A stretch of 64,000 nt of DNA from Armatimonadota bacterium (GTDB lineage: Bacteria; Sysuimicrobiota; Sysuimicrobiia; Sysuimicrobiales; Kaftiobacteriaceae), in NCBI GenBank assembly GCA_031459765.1, contig JAVKHY010000002.1:62001-126000 (forward strand), given 5' to 3'. How positions within the stretch are numbered: position 1 is the first letter of the stretch; each line of letters starts with the position of its first letter. The notes beneath the pieces were generated by a model. The model worked only from the letters and a program-made list of their open reading frames with translations, was not told the origin of the DNA and ran no database searches. Made by a program: the position numbers and the translations under genes. Of the stretch, positions 1 through 64,000 are shown in pieces.

Positions 1-1339
1 GCGGGGCGGTCCCCTCCTGCGCCACCTCGAGCACCGTCGCTTCCAGGATGCCCAGCGCCTCCTCCAGCTGCGCATCGCTGATGACCAGCGGCGCAAGGAG
101 GCGCACGACGTTGTTGAAGAGGCCGGCCCGCAGCAGCAGCACCCCCCGGTGCATGGCGCGCCGGATCACCTCCAGCGTTTCGCGCGGGGCGGGTTCCTTG
201 GTCGCCCGGTCCCGGACGAGCTCCAGGGCCACCATCGCCCCCAGTCCGCGCACGTCCCCGACCAGTGCCGCCTTTTCCTGCAGCCGCCGGAACCGCTCCA
301 CCATCCGCGCCCCGAGCGCCGCGGTGCGCTCGACCAGACGCTCCTCGGCCATGACCTGGAAGACCGCCAGGGCCGCCGCGCAGGCCACCGGGTTGCCGAC
401 GTAGGTCCCGCCCAGCGCTCCCTCCGGCAGCGCATCCAGGTAGTCCCGGACTCCGACGACGGCGGAGACGGGCAGCCCCACGGCGATGGATTTGGCCACG
501 GTCATCAGGTCGGGCTCGACGCCGTAGTGCTCCACGGCGAACATCCTGCCGGTGCGACCGAAACCGGTCTGGATCTCGTCCACGACCAGCAGGATGCCGT
601 ACCGGTCCGCGAGCTGGCGCAGCTGGGGGAGGAACTCCGCCGGCGGGATGATGAACCCGCCCTCGCCCAGGACCGGCTCGACGACGATGGCCGCCACCCG
701 GTCGGGCTGCACGTGCGCGACGAACAGATGCTCAAGGCGGCGGAGGGCCCAGGCCGCCGGGTCGGCAGCCTCCGACCGGTACGGGTCGGGGAAGGGGGCG
801 CGGTAGACTTCGGGCATGAAGGGCCCGAAGTTGCGCTTGTACGGGTCGATCTTGCTGGTCAGGGAGAGACTCATGTAGGTCCGACCGTGGAACGCGCCCT
901 CGAAGGCGATGACCGCCGGGCGGCCGGTCACGGCACGGGCAATCTTCACCGCGTTCTCCACCGCTTCGGCGCCGGAGTTGAAGAGGACTGCCTTCTTGGG
1001 CCGGGGACCCGGCGCCGCCCGGCACAGCGTCTCGCAGAGGCGGACGTAGGGCTCATAGGGCATGACGCTGAAGTCGGTGTGGGTGAAGCGGGCGGCCTGC
1101 TCCGTGATGGCCCGGACGACCCGGGGATGGGAATGGCCGACGTTCAGGCAGCCCACACCCCCGGAGAGATCGATGAAGGTGTTGCCGTCGACGTCGTGGA
1201 GCAGCGCGCCCTCCGCGCGCTCGACCACGGCCGGAAGGTGGATCCCGATGGCGGTGGAGACGTAGCGCTCCTTTTCCGCCAGGATGGCCTTCGATTTCGG
1301 GCCGGGGAGCGTGCGGGTCACCACGTTGGCGTACGGCAT
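1..1339 (-). CDS. gabT: GabT-type class III aminotransferase, 3' end cut by window
   Basis: PLP-dependent class III aminotransferase, most like 4-aminobutyrate/2-oxoglutarate transaminase. About 446 codons are visible and the frame is still open at base 1, so only a few C-terminal residues are missing. Family motifs are present: LNVGHSHPRVV, LFNSGAEAVENAVK (cofactor phosphate region), VVDEIQTGFGRTG with the PLP-contacting Asp, and VAKSIAVGLP with the Schiff-base Lys. The ATG at 1339 follows GGGAGG at a normal distance. It lies 41 nt after the RlmD-like gene, so it may be the last gene of the gat transcript. Related ornithine or acetylornithine transaminases are alternatives, but the FTHTDFSVMPYEPYV segment favours GabT. 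Confidence 0.85.
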   Translation of the reverse strand, partial: MPYANVVTRTLPGPKSKAILAEKERYVSTAIGIHLPAVVERAEGALLHDVDGNTFIDLSGGVGCLNVGHSHPRVVRAITEQAARFTHTDFSVMPYEPYVRLCETLCRAAPGPRPKKAVLFNSGAEAVENAVKIARAVTGRPAVIAFEGAFHGRTYMSLSLTSKIDPYKRNFGPFMPEVYRAPFPDPYRSEAADPAAWALRRLEHLFVAHVQPDRVAAIVVEPVLGEGGFIIPPAEFLPQLRQLADRYGILLVVDEIQTGFGRTGRMFAVEHYGVEPDLMTVAKSIAVGLPVSAVVGVRDYLDALPEGALGGTYVGNPVACAAALAVFQVMAEERLVERTAALGARMVERFRRLQEKAALVGDVRGLGAMVALELVRDRATKEPAPRETLEVIRRAMHRGVLLLRAGLFNNVVRLLAPLVISDAQLEEALGILEATVLEVAQEGTAP

Positions 1340-1380
1340 CGGACCTTTCCCTCCCGTTGTTGACTCGCTCCAGTCGTCTC

Positions 1381-2799
1381 CTACCCGGCGCGCCGCAGGG
1401 CCACGACGCAGTGCACCCGGCTGGTCTGGGGCAGCAGATCCACCGGCTGGATCCCGGTGACCGCGAATCCCGCGGCTCGGGCGGTCCACAGGTCCCGTTC
1501 CAGCAGGCGCAGGGAGGTCCCGGCCACGGCCAGCCGTCGGACGCCCGTTCCGCCCAGGGCGGCAAACACCTCGGGGCTGGTGGGCCGGCGCCGCGAGGTC
1601 ACGACGGCGGCATCGAACCGCTCCCCGCGGGCGCGGAGCTTCTCCGTCACCCGCTCCGGCGCGCGGGTGTAGAAGACACAGTTGTGGACCCCGTTGATCT
1701 GCGCGTGTTCCCAGGCGCGGTGCATCGCCTCCCGGGTCGGAGCAATGCCCACCACCCGGGCGGCGCGCGAGGCCAGCCAGAGGGGGACGAGGCCGTCTTC
1801 GCAGGCCACGTCCAGCACGGTGTCGCCGCTCCGGACGGCCAGCGCCGCGGCGATCGCCTCCAGCCACACCGGTATCGCCCCGGGGTTGGGCGGCAGGGAG
1901 GGTTCCGGGTACAGCCGCAGGCGCAGCCCGGCGATTTCGTCCTCGATGTAGGGCCGACCCCACAGCAGCGTGACCCGGCCCAGCGGCTCCGCGCTGTGCC
2001 GGGGTTGCACCGAGAGATACAGGCTGGTCACACCGGGCACGGCCTCGCGGATGGCGCGGACCACCTCCATCCGGTCGGGCAGGTCGTCGGTCGCGGACAG
2101 CACGATCATCGTCTCTCCCGTGGCCAGGGCGCCCTGGACGATGACTCCGCGCATCAGGCCCCCTCCCGCCACGTGGTCGTAGATCGGCAGCCGGAGCCGG
2201 CTGACCACCTCGCGCACGGCCTCGAGCGCGGCGACGTTGCCGGCCTGCTGGATCGGGCACTCGCGGATGTTGATCACCCGCCGGTCTTCGCCGCCCCCGT
2301 GATAGCCGGCGACCACCCGATCCCGGCGCACGGCGAAGACCGCCTGCAGCCTGTTCCGGTATCTCCACACGCCGCCGCCCACGGCGGGGAGGACCTCCGC
2401 CGCCGTCCCCTCCAGCAGCCGGGCCAGGACATCTCGCACGAGCTGGACCTTGTAGTGCCGCTGGGCGTCGTCCGACAGGTGCTGCCACTGGCATCCCCCG
2501 CAGAGGCCGAAGTGACGGCAGCGGGGCGTGGCGGCCTGCGGCGACTTGCGGAGCAACGCCGCAATCCGCCCCCGGGCGGGATCCCCCCCGCGCACGATGC
2601 GCACCACCGCCTCTTCACCGGGGATGGCAAAGGGCACCGCCACGAGGTGGTTCCCGACGGGGGCCGTCGCCGGTCCCTCCGGATCCATGGCGCGGAAGGT
2701 CACCGTCAGCTGCTGGCCCGCCCGGGGCCTGCGGCTCTCCTCGGCTCTCCGGCGGGCCGGAGCGTCCCGGCGCCGGACGGCGCCGCGGGGTCCCCTCAT
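1381..2799 (-). CDS. TrmA/RlmD-family RNA methyltransferase-like protein with degenerate catalytic motifs
   Basis: 472 codons with the architecture of bacterial uridine-C5 RNA methyltransferases: a TRAM-like beta domain (about residues 28-85), four cysteines placed as for a 4Fe-4S cluster (C94, C100, C103, C181), a central domain, and a C-terminal Rossmann-like domain (about 320-470). The active-site motifs are not conserved. The SAM loop, usually DxYCGxG, reads DVACEDG. The DPPR motif position reads TSRRR. The nucleophile motif SCNP is replaced by AGTS, and the HVE base motif reads RVH. The family fold is clear but ordinary m5U chemistry looks unlikely. The ATG overlaps the gatB stop (ATGA), indicating translational coupling. 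It may act as an RNA-binding pseudo-enzyme. Confidence 0.8.
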
Positions 2800-4291
2800 T
2801 GCTGTTCCAGGTGTTCCCGCAGGAGCGCCGTGACCATCTCGGGGTTGGCGCGTCCCCGGGTCTTCTTCATCACCTGGCCGACGAGGAAGGCCATCGCCCG
2901 GGCCTTGCCCGCCCGCACGTCGGCGACCGGGGCGGGGTGTTCGCGCAGGACCTCCTCCACCACGGCCCGGAGCGCCTCCCGATCGCTGATCTGCCCCAAC
3001 CCGCGGGATCGCACCAACTCCCCCGGCCGCGAGCCGGTGGTCAGCATGTCGGGCAGCAGTTCCTTCGCCGTCCGACCGCTGATCGTCCCCGTCTCGATGA
3101 GGTCCAGCAGCTCGGCCAGGTGATCGGGGCCGATGGGGAGATCCTCGAGCTCCTTCCCCTGCGCGTTGAGATAGGCTGTGATCTCCCCCACGAGCCAGTG
3201 GCTCACGGTCCTGGGCTGGGGAAATCGCCGCACCACTTCCTCGAAGAAGGCGGCCATGCCCGCGCTGGAGACGATCAGGTCGGCGTCCTGCGCGGACAGC
3301 CCGTAGTCGCGGAGATACCGTCCCCGGCGCTGCTCAGGAAGCTCGGGGAGGCTGCGCCGGACCTCCTCGACGGGCGTGATCCCCGTCACCCCCAGCGCCA
3401 CGGCCTCAGCGGCGGTCCGCGGCACGACCACGGGGACGAGGTCGGGCTCGGGGAAGTAGCGGTAGTCCTGGGCTTCCTCCTTCGTCCGGGAGGCGAAGGT
3501 CACCCCGCGGTCCTCATCCCAGTGGCGGGTCTCCTGCTCCACGATCCTCCCGGCGGCCAGCAGCTCGCGCTGGCGGGCGACCTCGTAGAGCAACGCCCGC
3601 TCCACCGAGCGCAGGGAGTTCATGTTCTTCACTTCGGTGCGCGTCCCCAGCGCCTCGCCGGGCCGCCGCAGAGAGATGTTGGCGTCCACGCGCAGACTGC
3701 CCTCTTCCATCCGTCCCGAGCTGACCCCGATGGCCTGCAGCAGGGCCCGGAGGGCGGCGAGAAAGCGGCGGGCCTCTGTGGGCGTGTGCAGGTCCGGGTC
3801 CGTGACGATCTCCATGAGCGGGACGCCGGAGCGGTTGTAGTCCACGAGCGAGTACCGACCGTGCGCGGGATGGACGAGCCGGCCGGTGTCTTCTTCGAGG
3901 TGGACACGGCGGATCCCGACGCGGCGGCGCCCTCCTTCTGCGGCGATCTCCATCCAGCCCCCGGAGGCCAGGGGCGGGTGGACCAGGTACTGGTACTGCG
4001 TGATCTGGTAGTTCTTCGGGAGGTCGGGGTAGTAGTAGTTCTTCCGATGGAACCGGCTTTCGGGGTGCACCGTGCAGTTCAGGGCCACGGCGGTGCGGAC
4101 GCCCAGCTCCACCGCCCGGCCGTTGAGCACGGGCAGCGCGCCCGGCAGTCCCAGGCAGACCGGGCAGACCTGGGTGTTGGGTGGGGCGCCGAAGGTCGTC
4201 GGGCAGGCACAAAACATCTTGGACTGCGTCAGCAACTGCACGTGGATCTCCAGGCCGATCACCGTTTCCAGCTCCACGGCAGGCCGCGCGC

Positions 4292-4295
<4 letters not shown>
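2796..4295 (-). CDS. gatB: Asp-tRNA(Asn)/Glu-tRNA(Gln) amidotransferase subunit B
   Basis: GatB subunit of the tRNA-dependent amidotransferase GatCAB. It binds and activates mischarged Glu-tRNA(Gln) or Asp-tRNA(Asn) in the cytosol. 499 residues is normal. Near the N-terminus are [12 protein letters not shown] and the zinc-type cysteine pairs CAC and [21 protein letters not shown] and the C-terminal YqeY-like helical region (ending near the [12 protein letters not shown] segment) follow. GTG at 4295 is chosen because GTGA overlaps the gatA stop and AGGAGGG lies about 8 nt upstream; an in-frame start 63 nt further up would run into gatA and adds unconserved residues. Co-transcribed with gatC and gatA. 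Confidence 0.97.
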
Positions 4296-5775
<1,480 letters not shown>

Positions 5776-5779
<4 letters not shown>

Positions 5780-6075
5780 GGCGGCGTCTCCGACTCGATC
5801 ACGGGCGGCACCTTGAAGAACCCGTCCTCCTGCTCGGGGGCGCCCCCCAGCACGGCGTCCCGGGGCAGGCCTGGCCGCGGCGTGTCGTCCCGGAGCACAT
5901 TCGTCATCGCCACGATGTGCGCTGTGGGCGCCACCCCCTCGGTGTCCAGCCGCTGCAGCACGGCGAAGTACTCCAGCAGCGCCCCCAGCTGTCGGGTGAA
6001 GCGCTCGCGTTCCTCCGGCGTCAGCTCCAGGCGGGCCAGACGGGCAACGTGGTCGACGACGCGGCGATCAATCAC
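5776..6075 (-). CDS. gatC: Asp-tRNA(Asn)/Glu-tRNA(Gln) amidotransferase subunit C
   Basis: Small GatC subunit that wraps around GatA and stabilises the GatCAB complex. 99 residues. The N-terminal helix [18 protein letters not shown] and the C-terminal [10 protein letters not shown] segment are family hallmarks. It starts at GTG 6075, a few bases after the stop of the preceding dppC gene, with no strong Shine-Dalgarno sequence. It may therefore be read from the upstream peptide-transport transcript or from a promoter inside that gene. The stop overlaps the presumed CTG start of gatA. Confidence 0.95.
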
Positions 6076-6081
6076 AGCCCA

Positions 6082-7158
6082 CTAACTCGCCCCCCGCAGG
6101 CGCGGGTCCAGGATGTCGCGGAAGGCGTCGCCGAGCAGGTTCCAGCCCAGCACGAAGAGGAAGATGGCCGCGCCCGGGAAGACCACCACATACCAGTAGG
6201 CCAAGGGATTGCCCGGCGCGCCCAGGATCCAGTTGCGGGAGAGGTTGATCAGCATCCCCCAGTCGGCGTAGCCGACCTCCGCGCCCAGCCCCAAAAAGCT
6301 CAGCGCCGCCGCGGTGAGCACGATGAGCCCGACGTCCAGCGAGCCGAAGACCAGGAAGGGGTAGATGGCGTTGGGAATGATGTGCCGGAAGATGATGCGC
6401 ACGTCGCTGGCGCCCATGGCCCGGGCCGCCTCGACAAAGTCGCGGCTGCGGACCCCCAGGATGTCTCCCCGGAGCAGGCGCGCATAGGTCGGCCAGTTCA
6501 CCATGGCGATGGCGATCATGACATTGTCCAGGCTGCGTCCCAGGACCGCGACCACGACCACGGCCAGGACCAGCCCGGGGAAGGCCAGGAAGACGTCCGT
6601 GATGCGCATGATGACCTCGTCCAGGCGCCCGCCGTAGTAGCCGGAGATCCCGCCCAGGACCAGCCCCACCGCCACCGAGATGGCGATCACGGTGACGGAG
6701 ACGCGGAAGGCGGTACGCGTCCCCCAGACGATCCCGTAGTACAGGTCGTACTGCCCTTCCGTGGTGCCGAAGGGACGCCCCGGCGCCGGCGGCCTCGGGT
6801 CGCTGGCAAACCCCTCCTGCGGGATGAGGTAGGCGTTCCGGGAGGTCGCCGGCGGCGGGGCGAGGATCGGCGCCAGGATGGCCACGGCCACGAAGAAGAC
6901 GATGAGGGAGAACCCGGCCACCGACAGCGGGTTCTTGCGCATGCGCCGCGTGAAATCGGACGGGACCATCCAGAAGGCGAGGACGAACAGCGCCAGCAGG
7001 ACGAACTCCGCCGTAGCCAGGGGCTCCCGCAGCAGGCGATCGCGGGAGGACGGCAGCAATAGGGCGACCAGCAACGCCAGCGCCATCAGCCCGACCAGCG
7101 GCGCCAGCCGCGCGCGGTTGGTGGAGACGCCCCGGGCCGCGGCGCTGAGGAGACCCAT
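6082..7158 (-). CDS. dppC: Peptide-type ABC transporter permease, DppC family, with extra N-terminal membrane spans
   Basis: Inner-membrane permease of a dipeptide/oligopeptide/nickel-type ABC importer. The core is typical: RRMRKNPLSVAGFSLIVFF first span, FGTTEGQYDLYYG, GGISGYYGGRLDE, and the ATPase-contacting EAARAMGASDVRIIFRHIIPN coupling helix, ending FRDILDPRLRG. At 358 residues it is about 55 longer than usual. Two hydrophobic segments (about residues 18-35 and 45-62) precede the normal first span. ATG 7158 lies 2 nt after the dppB stop. GTG starts a few codons downstream would not remove the extra spans. Partner of the dppB gene at 7161-8186 and the binding protein at 8241-10010. Confidence 0.9.
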   Translation of the reverse strand: MGLLSAAARGVSTNRARLAPLVGLMALALLVALLLPSSRDRLLREPLATAEFVLLALFVLAFWMVPSDFTRRMRKNPLSVAGFSLIVFFVAVAILAPILAPPPATSRNAYLIPQEGFASDPRPPAPGRPFGTTEGQYDLYYGIVWGTRTAFRVSVTVIAISVAVGLVLGGISGYYGGRLDEVIMRITDVFLAFPGLVLAVVVVAVLGRSLDNVMIAIAMVNWPTYARLLRGDILGVRSRDFVEAARAMGASDVRIIFRHIIPNAIYPFLVFGSLDVGLIVLTAAALSFLGLGAEVGYADWGMLINLSRNWILGAPGNPLAYWYVVVFPGAAIFLFVLGWNLLGDAFRDILDPRLRGAS

Positions 7159-7160
7159 CC

Positions 7161-8186
7161 CTACTGCAGCCTCACCCGCGGGTCGAAGTAGGCGTACAGG
7201 ATGTCTGCGGCCAGGTTGCCCAGCACGGTCAGCGCGGCGACGAACATGGCGAAGCCGGTCACCCCGGGGATGTCCAGCTGCTGGGCGGCGAAGGCGCCCC
7301 AGCGGCCGATGCCCGGAAAGTTGAAGATGGTCTCGGTGATCACCACGCCGCCCAGCAGCCCCACGAAGGTCAGGCTGCTGAGGGTGATGACGGGGATGAG
7401 GGCGTTCTTGCGGGCGTGCACGTTGATCACCACGGACTCGGCCAGTCCCTTGGCCCGGGCCGTGCGGACGTAGTCCTGGCGCAGCACCTCCAGCATCGAG
7501 GACCGCGTGATCCGCACCAGCAGCGCAATGGAGATCATGGTCAGGGTCAGCACCGGCCCCATCAGGTGGCGCAGGGCGTCCCAGAAGATCCAGACCTGGC
7601 CGTTGAGCAGGGCGTCCACCGTCATCAGGTGGGTGTAGGGCCGGAACTGGCCGGAGCGGACGAAGAGGTCGGCCTCCAGCGACAGCCGTCCCGGCGGGAA
7701 CCAGTTCAGCCGTCCGTAGAGGAACATCAGGATCAGCAGCCCCCAGACGAAACTGGGCAGGGAGCGGAAGGAGATGGAGAAGACGCGAGAGACGTGGTCG
7801 ATCATCCTGTCCCGGTGGACGGCGGCGGCCGTGCCCAGCCACACGCCGATGAGCATGATGGGCACGAAGGAGTACAGGGTCAGCTCCAGGGTGGCCGGGA
7901 AGAAGGAGCCGATGGCCTGGGCCACCGGCTGGCGGGCCGTCTGGGACCAGCCCATGTTCCCGTGGAAGACCTCCCGCAGCCAGGTGTAGTACTGGATGTG
8001 CACGGGCTTGTTCAGCCCGTACTTCTCGATGATGGCGGGCAGGGCGTTGAGCTGGTTGGGGTTGGTGATGAAGGCGGCGGCCCGCATCTCCGGAGCCAGG
8101 AACTGGAGCAGGGCGAAGATGAGCAGGGTCACCCCGAAGGCCACCACCGGCAGGAGGAGGAGACGCCGCCCGATGTAGGTTGCCAT
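7161..8186 (-). CDS. dppB: Peptide-type ABC transporter permease, DppB family
   Basis: 341-residue inner-membrane permease. It has the DppB signature N-terminus (YIGRRLLLLPVVAFGVTLLIF), a large external loop with YGLNKPVHIQYYTWL, and the EAA-type coupling loop RQDYVRTARAKGLAE with HARKNALIPVI. The end is NLAADILYAYFDPRVR. About six spans are predicted by eye. It forms the heterodimeric channel with the DppC that starts 2 nt downstream. It begins at ATG 8186, just after a perfect 32-bp palindrome that separates it from its binding-protein gene. The substrate cannot be deduced. Confidence 0.93.
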   Translation of the reverse strand: MATYIGRRLLLLPVVAFGVTLLIFALLQFLAPEMRAAAFITNPNQLNALPAIIEKYGLNKPVHIQYYTWLREVFHGNMGWSQTARQPVAQAIGSFFPATLELTLYSFVPIMLIGVWLGTAAAVHRDRMIDHVSRVFSISFRSLPSFVWGLLILMFLYGRLNWFPPGRLSLEADLFVRSGQFRPYTHLMTVDALLNGQVWIFWDALRHLMGPVLTLTMISIALLVRITRSSMLEVLRQDYVRTARAKGLAESVVINVHARKNALIPVITLSSLTFVGLLGGVVITETIFNFPGIGRWGAFAAQQLDIPGVTGFAMFVAALTVLGNLAADILYAYFDPRVRLQ

Positions 8187-8195
8187 GCCAGGTCG

Positions 8196-8227
8196 GGGGC
8201 GGCCCGCCCCCGGGGGCGGGCCGCCCC
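8196..8227 (-). promoter_or_regulatory. Perfect 32-bp palindromic hairpin between binding-protein and permease genes
   Basis: Two 16-nt arms (8196-8211 and 8212-8227, GGGGCGGCCCGCCCCC and its complement) are perfectly self-complementary. The element lies after the stop of the binding-protein gene and 10 nt before the dppB start. There is no T-run, so it is unlikely to be an efficient intrinsic terminator. A role in protecting the upstream mRNA or lowering permease expression is inferred from analogous positions in other ABC importer operons. Confidence 0.8.
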
Positions 8228-8240
8228 ACCCCTCGCCTCC

Positions 8241-10010
8241 CTACTCCTTGGCCATCGGATACACGTAGGGGCCGAAGAACGCGGGGTTGTTGTACCAGCC
8301 GCGCACCCAGCTCCGCATGACGATGAACCCGGTCGGCTGCAGGTACAGCGTCGTGATGTCGTCGTAGGCGATCTTCATCAACTGGAAGTAGATCGCCCGC
8401 CGCTTGGCCGGGTCGGTCTCATTCCGGGCGTCCACGATCAGCTTGTCCACCTGGGGGTTGTTGTACCCCTGGGCGCTGCCGTAGGTGCCCTTGCTGTGCT
8501 GGAACGGCGTGACGAAGTTGTCCGGGTCCGGATAGTCCGCGGCCCAGCCGATGATCCACATCGGGAGCTTGGACTGCCGGTACAGGGACAGGTACTGGGC
8601 CCAGGTCACGCCGCGCACATCCACCTTGAACTTCGGGTTCAGCGCCTCGACGTTGCTCTTCAGGACCTGGGCCATGCACTGGCGGGTGGTGTTGCCGCTG
8701 TTGAAGGCGATGGTGAACTTGAACCCGTTGGCCCAGACCTGGCCGCCGCGGGCCTCGCGGAAGGCCGCCTCCGCCCGGGTCCGGTCCGTGGTGTACCACG
8801 GCTGGTTGGGGTTGTACCCGAACATGCCCTTGGGGATCGGCCCCCGGTTCACCGCTGCCTTGTTGCGGTTGCAGTCTCGGATCGCCGTGGCGTAGTCGAA
8901 GGCGTAGGCGATGCCGCGGCGCACGTTGACGTCGGCGAAGAAGTCTGGCGGCACACCGTTGCCGTCCAGCCGTCCGCTGCCCACGTCGGGGTTGCCGCCC
9001 GAGACGTCGATCTTCAGGTTCATGAAGATGCCCGTCACCACCAGCTGGGGCAGGTCATCGACGATGCGCACGCCGGGGAGCCCCTCCACCTGAGTCTGCT
9101 CCACGCGGTTGACGCTGACGATGTCGGCGTCGCCCTGCTGCAGCATCAGGCGGCGCGGACCGAAGTCCTCCACCACGCGGTAGATCACCCGGCGAAGTTT
9201 GGCCGGCTGGCGCCAGTAGGTGTCGTTGCGCTCCAGGATGGCCTGGCGGTTCTGCCGGTCCCACTGCACCAGCTTGAAGGGCCCGGTGCCGTTGGCCTGG
9301 CTGAAGAGCTTGGTGTCCTCGGGCTTGGCCGGGTTGTTCAGGGTGCGCAGGCCGGCCGCCGTGCCGTTCCAGTCGCCCTGGGCGATAGCCCAGCGGCGGT
9401 TCACCACCATGGACCACTGCGCCATGATCGAGAGAAACGCCGCATAGGGCTCACGGAGCGTGATGGTCAGGGTGTTGCCGCTGGCCGTGATCGCCTGGTT
9501 CGCCTTGTTGAAGAGGCTGACGTCCAGGTTCCCCTTGTCGTCTCGCGTGCTTTCCACGCCGAGGATGGGGGAGAGCAGAATCCAGGACGGTCCGCCGTCG
9601 CGGTCCATGAACATGAACCGCAGCAGGGAGTACTTCACGTCCTCCGCCGTCATCGTCGTCCCATCGTGGAACTTCACGTTGGGACGGATCTTGAAGGTGT
9701 AGGTCTTTCCGTCCCGGGAAATACCGCCGTTGGCCACGGAGGGCACCTCGGTGGCCAGCATGGGGACGAACGACCCCGTGGAGCCGCCGTTGAAGAAGAT
9801 CAGCGTCTCGTAGACGTGCCAGAGGAAGATCTCGGAGCTGGCCGTGTCGTAGGCGTAGGCCGGGTCCAGCGACTCCGGGTCGCCGAAGCGCACCAGGATC
9901 AGGGTGTCCGGGTTCCGCACGGCCTGGCCTTGGGCGACGCCCGTGGAGCCCACCAGGGCGAAGACCAGGGTGGCCACGAGCAGCGCCGTCAACTGCCGAA
10001 TCCACGACAT
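8241..10010 (-). CDS. ABC transporter substrate-binding protein, family 5 (peptide/nickel type)
   Basis: 589-residue exported solute-binding protein. An N-terminal signal peptide (TALLVATLVFALVGSTGVAQ) has no lipobox cysteine, so it is probably a soluble periplasmic protein. Family-5 features are GDPESLDPAYAYDT near the N-terminus, YTFKIRPNVKFHDGTTMTAE, NGTGPFKLVQW, VNVRRGIAYAFDY and the C-terminal TLYLQPTGFIVMRSW. ATG 10010 follows GGGAGGGGG. It is followed by a palindrome and then dppB-dppC, and preceded by the shared ATPase genes. Family 5 covers di- and oligopeptides, nickel and some sugars; the ligand is unknown. Confidence 0.92.
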   Translation of the reverse strand: MSWIRQLTALLVATLVFALVGSTGVAQGQAVRNPDTLILVRFGDPESLDPAYAYDTASSEIFLWHVYETLIFFNGGSTGSFVPMLATEVPSVANGGISRDGKTYTFKIRPNVKFHDGTTMTAEDVKYSLLRFMFMDRDGGPSWILLSPILGVESTRDDKGNLDVSLFNKANQAITASGNTLTITLREPYAAFLSIMAQWSMVVNRRWAIAQGDWNGTAAGLRTLNNPAKPEDTKLFSQANGTGPFKLVQWDRQNRQAILERNDTYWRQPAKLRRVIYRVVEDFGPRRLMLQQGDADIVSVNRVEQTQVEGLPGVRIVDDLPQLVVTGIFMNLKIDVSGGNPDVGSGRLDGNGVPPDFFADVNVRRGIAYAFDYATAIRDCNRNKAAVNRGPIPKGMFGYNPNQPWYTTDRTRAEAAFREARGGQVWANGFKFTIAFNSGNTTRQCMAQVLKSNVEALNPKFKVDVRGVTWAQYLSLYRQSKLPMWIIGWAADYPDPDNFVTPFQHSKGTYGSAQGYNNPQVDKLIVDARNETDPAKRRAIYFQLMKIAYDDITTLYLQPTGFIVMRSWVRGWYNNPAFFGPYVYPMAKE

Positions 10011-10075
10011 GCTGAGCTATCCCCCTCCCATCGGACTGCAGAGTGAGACTGCCGACCTGCCGCTGTCACCTCCTT

Positions 10076-11140
10076 CTACCCCACGCCCTGCCCTTCACCG
10101 CCGCTCACCGTCGGCTGTCTGATCACCGCTGCCTTGCTGCGCTGGTGCTTGAAGGGCAGGACCGGGCAGGCCACAAAGTGTCCGGTGCCCCAGTAGTCCA
10201 CCAGCGCCGGGTCGTTCACCCGACAGCTCTCCTGCGCGTACAGGCACCGCGTGTGGAACCGGCACCCGGGGGGCGGGTTGACCGGGCTGGGCACGTCCCC
10301 CGGGAGGATGATCCGCTCCCGGCGCATCCCCGGGTCCGGAATCGGCACCGCGGAGAGCAGCGCCTCGGTGTAGGGGTGCTGCGGGTTCTCGAAGAGCTGG
10401 TCGGCGTCGGCGATCTCCACGATCCGTCCCAGGTACATCACGGCGATCCGGTCGCTGATGTGCTTGACCACCGACAGATCGTGGGCGATGAACAGATAGG
10501 TGAGGCCGAACTCCTTCTGCAGCTCCTCCAGCAGGTTCAACACCTGGGCCTGGATGGAGACGTCCAGGGCCGAGACCGGCTCGTCACAGATGATCAGCTT
10601 GGGATTGACGGCCAGCGCCCGGGCGATACCGATGCGCTGACGCTGTCCCCCGCTGAACTCGTGGGGGTAGCGGTTGGTGTGGTAGGGGGACAGGCCGACG
10701 ACCTCCAGGAGCTCCTGGACGCGGCGAATCTTCTCTTTGCCCCGGGCCAGGTTGTGAATCTCCAGCGGCTCGCCGATGATGTCTCCCACGGTCATGCGCG
10801 GGTTCAGCGAGGAGTAGGGGTCCTGGAAGATGATCTGCATGTCGCGCCGTAACCGCCGGAGCTCTTCCTTGGTGAGCTTGAAGATGTTGCGCCCCTCGAA
10901 GTAGGCCTCGCCGCTGGTGGGCTCCATCAGGCGCAGGATGACCCTCCCGGTGGTGGTCTTCCCGCAGCCCGACTCCCCCACCAGCCCCAGCGTCTCCCCC
11001 TTGCGGATGGTAAAGGAGACGTCGTCCACCGCCTTCACCGCCCCCACCTGGCGCTGGAGGATGAACCCCTTGGTGATGGGAAAGTGCTTGACCAGATTCT
11101 TCACTTCCAGGATCGTCTCGGTGCTCGACTGGGTGCTCAC
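10076..11140 (-). CDS. dppF: Peptide-type ABC transporter ATPase, DppF/OppF family
   Basis: Cytoplasmic ATPase that powers import together with DppD. 354 residues. Walker A is [11 protein letters not shown], the Q-loop is [13 protein letters not shown], the ABC signature is [16 protein letters not shown], Walker B is [12 protein letters not shown] and the switch His is in IAHDL. The C-terminal oligopeptide-transporter extension ([22 protein letters not shown]) contains cysteines (CRFHTRC, SCRVND) that may bind an Fe-S cluster in this family. Starts at GTG 11140, 33 nt after dppD. This and dppD are the only transport ATPases in the window for four permease pairs. Confidence 0.96.
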
Positions 11141-11173
11141 GCCCGTCCTCCCCTGCGTCTTTCAGATCTGGGC

Positions 11174-12223
11174 CTAGACCCGCCCGCCCCTGGTGGAGGC
11201 GGCCAGCCCGGCCTGCAGCGCCGCCTTCTTGTCCTCCTCGCTGGCGTGCTCGCTGTGGAGGTAACAGCGCGCGGTGTGGGTGTTCACGCCCACGGGGTAC
11301 TCCGGGGGATCGGCCTTCACGCACACCTCCATGGCAAAGGGGCAACGCGGGGCAAAGGTGCATCCCGGCGGCAGGTCAATCAGACTGGGCGGCTGCCCCT
11401 CGATGGGGATCAGCCGCTCCTTGCGTTCGTAGAGCTTGGGGATGCTGTGCAGCAGGCCCCAGGTATAGGGATGCCGCGGGTCGCGGAAGATGTCCTCCAC
11501 CGTGGCGTGTTCCACCGGCCGGCCGGCGTACATCACGACCACGTTGTCCGCCATCTCGGCCACCACGCCCAGGTTGTGGGTGATGAGGATGATCGCCATG
11601 TGGAACTCCTGCTGCAGCTCCCGCATCAGGTCCAGGATCTGGGCCTGGATGGTGACGTCCAGGGCCGTGGTGGGCTCGTCGGCAATCAGGATGGCCGGGT
11701 TGCAGGACAGCGCCATGGCGATCATGACGCGCTGACGCATCCCCCCGCTGAACTGGTGGGGGTAGTCCCGCACCCGCTCCCGGGCCAGCGGGATCTTCAC
11801 CTTCTCCAGCATCTCCGCGGCCCGGTCCCAGGCGTCCTTCTTGCTCAGCCCCTGGTGCAGCATGACCGCCTCGGCGATCTGCTCGCCGATGGTCAGCACC
11901 GGGTTCAGCGAGGTCATCGGCTCCTGGAAGATCATGGCGATGCGGTTGCCGCGGATCTTCCGCATCTCCTCCTCGGGGAGGCTGAGCAGGTTCGTCCCCT
12001 GGAAGAAGATCTCCCCCTCCACGATCTTGCCGGGGGGGGTGGGGATGAGGCGCATCACGGAAAGGGCGTGCACGCTCTTCCCGCACCCCGATTCCCCCAC
12101 AATGCCCAGGGTCTCCCCCTTGCGCAGGTCGTAGGAGAGACCGTCCACGGCTTTGACCACGCCCTCGTCGGTGTAGAAGTATGTTTTCAGGTTGCGAACG
12201 GAAAGTAGCGTCTCCTCGGCCAT
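11174..12223 (-). CDS. dppD: Peptide-type ABC transporter ATPase, DppD/OppD family
   Basis: 349-residue partner of DppF. Walker A is [12 protein letters not shown], the Q-loop is [12 protein letters not shown], the signature is [16 protein letters not shown], Walker B is [12 protein letters not shown] and the H-loop is ITHNLG. The C-terminal OppD tail has [12 protein letters not shown] and [15 protein letters not shown] 12223 has GAGGTGA upstream. It lies between one binding-protein gene (12284-13954) and dppF. Because the locus has no other ATPase gene, this pair probably serves several or all of the neighbouring permeases. Confidence 0.96.
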
Positions 12224-12283
12224 CGGCTCACCTCAACTCAAGCAGACCCATGATCTACTTCGGCTGTCGCCGCCCTCGTCCTC

Positions 12284-13954
12284 TCAACGCTCGCCCCAGG
12301 TCCACTCCCAGGCGTTCCACGGGATGTAGAAGGTGCCCAGCCCCGTCGGCCGGATGTTCCGCAGCGCCCGCATGTTGGTGGTCAGGCTGAGGCGGAAGTA
12401 GAGCGGGATCATGGGCAGCTCCTCGGCAAAGATCTCCTGCTGGCGGCGGAACAGGGCGATGCGCCGGGTGTCGTCCAGTTCGGCGTTGAGCTGTTCCCAG
12501 ATCCGGTCGTTCTCGGCGTGGCGCCAGCCGGTGCGGTTGTTGCCCTGCCAGGCGTTCTGCTCGGAGGGGATCATGCTGCTGTGGAAGCGGTCGAACTCGG
12601 TCAGCTCCGGACTGAACAGGCTGGCGTACATCGCCAGGTGGGGGAACTGCCGGCGGGAGACCACCGGGCCCAGGAAGACCGAGGCCGGGCGGTTGTCGAT
12701 GCGCAGATCGATCCCCACCTGCTTCAGCTGTTCCTTCATCACCTGCTCCACCTGCTCCCGGACGGCGTTACCGGCGGTGGTCATAATGGTGATCTCAAAG
12801 CGCTTCCCCGCGCCGTCGCGCAACACGCCGTCCGGCCCCATGGTGAACCCCGCCTCCTGGAGCAGGGCCCGGGCCCGGGCCACATCGTAGGCGTACTTCC
12901 GGAGGTTGGGGTGGGCGGCCGGATGGCTGGGCGGAATCCAGGAGTGCGCCACGGGCTGGCGGCCGCCCGGACAGGAGATCTCGGCCAGGGCGGTGCGGTC
13001 CAGGGCGTGGGCGATGGCCTGGCGGACGCGCCGGTCCCTGAACCACTCGTTGTCCAGGTTGAAGTCCAGCCGTTCCCAGATCATCGCCTCCCGGTAGTGT
13101 CCCACCACCGCAGGGTTGCGGCGCTCGATCTGCTCCATCTGGGTGCAGCCGAAGTTGTTGATCTCGGTGGCGTGCACGTCGCCGCTGATCTGGTTGGCCA
13201 TGAGGACCGTGGAGTCGAGGATGAACCGGAAGACCATCCGCCGAATGGCCGGCCTCCCCAGCGGCCAGCGGTCGTTGGCCTCCAGGGTGATGTGGCTGCC
13301 CGGGACCCACTCCACGAAGCGGTAGGGGCCGTTGCCCACGGGGGCCCGCCAGTAGGGATGCCGCTCCAGCGTCTCCGGGCTCTTCAGGTACGCGGCCTGC
13401 AGGATGTGCCGCGGGTAGACGAAGTTGAAGCCGAAGGGCAGGCTGTTGGCGAAGGGCCAGCGCTCGTTCCACTGCACGATGATGGTGTAAGGGTCGTTGG
13501 GGTTGGGGATCAGGATGTTGTCCACCTTGTTCACGACGAAGCGGGCCACCCGCGGGGTGCGGGGATTGCGCGCCATCTGATAGGTGAAGACGTAGTCCAG
13601 CGCGGTGACCGGGCGGCCGTCGTGCCAGGTGAAACCGCGCTTGAGTTTCCAGGTCACCCGCATCTTGTTGTCGGGCAGCAGGACCCAGTCGCCGTCTTTG
13701 AGGGAGGGCAGCTTCTCCACCATGATGGGGGTGCGGACCCATTTGTCCGTGAAGGGCGCGACGTAGCCGAAGAGAGGGTTGTGGATCACCCCGGCCACGG
13801 CCATGATCGTGAACAGCCCGAGCTGGTCCGGCTCCTGGGCCAATCCGACGACCACCGTCTCGCGACCGGCCGGACCGGCCGCCGCCGGCCCCCCTGGTGC
13901 GAGAAGTGCGGCGGGAGCCGCCAGCAGGATCACGACAGCCAGGATCCGTCTCAT
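12284..13954 (-). CDS. ABC transporter substrate-binding protein, family 5
   Basis: 556-residue exported binding protein with a clear signal peptide (residues 1-26, ending in an Ala/Gly-rich stretch) and no lipobox. Family-5 landmarks are VVVGLAQEPDQL, WKLKRGFTWHDGRPVTALDY, VGNGPYRFVEW, DRRVRQAIAHALDRTAL and PMIPLYFRLSLTT. ATG 13954 follows a G-rich Shine-Dalgarno. Several segments closely match the binding protein at 17881-19578 (for example TTAGNxVREQVEQ and ARALLQEAGF), so the two are probably duplicates that have diverged. Its own permeases are most likely the pair just upstream (14011-15880). Confidence 0.92.
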   Translation of the reverse strand: MRRILAVVILLAAPAALLAPGGPAAAGPAGRETVVVGLAQEPDQLGLFTIMAVAGVIHNPLFGYVAPFTDKWVRTPIMVEKLPSLKDGDWVLLPDNKMRVTWKLKRGFTWHDGRPVTALDYVFTYQMARNPRTPRVARFVVNKVDNILIPNPNDPYTIIVQWNERWPFANSLPFGFNFVYPRHILQAAYLKSPETLERHPYWRAPVGNGPYRFVEWVPGSHITLEANDRWPLGRPAIRRMVFRFILDSTVLMANQISGDVHATEINNFGCTQMEQIERRNPAVVGHYREAMIWERLDFNLDNEWFRDRRVRQAIAHALDRTALAEISCPGGRQPVAHSWIPPSHPAAHPNLRKYAYDVARARALLQEAGFTMGPDGVLRDGAGKRFEITIMTTAGNAVREQVEQVMKEQLKQVGIDLRIDNRPASVFLGPVVSRRQFPHLAMYASLFSPELTEFDRFHSSMIPSEQNAWQGNNRTGWRHAENDRIWEQLNAELDDTRRIALFRRQQEIFAEELPMIPLYFRLSLTTNMRALRNIRPTGLGTFYIPWNAWEWTWGER

Positions 13955-14010
13955 CCCCGCTCCCCTCCCTCCCCTGTGGTGCACCGCGGCCGCACCGGGG
14001 GGCTCCTCAC

Positions 14011-14922
14011 TTACACCCGCAGGCGCGGATCGAGCGCATCCCGCAACCCGTCCCCCAGAAAGTTGAAACTCAGGACGGTGACGAAGATGAACAGTCCCGG
14101 AAACACCGCCAGGTACGGCGCGTTCCAGATATACTCCTGGGCGCGCTGCAGCATGTTGCCCCAGGAAGGCGTCGGCGGGGCGATCCCCAGGCCCAGAAAG
14201 CTCAATGCCGATTCGCCCAGGATCGCCCCACCGACGGCCAGGGTGGCGGCGACAATGACCGGGGCCAACGCATTGGGCAGCAGGTGCCGGAGGATCACCC
14301 GTGCCTCGCTCGCCCCCATGGCCTGCGCCGCCTGGACGAACTCCAGGGTCCGCAGGGAGAGTACCTGCCCCCGCACCAGGCGGGCCACCCCGGTCCACCC
14401 GAAGGCGGTGAAGATCAGGATGATGCGCGAGACACCCCCGCCGGGAATGAGGGCGGCCAGGATCAGGTACAGCGGGAGCGTGGGGATGGACAGGAGCACA
14501 TCCACGAGGCGCATCAACGCCGCGTCTACCATTCCCCCGTAGAACCCGCTGACCGCGCCGACCACCATCCCGATGACGGCGACGTTGACGGCGACGACAT
14601 AGCCGACGGTCAGCGAGATCCGCCCCGCGTACATGATCCGGGTCAGCACATCCCGACCCAGCTCGTCGGTCCCGAACCAGTGGCCGCTCCCGGGCGGCGC
14701 CCAGCGCGCGCCCAGACTGAGCTGGTCGAAGGCATAGGGGGCGAGCCAGGGCGCCAGCAGCGCCATGGCGCTCAGCCCGGCGGCGATCGCGCCTCCGACC
14801 ATGGCCAGCCGGTGTTTGCGAAACCGCCGCCAGGCCACCTGCCAGTAGGACTGCCCCACCGGCGTCTCCCGCCGGGCCGCCCCGGGGAGGAGTTCCCGGC
14901 CCAGGATCGGGGTGTCATTCAT
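14011..14922 (-). CDS. dppC: Peptide-type ABC transporter permease, DppC family
   Basis: 303-residue permease of normal length. It has the N-terminal QVAWRRFRKHRLAMVGG, HWFGTDELGRDVLTRIMYAGR, GAVSGFYGGMVD, the coupling helix QAAQAMGASEARVILRHLLPN, LSFLGLGIAPPTPSWGNML and the end GDGLRDALDPRLRV. Its start overlaps the preceding dppB by 8 nt. It closely resembles the DppC at 15896-16798 (shared YWQxAWRRxRxHRLAM and PPTPSWGNMLQ segments), supporting tandem duplication. Confidence 0.93.
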   Translation of the reverse strand: MNDTPILGRELLPGAARRETPVGQSYWQVAWRRFRKHRLAMVGGAIAAGLSAMALLAPWLAPYAFDQLSLGARWAPPGSGHWFGTDELGRDVLTRIMYAGRISLTVGYVVAVNVAVIGMVVGAVSGFYGGMVDAALMRLVDVLLSIPTLPLYLILAALIPGGGVSRIILIFTAFGWTGVARLVRGQVLSLRTLEFVQAAQAMGASEARVILRHLLPNALAPVIVAATLAVGGAILGESALSFLGLGIAPPTPSWGNMLQRAQEYIWNAPYLAVFPGLFIFVTVLSFNFLGDGLRDALDPRLRV

Positions 14923-15880
14923 AGCGGATCCTCGGGTCCACCAGGGCGTAGGCCACGTCGGCGACCAGGTTGGCCAGCAGCGTGGCCACGGCCAGGAACA
15001 TCAGCACCGCCATGGCCACGGCGTGGTCGTGACCGAGCACGGCCTGGAACAGCAGCAGCCCCATCCCGGGCCAGGAGAAGATCGTCTCGGTGACGACCGC
15101 GCCGTCGAGGACCGCGGGGATGCTCAGCGCCAGCAGCGTGACAATGGGAATCAGCGCGTTGCGCAGCGCGTGGCGGCGCGTGACCAGCGTCTCGGGCAGC
15201 CCCTTGCTCCGGGCGGTCCTGATGTAATCCTGACGGACGACCTCCAGCATCGCGCTCCGGCTGTAGCGGACCCAGGTGGCCATGCCCGCGGCGGCCAGGA
15301 CGAGGGTCGGCAGCACCAGATGGCGCAGCCGGTCGACGACCGTGGGCCAGCCGGGCTCCACCCCCGGGGTCATCATCCCCCCGGCGGGGAAGACCGGCAG
15401 CCACACGGCGAACACCAGGATGACAAGGATCCCCAGCCAGAACACCGGCATGGCCAGTCCGGCGAAGGAGAGCAGCGTCGCCAGGTAGTCGACGACCGAG
15501 TACTGGTGCAGGGCGGAGTAGAGGCCCACGCTCACGCCCAGGGTGAAGGCGATGAGGAAGGCGGCGGTCAGCAGCTGCAGGGTGTTGCCCAGCCGCTGTC
15601 GGATGAGCCGGGTCACCGGCTGTCCGTAGGTCCGTGAGATCCCGAGATCTCCTTTCACCACCGTGCGCAGCCACTTGACGTACCGCACCCCCACCGGATC
15701 GTCGAGGCCGTAGTACTCGCGAAGGCGTCGGATATCTTCGGGCTCCAGATCCGGCTGGGTCGCGGCGATGATCTCCACCGGATCGCCCGGCGTGTACACC
15801 AGGAGGGTGAACAGCAGCACGGACAGCCCGGCCAGCACCACCAGGCTCTGCAGGAGCCGCCGCCCCACGTACCGGGACAT
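14915..15880 (-). CDS. dppB: Peptide-type ABC transporter permease, DppB family
   Basis: 321-residue permease with MSRYVGRRLLQSLVVLAGLS, TPGDPVEIIAA, YYGLDDPVGVRYVKWLRTVV, GDLGISRTYGQPV, the coupling segment RQDYIRTARSKGLPE and the terminal VADVAYALVDPRIRYE. It starts at ATG 15880, 15 nt after the preceding dppC, and ends inside the next dppC. It resembles the dppB at 16811-17806 (shared SRTYxxPVT and YSALHQYS segments). Confidence 0.93.
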   Translation of the reverse strand: MSRYVGRRLLQSLVVLAGLSVLLFTLLVYTPGDPVEIIAATQPDLEPEDIRRLREYYGLDDPVGVRYVKWLRTVVKGDLGISRTYGQPVTRLIRQRLGNTLQLLTAAFLIAFTLGVSVGLYSALHQYSVVDYLATLLSFAGLAMPVFWLGILVILVFAVWLPVFPAGGMMTPGVEPGWPTVVDRLRHLVLPTLVLAAAGMATWVRYSRSAMLEVVRQDYIRTARSKGLPETLVTRRHALRNALIPIVTLLALSIPAVLDGAVVTETIFSWPGMGLLLFQAVLGHDHAVAMAVLMFLAVATLLANLVADVAYALVDPRIRYE

Positions 15881-15895
15881 CGCGCCGCCATCCGG

Positions 15896-16798
15896 TCAGA
15901 TCTTCAGCCGCGGGTCCAGCGCATCGCGCAGCCCGTCCCCGAAAAAGTTGAAGCACAGCACCGTCAGGAAGATCATCATCCCGGGCCAGAAGGCCAGCCA
16001 GGGCGAGGTCCACAGGTACGACTGGGCGTTCTGCAGCATGTTCCCCCACGACGGGGTCGGGGGCTGGATCCCCACGCCGAAATAGGAGAGCGCCGCCTCG
16101 GTGAGGATCGCGCCGCCCACATCCAGGGTCGCGGCGACGATGATCGGCGCCATGGCGTTGGGCAGGAGGTGGCGGAAGATGATCCGCGTCTCGCTGGCGC
16201 CCAGGGCCCGGGCCGCGTCGGTGTAGTCCAGGTGCTTGAGCTTCAGGATCTCCCCGCGGACGAGGCGGGAGGTCACGGTCCAACCGAAGAGGCCGATGAT
16301 GATGATGATGGCGAGCAGCCCGCCGCCGAAGTAGCGCCCCAGCAGCAGCAGCACCCCGAACACCGGCAGGGTGAGCACGATGTCGGTCAGGCGCATCAGG
16401 ATGTTATCCACCAGGCCCCCGTAGAACCCCGCCACCACGCCCACCAGCGTGCCCAGGGCCACGGCGGAGAAGGCGGCGGCGAACCCCACGAGCAGGGAGA
16501 CCCGCCCGGCGTACAGGAGGCGGGTGAGCACGTCGTGCCCCAGATCGTCCGTCCCGAGGAGGTGCCCGGCCCGGAAGGGACCGGCGAACCGGTTCAGCAG
16601 GTCGATCTGCTCGAAACGGTAGGGCGCGATCCAGGGGGCGAAGACGGCCGAGGCGATGAGGACGACGATCACGACGAGCCCGCCCATGGCCAGGCGGTGC
16701 CGGCGCAGACGACGCCAGGCGATCTGCCAGTACCCCTCCCCGGCCTGCGCCGGAGCGGCCGGCGCGAGGGAGGCGAGCGTGGCGGCGTTCCGGGCCAT
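15896..16798 (-). CDS. dppC: Peptide-type ABC transporter permease, DppC family
   Basis: 300-residue permease. QIAWRRLRRHRLAMGG precedes the first span. LLGTDDLGHDVLTRLLYAGR, GVVAGFYGGLVDN, DAARALGASETRIIFRHLLPN, IQPPTPSWGNMLQNAQ and the end GDGLRDALDPRLKI are canonical. It follows its dppB by 12 nt and belongs with the binding protein at 17881-19578 by gene order. Confidence 0.93.
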   Translation of the reverse strand: MARNAATLASLAPAAPAQAGEGYWQIAWRRLRRHRLAMGGLVVIVVLIASAVFAPWIAPYRFEQIDLLNRFAGPFRAGHLLGTDDLGHDVLTRLLYAGRVSLLVGFAAAFSAVALGTLVGVVAGFYGGLVDNILMRLTDIVLTLPVFGVLLLLGRYFGGGLLAIIIIIGLFGWTVTSRLVRGEILKLKHLDYTDAARALGASETRIIFRHLLPNAMAPIIVAATLDVGGAILTEAALSYFGVGIQPPTPSWGNMLQNAQSYLWTSPWLAFWPGMMIFLTVLCFNFFGDGLRDALDPRLKI

Positions 16799-16810
16799 CG
16801 GATCCTCCCC

Positions 16811-17806
16811 TCAGTCGTATCGGATGCGCGGATCGAGCAGGGCGTAGCCGATGTCCGCGATCAGGTTGAAGACCAGAACCAGCACCGCCAGGAACATCAA
16901 CACCGCCTGGGCGGCGACGTAGTCCCCGCCGATCACCGAGTCCACCAGCAGCCGGCCGACGCCCGGCCAGGCAAAGACCGTCTCGGTGATCGGCGCGCCG
17001 GCGAAGAGGCCGGAGATAGACAGGGCCACGATCGTCACCAGGGGGATGAGGGCGTTGCGCAGGGCGTGCTTGTTGATCACGGTCCGCTCGGCCAGCCCCT
17101 TGCTCCGCGCCGTGCGCACGTAGTCCTGGCGAATCACCTCCAGCATGCTGGAGCGGGTGTAGCGCGTGTAGGTGGCCATGGACAGCAGGGCCAGGACGAT
17201 GCTGGGCAGGAGCATGTAGCGCAGCCGGTCCAGATAAAAGGGCAGCCCGCCGGCGACCCCCGGCGTGCTGATCCCGCCCGGCGGCAGGACCAGCCAGGAG
17301 AGCGCGGGGAGGGCCGTCCACGGGTGCCAGACGGCGAACAGGTAGATCATCATGATGCCGAACCAGAAGACGGGGATGCTCACGCCGAAGAAGGTGAAGG
17401 TCGTGGCCAGGTAGTCGAGGGGCGAGTACTGGTGCAACGCGGAGTAAATACCCACGGGCACGGCCACGACCAGGGCCAGCACGAAGGCGGTGACGGTCAA
17501 CCACAGGCTGTTGCCGATGCGGTCGCGCATCAGGTGCGTGACCGGCTCCTTGTAGGTGCGGGAGAAGCCCAGGTCGCCGCGGAGGGTGCGCCCCAGCCAC
17601 TTCACGTAGCGGATGTGGATCGGCTGGTCCAGCCCGTAGATGCGCTTCAGGCGCGCCACGTCCTGGGGCTTGACGCGCGGGTCGCTGGCGATCAACAGGT
17701 CCACGGGGTCGCCCGGGGCCAGGGTCAGCAGGGCAAACATCAGGATGGAGATGCCCAGGGCGATGGGGACCATCTGCAGGAGCCGGCGGAGAATGTAACG
17801 CTGCAC
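16811..17806 (-). CDS. dppB: Peptide-type ABC transporter permease, DppB family
   Basis: 331-residue permease starting at GTG 17806 (QRYILRRLLQMVPIALGIS). It shows APGDPVDLLIASDPRV, YGLDQPIHIRYVKWLGRTL, GDLGFSRTYKEPV, the coupling loop RQDYVRTARSKGLAE with KHALRNALIPLV, and LIADIGYALLDPRIRYD. It lies directly downstream of a 17-bp-stem hairpin that separates it from the binding-protein gene at 17881-19578. Confidence 0.93.
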   Translation of the reverse strand: MQRYILRRLLQMVPIALGISILMFALLTLAPGDPVDLLIASDPRVKPQDVARLKRIYGLDQPIHIRYVKWLGRTLRGDLGFSRTYKEPVTHLMRDRIGNSLWLTVTAFVLALVVAVPVGIYSALHQYSPLDYLATTFTFFGVSIPVFWFGIMMIYLFAVWHPWTALPALSWLVLPPGGISTPGVAGGLPFYLDRLRYMLLPSIVLALLSMATYTRYTRSSMLEVIRQDYVRTARSKGLAERTVINKHALRNALIPLVTIVALSISGLFAGAPITETVFAWPGVGRLLVDSVIGGDYVAAQAVLMFLAVLVLVFNLIADIGYALLDPRIRYD

Positions 17807-17829
17807 TGGGCTCGGGCGTCCTTTCGCCT

Positions 17830-17867
17830 CGCGATCGGCGGGGGCCAGACGGCCCCCGCCGATCGCG
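17830..17867 (-). promoter_or_regulatory. 17-bp-stem hairpin between binding-protein and permease genes
   Basis: Arms 17830-17846 and 17851-17867 (CGCGATCGGCGGGGGCC and complement) close a 4-nt loop at 17847-17850. The hairpin lies 13 nt after the stop of the binding-protein gene, and no U-tract follows on the minus strand. Position and shape match the elements at 8196-8227 and 22249-22290, although the sequences differ. Confidence 0.8.
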
Positions 17868-17880
17868 CTTCAGCTCCTCC

Positions 17881-19578
17881 CTACTGCCAGAACCACCGGT
17901 GGGCGTTCCAGGTCTCGTAGGTGCCCGACAACTGCACCGCGGTGAAGCCCTGCAGTCCCGGCTTCGCCGCCGCCACCGAGGCCCGGATGTACAGCGGCAG
18001 AGCCGGGATGTCGCGGGAGAACAGCTGCACGGTCTGGTTCAGCAGCTGGTTCCGCTTCGCCTCGTCCACCTCGCGGCTCGCCGCCTTGCACAGCCGGTCC
18101 ATCTCGGCGTTCTTGTAGCCCGGGTAGTTCTGGCCGGCCCAGCCGTTGCCCTCGTTGGGGATCCCGTCGGAGGTGTACAGCTGGTCGCAGTCGCTGGTCG
18201 GAGACATGACCCAGGCGTACATGGCCAGGCCCGGGAACTTCCGCCGGTTGGTGATCTCGCCGAAGTACACCCGGGCAGGGTAGTTCTGGATCTTGATCTC
18301 GATGCCGATCTCGCGCAGGTTCTGCTGGATGATCTGCTCCACCTGCTCGCGCACGCGGTTGCCCGCGGTCGTGTTCAGCTCGAAGGAGAGCCGCTGGCCC
18401 TGGGCGTTGCGCATCACGCCGTCGGGACCGGGGCTGAAGCCGGCCTCCTGGAGCAGGGCCCGGGCCCGGGCCGGATCATAGGGGTACTTGGTCACCCCCT
18501 GATCGCCCCGCGGGTAGCCGGGGTGCTTGGTCGGCAGGTAGCTGTGGGAGACGGGCTGCTTGCCGCCGAACAGCTGCTGGACCATCTGCTCCCGGTTGAT
18601 GCCGTGGGCGATGGCCCGGCGCACGCGGACGTCGGCGAGCAGCGGGTTGTCCAGCATGAAGTCGATGTGCTCCCAGATCAGGCCTTCCTCGAAGAAGACC
18701 TTGAAGCGCCCGGCCGCCTGGCGCTCCAGCTGCACCGCCTGGTCGAAGGTGATGCCGATGGTGCCGATGGCGTCGATGGCGCCGGAGAGCATGTTGGCCA
18801 CCAGGGCGTTGGTGTCGGGGATGAACCGCCAGGTGATGCGCCGGATCTTCGGCGTGCCGAAGAGCTTGTGGTTCGGCACCGCCTCCACGGTCATTGAGGC
18901 GCCCTTGCGCCACTCCACGAGTTTGTAGGCGCCGTCGCCGATGGTGATCGCCGGATCGTTCCCGTAGGGCGCTTCGTTGAGCTTGCTCGGGTTGGCCCGG
19001 TAGTACTTCTCCAGGACGTGGCGCGGCAGCGCCCCGTACTCCGTGATCGTCAGGTTGGCGTAGGCGTACCGCTCCTTCCAGTTCACGGTGATGTCGGTGC
19101 CGCTGGCCCCTTTGGTGCAGACGATGTTGCTGATCCGGTTGGTCAGGTCGCGGACGATGACCGGGACCTGCTCGTTGCGCGCGACGTTGTGGGTGAAGAC
19201 GAAGTCGGCGCAGGTCACGGGCCGTCCGTCCGACCAGTTGCGGGGCTTGATCTTCCAGACCAGCGTCATGCGATCGCCGTCCAGCTTCCAGGTGCCGTCC
19301 TTGAGATTGGGAATAGCCTCGACCCCCTGGGCGAACAGCTTCCAGGTGTTGTCGCGCTCGATGTCGCTGACAAAGATCGTGTCGAGCACGGCGACCGCGG
19401 CCGCCATCTCGGCGAACATCGGGTTGAGGAAGTCGGGCTCCTGCGACATGCCGATGACCACCTGGTCGCGCCCGGCCGCCGGGCCCGTCTGCTGGGCCCG
19501 CGCCGCCTGCCAGGGCACGAGCGTCAGCGTCAGCAGCAGGGCGAGCAGAAGCAGACTCCACTGGCGTCTGGCACGCAT
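17881..19578 (-). CDS. ABC transporter substrate-binding protein, family 5
   Basis: 565-residue exported binding protein. ATG 19578 is chosen because AGGAGG lies about 6 nt upstream and the protein then begins directly with a basic n-region and hydrophobic core (LLLLALLLTLTLVPWQAARA). An in-frame start 66 nt upstream would add a non-signal-like segment. Family-5 features are VVIGMSQEPDFLNP, WSDGRPVTCADFVFTHN, IGDGAYKLVEWRKG, VRVRRAIAHGINREQM and IPALPLYIRASVA. There is no lipobox. It is preceded by the HTH gene and followed by a hairpin and two permease pairs. Confidence 0.92.
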   Translation of the reverse strand: MRARRQWSLLLLALLLTLTLVPWQAARAQQTGPAAGRDQVVIGMSQEPDFLNPMFAEMAAAVAVLDTIFVSDIERDNTWKLFAQGVEAIPNLKDGTWKLDGDRMTLVWKIKPRNWSDGRPVTCADFVFTHNVARNEQVPVIVRDLTNRISNIVCTKGASGTDITVNWKERYAYANLTITEYGALPRHVLEKYYRANPSKLNEAPYGNDPAITIGDGAYKLVEWRKGASMTVEAVPNHKLFGTPKIRRITWRFIPDTNALVANMLSGAIDAIGTIGITFDQAVQLERQAAGRFKVFFEEGLIWEHIDFMLDNPLLADVRVRRAIAHGINREQMVQQLFGGKQPVSHSYLPTKHPGYPRGDQGVTKYPYDPARARALLQEAGFSPGPDGVMRNAQGQRLSFELNTTAGNRVREQVEQIIQQNLREIGIEIKIQNYPARVYFGEITNRRKFPGLAMYAWVMSPTSDCDQLYTSDGIPNEGNGWAGQNYPGYKNAEMDRLCKAASREVDEAKRNQLLNQTVQLFSRDIPALPLYIRASVAAAKPGLQGFTAVQLSGTYETWNAHRWFWQ

Positions 19579-19695
19579 TGCACTCCTCCTCTGCCTGTCA
19601 GAGTTGCTCCCGGGGTGCCCGGGCGCACGGTAGGGGAACCGCATCGTGGGTCCCGTCCACCACCCCCCTCCAAGGTGCAGCCACTTCGCAGGGCG

Positions 19696-20043
19696 CTAGT
19701 GCAGACCGCGGATCACCCACTCCATAGGATTGATGGTCAGTTCCGGATGGGTCTCCGGCACCTCGCGCCGCCCGGGCGCGACGGCGATCTCTTCGGCGGA
19801 GACGCGGGAGGCCCGCTGGGCCACCTGGAGCCGGGCCGAGCGCCGCGGGCGGGCTGCGGCGGGGGGCTGCCCCCTGACGGTGCTCCGCTCCAGGAAGGCG
19901 TCCACGTCGGCCTTGCGGATGCGGTAGGCCTTGCCCAGCCGGGCCGCCGGGATGCGCCCTTCCCGGATGTACCGGTAGACGGTCAGCTTGTTCAGCTGCA
20001 GGTAGGCGGCCACCTGTTCAACGGTCATCAGATCGGTGGTCAT
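19696..20043 (-). CDS. Small MerR-like/excisionase-family helix-turn-helix DNA-binding protein
   Basis: 115 residues. The N-terminal half is a compact winged HTH of the excisionase/BldC type: MTVEQVAAYLQLNKLTVYRYIREGRIPAAR followed by LGKAYRIRKADVDAFLE, the usual recognition helix and wing. The C-terminal half is Arg/Ala/Pro-rich and looks disordered. ATG 20043 is chosen for its GGGAGAGGG spacing; an upstream start adds seven residues. The gene stands between two transporter operons, making a local regulator likely. An 11-bp motif upstream of this gene recurs upstream of the binding-protein gene at 22300-24060. It could also be a phage-type excisionase remnant, but no integrase or attachment site is visible. 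Confidence 0.85.
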   Translation of the reverse strand: MTTDLMTVEQVAAYLQLNKLTVYRYIREGRIPAARLGKAYRIRKADVDAFLERSTVRGQPPAAARPRRSARLQVAQRASRVSAEEIAVAPGRREVPETHPELTINPMEWVIRGLH

Positions 20044-20077
20044 CGTATGACCCTCTCCCGGCACTCAATTACATACA

Positions 20078-20088
20078 TCAGCATACAA
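20078..20088 (-). promoter_or_regulatory. 11-bp motif upstream of the HTH gene, shared with 24112-24122
   Basis: On the minus strand the sequence TTGTATGCTGA lies about 35 bp before the HTH start in a locally AT-rich patch (20062-20110). The identical 11-mer occurs upstream of the binding-protein gene at 24112-24122. A second TATG follows 10 bp downstream here. TATGCT could be a -10 element (4 of 6 matches to TATAAT) or part of an operator for the HTH protein; no convincing -35 is seen. Confidence 0.5.
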
Positions 20089-20132
20089 TACGTACACTAT
20101 TATTTCCTGGTTCCCGGCCCGCCCCCTCTTCG

Positions 20133-21266
20133 CTAGCTCGTCCGCAGCCGGGGGTCAAAGGCGTCCCGCAGGCCGTCGCCCAGGAAGTTGTAGGCCACTA
20201 CCGCGGCGATGATGAACAGGCCGGGGAACAACAGCCAGGGCGAACGGCTCAGGTTCACCAGGTTGGCCCCGGCCGAGAGCAGGTTCCCCCACGACGAACA
20301 GGGCTCCCGCACCCCCAGACCGAGGAAGCTCAGGCCGGACTCCCCCAGGATGGCCCCGGGGATGGACAGGCTGGCCACGACGATGACCAGGGAGGCGGTG
20401 TTGGGCAGGACATGGCGCAGGATGATGCGCAGGTCGTCCAGCCCCATCGCCTTCGCCGCCAGGATGTACTCCCGCTCCTTCAGGGAGAGCACGTACCCCC
20501 GAATCAGCCGCGAGAACCCGGCCCAGCCGATGAAACTGAGGATGAGCACGATGAGGTAGAAACGCGTCGTGCAGCCGACGTTGGTGGGCAGGACGGCGCT
20601 CAGGGTGAGCAGCAGGTAGAAGGCGGGGAAGGCGATGATCACCTCGGCCAGCCGCATCATGATGTTGTCCACGCGACCGCCGTAGTAGCCGGCGATGCCG
20701 CCGTAGACCATGCCGATGGGGATGGTCACGGCCACGACCAGGATGCCGACGATGAGCGAGACCCGGCTGCCGTACAGGATGCGCGAGAGGAGATCCCGAC
20801 CGAAGCCGTCCGTCCCCAGGAGGAACAGCCGGGCCGGCTCGTCCACCCCCAGGAGGCGGATCCGACTGGGGATCACCCAGAACAGGCGGTAGGGCTCGCC
20901 GCGGACGAAGAACCGGATCGGGTAGGTGGTGCTGCGGTCTTCGGCAAAGACCCGCAGCCCCGGGTCGACCAGCGTCGTGTTGTAGACGAAGGGGCGCCAG
21001 TGGAACCGTCCCTGCGCGTCGCGGAAGCGCGGCACCGTCGGCGGGTGGTAGAACTTGGCGCGGTCGTTGTAGTCCAGGGAGTACGGGGCGAGGAAGTCGG
21101 CGAAGAGCGCCATGGTGTACAGGACGATGAGGATGATCCCGCCGACCATAGCCAGGCGGTGCTTGCGGAGCTGCCGCCAGGCCAGCTGCAGAGGGCTGCG
21201 CGCCGCCAGGCGCTGGTCGTCCGCCAGGGACCGGGGCCGTTCCATGGGAAGGCGTTCTGTGACCAT
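20133..21266 (-). CDS. dppC: Peptide-type ABC transporter permease, DppC family, with a large periplasmic insertion
   Basis: 377 residues, about 75 longer than a standard DppC. After the first span (LAMVGGIILIVLYTMALFADF) an external insertion (about residues 65-155: DYNDRAKFYHPPTVPRF to IPSRIRLLGVD) precedes the usual LLGTDGFGRDLLSRILYGSR. Such insertions occur in some DppC subfamilies. The rest is canonical: GGIAGYYGGRVDN, AAKAMGLDDLRIILRHVLPN, LSFLGLGVREPCSSWGNLL and GDGLRDAFDPRLRTS. ATG 21266 starts 5 nt after the dppB stop; an ATG at 21245 is a weaker alternative. Confidence 0.92.
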   Translation of the reverse strand: MVTERLPMERPRSLADDQRLAARSPLQLAWRQLRKHRLAMVGGIILIVLYTMALFADFLAPYSLDYNDRAKFYHPPTVPRFRDAQGRFHWRPFVYNTTLVDPGLRVFAEDRSTTYPIRFFVRGEPYRLFWVIPSRIRLLGVDEPARLFLLGTDGFGRDLLSRILYGSRVSLIVGILVVAVTIPIGMVYGGIAGYYGGRVDNIMMRLAEVIIAFPAFYLLLTLSAVLPTNVGCTTRFYLIVLILSFIGWAGFSRLIRGYVLSLKEREYILAAKAMGLDDLRIILRHVLPNTASLVIVVASLSIPGAILGESGLSFLGLGVREPCSSWGNLLSAGANLVNLSRSPWLLFPGLFIIAAVVAYNFLGDGLRDAFDPRLRTS

Positions 21267-21271
21267 GGGTC

Positions 21272-22237
21272 TCAGTCGTACCGGATCCGCGGATCGGCCA
21301 CGGCGAGCAGGATGTCGGCCACCAGGTTGCCCAGGACGAGGGTCACGCCCCCGATGACCAGGCTGCCCATGACGACGTAGAGGTCCTTGCGCGTGACGGC
21401 GTCCAGGATGAGCTGCCCCAGTCCCGGCCAGCCCACGACGTTCTCCAGGATGGCGGAGCCGCTGAGCAACCCGCCCAGCTCCAGCCCGAACAGGGTGATC
21501 AGCGGATTGATGGCGTTGCGCACGGCGTGTTTGTAGATCACCACGCGGTCGGCCAGCCCCTTGGAGCGCGCCGTGCGCACGTAGTCCTGGCGCAGCACCT
21601 CCAGCAGGTTGGCCCGCATCTGCCGCATCAGGCCGGCCACGGCGAGGAAGGCCAGCACCGAGGCGGGGATGATGATGTGCCGGGCGACGTCCAGGACCTT
21701 CCCCCACCAGGGCAGCAGGGCGTAGTCCAGGCTGGTCATGCCGCCGATGGGCAGCAGGCGCGTGACGAAGGCCAGGTAGAGCAGCAGCAGGCCGGAGAAG
21801 AAGGTCGGGGTGCTGATGCCGATATAGGCGATGAAGGAGAAGAGGTTGTCGGTGGCGCTGTACTGGCGCGTCGCGGCGTGGATGCCGATGGGCACGGCCA
21901 CGAGCCAGGCGATGACCAGGGCCACGACGTTGAGCAGGAGGGTGTTGAGCAGGCGGGACTGGATCAGCCACAGCACCGGCACCTGAAAGGCGAAGGAGTA
22001 GCCGAAGTCGCCGCGGACGACGTTGCTCAGCCACCGCAGGTACTGGATGTGGAGGGGCTGATCGAGGCCGAAGTTGGCGCGCATCTGGTCCACCGTCTCC
22101 TGGGAGACGACCGGATTCAGGCGGATCTCGGCCAGAAAGTCGCCCGGGGACAGCTGGATGATGAGGAAGGACAGGACCGTGATCCCCAGGAGGAGCGGGA
22201 TCAGCTGCAGCAGGCGGCGGACGATGTGGCGCAGCAC
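21272..22237 (-). CDS. dppB: Peptide-type ABC transporter permease, DppB family
   Basis: 321-residue permease from GTG 22237. LRHIVRRLLQLIPLLLGITV, LSPGDFLAEIRLNPVV, FGLDQPLHIQYLRWL, the coupling segment RQDYVRTARSKGLADR and the end LVADILLAVADPRIRYD are diagnostic. It follows a hairpin (22249-22290) after the binding-protein gene and pairs with the DppC at 20133-21266. Confidence 0.93.
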   Translation of the reverse strand: MLRHIVRRLLQLIPLLLGITVLSFLIIQLSPGDFLAEIRLNPVVSQETVDQMRANFGLDQPLHIQYLRWLSNVVRGDFGYSFAFQVPVLWLIQSRLLNTLLLNVVALVIAWLVAVPIGIHAATRQYSATDNLFSFIAYIGISTPTFFSGLLLLYLAFVTRLLPIGGMTSLDYALLPWWGKVLDVARHIIIPASVLAFLAVAGLMRQMRANLLEVLRQDYVRTARSKGLADRVVIYKHAVRNAINPLITLFGLELGGLLSGSAILENVVGWPGLGQLILDAVTRKDLYVVMGSLVIGGVTLVLGNLVADILLAVADPRIRYD

Positions 22238-22248
22238 GGATCGTCACA

Positions 22249-22290
22249 GGCGCCACCGGAGGGGCCGGAGACCGGCCCCTCCGGTGCGCC
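22249..22290 (-). promoter_or_regulatory. Long hairpin between binding-protein and permease genes
   Basis: Arms 22255-22268 and 22272-22285 (ACCGGAGGGGCCGG and complement) close a 3-nt loop. The stem extends by C22254-G22286 and, past one bulged base, by four more pairs to 22249 and 22290. No U-tract follows in the minus direction. It sits 10 nt after the binding-protein stop and 12 nt before the dppB start, the same layout as at 8196 and 17830. Confidence 0.8.
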
Positions 22291-22299
22291 GGCGGGCGG

Positions 22300-24060
22300 C
22301 TACCTCAGGACCTGCTTGTAGTACAGGGTGTCGATGGGTCCGATCGCCCCCTGCAGCCCGATGGGGGTGACGTTGCCCATGGTGTTGCGCACCGCGGGCT
22401 GCGTCTTTGGGTAGCTGAAGTAGAGGATCGGCACCTGCTCGGCCACCACCTGCTGCCAGCGCAGGTAGAACTGCTTGCGCTTCTCCTGGCTGACCTCCGC
22501 CTCCGCCGAGTTGAACAGGCGGTCGATCTCCGCCTCCCACTCCGTGGCCGGCTTCTCCTGCTTGGGCCACCACATGTGCAGGCTGCCCGAGGAGAGCCAG
22601 ACGTTCTTCCCCGTGACGGGCTCGATTCCCCCGGTGAGGCCGATGATGATCGCATCCCAGTTGAAGGTCCCCACCAGTTTGCCCACCAGGGTGTTGAAGG
22701 CCTCGGGCGCGTAGGTCAGCTTGATCCCCAGCTTCGTCCAGTCCTGGCGCAGGATGTTGCCCATCGCCACGCGGTCGTTGTTCTCGGCGTTGGTGGACAG
22801 GGTGAACTCCACGATGTTGCCCTGGGGGTCGCGCAGGAAGCCGTCGCCGCCCTTACGGTAGCCGGCTTCGGCCAGCAGCTGCTCGGCGCGGGCCAGGTTG
22901 TACTCGTACCGGGGCAGTTTGTCGTTGTAGTAGAGCTTGTTGCCCACGCTGAGCGGCCCCCAGGCCGGCGTGGCCCGCCCGGCGTAGATCTGGTTGGCGA
23001 TGGTGTTCCGGTCGATGGCGTGGTTGATGGCGCGGCGGAAGCGCACGTCCTGGAACCAGGTCAGCTTCGGCGGCTTCACCCCGGCCGGGTTCTGGTTGAA
23101 GACCACGAACTCGGAGGCGAAGGTCTCCGGGCCGTCGTAGATGGTGAAGTTGTTCTGCCGCTCCAGCCCCTTGAACTCCGTGAACTCCCGCGGGCGGGCG
23201 GCGTAGACGTCGGTTTCTCCCGCCAGGAACTTCAGGCGCGCCGCGTCCAGGTTCGGCACGATCAGGCGGACGTACCGGGTCAGGTAGGGCAGCCGGTTGC
23301 CGGCTTTGTCCACCTTCCAGTACCGCGCGTTGCGCAGCATGGTCACCCGCTGGCCCGGCACGTACTCCGCGATGACGTAGGGGCCGGTGCCGACGATCTC
23401 CCGGGGGGGTGTGTTGACGCCCCAGGTCCGGTTGAACTCGGCGCCGCCCTTGGCCAGGGCCTCCGCCAGCTTGTGCTTGGGCAGGATGGCGATGCCGATC
23501 ACGCGCAGGAAGGTGCCGATGGGCTTCTCCGTCCGGAACTCGATGCGGCGGTCGTCGAGCTTGCGAAACCGCAGCGGCTTGCCCTCAAACGTGAGGGTGT
23601 CGCGGGCGCTGGTCTGCACCCCCTCGGTGAAGACGGACTCGAAACTGAAGATGACGTCGTCCACCGTGAGCGGTTTCCCGTCATGCCAGGTGACGCCCTG
23701 GCGGAGGGTGAAGACCCACGTTCGGCCGTCCCGGCTCACCGTCCAGGACTCGGCCAGCGCCGGCTCGATCTCCCCGGTGATGTAGTTCTGCTCCACGAGG
23801 CCGTCGAAGACGTTGGCCAGGATATCGGTGGACGACGTTTCCTGGGCCACGCGGTAGTTGAAGGTGCGCGGATCGCTGATCTGCGCCCGCACGTGCACCC
23901 CGCCGTACTTGCCGACCTCGTGGGGATAGGTGACGACTTTCGGGTTCGGGATATCCGGCAGAGAGAACCTTCTGGGCGGCGTCTGCGCGGTGGCCATCCC
24001 CGCCAGCAGCGCCAGCAGCAGTGAGCCCACGGTGATAAGCTCCAACCATCGTCTCACCAT
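22300..24060 (-). CDS. ABC transporter substrate-binding protein, family 5
   Basis: 586-residue exported binding protein with a signal peptide (LITVGSLLLALLAGMATAQ) and no lipobox. Family-5 landmarks are PALAESWTVSRDGRTWVFTL, QGVTWHDGKPLTVDDVIFSFE, IVGTGPYVIAEYVPG, DVRFRRAINHAIDRNTI and a C-terminal VPILYFSYPKTQPAV. It differs from the other three binding proteins (long N-terminal PNPKVVTYPHEVGKYGG segment), suggesting a different ligand or origin. AAGGAGGGGAG precedes ATG 24060, and the AT-rich region upstream carries repeated TATGCT motifs. Confidence 0.92.
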   Translation of the reverse strand: MVRRWLELITVGSLLLALLAGMATAQTPPRRFSLPDIPNPKVVTYPHEVGKYGGVHVRAQISDPRTFNYRVAQETSSTDILANVFDGLVEQNYITGEIEPALAESWTVSRDGRTWVFTLRQGVTWHDGKPLTVDDVIFSFESVFTEGVQTSARDTLTFEGKPLRFRKLDDRRIEFRTEKPIGTFLRVIGIAILPKHKLAEALAKGGAEFNRTWGVNTPPREIVGTGPYVIAEYVPGQRVTMLRNARYWKVDKAGNRLPYLTRYVRLIVPNLDAARLKFLAGETDVYAARPREFTEFKGLERQNNFTIYDGPETFASEFVVFNQNPAGVKPPKLTWFQDVRFRRAINHAIDRNTIANQIYAGRATPAWGPLSVGNKLYYNDKLPRYEYNLARAEQLLAEAGYRKGGDGFLRDPQGNIVEFTLSTNAENNDRVAMGNILRQDWTKLGIKLTYAPEAFNTLVGKLVGTFNWDAIIIGLTGGIEPVTGKNVWLSSGSLHMWWPKQEKPATEWEAEIDRLFNSAEAEVSQEKRKQFYLRWQQVVAEQVPILYFSYPKTQPAVRNTMGNVTPIGLQGAIGPIDTLYYKQVLR

Positions 24061-24111
24061 GCTCCCCTCCTTGGAGAAAGGCCGGCCGGGATCCCCCTCC
24101 GCGGCCGTGCC

Positions 24112-24142
24112 TCAGCATACAAAAGTCTACTCGAGCATAGGA
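24112..24142 (-). promoter_or_regulatory. Direct TATGCT repeats, likely promoter/operator of the binding-protein operon
   Basis: On the minus strand TATGCTCGAG and TATGCTGAG occur as direct repeats 20 bp apart (hexamers at 24134-24139 and 24114-24119), about two helical turns. The inner copy is part of TTGTATGCTGA, identical to 20078-20088. The inner TATGCT is about 54 nt from the start codon, a suitable place for a -10 element, but no good -35 is found. Direct repeats suit cooperative binding by a small HTH protein; this is inference. Confidence 0.45.
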
Positions 24143-24187
24143 ACTGATATAATTGCATTCCACCCCCCGGAGTGGTCTCCTCCCCCG

Positions 24188-25774
24188 TCAGAACTGGCTG
24201 AGCTGTCCGGCCGCCCACGGGAAGAGCACCGCGATCATCTGGAGCCCCACCGCCGCGGCGGCGGCGATCAGCGGGAGGGACGGGGACGCCCCTCTCCGCC
24301 TGGCGCCCCAGAGCACTCCCGGGCCCCCGAAGAGGAGGAGCGTCCCCGCCAGGGTCGCCCAGTCGGGCCGGCCGGGGATCACCGCCCGGCCGGAGATCTG
24401 GAGGACGGCCACGACGACCAGGAAGGCCGAAACGCCGATCCGCCGGCGAAAGTCGTCCCACCAGGAGAATCCGCCGAGGACCGCGCCGGCAAGGAGGAGG
24501 ACGGCCAGTGCTCCCAGACCGAAGATCGCGGTGAACAACGCCGCGTAGGGCAGCGTGGCGGCGAGGGCGGTGAGGGCGAAGGTGACGAAGAGGACGGGTC
24601 GCCGCAGATCGAGTTCCGGCACTCCCAGCAGAAACGCGCGCGGGCGCGCCCTTTGGGCCGTACCCAGGACCACCCTGAACCGCGCAATGTCGAGGGTCTC
24701 CAGCCAGGCGAGGACAGGTCCTCCCGCGGGGATCACGATGGCCGGCCGGATGGAGCCCGCCGGGGTGTACGTCAGCCTGGTGACGGCGGTCAGCTGACCC
24801 GCCGCGGGGTCGAAGGCGGCGCCGAAGATCTCCGCGTTCTGCCGGCGCCCGGCGGCCTCCTGCCAGACCACGAGGCCGCCGGCGGCGCCCGGGACCGCGG
24901 CGGCGGCCACGTCGGCCATGGATCGGCCGCGGGACAGGGGCAGTCGCGCGGTCACGGCATTCCCGCGCACGCGGACCAGATAGAGCTGCCCGGAAGTCCG
25001 GAAGGCCCGTTCGGTGGTCGGCACCAGCACGTCGATCCCGCCGCCCACCGGCAACGGAATCGGCGGCAGCGGATGGACCAGCAGAAGTCGGCCGGTCAAC
25101 TCCTCAGGGCCGCCAGGTCCGCCGGGAGCAGCCATGCGCAGGACGTGGTTTCCGCCGCCTGCAGGATGCCACCACAACAGGCGGACTCCCTCCGCGATCG
25201 CCAGGGCGGGCGCCTCCCCCTGCGCCACCGCCCGGGCGGGGAGGTCGACCTCTCCGTCGGCACGGAGGCGCGCGTACCAGATGCGCCGCCGGCCGGAGTC
25301 GAACTGACTCCAGGCCAGGTGGAGGATCCCCTCCGAAGCCAGCAGGGAGACCCTCCCCCCTTCCTCCGCCTCCCGGCCTCCGGGTCCGACGCTCTTCACG
25401 GTTCGGCCGTCCTGGTCGAGGAGCGTCACCCGCACCCGGAGGGCATCGCCCTGCCGCTCCATCCAGGCGACCCAGAGCCGGGATCCCAGGCGTTCGGCCG
25501 CGGGCCAGGCGAAGCGGGTGTCGGCGGCCGTGGCCAGGCGCGACGGAGCGCCCAGGGGGCGGCCGTCGGTCGCCACGACGGCATGCCACAACTCGCCGGT
25601 CGAACGCGGATACCCCGGCGGGCGGTGGATCCAGAAGAGGTGGACAACGCCGTCGGCCGCGACGAGCGCCGGAGGGACGGCCACCGTCGTCTCGGCGATG
25701 GCGATCGGGTCCGAGAGGGCCAGCGGTGTCGTCGCGGCGACCAGGACCGCCAGGAACCACGTCCGAGGGAGCAT
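24188..25774 (-). CDS. Unknown exported beta-rich protein with C-terminal membrane spans
   Basis: 528 residues, family not recognised. A signal peptide (FLAVLVAATTPLALS) leads into about 370 residues of short beta-type repeats rich in Trp and Gly (VVHLFWIHRPP, RLWVAWMERQGD, ILHLAWSQFDSG, PVLAWLETLD), suggestive of a sialidase-like or WD-type propeller outside the membrane. Residues about 395-528 hold roughly five hydrophobic spans (PVLFVTFALTALAATL onward). ATG 25774 lies 9 nt after the uvrD stop with a weak Shine-Dalgarno, so it is probably read with uvrD. A sensor or receptor role is possible but unsupported. Confidence 0.75.
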   Translation of the reverse strand: MLPRTWFLAVLVAATTPLALSDPIAIAETTVAVPPALVAADGVVHLFWIHRPPGYPRSTGELWHAVVATDGRPLGAPSRLATAADTRFAWPAAERLGSRLWVAWMERQGDALRVRVTLLDQDGRTVKSVGPGGREAEEGGRVSLLASEGILHLAWSQFDSGRRRIWYARLRADGEVDLPARAVAQGEAPALAIAEGVRLLWWHPAGGGNHVLRMAAPGGPGGPEELTGRLLLVHPLPPIPLPVGGGIDVLVPTTERAFRTSGQLYLVRVRGNAVTARLPLSRGRSMADVAAAAVPGAAGGLVVWQEAAGRRQNAEIFGAAFDPAAGQLTAVTRLTYTPAGSIRPAIVIPAGGPVLAWLETLDIARFRVVLGTAQRARPRAFLLGVPELDLRRPVLFVTFALTALAATLPYAALFTAIFGLGALAVLLLAGAVLGGFSWWDDFRRRIGVSAFLVVVAVLQISGRAVIPGRPDWATLAGTLLLFGGPGVLWGARRRGASPSLPLIAAAAAVGLQMIAVLFPWAAGQLSQF

Positions 25775-25783
25775 GCCCGGGAC

Positions 25784-27913
25784 TCAGGTGATGCGCTCGA
25801 GGGGGGCGTAGCCCAGCGCCAGGCGCTTGATCCCGTGGGCAAACTGTACGGTCACGACGGCGCGCGCGCCCTCCCCCTCTACCTCGAGGACGCGGCCTTC
25901 CCCGAAGGCCGCGTGACGGACCTTCTCCCCGGCGACAAAGGTCGGCACCTCGCGGTCTTCCTCCGGCCATTCCACCGCGGGAGACGGCGCCTGCCGGATG
26001 CGGACCAGGAGGTCCTCCGGCACCTCGTCCAGGAACCGGGAAGGGATCCCCGGCAGCGTGGTTCCGAAGATCATCCGCTGGCGGGCGTAGGAGAGATAGA
26101 GGCGCTGCTTGGCGCGGGTCATCCCCACGTAGCAGAGGCGGCGTTCCTCTTCCAGGCCGCCCTCTTCCTCCAGCGCCCGGGCGTGCGGGAACAGCCCCTC
26201 CTCCAGTCCGGCCAGGAACACCACCGAGAACTCCAGACCCTTGGCGCTGTGCAGGGTCATCAGCGTGATCCGGTCCGCCTCCTGCTGCCAGGTGTCGAGG
26301 TCGGTCACCAGCGACAGGTGCTGGAGGAACGCCTCCAGGGTCGTCTCCCCCGTCATCTCCTCGAACTCCCGGGCCACGGTGACGAGTTCGCGCAGGTTCT
26401 CCAGGCGGCTGTAGGCCTCCTCGGTGCCCTCCTGTTCCAGCATTGCCTGGTACCCGGTCTCGACGATCGCCTGCTCCACCAGGTCGGCGGCGCGCACCCT
26501 CCCGGCCCGGTCGCGCAGCCGGTCGATCAGGGCCACGAACTCCGCAGCCGCCCGCTGCGCCGCCTTGGGGAGGGTCTCCACCCCCTCCGGATCAGCCAGC
26601 GCCGCGAGCAGCCCCATCCCCCGCGAGGCGGCGAAGGTCTTGAGGCGGTCGAGGCTGACCTCGCCGATCCCGCGGCGCGGGACGTTGATCACCCGCTCCA
26701 CGCTGACGCCGTCCCCGGGGTTCAGCGCCAGCCGCAGGTAGGCCAGGAGGTCGCGCACTTCCTTCCGCTCGTAGAAGCGGACGCCGCCGACGATGGTGTA
26801 GGGAATCCCGGAGCGCAGGAACTGTTCCTCGAAGAGGCGGGACTGGGCGTTGGTCCGGTACAGCACCACCATGTCGCGGTAGCGCAGCCCGTTCCGCAGA
26901 CGCTGGATCTCCTCGGCGATGGCCCGGGCCTCATCGTGGCCGTCGGCGGCCTCGTACAGGGCGACGGCGTCGCCGTCCGGGTTGGCCGTCCACAGCCGCT
27001 TGGTGTGGCGGTGCGGGTTGTGGGCGATCACCCCGCCGGCTGCGGCCAGGATCGTCCTGGTCGAGCGGTAGTTCTGCTCCAGTTTGACGATCGTGGCGTC
27101 GGGATAGTCCCGTTCGAAGTCCAGGATGTTGCGGACATCGGCGCCGCGGAACCGGTAGATCGCCTGGTCGTCGTCGCCGACGCAGACCAGGTTGCGGTGC
27201 CTGGCGGCCAGCGTCCGGACGATCAGGTACTGGGCGCGGTTCGTGTCCTGGTACTCGTCCACCAGCGCGTGCAGGAAGCGGTCCTGGTACTCCTCCCGCA
27301 CCTCGGGGGCCTCCTCGAACAGCCGGAGCACCTCCAGCAGCAGGTCGTCGAAGTCGAGCGCGTTGTGGTTGCGCAGCGCCGCCTGGTACCCGCGCCAGAC
27401 GCGGGCCACCACCTCCTCGTAGAACCCCGTCGCCCGCTCGGCGTAGGCCAGGTGGTCGAGGGCTTCGTTCTTGGCCCGGTCGATCACGGCCAGGACGACC
27501 TGCGGCGGGAAGCGGCGTTCGTCCAGGCCCAGGTCGGCGAGGACGCCCCGCACCACCCGACGCTGGTCGTCCTCATCGAAAATGAGGAAGTCCCGGTGGA
27601 TCCCCACCCGGTCGCCGTGACGGCGCAGGATGCGACTGCAGAGGTGGTGGAACGTGCCGATCCACATCCCCCGGGTGATCGCCGCGCCGACCAGGCGGTC
27701 CACCCGCTCGCGCATTTCACCGGCCGCCTTGTTCGTAAAGGTCACGGCCAGGATCCGCGAGGGAGGGACCCCCTGCTCGCGCATCAACCAGGCCACCCGG
27801 TGGGCCAGGACGCGCGTCTTCCCGCTGCCGGCGCCGGCCAGGATCAGCAGCGGCCCGCCCGGATGCGTGACGGCCTGGCGCTGCGGCGGATTGAGATCGT
27901 CCAGAAGCGTCAT
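25784..27913 (-). CDS. uvrD: UvrD/PcrA-type ATP-dependent DNA helicase
   Basis: 709-residue superfamily 1A 3'-5' DNA helicase for repair and replication restart. Motifs in order: Walker A AGAGSGKTR (residues 26-34), DEYQDTN, GDDDQAIYRFRGADV, VVLYRTNAQSR, TLHSAKGLEFSVVF and YVGMTRAKQRLYLSYA. The C-terminal Tudor-like RNA-polymerase-binding domain (VAGEKVRHAAFGEGRVLEVEGEG) is present, as in PcrA. ATG 27913 fits the conserved LLDDLNPPQRQAV start; an in-frame start 126 nt upstream adds only low-complexity Arg/Gly sequence. Confidence 0.97.
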   Translation of the reverse strand: MTLLDDLNPPQRQAVTHPGGPLLILAGAGSGKTRVLAHRVAWLMREQGVPPSRILAVTFTNKAAGEMRERVDRLVGAAITRGMWIGTFHHLCSRILRRHGDRVGIHRDFLIFDEDDQRRVVRGVLADLGLDERRFPPQVVLAVIDRAKNEALDHLAYAERATGFYEEVVARVWRGYQAALRNHNALDFDDLLLEVLRLFEEAPEVREEYQDRFLHALVDEYQDTNRAQYLIVRTLAARHRNLVCVGDDDQAIYRFRGADVRNILDFERDYPDATIVKLEQNYRSTRTILAAAGGVIAHNPHRHTKRLWTANPDGDAVALYEAADGHDEARAIAEEIQRLRNGLRYRDMVVLYRTNAQSRLFEEQFLRSGIPYTIVGGVRFYERKEVRDLLAYLRLALNPGDGVSVERVINVPRRGIGEVSLDRLKTFAASRGMGLLAALADPEGVETLPKAAQRAAAEFVALIDRLRDRAGRVRAADLVEQAIVETGYQAMLEQEGTEEAYSRLENLRELVTVAREFEEMTGETTLEAFLQHLSLVTDLDTWQQEADRITLMTLHSAKGLEFSVVFLAGLEEGLFPHARALEEEGGLEEERRLCYVGMTRAKQRLYLSYARQRMIFGTTLPGIPSRFLDEVPEDLLVRIRQAPSPAVEWPEEDREVPTFVAGEKVRHAAFGEGRVLEVEGEGARAVVTVQFAHGIKRLALGYAPLERIT

Positions 27914-27987
27914 CGCCTCAGTCGTCGTGCGCGGCCTCGATCGTCGTGCCGATCCTCCACGTCCTCGGGTCCCCTCCCCGCGCCTCC

Positions 27988-28017
27988 ACGGTAGGGGCCG
28001 GGTCGTCCGGACGTCAA
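27988..28017 (-). promoter_or_regulatory. Candidate promoter of uvrD
   Basis: On the minus strand TTGACG (28012-28017) and TACCGT (27988-27993) are separated by 18 bp. The -35 matches 5 of 6 and the -10 has the TAnnnT pattern common in GC-rich genomes. It would give a leader of about 70 nt before uvrD. The rest of 27914-28091 shows no gene or clear terminator. Confidence 0.45.
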
Positions 28018-28091
28018 GGCTGAGCCCTGGAGCCTGCACTCATCCCGAGGAAAATGCCCTGGGCGGACGCCCCCGGGGCGCGACCGGCGGG

Positions 28092-29507
28092 TCACGGACA
28101 GGCCGGCGGCCGGAGGTTGTAGAGGCGATACAGCCGGAACGTCCGCACCGGCCGGCCGCGCGCCGTGATGACCACGGCCTGCGCCTCCTCCACCCGCGAC
28201 GCCGCCCGGGCCCAGTCCACCGTCGGCGCCCAGCGCGCGTCGAGCACCGTGACGGCGTTCCTTCCGGCGACGGTCTCGGGCCGGGGCCAGATCGAGCCCG
28301 GATGGGGACACGGCAGGAGCGCCACCGGAGTGCCGCGGAGGTGGTAGCCCAGCTGGGCGGCGATCTGGTATCGGTCGGCCACGACCACCGCGCCCGGACC
28401 GAGCGAGCCGATCTCTTCGGCCGCGCGCGACGCCGCCTGGGCCCAGCCGTAGACCTCCTCCGCGCCCGGCGGCAGCGGCAAGGTGGAGAACGATGCGGCG
28501 GCCAGAACGTAGGCGATCGCGACGGCGTTGAGCGCGGCCGGCAGGGCCGCGGCGCGGGTCCACACCGCAGCGAGGACCAGGGTGAGGTGCAGGTACACCG
28601 GCGCGAGCCAGTTGCCGTGGGGCCACGCGCCCGCGTAGGCTGGGAGGAAGGGGAAGATCAGGGCCGGCAGCGCGGTCACCACGAGAAAGACGGGCACCTC
28701 GCCGCGGCGCCGCAGGGGCACGAGCAGCACCCAGATGAAGGCCGGACACAGGGCCAGGGTGAACGGGATCTGTTCCTCCAGCAGCTTCACGATCCCGGCA
28801 ACGCCCGGCGAGGCACCGGTGAGGCGGCGCGTCAGGAGATAATCCGCGCCCGCCCAGGCGTGGTGCGCGTTCCAGAAGACCACGGGCGCGGAGAGGGCGG
28901 CGGCCAGCACCGCCCCACCGTAGGGAGGCCAGGACCGCAACACGCGCGGCGCCCGAAAGGCGACGTAGAGGAAAAGCCCCGCCGGCAGCCAGACCATGGT
29001 GAGTTTGCTGAGCAGTCCGAGGCCGATGCAGCCGCCCGCGGCCAGCCAGCGGCGGGACCTGCCGTGCAGCGCCTGCCAGGCGAAGCGCAGCGTCGCGGCC
29101 CAGCACAGCAACAGCGGTGCGTCGGGGGTGGCCAGCAGGCCGGCCCCGGCCAGCACGGGGACGATCTGGAACAGGGCCGCGGCCACCAGTCCGGCGCGCG
29201 GCCCCGACATCTCGCGGCCCAACAGAAACAGCGTGTAGGACGTCAAGAGACCGAGCATCAGGGGGCCGAGGCGAATGGCGAAGGCGGAGTCGCCGATCAT
29301 CGTGGTCAGGGCGATGAGCCAGGCCACCATCGGGGGATGGTCGAGGTACCCCCAGGCCAGTTGCCGGGCCCACAGCCAGTAGTACGCTTCGTCGTCGATC
29401 AGCGGACCTGCGGCCGCCGCCGCGACGCGCAGCGCCACCACCGCGGTGAAGAGCCCCCCGACGAGGACGGCGGTGCGGGGGGAGTGTCCCTGGGAGTCAG
29501 GCGCGAT
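28092..29507 (-). CDS. GT-C glycosyltransferase, GT39/ArnT-PMT family, start uncertain
   Basis: Integral-membrane glycosyltransferase that uses a polyprenyl-phosphate sugar. The diagnostic first external loop has the double acid DDEAYYWLWARQLAWGYLDHPPMVAW, followed by about ten hydrophobic spans and a soluble C-terminal domain (VVVADRYQIAAQLGYH). There is no in-frame ATG, GTG or TTG before GTG 29441, which would cut away the first transmembrane span (TAVLVGGLFTAVVALRV). An ATC at 29507 with GAGGGG upstream is the tentative start, overlapping the toxin gene. About 471 residues. The acceptor is unknown; lipid A or a surface glycan is plausible. Confidence 0.8.
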   Translation of the reverse strand: MAPDSQGHSPRTAVLVGGLFTAVVALRVAAAAAGPLIDDEAYYWLWARQLAWGYLDHPPMVAWLIALTTMIGDSAFAIRLGPLMLGLLTSYTLFLLGREMSGPRAGLVAAALFQIVPVLAGAGLLATPDAPLLLCWAATLRFAWQALHGRSRRWLAAGGCIGLGLLSKLTMVWLPAGLFLYVAFRAPRVLRSWPPYGGAVLAAALSAPVVFWNAHHAWAGADYLLTRRLTGASPGVAGIVKLLEEQIPFTLALCPAFIWVLLVPLRRRGEVPVFLVVTALPALIFPFLPAYAGAWPHGNWLAPVYLHLTLVLAAVWTRAAALPAALNAVAIAYVLAAASFSTLPLPPGAEEVYGWAQAASRAAEEIGSLGPGAVVVADRYQIAAQLGYHLRGTPVALLPCPHPGSIWPRPETVAGRNAVTVLDARWAPTVDWARAASRVEEAQAVVITARGRPVRTFRLYRLYNLRPPACP

Positions 29508-29892
29508 AGTAACGGAACCCCTCGCGGAGGAAATCCTGGTCGAACACCAGGGCCTCGCTGATCCCGCGCTCCCGCATGACAAGGAAGCTGACTTCGTCCA
29601 CCAGACTGACGCGCCCCCGCCTGCGCACGAAGCGGTCCAGCGCCGCCCGGTGCAGCGCCTCATCGATCCAGCGCACCTGGAACACAGCAGCGTCGTGGAG
29701 GAACCGCCTGACCGCCGTCCATCCCAGCCGTCGGCGGAGCAGGACGGCGCTCTCGACCAGCACGTAGTTGTGCGTCAGAAAATCTTCCCCGGCTTCCAGG
29801 GCTGCGGCCAGCGAGGCCACCACCCGGCGGTGATTCGAGTCGGCGGCGTTGACCCAGGCATAAATCGCCGAGGTATCAACGAAGATCACCAC
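29497..29892 (-). CDS. PIN-domain toxin (VapC-like RNase)
   Basis: 131 residues with a PIN fold. Metal-binding acids are at the expected places: the N-terminal VIFVDTSAIYAWV, a glutamate in YVLVESAVLL, SLVDEVSFLVM and VFDQDFLREGF. It probably cleaves RNA and is held by the antitoxin encoded just upstream. It starts at GTG 29892, overlapping the antitoxin stop by 7 nt, the usual toxin-antitoxin arrangement. The fourth acid is harder to place, so activity is likely but unproven. Confidence 0.88.
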   Translation of the reverse strand: MVIFVDTSAIYAWVNAADSNHRRVVASLAAALEAGEDFLTHNYVLVESAVLLRRRLGWTAVRRFLHDAAVFQVRWIDEALHRAALDRFVRRRGRVSLVDEVSFLVMRERGISEALVFDQDFLREGFRYYRA

Positions 29893-30128
29893 CGGTCCTC
29901 CGTTAGGGCCCGGTCATGCTGCTCCGACACCGGGTACGGATCCTTGACCGATGCCGCCCCGATGGACGAAAAGTCCTCCAGCCTGAAGCGACGCCGGGGG
30001 CGGCTGCGGCTCAGCTGCTGCCGGAGCAACTCTCGAACCGTGGCCGCCAGCGACTGGCGCCGCGCAAACGCCCGGCGGCGCAGGGCTTCATAGGTGGACT
30101 CATCCAGCTGCAGCTGCACACGGCGCAC
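29886..30128 (-). CDS. Ribbon-helix-helix antitoxin
   Basis: 80 residues. The N-terminus is a ribbon-helix-helix motif: the VQLQLDESTYEALRRRAF strand and helix followed by SLAATVRELLRQQL. The C-terminal half (RRFRLEDFSSIGAA onward) would wrap the toxin. Starts at GTG 30128. It would repress its own promoter (30146-30174) and neutralise the PIN toxin. Confidence 0.87.
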   Translation of the reverse strand: MRRVQLQLDESTYEALRRRAFARRQSLAATVRELLRQQLSRSRPRRRFRLEDFSSIGAASVKDPYPVSEQHDRALTEDRW

Positions 30129-30145
30129 GGACGCTCACCGGCTCA

Positions 30146-30174
30146 AGCATAACAGCATTACATCATGGCGTAAA
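30146..30174 (-). promoter_or_regulatory. Promoter of the toxin-antitoxin pair
   Basis: On the minus strand TTTACG (30169-30174) and TATGCT (30146-30151) are separated by 17 bp, 18 nt upstream of the antitoxin start. This is an AT-rich patch between guaA and the antitoxin, in a spot suited to autoregulation. The -10 hexamer is the same TATGCT found upstream of the HTH gene and the 22.3-kb binding-protein gene. Confidence 0.6.
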
Positions 30175-30193
30175 TCACGGCTCCGCGGTGACC

Positions 30194-31825
30194 CTACTCC
30201 CACTCGATGGTGGCCGGGGGCTTGCTGGTGATGTCGTACATCACGCGGGAGACGCCCGGCACCTCGCGCGTGATGCGGCTGGCGATGCGCTCCAGCAGGT
30301 CGTCCGGCAGCCGCGCCCAGTCCGCCGTCATCCCGTCTTCGCTGGTCACGGCGCGCACGGCCACGGTGTGCCCGTAGGTGCGGGCGTCCCCCATCACCCC
30401 CACGGACTGCACCGGCAGCAGCACGGCGAAGGCCTGCCACACCTCGCGCATCAGCCCGGCGGCGCGGAGTTCCTCGATGACGATGGCGTCGGCGGCGCGC
30501 GCCATCGCCAGGCGCTCCGGCGTCACCTCCCCCAGCACGCGGATGGCCAGCCCCGGCCCGGGGAAGGGATGACGCCAGACCATCTCGTCGGGCAGACCGA
30601 GTTGCCGCGCCACCTCCCGGACCTCATCCTTGAAGAGCTCGCGGAAGGGCTCGATGAGCCGGAACTGCAGCCGCTCGGGGAGGCCCCCTACGTTATGGTG
30701 GGTCTTGATCCGCGCCGCGGTGCGGGTGCCGCTCTCGATGACGTCGGGGTACAGCGTCCCCTGCACCAGGAACTCCACCTGCCCCAGCGCCCTGGCGTGT
30801 TCCTCGAAGACGGCGATGAACTCCTCGCCGATGCGCCGGCGCTTCGTCTCGGGGTCGGTCACGCCGGCCAGACGGCGCAGGAACCGCTCCCCGGCATCGA
30901 CGTGCACCAGGGGGATCTGGAAGTGGTCGCGGAAGGTGCGCACCACCTGCTCCGGTTCGCCGGAGCGCAGCAGGCCGTGGTCCACGAAGATCGCGGTGAG
31001 TTGGTCGCCGATGGCGCGGTGCACCAATGCCGCCGCGGCGGCGGAGTCCACGCCGCCGGAGAGGGCGCAGATGGCACGGCCCGTCCCGACGGTCTCCCGG
31101 ATGGCGGCCGTCTGGGATCCGATGAAGGAGGCCATCGTCCAGGTCGGACGCGCGCCGCAGATGGCGAACAGGAAGTTCTGCAGGACCTGCGCGCCCCACG
31201 GCGTGTGGGTGACCTCCGGATGGAACTGCACCCCGTACAGGGCCCGCCCGCGGTGGGCCATCGAGGCCACGGGGTTGTGGTCGGTGCGGGCCAGAGCCAC
31301 AAACCCCGGCGGCATCTCCGCCACCGAGTCCCCGTGGCTCATCCAGCAGAGCAGCCGCTGCTCCAGTCCCCGGAACAGATCCTCGCGGTCTTCCACGAAC
31401 AGGCGCGTCCGGCCGTACTCGCGCTGGCCGAGGGGGGCGGTCCGGCCGCCCAGTTCGTGCGCCATCAGCTGCATCCCGTAACAGATGCCCAGCACGGGAA
31501 CGCGTCCGTCGAAGAGCGCGGGGTCGCAGCGGGGCGCGCCCGGCGCGTAGACGCTGGCCGGTCCTCCGGAGAGGATGATGCCTTTCGGCCGCAGCGCCAT
31601 CACCCGCTCGACCGGCGTGTCGAAGGGCAGGATCAGGCTGTGCACCCGGCTCTCACGGACCCGCCGGGCGATGAGCTGGGCGTACTGCGCACCGAAGTCC
31701 AGGACGACGACCGTGTCCGGCCGGAGGGGTCGGGGGACGGCGTCGGCGGGAGCGGGGCCGACGGCCTCGGCCTGATCGGGGTCGGGAGGCCGGAAGGGCG
31801 CCACCGTCGCCGGGCGCTCGGTCAT
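30194..31825 (-). CDS. guaA: GMP synthase (glutamine-hydrolysing)
   Basis: Converts XMP to GMP using glutamine and ATP. 543 residues. The glutaminase domain has [15 protein letters not shown] with the nucleophile Cys and FHPEVTHT with His and Glu. The ATP-pyrophosphatase P-loop is [14 protein letters not shown]. The C-terminal dimerisation domain ends [15 protein letters not shown] 33-residue Pro/Ala-rich N-terminal extension precedes [23 protein letters not shown] 31825 follows GGGGAG at 6 nt. Last gene of the hpt-guaB3-guaA operon. Confidence 0.97.
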
Positions 31826-31826
31826 C

Positions 31827-32987
31827 TCATCTCCCCTGCCCCACCCGCTGCGAGAACTGCAGGTGCTTCCCCTCACTGCCCAGGGTGGGCGCGATGACGA
31901 TCTCCACCCTGTGCATCTCAGCGATGGTGCGGGCCCCGCAGATCCCCATTGCCGTGCGCAGGGCTTCGGCCAGGTTCTGGGACCCGTCGTCGGTGGTGGC
32001 CGGGCCCAGCAGAATCTGCTCCAGCGTCGCCACCGCCCCGACCTTGATCCGCGTCCCGCGGGGCAGCGCGTGGTGCGGGGTGGCCATGCCCCAGTGGAAT
32101 CCACGCCCGGGCGCCTCTTCCGCCCGGGCCAGCGCTGATCCGAGCATCACCGCGTCGGCGCCGCAGGCCACGGCTTTGGCCACGTCTCCGCCGACGGCGA
32201 TCCCTCCGTCGGCGACCACGGGGACGTAGCGCCCTGTGCGCCGCTGGTATTCGTCCCGCGCCGCGGCCACATCGGCGATCGCCGTGGCCTGGGGCACGCC
32301 CACGCCCAGCACCCGCCGGCTGGTACAGGCCGCGCCGGGCCCGACGCCGACGAACAGGCCGGCCGCCCCGGCCTCCAGCAGCGCCATCGCCGCATCGTAC
32401 CCGACGCAGTTGCCGACCATCACTGGCACCTCGGTCTGGGCAATCAGGGCCTGGATGCCGACGGACCGGCCCTGCGCGCTGTGGTGTCGGGCGGTGACGA
32501 CCGTGGACTGCAGGACGATGATGTGCGCGCCGGCCCGCTCCGCCACCGGGACGAGACGGGGCGCGGCGGCCGGCGTCACGGAGACCGCGGCGATGCCGCC
32601 GCCGTCCAGGATCGTCTTGATCCGCCCCGCGACGAGGTCTTCGCGGACCGGCGGCTGGTACAGCCGCTGCATGAGGCGCACCACGTCCTCGGCGGGCGCG
32701 GCCGCGATCTGCGCCAGCGGCTCCTCGGGGTCGTCGTAGCGGGTCTGCAGGCCTTCCAGGTTGAGGACGCCCAGGCCGCCCAGGCGGGAGAGCGTGACGG
32801 CGACCGCAGGATCAACCACGCTGTCCATCGCCGCGGCCAGGAAGGGCAGCGCGAACCGATACGGTCCCACCGCCCAGGAGAGGTCGACGTCCAGGGGATC
32901 GACGGTGGCGGACGCCGGCACGAGGGCGATCTCGTCGAACCCGTAGGCGCGTCGGGCCGTCCTGGTGCGGCTGAGAAACTCCGTCAT
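31827..32987 (-). CDS. guaB3: GuaB3-type IMP dehydrogenase/GMP reductase-family protein
   Basis: 386-residue TIM-barrel enzyme of the IMPDH/GMPR family without the CBS pair found in classical GuaB. The catalytic loop is [18 protein letters not shown] with Cys at about residue 221. [22 protein letters not shown] gives the phosphate-binding part. The tail ([15 protein letters not shown]) resembles the GuaB3 group of actinobacteria and cyanobacteria. As I recall, a cyanobacterial GuaB3 has been reported to act as GMP reductase, so the reaction direction is uncertain. ATGA overlap with hpt. Its place between hpt and guaA fits purine interconversion. Confidence 0.88.
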
Positions 32988-33565
32988 GGCACGTGGCTGG
33001 CGGCGGGCGCGGGGGTGAGGGTGCCGTAGATCTCGGGTTTCAGCACACAGATGAATCGCAGGTTGCGGTAGCGGCCGGCAAAGTCCAGCCCGTAGCCGAC
33101 AACAAACTTGTCCGGAATCTCGAAGCCGCGGTAGTCGATGGGCACATAACGCAGCCGTCGCGGCACCTTGTCCAGCAGCGCGCACACGCGCAGACTGGCC
33201 GGATAGCGGGTCTTCAGCGTTTCCAGGAGGTAGTCCATGGTCAGCCCGGTGTCGATGATGTCGTCCACGACGATGACGTGGCGGCCCTCGATGGACTGGT
33301 CCAGGTCCTTCAGGATGCGGACGATGCCGGAACTGGTCGTCCCGTCCGCATAGGAGCTGGTGGCCATGAAGTCCAGCTGGCAGGGGATGGTGATCTCCCG
33401 CAGGAGATCGGAGATAAACAGCACCGCTCCCGTCAGGATCCCGACGAGGAGCGGTTCTTTGCCTTCGTAGTCCCTGCTGATCGCTCGGCCGAGCTCCCGG
33501 ATGCGGCTCCGCAGGGCCTCCTCCGGGATGAGGATTTCATCGATGTCGTCGAGTAGCCCCACCAC
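32984..33565 (-). CDS. hpt: Hypoxanthine phosphoribosyltransferase
   Basis: 193-residue type I phosphoribosyltransferase of purine salvage (hypoxanthine or guanine plus PRPP gives IMP or GMP). The PRPP loop is VIVVDDIIDTGLT and the flexible loop includes MATSSYADGTTSSG. The base-recognition region is IPDKFVVGYGLDFAGRYRNL. GTG 33565 follows GGGAGG at 5 nt. First gene of the operon, about 30 nt downstream of a consensus promoter. PyrR has the same fold but differs in the base-binding part, so Hpt is preferred. Confidence 0.95.
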   Translation of the reverse strand: MVGLLDDIDEILIPEEALRSRIRELGRAISRDYEGKEPLLVGILTGAVLFISDLLREITIPCQLDFMATSSYADGTTSSGIVRILKDLDQSIEGRHVIVVDDIIDTGLTMDYLLETLKTRYPASLRVCALLDKVPRRLRYVPIDYRGFEIPDKFVVGYGLDFAGRYRNLRFICVLKPEIYGTLTPAPAASHVP

Positions 33566-33600
33566 CGCCTCCCGGATGCGCGGCCGCGAAGGTTTGGCTC

Positions 33601-33630
33601 ATTATAGGCAGGGCCAAAACAAGGTGTCAA
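33601..33630 (-). promoter_or_regulatory. Consensus sigma-70-type promoter of hpt-guaB3-guaA
   Basis: On the minus strand a perfect TTGACA (33625-33630) and a perfect TATAAT (33601-33606) are separated by 18 bp. Transcription would start near 33594 with a short leader. It is the best promoter in the window. Confidence 0.92.
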
Positions 33631-33666
33631 CCGAACGGATTGTGGACAACTGGACGGGATGTTCGG
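33631..33666. promoter_or_regulatory. Inverted CCGAAC repeat upstream of the hpt promoter
   Basis: CCGAAC at 33631-33636 and GTTCGG at 33661-33666 form an inverted repeat with 24 bp between. The first arm abuts the -35 box. In Bacillus, PurR binds paired PurBoxes with a CCGAAC core in this orientation and a similar gap. Flanking bases match only partly, so a purine-responsive operator is a hypothesis. Confidence 0.45.
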
Positions 33667-33676
33667 AAAACGCGCT

Positions 33677-34468
33677 CTAGCAGGCGAACCTCGACGCAGA
33701 GGGTACGGAGCCGGCGAGGGCTGCCTCGATCTCGGCGATGACGGCTGCCGCGGCGGCGAGCGGGTCGCGGGCGCGGACAATGGGGCGGCCGACAACCAGG
33801 AAGTCGGCACCGGCCCTCACCGCCTCTGCCGGGGTCGCCGTCCTGCGCTGGTCGTCGGTGACGGCGCCTGCTGCGGAGGGAGGAAGACGGATTCCCGGTG
33901 TGACGACGACGAACCCGCGGCCGCACCGGTCTTTGATCGCCGCGCACTCCCGGGGCGAGCAGACGACCCCGTCCAGTCCGCACGACCGCGCCACCTCGGC
34001 GGCGGATACCGCCCGGTGGACGAGATCGCCGGTATCGGGATCGCTGGTGAGCAGGGTCACGCCGATCAGCACGGGTCTGGTCCATCCCGGCGCCCGGGAT
34101 CCGGCCGGCGCCGCCGCGGCGCAGGCCGCCACCGCAGCGCGCAACATGGCCTCTCCACCCGCGGTGTGGACGTTCACCATGGCCACCCCAAGCCCCGCGG
34201 CGACGGCCACGGCGCCCGCCACGGTGGTGGGGATGTCGTGGAACTTCAGATCCAGGAACACCCGCCCGCCTGCGTCGTGGACCAGCGCCACCGCCGCCGG
34301 CCCCGCCGCCGTGAACAACTGGGAACCGATCTTGAACCACGAGACAGCCGGCCGCAGCCGCCCGACGAGGACCGCCGCCGCGGCCAGGTCGGGCACGTCC
34401 AGAGCCACGATCAGTCGGTCCGCGGCGGAGAGCCCGGACAGGCCGGAGGATGGCGGCTGCCGACTCAT
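33677..34468 (-). CDS. pyrF: Orotidine 5'-phosphate decarboxylase
   Basis: 263 residues. Last step of UMP synthesis (OMP to UMP). The catalytic signature FLDLKFHDIPTTV gives the Asp-x-Lys-x-x-Asp array. LIVALDVPDLAAA is the first strand, VVTPGIRL and FLVVGRPIV form the phosphate site. ATG 34468 overlaps the pyrD stop (ATGA). Last gene of pyrBCDF; the hpt promoter lies just downstream. Confidence 0.95.
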   Translation of the reverse strand: MSRQPPSSGLSGLSAADRLIVALDVPDLAAAAVLVGRLRPAVSWFKIGSQLFTAAGPAAVALVHDAGGRVFLDLKFHDIPTTVAGAVAVAAGLGVAMVNVHTAGGEAMLRAAVAACAAAAPAGSRAPGWTRPVLIGVTLLTSDPDTGDLVHRAVSAAEVARSCGLDGVVCSPRECAAIKDRCGRGFVVVTPGIRLPPSAAGAVTDDQRRTATPAEAVRAGADFLVVGRPIVRARDPLAAAAAVIAEIEAALAGSVPSASRFAC

Positions 34469-35430
34469 TCCGCGCCCCCGCCGCGCTCGCCCAGGGAGCC
34501 GATGATCTCCTCCAGCGACCGCGCCCGGGAAGCCTCCAGGTAGGCCGCCAGGCCGGAGCGGATCTCCTCGGCGACGCGGGGATTATCGATGACCGCCGTT
34601 CCCACGGCCACCGCCCGCGCCCCGGCGATGAGGAACTCCAGGGCATGCTCGGCGGTCGCAATCCCGCCGGCGCCGATCACCGGCAGACGCGACGCCGAGG
34701 CCACGCGCCAGGTCAGGTAGACGGCGACGGGGCGGATGGCCGGCCCGGACAGACCTCCCGCGATCGTGCCGAGTCGGGACCGCCGCGTCCGGACATCGAC
34801 GGCCGTGCCGATCAAAGTGTTGGCCACGGTGAGGGCGTGCGCCCCGGCGTCTTCGGCGGCCCGGGCGATCACCGCGATGTCGGTGACGTTCGGCGTCAGC
34901 TTCACCCAGATCGGGAGGGTCGCCGCTTCGCGCACCGCGGAGACCAGCTCGGCGGTCAGGCGCGGATCGACCCCGAAGGTCAGGCCGGCTTCGACGTTCG
35001 GACAGGAGACGTTGAGTTCGACGGCGGCGACCCCCGGCTCGGCGCTCAGCAGCCGCGCCAGGGTGACGAACTCCGTCACGCTGTGTCCTGCGACACTGAC
35101 GATGACGGGGATGCCCAGCGTGCGCAGGAACGGCATCTCGCGCAGGAGGAATCCGGCGATCCCGGGGTTGGGCAGTCCCAGCGAATTCAGGTAGCCGCCC
35201 TCGACCTTCACCAGGTGCGGGAGCGGGTTGCCCCCGCGCGGGTCGAGGGTGACGGACTTGGTGATGAACCCGGCGAAGGCGCGCAGGTCCGTGGTGGCCC
35301 GGGCCTCGCGGCCAAAGCCCAACGGGCCGGGGGCGGCCAGCACCGGATGGGCGAAGCGGATGCCGGCGATCTCGACCGCGAGCTGCGGTGCCGCCGTGGG
35401 GCGGTCGGGAGCCAGGGCAGGCTCGGGCAT
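34465..35430 (-). CDS. pyrD: Dihydroorotate dehydrogenase, class 1
   Basis: 321-residue flavoenzyme oxidising dihydroorotate to orotate. The class 1 active-site cysteine is in VELNVSCPNVEAGL. PVLAAPGPLGFG, KSVTLDPRGGNPLPHL, GYLNSLGLPNPG and the FMN site VIGAGGIATAEHALEF and GARAVAVGTAV are present. Sequence style fits class 1B, which normally needs a PyrK electron-transfer subunit; no pyrK is in the window. It starts at the base next to the pyrC stop. Confidence 0.94.
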   Translation of the reverse strand: MPEPALAPDRPTAAPQLAVEIAGIRFAHPVLAAPGPLGFGREARATTDLRAFAGFITKSVTLDPRGGNPLPHLVKVEGGYLNSLGLPNPGIAGFLLREMPFLRTLGIPVIVSVAGHSVTEFVTLARLLSAEPGVAAVELNVSCPNVEAGLTFGVDPRLTAELVSAVREAATLPIWVKLTPNVTDIAVIARAAEDAGAHALTVANTLIGTAVDVRTRRSRLGTIAGGLSGPAIRPVAVYLTWRVASASRLPVIGAGGIATAEHALEFLIAGARAVAVGTAVIDNPRVAEEIRSGLAAYLEASRARSLEEIIGSLGERGGGAE

Positions 35431-36729
35431 CTACGCCGTCACCTCCGCCCCGACCAGGTCGTGGGTCACCCTGCCCCCGACCATCGTCAGGACGGCGCGC
35501 CCTCTCAGGGTCCAGCCCTCGAAGGGGGTGTTGCGACTCCGGGAGGCAAAGGCCTCGGCGCGGACGGTCCAGGCGAGGTGCGGGTCGATGATCACGAGGT
35601 CGGCGGGGTCGCCGGGCCGCAGGCTGCCGCCGGGCAGGCCGAGGAGCTGCGCCGGGCGGGTGCTCATCCTCCGGACGGCCTCGGGCAAGGTCAGGATGCC
35701 GGGGCCGACCAGGTGGGTGAGGACCACCCCCAGCGCGGTTTCCAGCCCGATCACCCCGAAGGGGGCGCGGTCGAACTCCACGCGCTTCTCTTCCACGGCG
35801 TGGGGGGCGTGGTCGGTGGCGATCACGTCGATCGTCCCGTCCGCCAGCGCCTGGCGCAGCGCCGCCAGGTCCGCGGCCGTGCGCAGCGGAGGGTTCATCT
35901 TGCGATTGGTATCGAACTCCCCCACGTCGGCGTCGGTCAGCGTGAGGTGATGGGGAGTGACCTCGGCGGACACCGGCACGCCGCGCTGTTTCGCCTCGCG
36001 GATCAGCCGCACGCTGGCTGCGGCACTGACATGCGCGATGTGCAATCGCGCGCCGGTGGCCTCCGCCAGGAGGAGATCCCGGGCCACGATCACCGCCTCG
36101 CTCTCGGAGGGGATGCCGACCAGCCCCAGCCGGGCGGCCTGGCCCCCGTCGTGCACCACGCCGCTCCCGGAGAGCGAAGCGTCCTCGCAGTGCTCGATGA
36201 TGGGCAGCCCGACCATCCGGGCGTAGCCCATGGCGCGCCGCAGCAGCCCGGCGTCCGGCACCGCCGCCCCGTCGTCGGACAGCGCCACCGCGCCGGCGGC
36301 GGCCAGGGCGGCGATCGGACTCAACTCCCGTCCCTGCAATCCTTTGGTGATCGCCGCCACGGGATAGACCCGGCAGGCGGCCACCTCGCGGGCGCGACTG
36401 CGCAGGTATTCCACCACGACGGGATGGTCCACCGGCGGGACGGTGTTGGCCATGCAGGCCACGGCCGTATACCCGCCCTGCGCGGCGGCGCGCGACCCCG
36501 TGCCCAGGTCTTCCTTGTGCGTCTGCCCGGGATCGCGCAGATGGACGTGCATGTCGATCAGGCCCGGGGCCACCACCAGCCCTCCGGCGTCCAGGACGTC
36601 GCACCCGGCGGCCGGCAGATCCGGCGCGACGGCCTCGATCCGGCCTCCCCGGATCAGGACATCGGCCACCGCATCGAACTCCCTGGAAGGATCGACCACG
36701 CGGCCGCCGCGGATCAGCACGTCGGACAC
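35431..36729 (-). CDS. pyrC: Dihydroorotase
   Basis: 432-residue zinc amidohydrolase, cyclising carbamoyl-aspartate to dihydroorotate. Metal ligands include the HVH pair in GLIDMHVHLRDPGQ (residues 61 and 63), the His of IIEHCED, LHIAHVS and the catalytic Asp in ATDHAPH. NRKMNPPLRT binds substrate. GTG 36729 lies 1 nt after the pyrB stop. Sequence type matches class I bacterial PyrC that often works next to aspartate carbamoyltransferase. Confidence 0.96.
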   Translation of the reverse strand: MSDVLIRGGRVVDPSREFDAVADVLIRGGRIEAVAPDLPAAGCDVLDAGGLVVAPGLIDMHVHLRDPGQTHKEDLGTGSRAAAQGGYTAVACMANTVPPVDHPVVVEYLRSRAREVAACRVYPVAAITKGLQGRELSPIAALAAAGAVALSDDGAAVPDAGLLRRAMGYARMVGLPIIEHCEDASLSGSGVVHDGGQAARLGLVGIPSESEAVIVARDLLLAEATGARLHIAHVSAAASVRLIREAKQRGVPVSAEVTPHHLTLTDADVGEFDTNRKMNPPLRTAADLAALRQALADGTIDVIATDHAPHAVEEKRVEFDRAPFGVIGLETALGVVLTHLVGPGILTLPEAVRRMSTRPAQLLGLPGGSLRPGDPADLVIIDPHLAWTVRAEAFASRSRNTPFEGWTLRGRAVLTMVGGRVTHDLVGAEVTA

Positions 36730-36730
36730 C

Positions 36731-37708
36731 TCAGTGCACCTCGACGGCCTCGGGCCGCGCCCGGCCGCGGCTGATCTCCCCCGCCGCCGTCGCCGCAGCC
36801 GGGAGCTCCGCGCCCGCCCCGCGGCCCAGCGCCCACTGGATCGCGGCCATGCGCACGCAGACACCGTTTGCCACCTGGCGACGGATCACCGAGCGCGGAC
36901 CCTCGGCTACTGCGGCGCCGAGTTCCACGCCCAGGTTGACCGGACCGGGATGCATCACGACGCAGTCGGGCCGGGCGAGGGCCAGCCTCTCCTCCGTCAG
37001 GCCGAAGGTGCGGGCGTACTCGGCCAGCGTGGGCAGGGCCCCCCCGGCCTGGCGTTCCAGCTGCACCCGCAGCGCCATCACGACGTCCGCACCGGCCAGG
37101 GCGTCGGCCAGGGACGCCGTCACCGCGACGCCGGGAACCGGTGGAGCCGCCGGCAGCAGGGTCGCCGGGCCGGCCAGGACCACCGACGCCCCCAGTTTGG
37201 CGAAGCCCCACGCCGCCGAACGCGCCACCCGCGAGTGAAGGATGTCCCCGACAATGGCCACCTTCAGGCCGGCGATGCGCCCTTTCACCTGGCGGACGGT
37301 GAGGAGATCCACCAGCCCCTGGGTCGGATGCTCGTGCATCCCGTCGCCGGCGTTGATGACGGCGCACCCGACATGGCGCGCCACGAGATGCGGCGCGCCG
37401 CTGCTGGGATGACGGATGACCAGGGCGTCGGCCCCCAGGGCCTCGAAGGTCCGCACCGTATCGAGGAAGGATTCCCCTTTGCGGACGCTGCTGTGCTCCA
37501 CGGCGCAGGGGAGGACCTCAGCCCCCAGCCGCCGCGCGGCCAGGATGAACGACATCTCGGTCCGCGTGCTGGGCTCGTAGAACAACATGGCCACCGTGGC
37601 GCCCGCCGGCGAGGGGGGCGCCTCGCCGTCCCGGAGGCGCTGCGCGGCATCCAGCAGGGTGACAATGGTTCCGGGATCGAGGTCGCGCAGGGCCAGCAGA
37701 TGACGCAT
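36731..37708 (-). CDS. pyrB: Aspartate carbamoyltransferase catalytic subunit, with an altered STRTR motif
   Basis: 325 residues, first committed step of pyrimidine synthesis. HPTQGLVDLLT, VAIVGDILHSRVARS, MALRVQLERQ and VVMHPGPVNLGVE are canonical. The carbamoyl-phosphate motif, normally S-T-R-T-R, reads EPSTRTEMSF: the second Arg is Glu (E51). The codon is clear in the DNA, so this is not a reading-frame effect. ATG 37708 follows a G-rich Shine-Dalgarno and a leader with an attenuator-like hairpin. No regulatory subunit pyrI is seen. Confidence 0.95.
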   Translation of the reverse strand: MRHLLALRDLDPGTIVTLLDAAQRLRDGEAPPSPAGATVAMLFYEPSTRTEMSFILAARRLGAEVLPCAVEHSSVRKGESFLDTVRTFEALGADALVIRHPSSGAPHLVARHVGCAVINAGDGMHEHPTQGLVDLLTVRQVKGRIAGLKVAIVGDILHSRVARSAAWGFAKLGASVVLAGPATLLPAAPPVPGVAVTASLADALAGADVVMALRVQLERQAGGALPTLAEYARTFGLTEERLALARPDCVVMHPGPVNLGVELGAAVAEGPRSVIRRQVANGVCVRMAAIQWALGRGAGAELPAAATAAGEISRGRARPEAVEVH

Positions 37709-37735
37709 CAGGGCGTCCCCCGGGAGGCGAGAGGT

Positions 37736-37775
37736 GATAAAAGAGAAAGGGGCGGAAGGATCACTCCTCCGCCCC
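37736..37775 (-). terminator. Intrinsic terminator/attenuator in the pyrB leader
   Basis: On the minus strand an 11-bp stem (GGGGCGGAGGA against TCC-T-TCCGCCCC, one bulged T) with a GTGA tetraloop spans 37749-37775. It is followed by a U-rich tract (TTTCTCTTTT, 37739-37748). It lies between the pyr promoter and pyrB, 28 nt before the start codon, and so can only serve as a conditional terminator for the pyr operon. Confidence 0.88.
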
Positions 37776-37817
37776 GGGGATCATGTTCAGGTGATCGACA
37801 GGTCATCGGAGCCCTTT

Positions 37818-37835
37818 CCGGCCTCGCAGTGCCGG
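37818..37835 (-). promoter_or_regulatory. PyrR-binding-loop-like hairpin in the pyr leader
   Basis: On the minus strand CCGGC (37831-37835) and GCCGG (37818-37822) close an 8-nt loop ACTGCGAG. The loop and the right-hand stem contain CNGNGAGGY, the core of the RNA consensus bound by PyrR in Bacillus pyr leaders. It stands upstream of the terminator hairpin, where an anti-antiterminator would be. pyrR itself is not in the window. Confidence 0.55.
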
Positions 37836-37853
37836 CTTAAAGAGTTCGCCCGT

Positions 37854-37882
37854 ACTTTAGCACGCCCCGCAGGGCCCGTCAA
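37854..37882 (-). promoter_or_regulatory. Promoter of pyrBCDF
   Basis: On the minus strand TTGACG (37877-37882) and TAAAGT (37854-37859) are separated by 17 bp. Transcription would begin near 37847, giving a leader of about 140 nt that contains the hairpins at 37818-37835 and 37749-37775. Confidence 0.85.
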
Positions 37883-37922
37883 CCGCGCCCCGGGGCCTCT
37901 CCCTCCCCGCTCCGCGTCCTGC

Positions 37923-38477
37923 CTACAGCCGGGCGATCGCCGCCGCGGCCCCGCGTAGCGCCTCGCTTGCCGCCAGCAGCAGCGAGCCGTAGTCCGCGCC
38001 GCCGACCACGCCCTGGAACCGACCCTCGAAGACCCGTTGCCGGCTGGCGGCCTCCAGCACCCGGACCTGGACGTCGGCCACCGCCAGCCCGTCTCCGTCG
38101 CGGACGGCGGGCGTGGCGGGATCGTCCGGGACGCTGAAACTCACCACGCGCAGCTGCGTCCAGCGGCCGGTGACCACCCAGTCGGCGCCGACGGCCCGGG
38201 CGACCTCGGCGGCGACGGCCGGCGAGACCAGGTCGGAGGGCGCGTAGCCTCGGGCCCGCAGCGCGGCGCGCACGGCATCTGCGGCCACGACCCGCAGGTG
38301 CGCCCCCTGCTGCGCCAGGAGGTGCGCCAGCAGCGCGGTCAGCTGTGCCGGGGGAATCCGGCCGCTGTCGGCGCTGATGGTGTCGAAGTCCGCCACGGCG
38401 ACGACGCGCGCGGTCTGCGCCCGGACAGGCAGCGTCACCGCCAGGACGACCGCCGCGGCCAGCAGGATCCACCGCAC
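37923..38477 (-). CDS. Exported protein of unknown function
   Basis: 184 residues with a signal peptide (WILLAAAVVLAVTLPVRAQ). The mature part has alternating strands and helices: VVAVADFDTIS, HLRVVAADAVRAALRARGY, VGADWVVTGRWTQLRVVSFSV, VADVQVRVLEAASRQRVFEG. This pattern resembles the CsgG/LpoB-like periplasmic fold (a nucleotide-binding-like sheet that senses or assembles envelope structures), but no family motif is certain. GTG 38477 lies 2 nt after the upstream lipoprotein gene, so the two are co-transcribed. Confidence 0.7.
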   Translation of the reverse strand: MRWILLAAAVVLAVTLPVRAQTARVVAVADFDTISADSGRIPPAQLTALLAHLLAQQGAHLRVVAADAVRAALRARGYAPSDLVSPAVAAEVARAVGADWVVTGRWTQLRVVSFSVPDDPATPAVRDGDGLAVADVQVRVLEAASRQRVFEGRFQGVVGGADYGSLLLAASEALRGAAAAIARL

Positions 38478-38479
38478 GG

Positions 38480-38737
38480 CTACGTCCCTCGCTTCCTCAG
38501 AATCCGCCAGAGGCCGTTCTCATACTTGACCAGGTCGCCGACCTCCACCTGGTCGTAGAAGTCGTCGGGGACGTTGTACTCGATATTGTTGATCACGATG
38601 ACGTAGGACTGGCGGCGGCTGTGGTAGTACTTCGCCTCGACCCACCCGGTGATCGTCCGCTCGGTGCCCCCGCAGGAGGGGAGGATCTGGGCCGCCGCCA
38701 CCGCCAGGAGCACCACCAGCAGCACACCCTTCGCCAC
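38480..38737 (-). CDS. Small lipoprotein of unknown function
   Basis: 85 residues. The N-terminal hydrophobic stretch ends in ILPSCGG, a plausible lipobox with Cys at residue 22. The mature part is short and beta-rich (TITGWVEAKYYHSRRQSYVIV, VGDLVKYENGLWRIL). GTG 38737 start. Coupled to the exported protein downstream. Its promoter appears to lie inside the terminator of the porin gene. Confidence 0.7.
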   Translation of the reverse strand: MAKGVLLVVLLAVAAAQILPSCGGTERTITGWVEAKYYHSRRQSYVIVINNIEYNVPDDFYDQVEVGDLVKYENGLWRILRKRGT

Positions 38738-38760
38738 GTGTCACCCCGTCGAAGTCGTAG

Positions 38761-38799
38761 AAAAGCAGAGTCCCCGGTCATCATACCCGGGGACTCTGC
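38761..38799 (-). terminator. Intrinsic terminator of the SLH porin gene
   Basis: A perfect 13-bp stem (GCAGAGTCCCCGG at 38765-38777 and its complement at 38787-38799) with a 9-nt loop is followed on the minus strand by TTTT (38761-38764). It lies 21 nt after the porin stop. Confidence 0.9.
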
Positions 38800-38808
38800 A
38801 ACAGGCAA
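38780..38808 (-). promoter_or_regulatory. Candidate promoter embedded in the porin terminator
   Basis: On the minus strand TTGCCT (38803-38808) and TATGAT (38780-38785) are 17 bp apart. TATGAT matches TATAAT in 5 of 6 and lies mostly in the loop of the terminator hairpin. It would drive the lipoprotein gene at 38737 with a leader of about 35 nt. Confidence 0.6.
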
Positions 38809-38819
38809 GGAGACCGGTC

Positions 38820-40349
38820 TTACCAGGAGGTGGTGACCTCCAGGCGATACCGGTGCGTGGCCACCGTGCCGGGCGGGGTCTCGCGCCGCTGGTAGCGGAA
38901 GCGCCCCGTGACGCCCGACGTGATCTGGCTGAAGAAGCCGAGCTCGAGTTCGGTCTGGCCGACGCCGGTGGAGATGACCGAGCCGGACTCGTAGTTGACA
39001 TACGGTCGGAACTGCGGGCTGAAGGTCAGACTCAGCTGCACGTTCCAGGCCTGGTAGTTGGTCGTGCTGCCGATGCCGAACAGGTCGTTGCCGCCGCGGT
39101 AGATGGGCAGGTAGCCGTTGCCGTAGTTCTTGTACTGGATGCGCAGCGTGGGGCTGAACTGCGTCATCCCGGTCAACTGGCCGAGGTTCCAGACCGTGTT
39201 GACCTGGTAAGCGGCCACGGCGCTGCCGCCCGACGGCGTCCACGACGCGTACTCCGCGGTGAGCGTGACGCCAGGGATGATCGTCCCGCTGACGTCCACC
39301 GACCAGCCGCTGTTGACCGCGTTCGGGGTCAACGGAGCGGTGGCGAGGCCGTTGGTCCGCTCGGACAGGTAGTTCAGGCCGAAGGTCCAGCCGGGCATGA
39401 GCGCCATCGACCCGCGGACGGTGTAGATGTTCTGGAGGACGTTGATGGCCGCAGGGTTGTAGACGTAGGCGAACCCCGCCACCTCAAAACTGACCGGGCC
39501 GAAGCTGCCGGTGACCTTGAGGCCGTCGATGCCGACGGAGTCGCCGCCGTAAACGGCCACCGAGCCCTCGCGGAACAGCAGGCCGATCGGGCCCAGCGTG
39601 TAGGTCTGCTTGCCCAGGCGCCAGTTGAGGCCGTAGGCGGCCACGTCGATGTAGGCGCGGTCGAAGGTCACGCCGACGATGGGATAGCCCCCGCCGTCAA
39701 CGTTGTTGAGGGCCACGCCGGTCGTCGTCGAGCAGCCACTCCCGGTGGGCGTGACGCTGCTGCTGGTGCCGGCGCCGAAGGCGAAGATACCGCCATCGCA
39801 GGTATCGAGCAGCATGTTGACCGTCGCCGAGGCGGTAGAGCTGATCCGCCCGGTGAAGGTCAGGTTGAACAGGCCGAAGGTGTAGTTCTGCCCGTTCAGG
39901 ATGTTGGACTGGTGCCGGAAGAAGGCGAACCCGGCCACCTTGGTGTTGTCCAGCCGGTCCCGCAGGGCCGCCAGGTCCTCCTCCACCGCCGTGACGCGCA
40001 CGCCGAGCGCGGCCAGTTCTGCGCGGAACTCGTTGATCAGCCGCTGCAGCGTGGTGATGTCCGCCCGGGTGACCTCGATCTTGGGCGGCGGCGGCGGCGG
40101 CGGAATCTTGATCGCCTCGATGCGGGCCAGGATTCTGGCCACGACCATGGCGATCTCGTAACGGGTCATCGCCCGATCGCCCTTGAAGGTTCCGTCGGGG
40201 TAGCCCTCGACGATACCCTTCGCAGCCAGTTCCGCGATCGCGTCGAAGGCCCAGTGATCGGTGGGCACGTCGGCGAAGGGCTGGCTGAAGGCGGGGGAGA
40301 CGACCGCGAGCACGAGCGTTGCTGCGATGGCTACTGCCAGCTTCCTCAT
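38820..40349 (-). CDS. SLH-domain outer-membrane porin (OmpM/SlpA type)
   Basis: 509 residues. A signal peptide (AIAATLVLAVVSPAFS) is followed by one SLH domain (about residues 24-75: FADVPTDHWAFDAIAELAAKG, MTRYEIAMVVARIL), a poly-Pro break (PPPPPPP), a coiled coil (about 95-135) and a roughly 370-residue beta-barrel of amphipathic strands ending in Trp (VTTSW), the usual outer-membrane sorting signal. Proteins of this plan tether the outer membrane to secondary cell-wall polymers or peptidoglycan in Negativicutes and Deinococcota and serve as porins. ATG 40349. A 424-nt non-coding region lies upstream and a strong terminator downstream, so it is transcribed alone and probably abundantly. Confidence 0.92.
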   Translation of the reverse strand: MRKLAVAIAATLVLAVVSPAFSQPFADVPTDHWAFDAIAELAAKGIVEGYPDGTFKGDRAMTRYEIAMVVARILARIEAIKIPPPPPPPKIEVTRADITTLQRLINEFRAELAALGVRVTAVEEDLAALRDRLDNTKVAGFAFFRHQSNILNGQNYTFGLFNLTFTGRISSTASATVNMLLDTCDGGIFAFGAGTSSSVTPTGSGCSTTTGVALNNVDGGGYPIVGVTFDRAYIDVAAYGLNWRLGKQTYTLGPIGLLFREGSVAVYGGDSVGIDGLKVTGSFGPVSFEVAGFAYVYNPAAINVLQNIYTVRGSMALMPGWTFGLNYLSERTNGLATAPLTPNAVNSGWSVDVSGTIIPGVTLTAEYASWTPSGGSAVAAYQVNTVWNLGQLTGMTQFSPTLRIQYKNYGNGYLPIYRGGNDLFGIGSTTNYQAWNVQLSLTFSPQFRPYVNYESGSVISTGVGQTELELGFFSQITSGVTGRFRYQRRETPPGTVATHRYRLEVTTSW

Positions 40350-40352
40350 CTG

Positions 40353-40386
40353 TGCTCGTTACCCCCTTGAGTGGGTGATCCGAGCA
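40353..40386 (-). promoter_or_regulatory. Hairpin covering the porin ribosome-binding site
   Basis: TGCTCG and CGAGCA (40353-40358 and 40381-40386) form an outer stem. Within it ACCC pairs with GGGGT, which includes the only G-rich Shine-Dalgarno upstream of ATG 40349. The fold would limit ribosome access unless opened. Confidence 0.5.
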
Positions 40387-40659
40387 TCGGGTCGGGCTGC
40401 AGGGCAAGTGGTCGTGTTTCCTCTCCGCGGCAGCCGACCTTCTGCCCGTTGTCCTCCGCCCCTCCGTCCCGTACAACGTCCGGGCGGCAACCGGCGGGCT
40501 TTATGTTCTTCCCCACCTCCCCTCTTCCGCCGTGTACTGCCGTTCCCGACCGCGCAGGTCGGAAGTGACGGGTGACGCCTTGACTGCCGAAAAGCAGACT
40601 CGCTGTCTGATCGATCGACGCTGAAGACGCGGACCGGACGGGCCAAGCAATGATATCAC

Positions 40660-40690
40660 GAGAGCCGAAATAATGCGATGAGAGCCGAAA
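40660..40690. repeat. Two 11-bp direct repeats upstream of the porin gene
   Basis: GAGAGCCGAAA occurs at 40660-40670 and again at 40680-40690, period 20 bp. The core GCCGAAA occurs a third time at 40586-40592. The spacing equals two helical turns, suggesting binding sites for a regulator. Confidence 0.75.
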
Positions 40691-40773
40691 ATGCACTGTT
40701 AACAAACTTGGCCCGCAGCCGGCCCCCTCGGCCCGCTTAGGTGATATACGGCGCCTGGAAGTCACCTCCTCCT

Positions 40774-41187
40774 TCACCCCGGTCCGTACCGGGCCAGGAA
40801 CCGACGCCCCAACGCCACGGCGGCATAGTCGTCATAGGGTTCCGGAGGCACCTGGAGGGAAAGCGGCAGCAGCCGGCGCCAGCCCGTTGGGGGGTGATCG
40901 GCAAAGTAGAGGCGCCGCGCCTCGAGCGTGGTCCCCGCCTCATCGACCCCGCGCAGGATCAGCCGGGGAAAGGTCCGGGCCACGGCGTCCCGGATCCGGG
41001 CGGCGCCCGTCCGGTTACCCACGACCACCGTGCGGATGCGGTGACGGCCGATCCATTCGCCGATGACCGCGGTCACCTCCTCCGGGCCGACGACGCGCCG
41101 CTCGAGCACCCGGCGGGAGGTGAGCACCGCGAGGCCGCATTTCTCCCTGCCCGGGTCGATGGCCAGGATGGCAGCCTCCTCGTTCAC
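40774..41187 (-). CDS. YqgF/RuvX-type RNase H-fold protein
   Basis: 137 residues. AILAIDPGREKCGLAVL carries the first catalytic Asp. VVVGNRTGAARI, DEAGTTLEARRLYF (the DExxTTxEA signature of YqgF) and the C-terminal DDYAAVALGRRFL complete the acidic triad. YqgF proteins process the 16S rRNA precursor or act as Holliday-junction-like nucleases. GTG 41187 is the only start consistent with the fold; the Shine-Dalgarno is weak. Located after tonB, probably co-transcribed. It diverges from classical RuvX, so a paralogue is possible. Confidence 0.78.
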   Translation of the reverse strand: MNEEAAILAIDPGREKCGLAVLTSRRVLERRVVGPEEVTAVIGEWIGRHRIRTVVVGNRTGAARIRDAVARTFPRLILRGVDEAGTTLEARRLYFADHPPTGWRRLLPLSLQVPPEPYDDYAAVALGRRFLARYGPG

Positions 41188-41200
41188 GGCGCTGCGACGT

Positions 41201-42076
41201 TCATGGCACAACGAAGCGAACGGGAACGATCGCCCAGGCGTCGATCGGCCGGCCGTCGCGGGTGGCAGGCCGGAAGCGCCAGCCCAGCGACGCGGAGAGC
41301 GCCGCCTGATCGAGGACGGGATGCCCCGACGAAGAGACGACCTCGCTGCGGCCGACACTGCCGTCGGCCAGCACCAGAAGCCTGACAACCACCGTTCCCT
41401 CCGCCGCCAGGGTGCGGATCTCCGGTGAAATCGCAGTCCGGTCCAGCACCACGGCGTATCCCTCCCCGGGATAGGAGGTCATCGGGGTCAGCAGGACGGG
41501 AGGAGTGAACCGAGGTGGCGGACGCCGTTCCACCACTTCCTGGACGGTGGTGACCTGCAGAAACGGAGGCGGCACTGTCTCGCCGGTGCGATCGTCGGCC
41601 ACTTCCGAGCCGGCGGCGCGTCCGGAGCCCATGCCCGGGCCGTCCGCTTTCGGCTCTGCGGCTTCTGCCCCCACATCCGCTGCGCCGGCGCCGCTGCCGG
41701 GTGTGTCCGTCCTCCGCAAGGAGGGTGGTACGGTGGTAGTCGGCTCGGGGGGAGGAGGTGGCGGCGCAGTGGCGCGGGGAGGGGGCCTACGCAGGCGCAG
41801 TGTGGAGGGGGCAGAAGGCCGCGGAGGATGCGCCACCGCCGGAGCGGGGCGCCGGCGCACACCCGCCCGGCCGGATCCGTCCGGAGCCGCCGTCGGGCGG
41901 ACCATCTCGGCGTCGCCGGCTTCCTCCCAGGCGGTGGGGCCGGGAGGGCTGACCGCAGTCGGACCCGATATCGGTCTCCCGCGCCCCTCTCGCTGAATCG
42001 CGAGCATGTAACGCATCCCCGCAGCCGCGAGGAAGACCATCCCGACGAGGAGGAGGAGCCGCCCGGATCCGCGCAC
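41201..42076 (-). CDS. tonB: TonB-family energy transducer
   Basis: 291 residues. An N-terminal anchor (LLLLVGMVFLAAAGMRYML) is followed by a long Pro/Arg-rich periplasmic linker (about 40-190, with PPPPPPEP) and a C-terminal TonB domain: EGTVVVRLLVLADGSVGRSEVVSSSG, VLDQAALSASLGWRFRPA, VPVRFVVP. It transmits proton-motive energy to the receptor encoded immediately upstream. No exbB or exbD is in the window. GTG 42076 starts 2 nt after the receptor stop. Confidence 0.92.
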   Translation of the reverse strand: MRGSGRLLLLVGMVFLAAAGMRYMLAIQREGRGRPISGPTAVSPPGPTAWEEAGDAEMVRPTAAPDGSGRAGVRRRPAPAVAHPPRPSAPSTLRLRRPPPRATAPPPPPPEPTTTVPPSLRRTDTPGSGAGAADVGAEAAEPKADGPGMGSGRAAGSEVADDRTGETVPPPFLQVTTVQEVVERRPPPRFTPPVLLTPMTSYPGEGYAVVLDRTAISPEIRTLAAEGTVVVRLLVLADGSVGRSEVVSSSGHPVLDQAALSASLGWRFRPATRDGRPIDAWAIVPVRFVVP

Positions 42077-42078
42077 GG

Positions 42079-43878
42079 TCAGAACCTCCTGGACGCCGCG
42101 ACAAACACTGTGCGGCCGGGCACGGGATACCCTTTTACAACCTCATAAGAGGCGTCCGGCAGGTTGTCGACGCCGAAGGTCACGGTCCATCCCGCCGACG
42201 TCTCCGTGCGGTAGCGCAACCCGAGGTCGAGGTAGCCGGGGAGTTCGATGCGTACCGCGGGAAACACCGAAAAGTCCAGATCGGGTCGCGGACCGACGTA
42301 CTGCGCCATCAGCGTGAGGGCCGAGGTGTCGCCGAGGCGCCGTGTCAGGACCGCCCCCGCGGTCAGGGACGGCACACGAATGAGGGGCTCTCCCGTGGTA
42401 CGGTCCACGCCCTGGAGCGCGGTGAGGTGCATTCTCGCCGTCCAGGCATCCCCCAACCGTCCGCGCACCTCCGCCGAGAGCCCGCTGATCCGGGCCGCCC
42501 CGATGTTCACCGGCGGACAACCGCCGGCGATCAAGTCGGCGGCCTCGGACTGGAAGGCGGTCACGGTGGTCACGCGGACGGCACTCGACCGCTCCACCGA
42601 GACCTCCGCCGTCCATGCGGTCTCGGGCCGCAGCGCCGGATTGCTGCAACCCGGGAAGTACAGGTGGAGGAACGTGGGCCCGCGGAAGGTGCGGCCGACG
42701 CCGGCCCGAATCCGTGTGGTCTCATCGATCGCCACCACGATCCCCGCCCTGGGGTTCAGGGTCAGGCCGTAGGCAGAGTGGGCGTCCAGCCGCAGCGCCG
42801 TCGAGGCCAGCGCGCGCCGGGAGAGAACGGCATCGTACTGCAGATATCCCGCGCCCAGCGTGGCCTGCTGCGCGATGGGCGAGCCGAAGACGGCCGCCTC
42901 CAGCGCCTGCCGCTGACCCTCCAGGCCGCCGACCACCACGCGGCCGGGTCCGATCTCCCACTGCCGCTGCACCTCGGCGCCGACGACGGTCGAGTTGTAG
43001 GTGCTCGAGCCGAAAGGCGAGGTGAAGCGCAAGAACTCCGTCAGGGCGTAGGCCCGGCCGCGCGCCGGAGAGGCCGCGCCCCCCCACTGGGCCTGCACCA
43101 GCGTCCGCGAGAAGGCCTGACGGTCCTGCGGGGTAGGAAACGCCACGTCTCCCGGGGTACCCAGGTCCGACTGGCTGTGGTGGAGGTTGATGCGGGCCCC
43201 GCCCACAGCGGCCCTGGCGGCCACGGTCAGGGCCGTGACGTCGCTGTTGGGCCGCGCGCCGGCGGAGGCGGCCGACTCGATCGTCAGGCCGGCGCCGCGG
43301 CCTCCGGTCCTGACCACGAACTGCCGCTCGCCATACCCTCCGGCCCTCATCTGGACCGACGGCGCCTCTCCTGCGGACATCACAATGTTGATCACCCCGC
43401 CGACGGCGCCGCTGCCCGCGATGGCTCCGAAGGCCCCGCGCAGAATCTCGATGCGCTCCACCCCCGCGGCGGAGACCGTGCTCAGGTCGGCCTGCCCCAG
43501 CGCGATGCTGTTGACCGGCACGCCGTCCACCAGCACGAGCACCTGCCCCGGTCCAAATCCGCGGAGGCTGGCTTCGGCCAGGCTCCCGTACCCGCCGTAA
43601 GCGCGGACTACCGCCTCCGGCACGAGCCGCAGGGCGTCGGCGACGGTACGCGCGCCGATCCGTTCCAGTTCGGCGCGGGTGATGACCGTGACCGAGGCCG
43701 GCGTCGCGCCGCCGGGCTGCGGCCGACGACCGGGAACGACCACCTCGGGCAACTCGAAGACCGGCGGCTCGGAGGGCTCCTGCGGCGAGGGTCCCGGGGG
43801 CGGGGGCGGCGGGAGGGGTTGAGCAACGGCGGGAGCGACCAGGCAACTCAACAGAACGAGAACCGTCCAGAAACGCAA
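42079..43878 (-). CDS. btuB: TonB-dependent cobalamin receptor (BtuB-like)
   Basis: About 599 residues. A signal peptide (WTVLVLLSCLVAPAVAQ) is followed by a Pro-rich stretch, a TonB box-like ELPEVVVPGRR, a plug domain (SVTVITRAELERIGARTVADAL, ILRGAFGAIAGSGAVGGVINIV) and a 22-strand-type barrel ending in Phe (VFVAASRRF). The cobalamin riboswitch directly upstream identifies the ligand class as vitamin B12 or another corrinoid. TTG 43878 is chosen because AGGAGG lies 8 nt before it; GTG 43887 overlaps that Shine-Dalgarno and is less likely. Confidence 0.9.
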   Translation of the reverse strand: MRFWTVLVLLSCLVAPAVAQPLPPPPPPGPSPQEPSEPPVFELPEVVVPGRRPQPGGATPASVTVITRAELERIGARTVADALRLVPEAVVRAYGGYGSLAEASLRGFGPGQVLVLVDGVPVNSIALGQADLSTVSAAGVERIEILRGAFGAIAGSGAVGGVINIVMSAGEAPSVQMRAGGYGERQFVVRTGGRGAGLTIESAASAGARPNSDVTALTVAARAAVGGARINLHHSQSDLGTPGDVAFPTPQDRQAFSRTLVQAQWGGAASPARGRAYALTEFLRFTSPFGSSTYNSTVVGAEVQRQWEIGPGRVVVGGLEGQRQALEAAVFGSPIAQQATLGAGYLQYDAVLSRRALASTALRLDAHSAYGLTLNPRAGIVVAIDETTRIRAGVGRTFRGPTFLHLYFPGCSNPALRPETAWTAEVSVERSSAVRVTTVTAFQSEAADLIAGGCPPVNIGAARISGLSAEVRGRLGDAWTARMHLTALQGVDRTTGEPLIRVPSLTAGAVLTRRLGDTSALTLMAQYVGPRPDLDFSVFPAVRIELPGYLDLGLRYRTETSAGWTVTFGVDNLPDASYEVVKGYPVPGRTVFVAASRRF

Positions 43879-43916
43879 ACCGCCCACCTCCTCTGCCTCG
43901 AAGGCGTGTGGCGAAT

Positions 43917-44082
43917 GGTGCAGGCAGGTCTTCTGGCTTCCGGGTCATCGGAGCATCCCCGGCCTTCCCGGATTGGCATCCAGTGGCGTTGTCGGGGAGC
44001 CTCGCCGGTTACAGCGGCGGGACCGCGCCGGAATCACACCGGCTTCCCTTCTCGGCTCCGCAGAGCGGAGCCACCCTGCACC
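43917..44082 (-). ncRNA. Cobalamin riboswitch
   Basis: Minus-strand RNA with the conserved B12 elements: an outer stem GGTGCAGG (near 44081) against CCTGCACC (near 43917), CCGGTGTGATTCCGGCGC, CCCGCCGCTGTAACCGG, the B12 box GCCACTGGATGCC (about 43975-43987) and GAAGCCAGAAGACCTGCC (43923-43940). Downstream, CGCCAC (43908-43913) can pair with GTGGGCG (43881-43887) next to the Shine-Dalgarno, so control is probably at translation initiation. Confidence 0.96.
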
Positions 44083-44184
44083 GTCACGCTGAGTTCTCGG
44101 CGGGAGACGGGGTTCCTGCCTCGCCGGGTCAGAGGTGTCGGGTCGAAGTTCGTCGGTTTGAAGGTCGCCGGCCGCCGGAGCGGA

Positions 44185-45111
44185 TCAGCGCACGACGACG
44201 AAGGCCACGGCCAGGGGGCCGGTGGTGTAGATGTCCTGGGCCGCCACCACGCGCACCGTGACCGGCCGACGCAAGGCCACGATGCGCGCCACGGCGTCCC
44301 GGTGGTCGTCCACATCGATCACGGCGTTGGGAGGCGACGTCACGATCGTCCCCGGCGGAGCCAGCACCTGGCCCCGCGCCCGATGGGCCGATTCGTCCGC
44401 CAGGCGAAGGAGGTCCTGGCCCACCCCTTCGGCGCTCTTGCGGCCGTCCACCACGGCCTGGATCAGCACCGCACCGGAGCGATACACCCGGCGGTTATCG
44501 AAGAGCTGGACGAAGACCGGCAGCGGTTCGCCCCGCAGCGTGTTCTGGCTGGCGACGAGCCGGACCACGGTGCCGGCGTCGCGCTGGTCCACCAGCGAGG
44601 CGATCGTCTCCCATGTGACGTTGGGTGGGGTCAGGAGCAGGGTCCGGCCCGAGGCATCGACACCAATGCCGTTCCGGCGGGCCAGCTCGCCGGCGCGCTC
44701 GACGAGGGCCTCCAGCCGCTGCCGGACGCTGCTGGTGGGCAGCGACCCGTCGATGACCTCTCGCACGACCTCCTGGTTCGTCAGGTAGGCGATATCGCCC
44801 AGGGCCAGCTGCTTGAGGCGCTCTTCCTGCCTTTGGATCTCTCCCTCCAGGCGCCGGGTCTCCTGGAGGACCTCGTTCAGCCGGAACAGCGCGACACGCG
44901 CCTCCTGGGAAAAAGTCAACACCACCAGCAGGGTCGTCACCGTGATGAGCATCCCGGTGAGGACGGTGACGATCTGCGCCGTGTAGCGGGGCCGCAGTCC
45001 GAAGACGGAGAGGCGGCGCCGGCCGATGTTGCGGCCGACGGCGTTGCCGACCAGCGCGATCGCGCCGCTCAGCAGGATGAGCACGGGGATCAACAGCGCG
45101 CCGAGTTCCAC
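44185..45111 (-). CDS. DUF3084-family membrane protein
   Basis: 308 residues. Two N-terminal transmembrane segments (LIPVLILLSGAIALVGNAVG and VTVLTGMLITVTTLLVVLTF) flank GRNIGRRRLSVFGLRPRYTA. They are followed by a coiled coil (about 70-105) and a soluble C-terminal domain (NGIGVDASGRTLLLTPP, GVGQDLLRLADESAHRARGQ). The layout matches DUF3084 proteins of cyanobacteria and relatives, whose function is unknown. GTG 45111 has GAGGAG upstream and overlaps the glycosyltransferase gene by 22 nt, tying it to the envelope cluster. Confidence 0.82.
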   Translation of the reverse strand: MELGALLIPVLILLSGAIALVGNAVGRNIGRRRLSVFGLRPRYTAQIVTVLTGMLITVTTLLVVLTFSQEARVALFRLNEVLQETRRLEGEIQRQEERLKQLALGDIAYLTNQEVVREVIDGSLPTSSVRQRLEALVERAGELARRNGIGVDASGRTLLLTPPNVTWETIASLVDQRDAGTVVRLVASQNTLRGEPLPVFVQLFDNRRVYRSGAVLIQAVVDGRKSAEGVGQDLLRLADESAHRARGQVLAPPGTIVTSPPNAVIDVDDHRDAVARIVALRRPVTVRVVAAQDIYTTGPLAVAFVVVR

Positions 45112-45800
45112 CGGGATCTCCTCGTCCTCAACGCCAGGAGGAGGCGCAGGTAGTCCAGGATCTCGCCGGCCGAGAGTTTACTCGAGCCCCGAAGGCGGTC
45201 CGCGAACCGGTACGGGACCTCCACCACACGCGCCTCCGGATGGGTCGCCAGCACTTCGACCAGCAGTTTGTAGCCCCGCGCCAGGTACCGCCCCTCGACG
45301 AGCAGCGCCCGCCGCGCAGCGAAGAATCCCGACAGCGGATCCCGCACCGGCAGGCCCAGCACGGCCCGGGCCAGGGCGGTGGCAACCCGGCTCACCACCC
45401 GCCGGAGCAGGGGCCAGGCCTCGATCCCACCGCCGGGGATGTAGCGCGAGGCCACGACGATATCGGCCCCGCCGCGAATCTGCGCCGCCAGGTCCACCAG
45501 CATCTCGGGCGGATGGGAGAGATCCGCATCCATCACGCTCACCACGTCGCCCCGGGCGGCCCGGGCGCCGTCCAGGACCGCAGAGGCCAGCCCCGCCTTG
45601 CTCTCGCGGTGCACGACGACCATCGGCAGCACCCCGGAGCGGGCGTACTGCTCGGCCATGGCTCCGGTCCCGTCGGGGGAGGCGTCGTCGACCACCACGA
45701 GTTCCAGCGGGAGGCCGCGCGCCACCCCCTGCAACCGGCGGATCAGTTCCGGCAGGGACTCCCGCTCATTATAGGTCGGCACGATGACGGAGAGGGTCAT
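45090..45800 (-). CDS. Polyprenyl-phosphate glycosyltransferase (GT2, DPM1-like)
   Basis: 236 residues, GT-A fold: LSVIVPTYNERESLPELIRR, LVVVDDASPDGTGAMAEQYA, and the DxD-type VSVMDADLSHPPEM. RDPLSGFFAARR and GYKLLVEVLATHP match dolichol/undecaprenyl-phosphate mannose synthase. It probably loads a sugar on polyprenyl phosphate for the membrane glycosyltransferase encoded just upstream (ATGA overlap). No C-terminal membrane spans are seen. Confidence 0.92.
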   Translation of the reverse strand: MTLSVIVPTYNERESLPELIRRLQGVARGLPLELVVVDDASPDGTGAMAEQYARSGVLPMVVVHRESKAGLASAVLDGARAARGDVVSVMDADLSHPPEMLVDLAAQIRGGADIVVASRYIPGGGIEAWPLLRRVVSRVATALARAVLGLPVRDPLSGFFAARRALLVEGRYLARGYKLLVEVLATHPEARVVEVPYRFADRLRGSSKLSAGEILDYLRLLLALRTRRSRWNSARC

Positions 45801-47401
45801 CGCGGGACGGGGAGGCTCCGGCAGGCCCGGCTGCGGCGAAACTCGAGCGCCTGGAGTTCGTCGGTGGCGATCACCGTCAGGACCGCGCCCGTGCGAACCA
45901 GCATCGGCCGCACCTCCCGCAGGTCGGCCGGCCGACCGACAACGATCACGCGGCTGCTCCGGCAGGCCAGGCGCACCACGTCGGAGACCTCGTCCAGCCA
46001 GTGCACCGGGTGGTCGGTGTAGAAGAGCAACGTCTGGTGGTCGCTGATCCTGAAGCCGACCAGCGGGACGCCCGGGGTCAGGCCGGCCCGCACGGCGGCG
46101 GCCACGGGTTTGATCGGCCGGCGCGCCTCGACCAGCGGCAGCGTCTGCCAGACGAGGAACGCCGCCAGCACCCACGTCGAGCCGGCCAGGACAACGAAGC
46201 TGAGGCGGGGTCGGCCGGCGGCGTAGGCCACAACGCCCAGCAGCACCCAGCCGGAGAGGACCGCCCCAACCGTCACCAGGTGTTGCTGGAGGACCGCCAG
46301 ATAGCCGGGATACTTCATCCGGGAGAAGAGGACGAGTTCGGCCGCGAACAATCCCAGGGCCAGAACCGTCCCGCCCAGGCTCCACCCCACCAGCCGTCGG
46401 GCCGGCTGCGCTCCCGCCATCGCCGCATCCCAGAGGGCCCCGATCCCCAGGGCCAGCGCCGGGTACACCGGCAACACGTAGTTCGGCAACTTCGTCCCGG
46501 CCGCCGTATAGAAGGTCAGGGTGACGCCGATCCACACCAGGATCAGCAGGCTGCCCTCGATCCGCCGCCTGAGGTGATAGAGGACGGCGGCGACGGCACA
46601 GGCGGTCCACGGAAACGTCCCCAGCACCAGCACCGGCGCATAGTACCACCACGGTCCGGACTGCCCTTCGACCACGCCCAGGAAGCGATTCACCGTGTAG
46701 TAGCCGATGGCAGTCCGGAGGAAGGGGAGACCGTGGCGCACCGTTTCGATGACGTACCAGGGCAGGGCCAGCAGGGCGTACACCGCGGCGGCGACGACGA
46801 GTGTCCGCCGCGGGATCGGCAACCGCTCCCGCCGCAGGATCAGGAACGCCGCGGCAACGAGGGCGGGCAGGAGGAGCGCGATCGGCCCTTTGGTCAGCGT
46901 GCCGAGTCCGGCCCACAGCCCGGCGGAGACGAGGGAATGGCTCTCGCCGTCCCGCGCCCGCAGGAAGGCGTAAAAGGTGAGGAGCATGAAGGCCACGAGC
47001 ACGCCGTCGAACACCGCCAGGCGGGACTGGGCAAAGTACTGGAACATCGAGACGAGGACGACGACGGCGAGCAGGGCGGCCCGTGGACCGAAGAGCCGGG
47101 CGCCGATCAGGAAGGTGGCATAGGCGCCCACCAAACCGAAGACCGCCGACCACAGGCGGGCGGTGAACTCGGAAAACCCGAAGACGCGGCCGGTGGCGGC
47201 CACCAGCCAGAAGTAGAAGGGAGGGTGCACAAACCAGGGGGTGCCGTTCACGTGCAGGGTGATGGGGTCGCCGGTCCGGAGCATCTCCCGGGCGACCTGG
47301 GTGTACTTGGCCTCGTCCTGGTCGAAGAGCGTCCCGCGCCCCAATCCGACCAGGAACAGGAGGGCCGCCGCGACCAGCACGCCGAGCAGGGCGCGACTCA
47401 T
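45797..47401 (-). CDS. GT-C glycosyltransferase, ArnT/PMT (GT39/83) family
   Basis: 534-residue polytopic enzyme. The first external loop FDQDEAKYTQVAREML with PFYFWLVAATGRVFGF holds the family acidic pair (D-x-D/E). About eleven hydrophobic spans follow, then a C-terminal soluble part (LVGFRISDHQTLLFYTDHP). LTKGPIALLLPALV and TKLPNYVLPVYPALAL are ArnT-like. It would transfer a sugar from polyprenyl phosphate to lipid A or another surface molecule. ATG 47401 overlaps lptF (ATGA). Confidence 0.9.
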   Translation of the reverse strand: MSRALLGVLVAAALLFLVGLGRGTLFDQDEAKYTQVAREMLRTGDPITLHVNGTPWFVHPPFYFWLVAATGRVFGFSEFTARLWSAVFGLVGAYATFLIGARLFGPRAALLAVVVLVSMFQYFAQSRLAVFDGVLVAFMLLTFYAFLRARDGESHSLVSAGLWAGLGTLTKGPIALLLPALVAAAFLILRRERLPIPRRTLVVAAAVYALLALPWYVIETVRHGLPFLRTAIGYYTVNRFLGVVEGQSGPWWYYAPVLVLGTFPWTACAVAAVLYHLRRRIEGSLLILVWIGVTLTFYTAAGTKLPNYVLPVYPALALGIGALWDAAMAGAQPARRLVGWSLGGTVLALGLFAAELVLFSRMKYPGYLAVLQQHLVTVGAVLSGWVLLGVVAYAAGRPRLSFVVLAGSTWVLAAFLVWQTLPLVEARRPIKPVAAAVRAGLTPGVPLVGFRISDHQTLLFYTDHPVHWLDEVSDVVRLACRSSRVIVVGRPADLREVRPMLVRTGAVLTVIATDELQALEFRRSRACRSLPVPR

Positions 47402-48486
47402 CGATCGGCCCGTCGCAGCAGGGCCACGGCGCCCGCCCCGAGCACCACATCGGGGAGCCAGGCGGCGACAACCGGATGGAGTCGTCCGCTCTGTCCCAGG
47501 GTCACCGTGATGGACATCAGAATGTAGTACCCGACGAGAACGAGGATCGTCAGCCCCAGCCCCACCGACGGCCCGGAGCGGTGGGGACGCAGGCCGAGCG
47601 GGACGGCGAGCAGGGCAAACAGCGCGGCGGAAGCCGGCACGGCGAACTTCGTCTGCACCTCCACGATGTAGCGGGCGGCGCTCTCTCCGCTGCGGCGCAG
47701 CAGCTGGATGTAGGCGCGCAGTTCGCGGATGCTCATCTCGGAGGGATCCCGCCGGGGGAGGGCGATCTCCCGCGGCGTTCGCCGCAGGGCCAGGGTGAGC
47801 CGCTGGAAGGAGGTGGCCACCGTGGCGGAGCCGGTGAACAGGTACATCGTGCCCCGCAGGAAAACCCATTCCTGACCGAGGTAGCGCGCCTGCGGGGCTT
47901 CGATCACCCGCCGCAGACGGCCGCCCTCGAACTGGTTGACCACGACCCCTTCCATTAGCCCTCGGTCGGGCCAGAACCGTCGCGCGAAGTAGACCGATTC
48001 GATGCCCTCCTGCTGGTCGCGGAACAGCACCTGCTCCTGCACGGGAGCGACCGGCGCCTCCACGGCCCGCAGGAAGGCCCGACGGTAGCGGTCTTCCGCC
48101 CCGGGCACCAGCACCTCGTTGAAGAACAGCGTGGTGCCGCTGACCAGGACACCGGCGGCGACCACGGAGAGCGCGATGCGGCCCAGGCTGATCCCGCCGG
48201 TGCGCATCGCCGTGATCTCCTGGCCGTCGCTGAGGCGGGCGATGGTCATCAGGCTGGCCAGCAGCATGGCCATGGGGAAACTGAAGGCCAGGAAGTACGG
48301 TATCCGGTAGAGGAGGAGCTCCAGGGCCGCCGTAAACGGCGCGCCCTGCTGGAGGACCATCCGGGCCAGGGTGAACAGGTGGTTGACCAGCAGCAGCACG
48401 GTAAACACGCCCACCCCGAAGAGGAAGAGGTCCCGCAGCTGACGCCAGAGGTACCGGTCCAGGAGGGGGATGGCCACGGAGATCAC
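47398..48486 (-). CDS. lptF: LPS export permease LptF/LptG family
   Basis: 362-residue YjgP/YjgQ-family permease of the LptBFGC extractor. The topology is six spans with a large periplasmic beta-jellyroll between spans 3 and 4. Motifs: LLDRYLWRQLRDLFLFG, FSFPMAMLLASLMTIARLSDGQEITAMRTGGIS (coupling helix), FNEVLVPGAEDRYR, YIVEVQTKFAVPASAALFALLAVPLGL. Only one such gene lies here, so a second (lptG) must be elsewhere or the complex is a homodimer. GTG 48486 overlaps lptB (GTGA). Confidence 0.94.
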   Translation of the reverse strand: MISVAIPLLDRYLWRQLRDLFLFGVGVFTVLLLVNHLFTLARMVLQQGAPFTAALELLLYRIPYFLAFSFPMAMLLASLMTIARLSDGQEITAMRTGGISLGRIALSVVAAGVLVSGTTLFFNEVLVPGAEDRYRRAFLRAVEAPVAPVQEQVLFRDQQEGIESVYFARRFWPDRGLMEGVVVNQFEGGRLRRVIEAPQARYLGQEWVFLRGTMYLFTGSATVATSFQRLTLALRRTPREIALPRRDPSEMSIRELRAYIQLLRRSGESAARYIVEVQTKFAVPASAALFALLAVPLGLRPHRSGPSVGLGLTILVLVGYYILMSITVTLGQSGRLHPVVAAWLPDVVLGAGAVALLRRADR

Positions 48487-49208
48487 ATCGCGAAGCGCTC
48501 GCCCAAGAACACCCGGCGCACCTCGGGATCGGCCAGCACCTGGTCGCGGGTCCCTTCCAGGATGACCCGGCCCTCGTTGATCACGGTGGAGCGGTCGGTG
48601 ATGGCCAGGGTGTCGCGCACGTTGTGGTCCGTGATCACGACCCCGATCCCCCGGGTGCGCAGGTAGCGGACGACGTCCTGGAGCTCCGAGACGGCCCGGG
48701 GGTCCACGCCCGTGAAGGGTTCGTCCAGCAGCACGTAGGACGGATTCATGGCCAGCACGCGCGCGATCTCCACCCTCCGGCGTTCTCCGCCCGACAGGAC
48801 GCGGCCCTTCTGGCGCCGCAGGTGGGTCAGGCCGAACTCCTCAAGCAGCCGGCCGAGGGTAGACCGTCGCTCCGCTGCGGGGACGCCCTTGGCTTCGAGG
48901 ACCATCAGGATGTTCTCTTCCACGGTCAGTCCCCGGAAGACCGATGGGTCCTGGGCCAGATACCCGATCCCGCGGCGGGCGCGATCGTGGACGGGATAAG
49001 GGGTCAGAGGCACCCCGTCCAGCGACACCACGCCGCCGTCCGGACGAACCAGCCCGACGATGAGGTAGAAGGTCGTCGTCTTGCCCGCGCCGTTGGGCCC
49101 CAGCAGGCCGACGATCTCCCCCCTCCCCACCCGGAGGGACACCCCGTTCACCACCGTCCGGTCGCCGTACCGCTTGACCAGTCCCTCCGCGACCAGCATC
49201 TCGACCAT
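48483..49208 (-). CDS. lptB: LPS export ABC ATPase LptB
   Basis: 241 residues. Walker A GPNGAGKTTTFYLIVGL, Q-loop YLAQDPSVFRGLTVEENI (typical LptB), signature LSGGERRRVEIARVLA, Walker B YVLLDEPFTGVDP and H-loop ITDHNVRDTLAI. It drives extraction of LPS from the inner membrane. Starts at ATG 49208, sharing one base with the lptA stop (TGATG). An internal ATG four codons in is possible. Confidence 0.97.
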   Translation of the reverse strand: MVEMLVAEGLVKRYGDRTVVNGVSLRVGRGEIVGLLGPNGAGKTTTFYLIVGLVRPDGGVVSLDGVPLTPYPVHDRARRGIGYLAQDPSVFRGLTVEENILMVLEAKGVPAAERRSTLGRLLEEFGLTHLRRQKGRVLSGGERRRVEIARVLAMNPSYVLLDEPFTGVDPRAVSELQDVVRYLRTRGIGVVITDHNVRDTLAITDRSTVINEGRVILEGTRDQVLADPEVRRVFLGERFAM

Positions 49209-49918
49209 CAGCGCCCCGGATAGGCGGTGATCTGCGCCGATCCCTGTGCGGTCACGCGGCGCCGCTGCAAATCCACCGTCACCGTCGTCGCCCGGACCTC
49301 GTGCGGTCCCTGCCGCACTACCGCGGCTCCGGTCAACACCGCGGTCGGAGGGTGCTGCCGCACCGTGATGCGCTTGGCGCGCCCCTCCATCTGGTCGTAG
49401 GCGATCCGGCTGTTTCCCTCCGCGACGGCCTCGCCGCGCGCGAGGAAGGTCTCGATCCGCTCCGCCGCCAGACGGCCTTCCGGACCGGTAAGCACAGGGT
49501 CGCCCGTGGCCACCAGCCGACGTTCCCGGCCGAACGCCTCCACCCGCTCCGCGGTCAGGCGGCGCTGCGCGTCGCGCTGCTGGGCCACAACGCCGCCGTC
49601 GGCCAGGAGGCGCTCGTCCCGCAACCAGACCGTGATCCGCGGCGCGTCCACGGCGAACGCGTCATCGGCATAGCGCGCGCCCTCGGTGGCCCGCACGACC
49701 TGCCCCGCGCGCTCATAGGTCAGCGCCGGCGCCTGGATCACGACGGCACCCCGCCGGACGGTCACCGGCGAACCCCGCAGCGTCCAGAGGCCGCTGGCCT
49801 CGTCGAGATCGGCGAAGGTCGCCCCTGTCACTTCGACCGCCGGCGGGGCCTGCGCCCGTGTGGGGGCGGACAGGATCAGGAGGACGGCCAGCGCGGCCAG
49901 CCCGACACCCCGGATCAT
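49208..49918 (-). CDS. lptA: LptA/OstA-like periplasmic LPS transport protein
   Basis: 236 residues with a signal peptide (LAALAVLLILSAPTRAQ) and repeated beta-strand units of the OstA/LptA jellyroll (ASGLWTLRGSPVTVRRGAVVIQAPAL, LLADGGVVAQQRDAQRRL, RITVRQHPPTAVLTGAAVVRQG, VTAQGSAQITAYPG). It would bridge LptC to the outer-membrane LptD. ATG 49918. Sequence conservation in this family is low, and position between lptC and lptB carries much of the weight. Confidence 0.9.
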   Translation of the reverse strand: MIRGVGLAALAVLLILSAPTRAQAPPAVEVTGATFADLDEASGLWTLRGSPVTVRRGAVVIQAPALTYERAGQVVRATEGARYADDAFAVDAPRITVWLRDERLLADGGVVAQQRDAQRRLTAERVEAFGRERRLVATGDPVLTGPEGRLAAERIETFLARGEAVAEGNSRIAYDQMEGRAKRITVRQHPPTAVLTGAAVVRQGPHEVRATTVTVDLQRRRVTAQGSAQITAYPGR

Positions 49919-49935
49919 CGTCGCCGCCACCTCCC

Positions 49936-50547
49936 CTATTCCGTCGCCCGTACCACGATCTGGCCCGAAAACCGCTGGCGGTTCAGCGCCGGATCCGTGC
50001 GCACCTCGTCCGCCCGGATCCAGACCCCGGGCTGGGTGAGGACGACATCGCCAGAGGCCACGATCACCCGGTCGGCCGGCAGGTAGCGGATGCGCGCGGC
50101 GCGCAGCGTCCGACCGTCCGAGGTGCGCGCGGTGACGCCCCCGGTCAGTTCCACGTCCCGTCGCCTCGTGTGAAAGACCGCCGTCGGCGCGGCGAAGGCC
50201 AGCCGGGGTCTGTGCGCCTGGTAGAACTGTCCCGTCACCGACGTCATGACGATCCGTTCCCGAGCCCGATCGACCTCCAGCGTCGTGGCCCGAATTTCCC
50301 ACACCAGATTGCCCCGGGGATCCGTTCCCGAAAGCGTCGTCCCCTCGATCCGGAGGAACGGCGACTCCGGTCCTCCGGGTGCCGGTCCCGCGGACGGCGC
50401 AGGCGCCGGCGCCGTGGGAGAAGGCGCCGGCGGCGCCGCGGGCGGAGCGGGCACCCGTCCCGCCATCCACCGGGCGCCGATCAGCGCGCCGAGCACGAGG
50501 GCGGCGGCCACTGCGGCCAGCCGCATCACTGGTGGGCGTCTCGTCAT
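49936..50547 (-). CDS. lptC: LptC-like LPS export protein
   Basis: 203 residues. A single N-terminal span (AAVAAALVLGALIGARW) is followed by a Pro/Ala-rich linker (about 32-60) and a single jellyroll (TTLSGTDPRGNLVWEIRATTLEVDRA, DVELTGGVTARTSDGRTLRAARIRYL, VIVASGDVVLTQPG). ATG 50547 or the ATG seven codons later. It lies 17 nt before lptA and would hand LPS from LptBFG to LptA. Confidence 0.88.
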   Translation of the reverse strand: MTRRPPVMRLAAVAAALVLGALIGARWMAGRVPAPPAAPPAPSPTAPAPAPSAGPAPGGPESPFLRIEGTTLSGTDPRGNLVWEIRATTLEVDRARERIVMTSVTGQFYQAHRPRLAFAAPTAVFHTRRRDVELTGGVTARTSDGRTLRAARIRYLPADRVIVASGDVVLTQPGVWIRADEVRTDPALNRQRFSGQIVVRATE

Positions 50548-50593
50548 TGTTCCGTCGGTCGTCCCGGCACTCCGCGGGATCGCCCGCCCCATC

Positions 50594-51751
50594 TTATCGC
50601 CCGCCAGCGGCGGGGGCAACGAACGCCCCCAGACGCAGCACTTCCTCCGCCGCCCGGCGCGCGGCGCCCGGAGGACCCAACGTTGCGGCCACAGACCGCA
50701 GACCGGCGCGCATCGCCTCGCGCCCGACCGGATCACGGAGGAGGCGCAGAACCGCCGCCGCCGCGGCCGAGGCGGTGAAGCGATCCTGCAGCAGTTCCGG
50801 GACGATCTCCCGTCCGGCCAGGATGTTCGGCAGCGCGGCGTGGCGGACGGCGACGAGCCGCCTGGCGATGTACCAGCTCAGCGCCGGCAGGCGGTAGACG
50901 ACGATCATCGGCACGCCGAGCACCGCGGCCTCGAGCGTCGCCGTGCCGGCGGCCGTCAGGAGCACGTCGGCGGCCCGCATCGCGGCGTAGATCTCGTCCG
51001 TCACGCGCACGCCGGGCCGATGGCCGTCGGCCAGGCGCTCCACGGCCTGGCGGATCGGCTTTGCGGGGACGGGCAGCACGAACGCGATGCGTGGATCGGT
51101 CCCGGCCGCGATGGCGGCGGCCCGGAGCATCACGGGCAGGTGGGCCCGGACCTCCTGGAGCCGGCTGCCGGGAAGGAGGCCGACAACGGGGTCCTGTGCC
51201 GGCAGACCGAGCATCCGGCGCGCCTGGTCGCGCTCCGGCGCCTGCCGGGGGAGGTCGGCGGCGGGGTGTCCGACAAAGGTCACATCGGCTCCCGCGGCGG
51301 CGTACGCGTCCGCCTCGGGCCGCAGCGTGGCCAGCAGCCGCATCCGCAGGTGCGCCACCTTACGGGCCCGATCGCCTCTACGGACCGACACCAGGGGGGG
51401 CGCGTAGTACGCCACGGGAACCCGCCCCTTCAGGCGCTCGGCCACGCGGAGGTTGAAGGCGGGGAAGTCGATCAGGACCAGCACGTCCGGCCGCTCCCTG
51501 CGGACGGCGTCGGTCACTTCCCGCAGCCGGCGGAGGTAGGTGCGCAGCCGGAGGACGGGGTCGACGTGGCCGACCACGCCCCACGTCGTGCTATCCATCA
51601 GGCAGCGCACTCCCGCGGCGCTCATCCGCGCGCCGCCGATGCCCACCAGCGCTGCGTCCGGACGCAGATACCGCAGATGAGCGGCGAGGTCGGCCCCCAG
51701 CAGATCGCCGCTGATCTCGCCGGCGATGATGAAGATCGTCAGCTCCCGCAC
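50594..51751 (-). CDS. lpxB: Lipid-A-disaccharide synthase
   Basis: 385-residue GT19 enzyme joining UDP-2,3-diacylglucosamine and lipid X. IFIIAGEISGDLLGADLAAHL, GIGGARMSAAGVRCLMDSTTWGVVGHVDP, VLVLIDFPAFNLRVAERL, YYAPPLVSVRRGDR (usually YVSPQxWAWxxxR), VGLLPGSRLQEVRAHLPVML and TAAGTATLEAAVLGVPMIVVYR are present. GTG 51751 lies 5 nt after lpxI with no strong Shine-Dalgarno; longer in-frame starts would run into lpxI. Confidence 0.95.
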   Translation of the reverse strand: MRELTIFIIAGEISGDLLGADLAAHLRYLRPDAALVGIGGARMSAAGVRCLMDSTTWGVVGHVDPVLRLRTYLRRLREVTDAVRRERPDVLVLIDFPAFNLRVAERLKGRVPVAYYAPPLVSVRRGDRARKVAHLRMRLLATLRPEADAYAAAGADVTFVGHPAADLPRQAPERDQARRMLGLPAQDPVVGLLPGSRLQEVRAHLPVMLRAAAIAAGTDPRIAFVLPVPAKPIRQAVERLADGHRPGVRVTDEIYAAMRAADVLLTAAGTATLEAAVLGVPMIVVYRLPALSWYIARRLVAVRHAALPNILAGREIVPELLQDRFTASAAAAAVLRLLRDPVGREAMRAGLRSVAATLGPPGAARRAAEEVLRLGAFVAPAAGGR

Positions 51752-51755
51752 CGCG

Positions 51756-52577
51756 TCACAGGTGGAGGCCGACGACGGCGATGCCGGAGCGATCGGCGAA
51801 CTCGAGACAGCGGTCCCGATCAAGCAGCAGCGTGGCGCCGGCCTCCACGGCGAGCACCCGTGCGCCTACCGCGGCCATGGTCTCGAGGGTGCCGAGTCCC
51901 ACGGCGGGGAGGTCGAAGCGATCGTCCTGGTGGGGGCGCGCGGCCTTGGCCACGACGACGCCGGGCGCCATCTTCCCGCCCCGACGAATCGCCTCGTCCG
52001 TGCCTTCTGCCGCCTCCACGGCGAGGACGGCGCCGTGCCTGAGCACGACGGTCTGTCCCACGTCCAGGGCCGCGATCTTCCGCGCCAGGTCCAGCCCGGC
52101 GCGCGCGTCCCGGGCCTCGTCCTCCGTGGGTGCCGAGCGGGTGAGCACTCCCTCCTCCACTAGGAGGTGGGCTACGAACTTCAGGGGACTGGCGACGGTG
52201 ATCCCCGCGCGGCCCAGCAGTTCCACCGCCACCTGCTGGAACAGCGTCTGGTCCCCCCGGTCACCCAGTCGCAGGACGCGCGCCCTGAAGGCGGTGTCGC
52301 CTTCGGCCACGAGCCGCGCCCGCGAGACGCGCCCGGCGAAGATCACCTGTCGGACGCCGCTGCGGGTGAGGATCGCGATGATGCGCTGGAACTCCCCGAA
52401 TCCCGCGCGGTAGGATTCGTCGGCGACGGCCGCGAGGTCGGCCCCATCGCCTTCCACCGTCACGGCCACAACGCGGCAGCCGGCCGCTCGGGCCGCCTGC
52501 GCCAGGAGGACGGGCAGCCGTCCTTCGCCGGCGATCAGGCCGACGACTCCTACTCCGTCGAGGTCTCGCCCGCCCAC
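51756..52577 (-). CDS. lpxI: UDP-2,3-diacylglucosamine pyrophosphatase LpxI
   Basis: 273 residues of the LpxI (DUF1009) family, which hydrolyses UDP-2,3-diacylglucosamine to lipid X and UMP in organisms lacking LpxH. VGLIAGEGRLPVLLAQAARAAG, QVIFAGRVSRARL, ASPLKFVAHLLVEEGVLT, GKMAPGVVVAKAARPHQDDRFDLPAVGLGTLE (including the conserved Asp) and AVEAGATLLLDRD are family-specific. The most likely start, GTG 52577, lies 28 nt inside lpxA. Confidence 0.94.
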   Translation of the reverse strand: MGGRDLDGVGVVGLIAGEGRLPVLLAQAARAAGCRVVAVTVEGDGADLAAVADESYRAGFGEFQRIIAILTRSGVRQVIFAGRVSRARLVAEGDTAFRARVLRLGDRGDQTLFQQVAVELLGRAGITVASPLKFVAHLLVEEGVLTRSAPTEDEARDARAGLDLARKIAALDVGQTVVLRHGAVLAVEAAEGTDEAIRRGGKMAPGVVVAKAARPHQDDRFDLPAVGLGTLETMAAVGARVLAVEAGATLLLDRDRCLEFADRSGIAVVGLHL

Positions 52578-53359
52578 CGCACGAATCCCCGGTTGTGGCC
52601 GCCGCTGCGCATGAAGGCGATGATGTGCGCCACGTACGGATCGCCGCCCAGTTCCTCCTCCAGCCGCGCCAGGGCCGCAGAAGTCGTCAGGCGCGACCGG
52701 TACAGCAGGGTGAAGGCGCGGCGCAGCGCCCGGCGGTGCTGCGGAGGGATGCCGGCGCGTTCAATGCCGACGACGTTCAGCGCGTGGGCGCGCGCCGGCA
52801 TGCCGGCCGCCAGGATGTAGGGCGGGACATCCTGGCGCACCATGCTCACCGCGCCGACCATCCCCAGCCGCCCGATGCGGACGAACTGGTGGATCCCGAC
52901 GTTGCCGCCCACGTACGCCAGGTCCTCCACATTGACATACCCCCCCAGCCCGGCGCCGCTGGTGATCGTGACCCGGTTCCCGAGCCGGCAGTTGTGATCG
53001 ATCCGCACGTAGGACATGATGTAGGCGTCGTCGCCGATCTCGGTCGCCGTCCCTTCGCCGTAACCGCGGCTCACCGTGGCGTAGTCGCCGAAGATGTTCC
53101 GGTCGCCGATCCGCACGTAGGATCGCTCCTCCGCATATCCCCGGTGCTGGGGGCGGCAGCCGATGGCCACCCCGATCCCCAGCTGGTTGTCACGGCCCAG
53201 GGTGACGTCGGACTCGATGACGGTATGGGCTCCCAGGCGCGTCCCGGATCCGATGCGGACGCGCGGGCCGATCACCGCGTAGGGACCGACGACGACGTCG
53301 CCCTCCAGTTCGGCCGAGGGATCGATTACCGCGGTGGGATGCACCTGCACGCTAGACAC
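52550..53359 (-). CDS. lpxA: UDP-N-acetylglucosamine acyltransferase
   Basis: 269 residues, left-handed beta-helix from hexapeptide repeats (VHPTAVIDPSAELEGDVVVGPYAVIG). The catalytic His lies in AYIMSYVRIDHNCRLG; the usual HIAHD reads RIDHN, keeping the central His but changing its neighbours. VGGNVGIHQFVRIGRLGMVGAVSMV and the helical C-terminus (RRALRRAFTLLYRSRL) are typical. GTG 53359 overlaps fabZ by 8 nt. First step of lipid A synthesis. Confidence 0.95.
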   Translation of the reverse strand: MSSVQVHPTAVIDPSAELEGDVVVGPYAVIGPRVRIGSGTRLGAHTVIESDVTLGRDNQLGIGVAIGCRPQHRGYAEERSYVRIGDRNIFGDYATVSRGYGEGTATEIGDDAYIMSYVRIDHNCRLGNRVTITSGAGLGGYVNVEDLAYVGGNVGIHQFVRIGRLGMVGAVSMVRQDVPPYILAAGMPARAHALNVVGIERAGIPPQHRRALRRAFTLLYRSRLTTSAALARLEEELGGDPYVAHIIAFMRSGGHNRGFVRWAGETSTE

Positions 53360-53786
53360 GGTCCTCCCCCATAACGAAGGTGAACTCCCCGTCCGCGGCC
53401 ACCGCGCCCTGGACCAGGGCGCGGCCCGCGACCCGCCCCGTGCGGCCCCGGATCCACCGCAGCCTGGCTTCCAGGGTCACGGTCTCGCCCGGCCGGATCG
53501 GGCGGCGGAACCGCACCTGTTCGATCCCGGCGAAGTACGGGACCCGACCGGCAAACTCCGGCCGCCGAAGCGCCAGACAGGCCCCGGTCTGCACAATGGC
53601 TTCCACGATCAGCACGCCCGGCATGATGGGTTTGCCCGGAAAGTGCCCGGGGAAGAACCACTCGTCCCCGCGCAGGTCCAGCTGGCCGACGATGCGGGAC
53701 TCCTCGACCTCGATGATCCGATCGACGAAGAGGAAGGGAGGGCGGTGGGGAATGATACGCATGATCTCGTCGCGTCCGAGCTCCAT
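53352..53786 (-). CDS. fabZ: 3-hydroxyacyl-ACP dehydratase FabZ
   Basis: 144-residue hot-dog-fold dehydratase. IMRIIPHRPPFLFVDRIIE and the catalytic WFFPGHFPGKPIMPGVLIVEA with His and Glu are intact; FAGIEQVRFRRPIRPGETVTLEA follows. It competes with LpxA for hydroxyacyl-ACP, so placing it beside lpxC and lpxA balances membrane phospholipid against LPS. ATG 53786 has GGGAGG upstream and sits 2 nt after the lpxC stop; the two are separate genes, unlike the fused LpxC-FabZ of some phyla. Confidence 0.97.
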   Translation of the reverse strand: MELGRDEIMRIIPHRPPFLFVDRIIEVEESRIVGQLDLRGDEWFFPGHFPGKPIMPGVLIVEAIVQTGACLALRRPEFAGRVPYFAGIEQVRFRRPIRPGETVTLEARLRWIRGRTGRVAGRALVQGAVAADGEFTFVMGEDRV

Positions 53787-53788
53787 CG

Positions 53789-54619
53789 TTACCTCCCGAG
53801 GACCCGCCGCACCGCGGCCGCGTGGAGCCTGTGCCCCGCGCCCACGGCGATGACATGGGCGCGCAGCGGGCGGCCCAGCAGCGCCAGGTCGCCAAGCAGA
53901 TCGAGGAGTTTGTGCCGCGCCGGCTCGTCGGCCATGCGCGGCGGGTTCAGGTATCCTTCGGGCCCCAGACCCAGCGCGTTGTTCTGCGAGGCGCCGACGG
54001 CCAACCCCTGCTGGCGCAACTTCTCCACCTCGTCGGCGAACCCCCACGTTCGCGCCGGCGCGATCTCCCGCAGGAACCGGCCCTCCTCTACCGTCAGGTC
54101 CGCCACCTGGGCGGGGCCCAGCACCGGGTGGTGCAGCGGCACCACGCACGTCAGCCGCAGGCACCCCGCAGGCACCACCAGGACGGAGGCCGCCTCCTCC
54201 GCGACCCAGCAGGGCTCTTCCGGCCTGATGGGCTCGAGCACGGCGTCCTGCACCTCGATGCCTGCCCGCCGGAGCAGGGCACAGTACGGGGCGGCGCTGC
54301 CGTCCAGGATGGGCAGCTCCTCACCCCGGACCTCGACCCGCAGGTTGGTGATCCCGAGTCCCGCCGCCGCCGCCAGCAGGTGCTCCACCGTCCTCACCCG
54401 GACGCCGGCCCGGCCCAGCGTGACCCCGCGACGGGTGTCCACCACCGCGTCCGCGGCGGCCGGGATCTCCGGGGAGTCGGGCAGATCGAGGCGCCGGAAG
54501 GCAATCCCGGCGTCGGGAGGTGCGGGCCGGCAGGTAACGCGGGCCGGCAGGCTGCTGTGGATGCCGATCCCGGCGACGGAGGCGGACCGCCGGATCGTCC
54601 GCTGGCGAACCGGCCCCAT
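53789..54619 (-). CDS. lpxC: UDP-3-O-acyl-N-acetylglucosamine deacetylase
   Basis: 276-residue zinc deacetylase, committed step of lipid A synthesis. RTIRRSASVAGIGIHSSLPARV, TVEHLLAAAAGLGITN (first Zn His), ELPILDGSAAPYCALL, ARTWGFADEVEKLRQQGLAVG, DEPARHKLLDLLGDLALLG (Zn His and Asp) and GAGHRLHAAAVR (catalytic His) are all present. It starts at ATG 54619, sharing one base with the lpxD stop. Slightly shorter than the E. coli enzyme (305) but complete. Confidence 0.97.
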   Translation of the reverse strand: MGPVRQRTIRRSASVAGIGIHSSLPARVTCRPAPPDAGIAFRRLDLPDSPEIPAAADAVVDTRRGVTLGRAGVRVRTVEHLLAAAAGLGITNLRVEVRGEELPILDGSAAPYCALLRRAGIEVQDAVLEPIRPEEPCWVAEEAASVLVVPAGCLRLTCVVPLHHPVLGPAQVADLTVEEGRFLREIAPARTWGFADEVEKLRQQGLAVGASQNNALGLGPEGYLNPPRMADEPARHKLLDLLGDLALLGRPLRAHVIAVGAGHRLHAAAVRRVLGR

Positions 54620-55617
54620 CAGTCGCGGCGGCGCCCTCCCCGCTTGCTGACGAGGTCGGGCACGCGACTCAGCGCGGCCTGCAGCCTCAGCTGTTCCCGG
54701 TGCGGTCGGGCCGGCTGTCCGGAGACGACCGCTCCGGGCGGAACGTCGCGGGTCACCACCGACGCCGCCAGCACCTGGGCGCCGGCGCCGATCGTCAGGT
54801 GGTCGGCCACCCCCACCTGGCCGGCCAGGACGGCGTCGGCGCCGATGACGACGCTGCCGGCTACCCCCGCCTGCGCGACGACGAGGACGCGGGGACCGAT
54901 GGTCACGTTGTGGCCGATCATCACCAGGTTGTCGATCTTCGTCCCGGCGCCGATCCTCGTCTCCCCCAGCGTGGCCCGGTCGATGGTGGTGTTGGCCCCG
55001 ACCTCCACGTCGTCCTCGATCACCACCGTCCCGACCTGGGGGATCTTCACATGCGCGCGGCCGTCCTGGGCGTAGCCGAATCCGTCCGCGCCCACCACGA
55101 CGCCGCTGTGGAGGATGACGCGGGCGCCGATGGTGCAGCCGTCGTAGACGGTCACCCGCGGGTGCAGGATCGACCTCGGGCCGATACGCACCCGGGCCCC
55201 GAGGGCGCAGCCGGCGTAGATGGTCACCTCGTCGGCGATGACGCAAGCGTCCCCTATGGTCACGTAGGGGCCCACGGCCACATCGCGGCCCAGCCGAACG
55301 GCGGTGCCGAGCACGGCGGTGGGATGGATCCCCGGAGGGAGGCGCCCCGGCGGCGGGTGCAGCAGACCGATGATCCTGGCGAAGGCCAGCCGGAGGTTGA
55401 CCGCCCGAAGCGCGGGGAGACGGGATGACGACAGCGCCGCGGGCAGCAGCAGTGCCGAGGCGCCGCTCTCCTCCGCCCGGGCCAGGTGCCGGGCATCGCG
55501 GACCATGACGATGGCGCCGGGCCCGGCGCGGTGCCACTCCGCGACGTGCGTGACCTCGACGTCGCCCGCCCCCAGAAGCTCCGCCCCGATGGCCTCGGCG
55601 ATGGCGCGCAGTCTCAC
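54619..55617 (-). CDS. lpxD: UDP-3-O-acylglucosamine N-acyltransferase
   Basis: 332 residues. An N-terminal uridine-binding domain (AIAEAIGAELLGAGDVEVTHVAEW) precedes a left-handed beta-helix (IHPTAVLGTAVRLGRDVAVGPYV). The catalytic His is in KIDNLVMIGHNVTIGP, preceded by NTTIDRATLGETRIGAGTK. The C-terminal helix is Arg-rich. GTG 55617 with GGAGAG upstream is the most likely start. Third acylation step of lipid A. Confidence 0.95.
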   Translation of the reverse strand: MRLRAIAEAIGAELLGAGDVEVTHVAEWHRAGPGAIVMVRDARHLARAEESGASALLLPAALSSSRLPALRAVNLRLAFARIIGLLHPPPGRLPPGIHPTAVLGTAVRLGRDVAVGPYVTIGDACVIADEVTIYAGCALGARVRIGPRSILHPRVTVYDGCTIGARVILHSGVVVGADGFGYAQDGRAHVKIPQVGTVVIEDDVEVGANTTIDRATLGETRIGAGTKIDNLVMIGHNVTIGPRVLVVAQAGVAGSVVIGADAVLAGQVGVADHLTIGAGAQVLAASVVTRDVPPGAVVSGQPARPHREQLRLQAALSRVPDLVSKRGGRRRD

Positions 55618-55637
55618 GATCTCTCCGTCCGACGATG

Positions 55638-56063
55638 CTACTTCAGACGGGCAATGACGTCGTCGGTGACGTCGATCCCGCCCAGCGTCGCCGCTTCCTT
55701 CACCAGGACCAGCTGCAGGCGGCGCCGTCGGGCCACCTCGGCCACAGCGATCCGGACCTGCTCGTTCAGCCGTTCCTCCAGCGACTTCTTCAGCTCGGCC
55801 AGATCCCGGAGGTACGATTGCCGCCGCGCCTCCAGGTCCTCCGGGCTCAGCCGTCCGCTCAGGAGGCGCAGATCGGCCGCCATTCGCTTCTCGCTCTCGT
55901 CCAGCTGGTTCTGGTAGCGCAGGGCCAGCGCGCTCTCCTTCAGCACCCGGCCGGAGGCGACGACGCCCACGCGGGGCCCTCCGCATCCCGCGGCCAGGAC
56001 GGCCCCGAGAAGCGTGACAAGGAGCGCGACGAGGAGGATGGCGCGTCTCGAGAGGGTCGTCAT
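55638..56063 (-). CDS. OmpH/Skp-family periplasmic chaperone, lipoprotein-like
   Basis: 141 residues. A hydrophobic signal ends in LAAGC, a lipobox with Cys at about residue 27, unusual for Skp, which is normally soluble. GVVASGRVLKESALALRYQNQL and a coiled-coil hairpin (about 50-105) follow, then RRLQLVLVKEAATLGGIDVTDDVIARL, the beta-core strand typical of the family. It would carry unfolded outer-membrane proteins to BamA. ATG 56063 overlaps the upstream long OmpH gene. Confidence 0.87.
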   Translation of the reverse strand: MTTLSRRAILLVALLVTLLGAVLAAGCGGPRVGVVASGRVLKESALALRYQNQLDESEKRMAADLRLLSGRLSPEDLEARRQSYLRDLAELKKSLEERLNEQVRIAVAEVARRRRLQLVLVKEAATLGGIDVTDDVIARLK

Positions 56064-57211
56064 CGCCGGATCTTGCGGATCAGGTCCGGGGTCAGGTTGA
56101 CGAGGCCGGCTCCGCCGAGGCCGGGGCTGGCGATGTACCGGGTCAGGACCACATCCACCTGCCGGGTCTGGGCAATCGTCGCCACCTCGATCTTGACGTC
56201 GGCGAGGATCGCGTCCTCCAGGCGCAGCCGCTGCTCCTGCAGGAGGCCGAGCTGGGCCTGCAGCCGCGCGGCCCGAGCCTGGACCTCCCGGGCGTAGGCG
56301 CGCTGCTGGCCGCTCAGCGCCGCGGCGGCGGCGGCGATGAGCTCCCGGCGGCGGCGCTCCAGGCGCTGCCGGAACTCCTGCTCGCGGCGGACGCCTTCCC
56401 GGGTCAGCGCCTCCTCCAGCTCGCGCTGCCGGAGTTCGACGAGCCGCCGTCCTTCGGCGGACAGCGCCTCCTGCTCCGCCCGCAGCCGCGCGTTGACCTC
56501 GGCCTCCTTCGCTTTCTGAATCTCCTTGAACTGCGCCTCGGTCTCCTCCCCCCTGACCCGGATCCGCTCCTCGCGCTCCTGCTGCAGGGCCTGAAGCTGA
56601 CGCAGGAGCACCCGTCCCTCTTCCTCGGAACGCAGACCGGCCACCTCCGCGCGCAGGCGGAGGTTCAGCAGCGGGTAGCGGTACTCTTCCATGATCTCCT
56701 CTTCGGCGGCGGCCAGCTGGGCACGCAGCTCGTTCCGCTTCGCCTCCAGCTCGGCGCGGGCCTGGTCCTCGAGCTGCCTGCGGAAGGCCTCGAACTTCGC
56801 CTCCTGCGCCCGGCGGAGGTCCTGGGCGTAGGCCTCCAGTTCCCGGCGGCGCTGCGCGCGCAGCTCCTCCAGCTCCTTCTGGAACACCGCCCGCAGACGC
56901 GCCGCCTCTTCGTCCAGCTGGCGTGTCACGTCCGTCTCCGGAACGGGAGGCGGCGGGGGGACCATCGCCAGTTCCGCTTCCGTCTGGGCGACGCGCCTGG
57001 TGAGGGCGTCCAGGTCGGGCCACCGGGGGTGCACCCTGGCCACGGCCTGAAGGTCGACCACGCCGATCCGCAGGGCGCGGGGCGCCGGCGCGGACGACGC
57101 GGTGGGCGAGACGCGCGTCGTCGTCTTCGGGCCGCAGCCGGGGACGGCGGCCAGCGCGGCCGCCAGGAGGAGGCCGATCCACCGGCCCGAGGATGGCCCG
57201 ACCGCTGCCAT
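56060..57211 (-). CDS. Extra-long OmpH/Skp-like coiled-coil lipoprotein
   Basis: 383 residues, more than twice the usual Skp length of about 160. A signal ends in AVPGC (lipobox). IGVVDLQAVARVHPRW opens the Skp core, then about 250 residues of highly charged heptad-like sequence (EELRAQRRRELEAYAQDLRR and similar) form one very long coiled coil, closing with the core strand VDVVLTRYIASPGLGGAGLVNLTPDLI. ATG 57211 shares one base with the upstream stop (TAATG). Long tentacles could span more of the periplasm or act as a scaffold. Confidence 0.85.
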   Translation of the reverse strand: MAAVGPSSGRWIGLLLAAALAAVPGCGPKTTTRVSPTASSAPAPRALRIGVVDLQAVARVHPRWPDLDALTRRVAQTEAELAMVPPPPPVPETDVTRQLDEEAARLRAVFQKELEELRAQRRRELEAYAQDLRRAQEAKFEAFRRQLEDQARAELEAKRNELRAQLAAAEEEIMEEYRYPLLNLRLRAEVAGLRSEEEGRVLLRQLQALQQEREERIRVRGEETEAQFKEIQKAKEAEVNARLRAEQEALSAEGRRLVELRQRELEEALTREGVRREQEFRQRLERRRRELIAAAAAALSGQQRAYAREVQARAARLQAQLGLLQEQRLRLEDAILADVKIEVATIAQTRQVDVVLTRYIASPGLGGAGLVNLTPDLIRKIRR

Positions 57212-57672
57212 TACTTCGCGCTCAACTGCGCAATGACCGCGTCGGTCAGATCGGTCCCGCCGTAGAGCACCACCGTGCGGTCCAGGACCACGGAGATGCC
57301 GCGGTCCTTCGCCACCTTCTCCACGGCCTGACGGATGTCGCGGTCCAGCCCCGAGAACAGCTCCTCGCGCCGGGCCAGGAACTGCTGCTGGAACTGCCGG
57401 TCCAGCTCCTGCCGCTGCACGGGGGTCATCCCGCGGCTGCGCTGTTGGAACTCGCGCTGCTTGGCCTGGAAGAACTCCTGCAGGGCCCGCTCCGAAGCCG
57501 CCTTCCGGGGATGACTGTCCAGCGCCTTCTGCATGTCCACATACCCCACCGTGAACGACTGGCCGATCACGGGCGTGCCGGTCCAGAAGACCAGCGCGGC
57601 GGCCGCCACCGCAACCGCCAGCACGGCGGAGATGGCCCACCACAGCGGGGCGATCCGTCTGCGAGTCTGCAT
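57211..57672 (-). CDS. OmpH/Skp-family periplasmic chaperone
   Basis: 153 residues. An N-terminal hydrophobic segment (WWAISAVLAVAVAAAALVFW) without a clear cleavage site could be an anchor. FTVGYVDMQKALDSHPRKAA, a helical hairpin (about 55-115) and ISVVLDRTVVLYGGTDLTDAVIAQL are characteristic of OmpH. Of three closely spaced starts (57678 GTG, 57675 ATG, 57672 ATG), the last has the best distance from GGGAGG. First of three tandem paralogues. Confidence 0.9.
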   Translation of the reverse strand: MQTRRRIAPLWWAISAVLAVAVAAAALVFWTGTPVIGQSFTVGYVDMQKALDSHPRKAASERALQEFFQAKQREFQQRSRGMTPVQRQELDRQFQQQFLARREELFSGLDRDIRQAVEKVAKDRGISVVLDRTVVLYGGTDLTDAVIAQLSAK

Positions 57673-57685
57673 CATCACCCTCCCG

Positions 57686-57704
57686 GCCTGCGCGCCGCGC
57701 AGGC
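57686..57704 (-). promoter_or_regulatory. Short perfect hairpin before the first OmpH gene
   Basis: GCCTGCGC (57686-57693) pairs with its complement (57697-57704) around a 3-nt loop, between the exported protein gene ending at 57786 and the OmpH start. No U-tract follows. TAGAAT on the minus strand (57715-57720) just upstream is a possible -10 with no clear -35. Confidence 0.4.
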
Positions 57705-57785
57705 AACCGTTACCATTCTACGCGAGGGGTCAACCGCGATCCCCATCCTCCTGTCTCCTGCTTTCCGCGGTGCTCACGGCCATTC

Positions 57786-59087
57786 CTACAGATTGCTGAC
57801 CAGGCGCACCCACCACTCCCCCCGCGAGGTGCCCACGAGTTCGCCGGAGAGGAACTCGTTGATGCGGTAGATGAACGCGCCTTCGAACGCCTGCTGGCCG
57901 GCAAACCACGTCCCGCGCAGGGCGGTATCGAACCCGACCTGCAGCTGCGCCCATGTCCGGACCTCCTGCGCGACGAGGCCGTAGGCGGCGCCGATCCGCA
58001 CCGTCGGCAGGACGGCGAGTTCGGCGCCCAGACTCCACTCCAGGGAAAGGGTCTGCGGAGCGAGACGGATCTCCGCGAAGGTCTCGGTCTGGGGGTGCAC
58101 CAGCACGCCGAGACGACCGAGGAGCTGCGGCCCCGGGGCGCGGGTGCCTACGTTGAGGTGTGCCTCAGCCCGGCCCCGGTAGCGCCGCGATTCGGCCACC
58201 ACGTTGACGTACGTCGTCTCCCCCACATCCAGTACCGGCACAGCGGCGATTCCGTAGCGCAGAGCCGGCGGATACGCCGCCAGGTCCGACCGGAGGAGGT
58301 CGGCGAGGGGACCGGCATGCGCCTGAGCGAACGTCACCGGCACTCCCCGCAGGAACTCGGCCATGGAGATCACCGCGGGACGATGCTGGTCCAGCAGCAG
58401 CGTGGGGATGGACGTCGATCGGAACCGGACCCCCAGATTCCGGATCACCCGCGTGTCGCGGGGCATGACGGTCACCGCGACCTCCCCTGTCGCGCCCCGG
58501 ATCTCCACCCGCACCGTGGCCGAATACCCCGGCAGCGCCTCCTCCACGGCCTCCTGGGCCCGCCGCTCCAGCACCGGCCCGGCCCAGAGCAGAGCGGCTT
58601 CGGGAAGCCCGCCGTACAACGACCGGAGCGGCGGCGCGACGCGCTCCTGGAGGAGGCCGCCGGCAAGCGGCCGGAGGCGCTCCGGCACCATCCGGAGATC
58701 GGGCGTCACCGACACCTCCGCCACCACCGGCCCCACCGGGCGCAGGCGGACGGAGACGTCGGACTCCGCCCCCAGGCGAAGACTCACCGCCGTCACGGCG
58801 TACCCCGCGGCGACCCGATCGACCACCCCGGCCAGCGTCTCCCCCAGCTGCGCCGTCAGCGGCGCCAGCTGGTCCACCGCGCGCCCCACCAGCAGCCGCT
58901 CGCTCACGCTCAGCACCGTCGCCCGCAGGCGATCCTGTACCAGCGGATGCGGCAACGGGCCGTCGACGGTCACCTGCACGCTGACGCGCTGAACGACGAC
59001 CTGGGCCGCAACGGGCAGGGTCCCCAGCAGGAGGACCGTCGCAGCCAGTGCGAGATCGACGGGGAACCTGCCGGGACGGCGGCGCAT
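57786..59087 (-). CDS. Exported protein of unknown function between bamA and the Skp genes
   Basis: 433 residues, family not recognised. A signal peptide (LALAATVLLLGTLPVAAQ) is followed by a mixed alpha/beta N-terminal half (about 30-250: VQVTVDGPLPHPLVQDRLRATV, TAVSLRLGAESDVSVRLRPVG, GEVAVTVMPRDTRVIRNLGVRF), which could contain POTRA-like units. The C-terminal half is beta-rich with alternating hydrophobic residues (EAHLNVGTRAPGPQLLGRLGVL, VRIGAAYGLVAQEVRTWAQLQVGF, GEWWVRLVSNL) like a small outer-membrane barrel. It lies 12 nt after bamA and is presumably co-expressed, so a role in outer-membrane assembly is inferred. Confidence 0.75.
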   Translation of the reverse strand: MRRRPGRFPVDLALAATVLLLGTLPVAAQVVVQRVSVQVTVDGPLPHPLVQDRLRATVLSVSERLLVGRAVDQLAPLTAQLGETLAGVVDRVAAGYAVTAVSLRLGAESDVSVRLRPVGPVVAEVSVTPDLRMVPERLRPLAGGLLQERVAPPLRSLYGGLPEAALLWAGPVLERRAQEAVEEALPGYSATVRVEIRGATGEVAVTVMPRDTRVIRNLGVRFRSTSIPTLLLDQHRPAVISMAEFLRGVPVTFAQAHAGPLADLLRSDLAAYPPALRYGIAAVPVLDVGETTYVNVVAESRRYRGRAEAHLNVGTRAPGPQLLGRLGVLVHPQTETFAEIRLAPQTLSLEWSLGAELAVLPTVRIGAAYGLVAQEVRTWAQLQVGFDTALRGTWFAGQQAFEGAFIYRINEFLSGELVGTSRGEWWVRLVSNL

Positions 59088-59099
59088 CGCAGCGGACCG

Positions 59100-60995
59100 C
59101 TAGAAGGGCGCCCCCAGCGAGACCCAGGTCTGCCGCCCTTCCGGGCCGAAGGCCAGGTCGATGCGGATGGGCCCGACGGGCGTGCTGATCGCCACCCCGA
59201 ACCCGTACCCGGTCTTCGGGCTGGCGAAGGAGAGCGGCGCGTTCCCGGCATCGACAAAGAGGATGCCCTGCAGGTCGCCCAGGGGACGGAAGATGGTTCC
59301 CAGCGAAAAGCGGTACTCCAGCGTGGCGACGACGATGCTGTCGCCGCGAAACCGTCCGGCGCGGTAGGCCCGTACCGTACTGGGGCCGCCGAGGATGAAC
59401 TGATCCTGATAGGGGAGCGTGCCGGATCCGACACCGACGAAGAGCCGGGCGACAAACGTCGACTCCCGCCAGGCCGGGAAGAACTGCTGGTACTCGGCGG
59501 TGTACTTGGTGAAGCCGAAGTCGCTGCCCAGGGACGTCAGGGCGAACTCCGTCCCCAGTTGGGCGCGATAGCCGCGGGTGGGCTTGAGACGGTCGTTCCG
59601 TGCGTCGCGCGTCGCGGTGAAGGCGAGGCTCACCACCCGCCCCTCGCTCTGGGCCAGGAACGTGGGCGCCACGGTGCAGGTCACCAGGTCGGCGGGGTCG
59701 CAGGTGGCGTCCCGGGGCAGGGGGGTGATGTCCGTGAGTTCGCTCTTGAAGCGCAGCGCCCCGGTGGTCAGCGCGTCGAGCGGCCGCGTCGCCGTGACCG
59801 CTGACCCGGAACGCATCAGATCGAAGCGGGAGAAGAGGCCTCCCGCGTCGTCGAACTCGTAGTTCACCGCGGAACGGCTGAAGAGGCTGAGCGTCAGCAC
59901 GGTGCCCAGGCGGTCGAGGTAGGGCTCGGTGAAGGTGAGCTCGTAGTTCGTGCGCGTCTGCTCCACCTGAATCGTCCGCTCCAGGGTCGCGGCGAAGGTC
60001 TGTCCCAGTCCGCGCCAGTTCCGATCCCGGTACTCGACGAAGCCGAGGACCCCCTCCGTGGTGCTGTAGCCAACGCCGCCCCCGATCTGCGCCGTGCGCG
60101 CCTCGACGACCTCGATGATGATCACCGCGGTGTCGGGCTCCGTGCCCGGCTCCGGCCGCGCCCGGATCGACTCGAACAGCCCGGTGTCGAAGAGCCGTTG
60201 CAGGTCGCGGTTCAGGGCCGTGGCGTTGAAGACGCGCCCCTTCTCCGTCTCCCGGACGAAGCGCAGCGCCGTGGCCGGACGCGTCCGGCGCACGCCGGAG
60301 AAGCGGACCTCCTCGATCGTGCCCTCCGTGATGCGCAGCCGCAGCCGGGCCTGGTCCGGCGCACCTTCCAGCGGGACGGTCGCCGTGTCGGCCACCCGCG
60401 CCAGGACATAGCCCCGGTCTTCGTAGAGCTTCTGCACGGCGCGTGTGCCCTCGCGCAGCCGCACGATGTTCAGGACCTCCCCCGTGGGGATGTTCAGCGT
60501 CCGCCGGATCTCGTCTACCGGCATGACCGTGGCCCCCTCGATCACCACCTCGGCGACGACGGGATTCTCGGTCACGACGAAGATCACCCGGACCCCCTCG
60601 GGCTCGGACATCGTTCTGACGGTGACGTCGGCGAAGAATCCCAGGACGTTGATGGCCCGGATGTCCTCGCGCAGCGCCTCCTCGGAGAGCAGCTCGCCGA
60701 CTTTCGTGCGGGTGACCGCCGCCAGAATCTGATCGGCGGGGATCCGGTGGTTCCCCCTGACCTCCAGGGCGACGACCCGCTGTCGCGCGGGCGGCGCTGG
60801 CTGGGCGGGCGGCGCCGGCGGGCCCGCCGGCCCTGGTGGCGCGGAAGGCGGCTGGCCCGGAGGCGCGGGCGGGGTCGTCGGAGGCTGCTGGGCCGGGGGC
60901 GGTGGTGTCTGCGCCCGGACCGCATATCCCGACAGGACAGCGGGGAGCAGGAAGAGCAGGATGACCGCAAGGGCGGACTGGCGGCGAGCAGGCAT
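59100..60995 (-). CDS. bamA: Outer-membrane assembly protein BamA (Omp85), three POTRA domains
   Basis: About 631 residues. A signal peptide is followed by a Pro-rich linker (about 30-71) and then three POTRA domains (about 73-142, 145-226 and 227-303; E. coli has five), and a 16-strand barrel to the C-terminal Phe. GFVEYRDRNWRGLGQTF and LGGPSTVRAYRAGRFRGDS mark the barrel; the loop 6 motif, commonly VRGF/Y, reads VRAY. ATG 60995 or the preceding in-frame TTG starts it, with AGGAGG upstream. It folds outer-membrane proteins delivered by the Skp-like proteins encoded downstream. Confidence 0.95.
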   Translation of the reverse strand: MPARRQSALAVILLFLLPAVLSGYAVRAQTPPPPAQQPPTTPPAPPGQPPSAPPGPAGPPAPPAQPAPPARQRVVALEVRGNHRIPADQILAAVTRTKVGELLSEEALREDIRAINVLGFFADVTVRTMSEPEGVRVIFVVTENPVVAEVVIEGATVMPVDEIRRTLNIPTGEVLNIVRLREGTRAVQKLYEDRGYVLARVADTATVPLEGAPDQARLRLRITEGTIEEVRFSGVRRTRPATALRFVRETEKGRVFNATALNRDLQRLFDTGLFESIRARPEPGTEPDTAVIIIEVVEARTAQIGGGVGYSTTEGVLGFVEYRDRNWRGLGQTFAATLERTIQVEQTRTNYELTFTEPYLDRLGTVLTLSLFSRSAVNYEFDDAGGLFSRFDLMRSGSAVTATRPLDALTTGALRFKSELTDITPLPRDATCDPADLVTCTVAPTFLAQSEGRVVSLAFTATRDARNDRLKPTRGYRAQLGTEFALTSLGSDFGFTKYTAEYQQFFPAWRESTFVARLFVGVGSGTLPYQDQFILGGPSTVRAYRAGRFRGDSIVVATLEYRFSLGTIFRPLGDLQGILFVDAGNAPLSFASPKTGYGFGVAISTPVGPIRIDLAFGPEGRQTWVSLGAPF

Positions 60996-61035
60996 CAACC
61001 GGCTGAACCTCCTGGGCTCCGTCGACCGCGGCGTC

Positions 61036-61734
61036 TCAGCGGCGCATCGGGTCGCCGCGCAGGGCGCGCTCGGCGGCGAGGACGAGATCGATGAGGTCGT
61101 CGGATGACAGGATCATGCCCGCAGGCGATGTCGTCGCCGCAGGGACCGTCGCCGGGGCTGCGGTCGGCGCCGGTGACGGCGCGGCTGCGTCAGCGGACGG
61201 AGCGGTGGCCGCGGGCGGCACCGCTGGAGGCGAGGGCCTCCCCGATGCCGGGACGGGGGTCCCCGGAGCAGGCCTGCGAGGGGCGGAAGCCGGAGGCGGA
61301 ACGACGGTCCGCGCCGCGGAAAGCACACGGGGCCTGGTCGGCCGCAGATCCGGCGCCGTCCCCACGGCCGGCGCCGTCTTCACCGGGACAGCGATCGGCC
61401 GCAGCAGGTCTCCCGACAACGACAACCGCAGGATGGGCGGCCCCGTCTCGACGGCCCCCGGCGCCGGAGCGACGGCGGTCCGGGCCAGACCCAGCACGAG
61501 GGCCGCCGCCAGCGAAAGTCCCAGCACCGGCAGGACGCCCACCGTCGGCCGCGCCGGGCGTGGGGGGAGTCCGGCCATCTCTATGGCGTGCCGGACTTCG
61601 GCGTCAGCCAGGACCAGCGTCAGGACTCCGCGCTTCAGGTGCCCGCCGGCGACCTGACCCTTCGCCCGCCGCAGCCACTGCTCGGCGTATCCGATGCGCG
61701 AGACGACCTCCTGCCCCGTCCGCTGACCGTTCAT
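61036..61734 (-). CDS. One-span membrane protein of unknown function next to the sigma factor
   Basis: 232 residues. A cytoplasmic N-terminus (about 1-64, EQWLRRAKGQVAGGHLKRGVLTLVLADAEVRHAIEMAG) is followed by one span (VGVLPVLGLSLAAALVLGLA) and a Pro/Ala-rich tail with a final helix (DDLIDLVLAAERALRG). The layout, a short cytoplasmic domain with a span and a periplasmic tail directly downstream of a sigma gene, resembles anti-sigma factors, but no zinc or ASD motif is seen. ATG 61734 has GGGAGGG upstream. The role is inferred only from context. Confidence 0.65.
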   Translation of the reverse strand: MNGQRTGQEVVSRIGYAEQWLRRAKGQVAGGHLKRGVLTLVLADAEVRHAIEMAGLPPRPARPTVGVLPVLGLSLAAALVLGLARTAVAPAPGAVETGPPILRLSLSGDLLRPIAVPVKTAPAVGTAPDLRPTRPRVLSAARTVVPPPASAPRRPAPGTPVPASGRPSPPAVPPAATAPSADAAAPSPAPTAAPATVPAATTSPAGMILSSDDLIDLVLAAERALRGDPMRR

Positions 61735-61772
61735 CGGTACCCTCCCGACTCAGACGCCTTCCCCCGCGACCA

Positions 61773-62396
61773 TTAGTATCCGCGCGCCTGCCCCAGATGA
61801 TGCGGACCGTCGCCCACCAGGCCCCGGAGCCGGACCAGCGCCTGCTTGTGGAGTCGGTAGAAGTGCGACAGGCTGATGCGCAACTCTTCCGCGACCCGAC
61901 GGGGCTCCCGGGCTTCCACATACGTCGCGTTGAGGATGGTGCGTTCCCGCGCCGGCAGGGTGGACAGGACCGCCCGCATGCGTTCCGCCGCCGCAGCATC
62001 CTCCACCGCCAGCAGGGCGGCTTCGGCGGAGGGATCGGGGAGCCCGGCGTTCAGCGCCGTCTGCCGGGACACATCCTGGCCGCGCCGCAGCGCGTTGAGC
62101 ACGCGCCCGCGGATGCGGTAGGTGGCGAAAGTCGAGAACCGGACGCCCCGCCGGGGATCGAAGCGCTCCACGGCCTCGATCAGCCCGATGGTGCCCTCCT
62201 GGATCATGTCCATGACCACCGGCTCGGGCGGTCGGAGACGCATCACCACTTTGAAGACCAGCGGCTGGTAGGCCTCGATCAGGCGCAGGCGGCTGTCGCC
62301 GTCGCCCAGGTGCCGGTAGCGGTACCAGAGGTCACGTTCCTCCGCGGTGTCGAGCAGATCGATCTTCTGGAGTTCGGCGAGGTAGTCGGCAAGCAC
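61773..62396 (-). CDS. Compact sigma-70-family RNA polymerase sigma factor
   Basis: 207 residues. Region 1.2-like ADYLAELQKIDLLDTAEERDLW and region 2 with DMIQEGTIGLIEAVERFDPRRG and FSTFATYRIRGRVLNALRRG are well conserved. Region 4 (STLPARERTILNATYVE, RVAEELRISLSHFYRLHKQALVRL) carries the HTH. Region 3 is missing or very short, so it sits between group 3 and ECF types. GTG 62396 follows GGAGGG. It lies between tamB and bamA, suggesting control of envelope genes. Confidence 0.92.
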   Translation of the reverse strand: MLADYLAELQKIDLLDTAEERDLWYRYRHLGDGDSRLRLIEAYQPLVFKVVMRLRPPEPVVMDMIQEGTIGLIEAVERFDPRRGVRFSTFATYRIRGRVLNALRRGQDVSRQTALNAGLPDPSAEAALLAVEDAAAAERMRAVLSTLPARERTILNATYVEAREPRRVAEELRISLSHFYRLHKQALVRLRGLVGDGPHHLGQARGY

Positions 62397-62478
62397 GAAT
62401 CCCTCCGGATGCGCCGCGGGTATTCAGAACCGCCTCGCTGCCCATTCCCCCTTCGCGGACCGAACTCCTCTTCCGAAG

Positions 62479-64000
62479 TCAATAGCGGTAGGTGAGCCGG
62501 TAGAGGAACTCCAGCGCGCCGAGGTTGTCCACCGAGAGGGTGAACATGGTGATCGGCGTGAGGCGCCATTCCAGGCCCCAGATGTAGCGCCGCTGGTCGG
62601 TGAACTCGGTGGTCAGGGTAACGTAGAGATCCCGGATGAGCAGTCGTCCCACGCGCAGTGTGAGGGGGCGCGCCGTGGCGTATTCGATGGTGAACTCGTC
62701 CAGGCCCAGGGCGCGGGCCACGGCGCGGCCGACGGAGCCGAAGAGGGCGGCGCTGAGCTCCGCCCGCAGCACGGTCTCCAACGACTCGCCGGCCAGCAAC
62801 CGGGTGACGCCGACCTGACGGGCCAGCGCGGCCACGATCTCCGCCCGGTCCAGAGGCGGCTCTGAGCTCAGGGCCAGCGTCAGATTGTCGGGCGTGCCGG
62901 TGACGTGCAGGTAGATGATCACGGGCACGACCTCGGGTCGGGTCGACTGCGCACCCGGCCGGATGACGGTGGCCCGGGTCTCGGCCCGGGCATCGATGGT
63001 CGGTATCACCCCCTGGAACTCGGTGAAGGTGGCGCGGCCTTCGGTCAGGGTGAAGTTGTGGTTGAAGGCCACGAAGGTTCCACGGTCGGCCGTCACCTCT
63101 CCGGCCAGCCGCGGCGCCCGCCAGGTCCCCCCGGCACGGACGGCGCCGTGGGCCGGCAGCCGAAGCGATCCCACGTTCACCCACAGGGCGTCGCCGGCGA
63201 CGAGCTCGACGTTGAGCCGGGAATCGATGCCCGACCGGCCGTTCCGGTCGGGGGTCCTGGCGGCGAACGAGCCGACATAAAGGTCGCCGCGGGAGAGGGT
63301 GGCGGTGCCGGCGATCTCCGGCTGCGCCGCCGTCCCTCCGATCCGCAGCCCCGCATCCACCAACCCGGCGTACAGCTGCGGGATCTCCAGGCGGACTCCC
63401 GACGCCCTCAGGTCCAGGGCCAAGCGGTCCAGGCGGAAGTTGCGGATCCCGGCTGAACCCGTCAGGGAGACTTCTCCACCGCCCATCCGGGCGGTGACGC
63501 CGCCGGTGTGGAGGGTGTCCTCACTCAGACGAACCTCCCCGGTGACCTGCTCCAGCGCGGGGGCGACGCCCCGCAGTTTCAGCGTCCCGCCGCTGGTGGC
63601 CACCGTCCCCCGCATCTGCGGTCGGGCCACGGTCCCCGTGATGTCCACCTCCCCGGTGAGCGGTCCCGAGGCCTCCTCCACCCGGTCCGTGAGCAGGCCG
63701 ACGGCTCCCAGGTCGGAGTCCACCAGGTCCAGATGCAGCGCCATGGTGCGGCTCTCGTCAAAACGGAACCGCGCGGGGTTGAAGGGGACCGTTCCCGTGA
63801 GCCGGACCTTGTGGCGGTCCTCCTGCAGCAGCGCGTTCTCGATGTGCAGCTGGCCGCCGCGGTAGAACGCCTGCAGGATCAGGCGGTCGAATCGGGCCGC
63901 GCCAACCGCGCCCTCCTGCGCGCTGAAGGACAACCCCACGACCGGGTCGTTCAGCGTCCCGCTGAGCTGCACCGTCGCGTCCATCGTCCCGCCCAGCGGG
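62479..64000 (-). CDS. tamB: TamB-family intermembrane protein, C-terminal part (5' end outside window)
   Basis: At least 507 codons visible, with the start beyond 64000. Long runs of amphipathic strands (VRLTGTVPFNPARFRFDES, GPLTGEVDITGTVARPQMRG, GEVTADRGTFVAFNHNFTLTEGRATF) and the C-terminal TamB domain (VPVIIYLHVTGTPDNLTLALSSEPPLDRAEIVAALA to the terminal LYRLTYRY) are diagnostic of TamB/DUF490. These AsmA-like proteins bridge inner and outer membranes and are implicated in lipid transfer. The C-terminal domain would contact an Omp85 protein, probably the BamA encoded nearby, since no tamA is seen. Confidence 0.93.
   Translation of the reverse strand, partial: PLGGTMDATVQLSGTLNDPVVGLSFSAQEGAVGAARFDRLILQAFYRGGQLHIENALLQEDRHKVRLTGTVPFNPARFRFDESRTMALHLDLVDSDLGAVGLLTDRVEEASGPLTGEVDITGTVARPQMRGTVATSGGTLKLRGVAPALEQVTGEVRLSEDTLHTGGVTARMGGGEVSLTGSAGIRNFRLDRLALDLRASGVRLEIPQLYAGLVDAGLRIGGTAAQPEIAGTATLSRGDLYVGSFAARTPDRNGRSGIDSRLNVELVAGDALWVNVGSLRLPAHGAVRAGGTWRAPRLAGEVTADRGTFVAFNHNFTLTEGRATFTEFQGVIPTIDARAETRATVIRPGAQSTRPEVVPVIIYLHVTGTPDNLTLALSSEPPLDRAEIVAALARQVGVTRLLAGESLETVLRAELSAALFGSVGRAVARALGLDEFTIEYATARPLTLRVGRLLIRDLYVTLTTEFTDQRRYIWGLEWRLTPITMFTLSVDNLGALEFLYRLTYRY

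Follow-up and report, generated by a model that had tools for sequence, protein, structure and literature searches.

PyrR attenuation is taught as the RNA antiterminator switch of Bacillus. Mycobacterium smegmatis uses PyrR for translational repression, with the hairpin lying on the Shine-Dalgarno (SD) sequence of the regulated gene, and E. coli pyrBI senses UTP via polymerase pausing, with no PyrR. For the pyrR-pyrB leader of Thermus strain ZO5, Van de Casteele et al. reportedly proposed in 1997 a PyrR attenuation without antiterminator, in which a translating ribosome prevents the terminator; the literature searched held no paper on a PyrR leader peptide in Thermus. According to the Bacillus logic, segments A and B form the PyrR-stabilised anti-antiterminator and segments B and C the antiterminator (PMC7430163).

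The leader of the pyrBCDF operon in the stretch of 64,000 nucleotides that we analysed (the window) can be compared with all four. As in M. smegmatis, the predicted PyrR hairpin sequesters an SD sequence, but here the SD belongs to a short leader ORF that contains the terminator, not to a structural gene. As in E. coli pyrBI, a ribosome on the leader ORF would prevent the terminator ahead of pyrB, and stop and start codons lie close together, whereas in the window the leader SD lies within a PyrR site. At the level of layout, the Thermus arrangement reportedly also has a leader ORF behind the PyrR site and a ribosome preventing the terminator; pyrR comes first in the operon there, whereas here it is unlinked and the ORF overlaps pyrB. 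With the Bacillus subtilis pyr attenuators (RF00515; PMC7430163) the window shares the binding-loop consensus, a UUUAA-containing internal bulge, the order of hairpin then terminator and a homologous PyrR. Unlike them, it has no convincing RNA antiterminator, a leader ORF through the terminator, one site and not three, and a pyrR outside the operon.

The operon lies on the minus strand and comprises pyrB (aspartate carbamoyltransferase, 36731-37708; NF002032, 350 bits against a cut-off of 263), pyrC (dihydroorotase, 35431-36735; TIGR00857, 438 bits, cut-off 279), pyrD (dihydroorotate dehydrogenase, 34465-35430; NF005574, 350 bits, cut-off 269) and pyrF (OMP decarboxylase, 33677-34468; NF001273, 234 bits, cut-off 193). 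Sequence inspection and a promoter scan placed a TTGACG-17-TAAAGT promoter with an extended -10 TG at 37882-37854 (minus strand); over the 5.5 kb scanned, 2 promoter-like sites were seen and 0.1 expected. Transcription is expected to start at about 37847, immediately ahead of the hairpin. Closer to pyrB, on the same strand, is an intrinsic terminator (37775-37749, -21 kcal/mol, a 10-11 bp stem with one bulge and a GTGA loop) followed by its U-rich tail TTTCTCTTTT (37748-37739). A previous sequence-only reading of this DNA had described a good promoter at 37854-37882, a hairpin whose loop has the CNGNGAGGY core of PyrR binding loops and a strong terminator with GTGA loop and U-tract, in that order before pyrBCDF on the minus strand. 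Our analysis confirmed this description throughout, save for an A.G loop-closing pair in the hairpin. The folding energy of the entire leader was unremarkable (z = -1.5, leader alone) and was dropped as evidence.

The predicted PyrR-binding hairpin (anti-antiterminator; 37811-37847, minus strand) was identified by RF00515, a leave-one-out model and covariation across 19 sites. Its stems span 37844-37812 (lower stem 37844-37839/37817-37812, upper stem 37835-37831/37822-37818), its loop CUGCGA occupies 37829-37824, and the UUUAA bulge, the CNGNGAGGY core of the ARUCCNGNGAGGYU-type loop and the stems are all present. The Rfam model RF00515 matched 37847-37737 with 24.6 bits. That is less than its gathering score of 54, a cut-off for detecting the full 115-nt leader rather than a functional feature; just 1 of the 43 phylum genomes exceeds it. 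Across the 2.8 Mb genome, RF00515 matched nowhere else at E<=10. In one relative (G012), a match of 21.6 bits ahead of a cysteine desulfurase-like gene was judged to be due to chance.

We aligned 19 PyrR-type hairpins, found upstream of pyrB or pyrR in the window, its relatives and other phyla. Ten stem pairs gave 189 paired cells out of 190, with 16 double changes; none of 500 shuffles was as good as the real pairing and no slid register came close. A covariance model built on the 18 other sites (R3), with the window left out, ranked the window hairpin first genome-wide (28.5 bits, E 0.0027), the runner-up reaching 17.7 bits (E 1.46). Covariation across the 19 sites and first rank in the leave-one-out model argue for a real PyrR-type site with one deviation, and we are confident that the window leader is of PyrR type. 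The deviation is the loop-closing A37830.G37823 mismatch, the only unpaired cell of the 190, with C changed to A at a near-invariant position. Since A37830 departs from this consensus, the affinity of PyrR for the window loop is uncertain; the change may weaken binding or may be an assembly error.

The sequence-only reading had placed the binding protein, if any, outside the window, and a genome search indeed found pyrR unlinked on another contig (G000:C7:103268-103792; 228 bits to NF003549, cut-off 138). The gene lies outside the pyr operon, behind a pseudouridine synthase gene (PF00849 plus S4) that is presumably rluD. Its product matches B. caldolyticus PyrR 1non with 205 bits. The segment DRGHRELPIRPDFVGKN and the AHE motif, which reportedly include RNA-contact residues of PyrR (Savacool and Switzer 2002), are intact. 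Two further candidates, L002 and L001, were rejected as PyrR, both being hypoxanthine-type phosphoribosyltransferases. Diderm markers are present in the genome (Omp85, 146 bits; TonB C-terminus, 61 bits). The proposal of a PyrR-type attenuator in a diderm genome thus held for the leader type and for the host, and in part for the Bacillus mechanism discussed below. A diderm host is unsurprising because MAGs from several other diderm lineages at phylum level also have this loop ahead of pyrR-pyrB.

Conservation was examined in 43 genomes of the phylum, from one order and seven families. CSP1-3/Sysuimicrobiota has been described as one class with one order (PMC11604079), and is probably the phylum of these genomes. 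The gene pyrR is present in 39 of the 43. A PyrR hairpin lies directly before pyrB in the window and in all nine other genomes with a readable pyrB leader, at up to 55 bits in these relatives, so that the hairpins of the sequence-only reading proved conserved, with strong covariation. PyrR sites were also found ahead of pyrD (G001, G014), pyrR-pyrB (G018), an AsnRS-like gene (G003, G014) and an amidohydrolase gene (six genomes of family f2). Family f4 (G022-G033) showed no PyrR hairpin at pyrB or pyrR loci; all 12 of its genomes contain pyrR, and the product retains the conserved PyrR segments.

The sequence-only reading did not mention that the 3' strand of the hairpin can act as the SD of an ORF through the terminator. 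This strand contains AAAGG (37813-37817, minus strand), a modest SD-like sequence (anti-SD duplex -4.7 kcal/mol) sequestered by CUUU of the lower stem. Six nucleotides beyond it, an ATG opens a leader ORF of 32 codons (MTCRSPEHDPRGGGVILPPLSLLSPLASRGTP; 37708-37806, minus strand), which spans the whole terminator and whose TGA stop (37710-37708) overlaps the pyrB ATG as TGATG. We defined a full ORF as an ATG 1-11 nt past AAGG whose reading frame stays open past the terminator as far as the gene start, a criterion fixed after the sequences had been inspected. Such an ORF was present in 14 of 16 terminator-bearing leaders, the chance per leader being 0.01-0.11 from dinucleotide shuffles; with one leader per genus it was present in 7 of 9 genera (P = 2.7e-8). 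The frame offset between leader ATG and gene start was identical in 13 of the 14 despite leader lengths of 94-170 nt. Stop and start codons overlap (ATGA, TTGA or TGATG) in 12 of the 14. In five of the six f2 leaders, the SD is near-perfect (AAGGAGG-N5/6-ATG). In G015, G019 and G021, the ATG lies just 1-3 nt from AAGG, below the usual spacing. The full ORF is missing in two pyrB leaders, G034, which has no ATG, and G041, which stops at the U-tract, and both carry a strong RNA antiterminator. The sequence of the leader peptide is not conserved, as would be expected if ribosome passage is what counts and not the product; codon-position changes point to weak constraint at most.

To evaluate an RNA antiterminator, pairing of the hairpin 3' strand with the terminator was compared with pairing to terminators with permuted base pairs. 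The sequence-only reading had likened the leader to Bacillus pyr attenuators; the order of elements agrees, and a pairing that overlaps both hairpin and terminator can be drawn in the window (37753-37820, minus strand; arms 37820-37808 and 37767-37753), but this candidate is weak and barely beats shuffled stems (p = 0.050). Pairing was far above shuffled stems in G034, G035, G036 and G041, of families f5/f6 (p 0.000-0.005). The five remaining f1 leaders (p 0.2-0.8) and the six f2 leaders (p 0.29-0.90) showed no pairing of this kind. The Bacillus device is thus evident in f5 and f6, and in the other leaders either in doubt or missing. Shuffling all sequence downstream of the hairpin was uninformative as a test because GC-rich shuffles pair too. 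An antiterminator on the hairpin 5' strand gave p 0.02-0.03 in G018/G019 (f1) and 0.01-0.02 in G034/G035, not in others, and was not adopted.

The reading we consider rather likely is a PyrR-dependent attenuator in which PyrR gates the ribosome. Because the PyrR site overlaps the ribosome site of the leader ORF, PyrR probably switches the operon off by excluding ribosomes, and since this ORF runs through the terminator, a ribosome is a likelier anti-termination device here than an RNA antiterminator. The f2 leaders, with a near-perfect SD and no RNA antiterminator, suggest that only the ORF can do the job in that family. Weighing against ribosome gating are the modest SD of the window, the tight SD-ATG spacing in G015, G019 and G021, the lack of a full ORF in G034 and G041, the unconserved peptide with at most weak codon constraint, and the deviation in the window loop. 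A Bacillus-type attenuator, in which 37820-37808 would pair with 37767-37753 when PyrR is absent and the ORF would be incidental or only couple translation, seems to us unlikely for the window. It would account for the strong pairing in G034, G035, G036 and G041, and in the window an 8-pair form is the MFE structure for transcript ends n = 89-92, while the stem permutation gives p = 0.05; it nevertheless predicts a pairing not seen in the other f1 leaders or in f2, and leaves the conserved ORF unexplained.

Both devices could also work together, PyrR controlling an RNA antiterminator and leader translation in one leader. Two relatives, G035 and G036, do carry a strong antiterminator plus a full ORF, but the weakness of the antiterminator in the window makes this combination distinctly improbable there. 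We give still less credit to a vestigial or PyrR-independent leader, whose loop would be decaying at A37830 and whose terminator would simply attenuate, or be relieved by translation coupling or UTP pausing like that of E. coli pyrBI. The unique mismatch at a near-invariant position, the low RF00515 score and the persistence of pyrR without sites in f4 would fit such decay. Against it, every other conserved loop, bulge and stem position is intact or paired, a PyrR with its conserved segments is retained, and the ORF and terminator are intact.

The ribosome-gated model builds on a PyrR-type site, a pyrR gene, a terminator and a conserved ORF with stop/start overlap, all read from the DNA; from these we infer PyrR binding and its ligand, ORF translation and ribosome-mediated read-through. 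The transcript would start at the PyrR hairpin, whose 3' strand holds the SD of the leader ORF. When UMP/UTP is high, UMP-bound PyrR would clamp the hairpin and the leader ORF would stay untranslated, allowing the terminator to fold and stop RNA polymerase ahead of pyrB. When pyrimidines are low, PyrR would leave and a ribosome would load right behind the polymerase; its passage across the terminator sequence would prevent the terminator fold, and transcription would proceed. The ribosome would end on the overlapping pyrB start codon and restart there, so that translation of pyrB would be coupled as well.

When 79 distant pyrB neighbourhoods were scanned with R3, about 47 yielded a PyrR hairpin, and outside the phylum three layouts occur behind these hairpins. 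In Bacillota, the hairpin is mostly not followed by a start codon. In MAGs of Acidobacteria (L059, L070, L086) and Rokubacteria (L092), the hairpin lies directly on the pyrR start. In Nitrospirae, a short ORF through the terminator ends on the pyrR start, with the order hairpin, SD, ORF, terminator and overlap as in the phylum of the window (ORF stop at +103 and pyrR ATG at +102 in L090; +194 and +193 in L076). A leader ORF also ends near the pyrR start in Nitrospinae (L065) and Armatimonadetes (L045), and FCPU426 (L051) has ORF and terminator, its pyrR start not being located.

PyrR leaders as such are not new, and ribosome gating has reportedly been proposed before, for Thermus ZO5. As far as our literature search shows, the novelty would lie in comparative evidence for ribosome gating across genera, in its apparent occurrence in several phyla and at non-pyr genes, and in RNA and ribosome devices seeming to alternate within one phylum. 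We tentatively suggest that PyrR-gated leader-ORF attenuation could be a widespread class of its own in diderms, acting at pyrB, pyrR and further genes and maybe matching the Bacillus antiterminator form in age, the CCUU/AAGG hairpin base being an SD/anti-SD pair. If true, this near-invariant base would let one site serve translational repression, ribosome-gated attenuation or attenuation by RNA only. One uncultured phylum would hold both RNA antiterminators (f5/f6) and ribosome-gated ORFs (f1/f2), and other phyla a third form, in which the pyrR start itself would be blocked; with the three forms side by side, the evolution of the output stage of an attenuator would be open to comparison. It would also extend to several phyla a proposal that is not known to us beyond Thermus.

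Several genes behind PyrR sites in relatives deserve mention. The AsnRS-like gene of G003 and G014 (L143, L146, L183, L184) encodes a class II aaRS-like protein of about 310-335 aa with a PF00152 catalytic domain; its best NCBIfam match is AsnRS (150 bits, cut-off 414). Its close homologues (67-69% identity) are confined to 4 of the 43 genomes (G003, G014, G004, G005), and the protein is possibly linked to pyrimidine or aspartate metabolism. In f2, a PyrR-type leader ORF precedes an amidohydrolase-like gene of about 420 aa (L144, L147-L150, L210), which has a sub-cut-off match to NF005365 (190 bits) and weak similarity to cytosine deaminase; in G009-G011 it adjoins a divergent carbamoyltransferase-like gene. 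No ATCase above the TIGR00670 cut-off was found in G001, G014, G020, G038-G040 and G042, whose only carbamoyltransferase match is of the ornithine type and stays below the cut-off; all keep pyrR, and G001 and G014 retain their PyrR sites before pyrD. Have the first steps of pyrimidine synthesis been lost or replaced in these genomes? A further pyrR-pyrB operon in G018, diverged from the first and likewise preceded by a PyrR leader (G018:C148; L194, L152), may stem from contamination (5%) or from operon transfer.

In the window, a perfect TTGACA-18-TATAAT promoter (33630-33601, minus strand) separates pyrF from hpt-guaB-guaA. Since hpt has this sigma-70-like promoter of its own, the purine salvage genes are probably on a separate transcript, and their control by the attenuator is less likely. 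A gene for an SLH-domain protein of 509 aa, porin-like and by eye of OmpM type, lies upstream of the pyr operon (38820-40349, minus strand); similar SLH-like genes apparently lie upstream of pyrD in G001 and G014. The window also contains a cobalamin riboswitch at 43906-44094 (minus strand, 124.9 bits).
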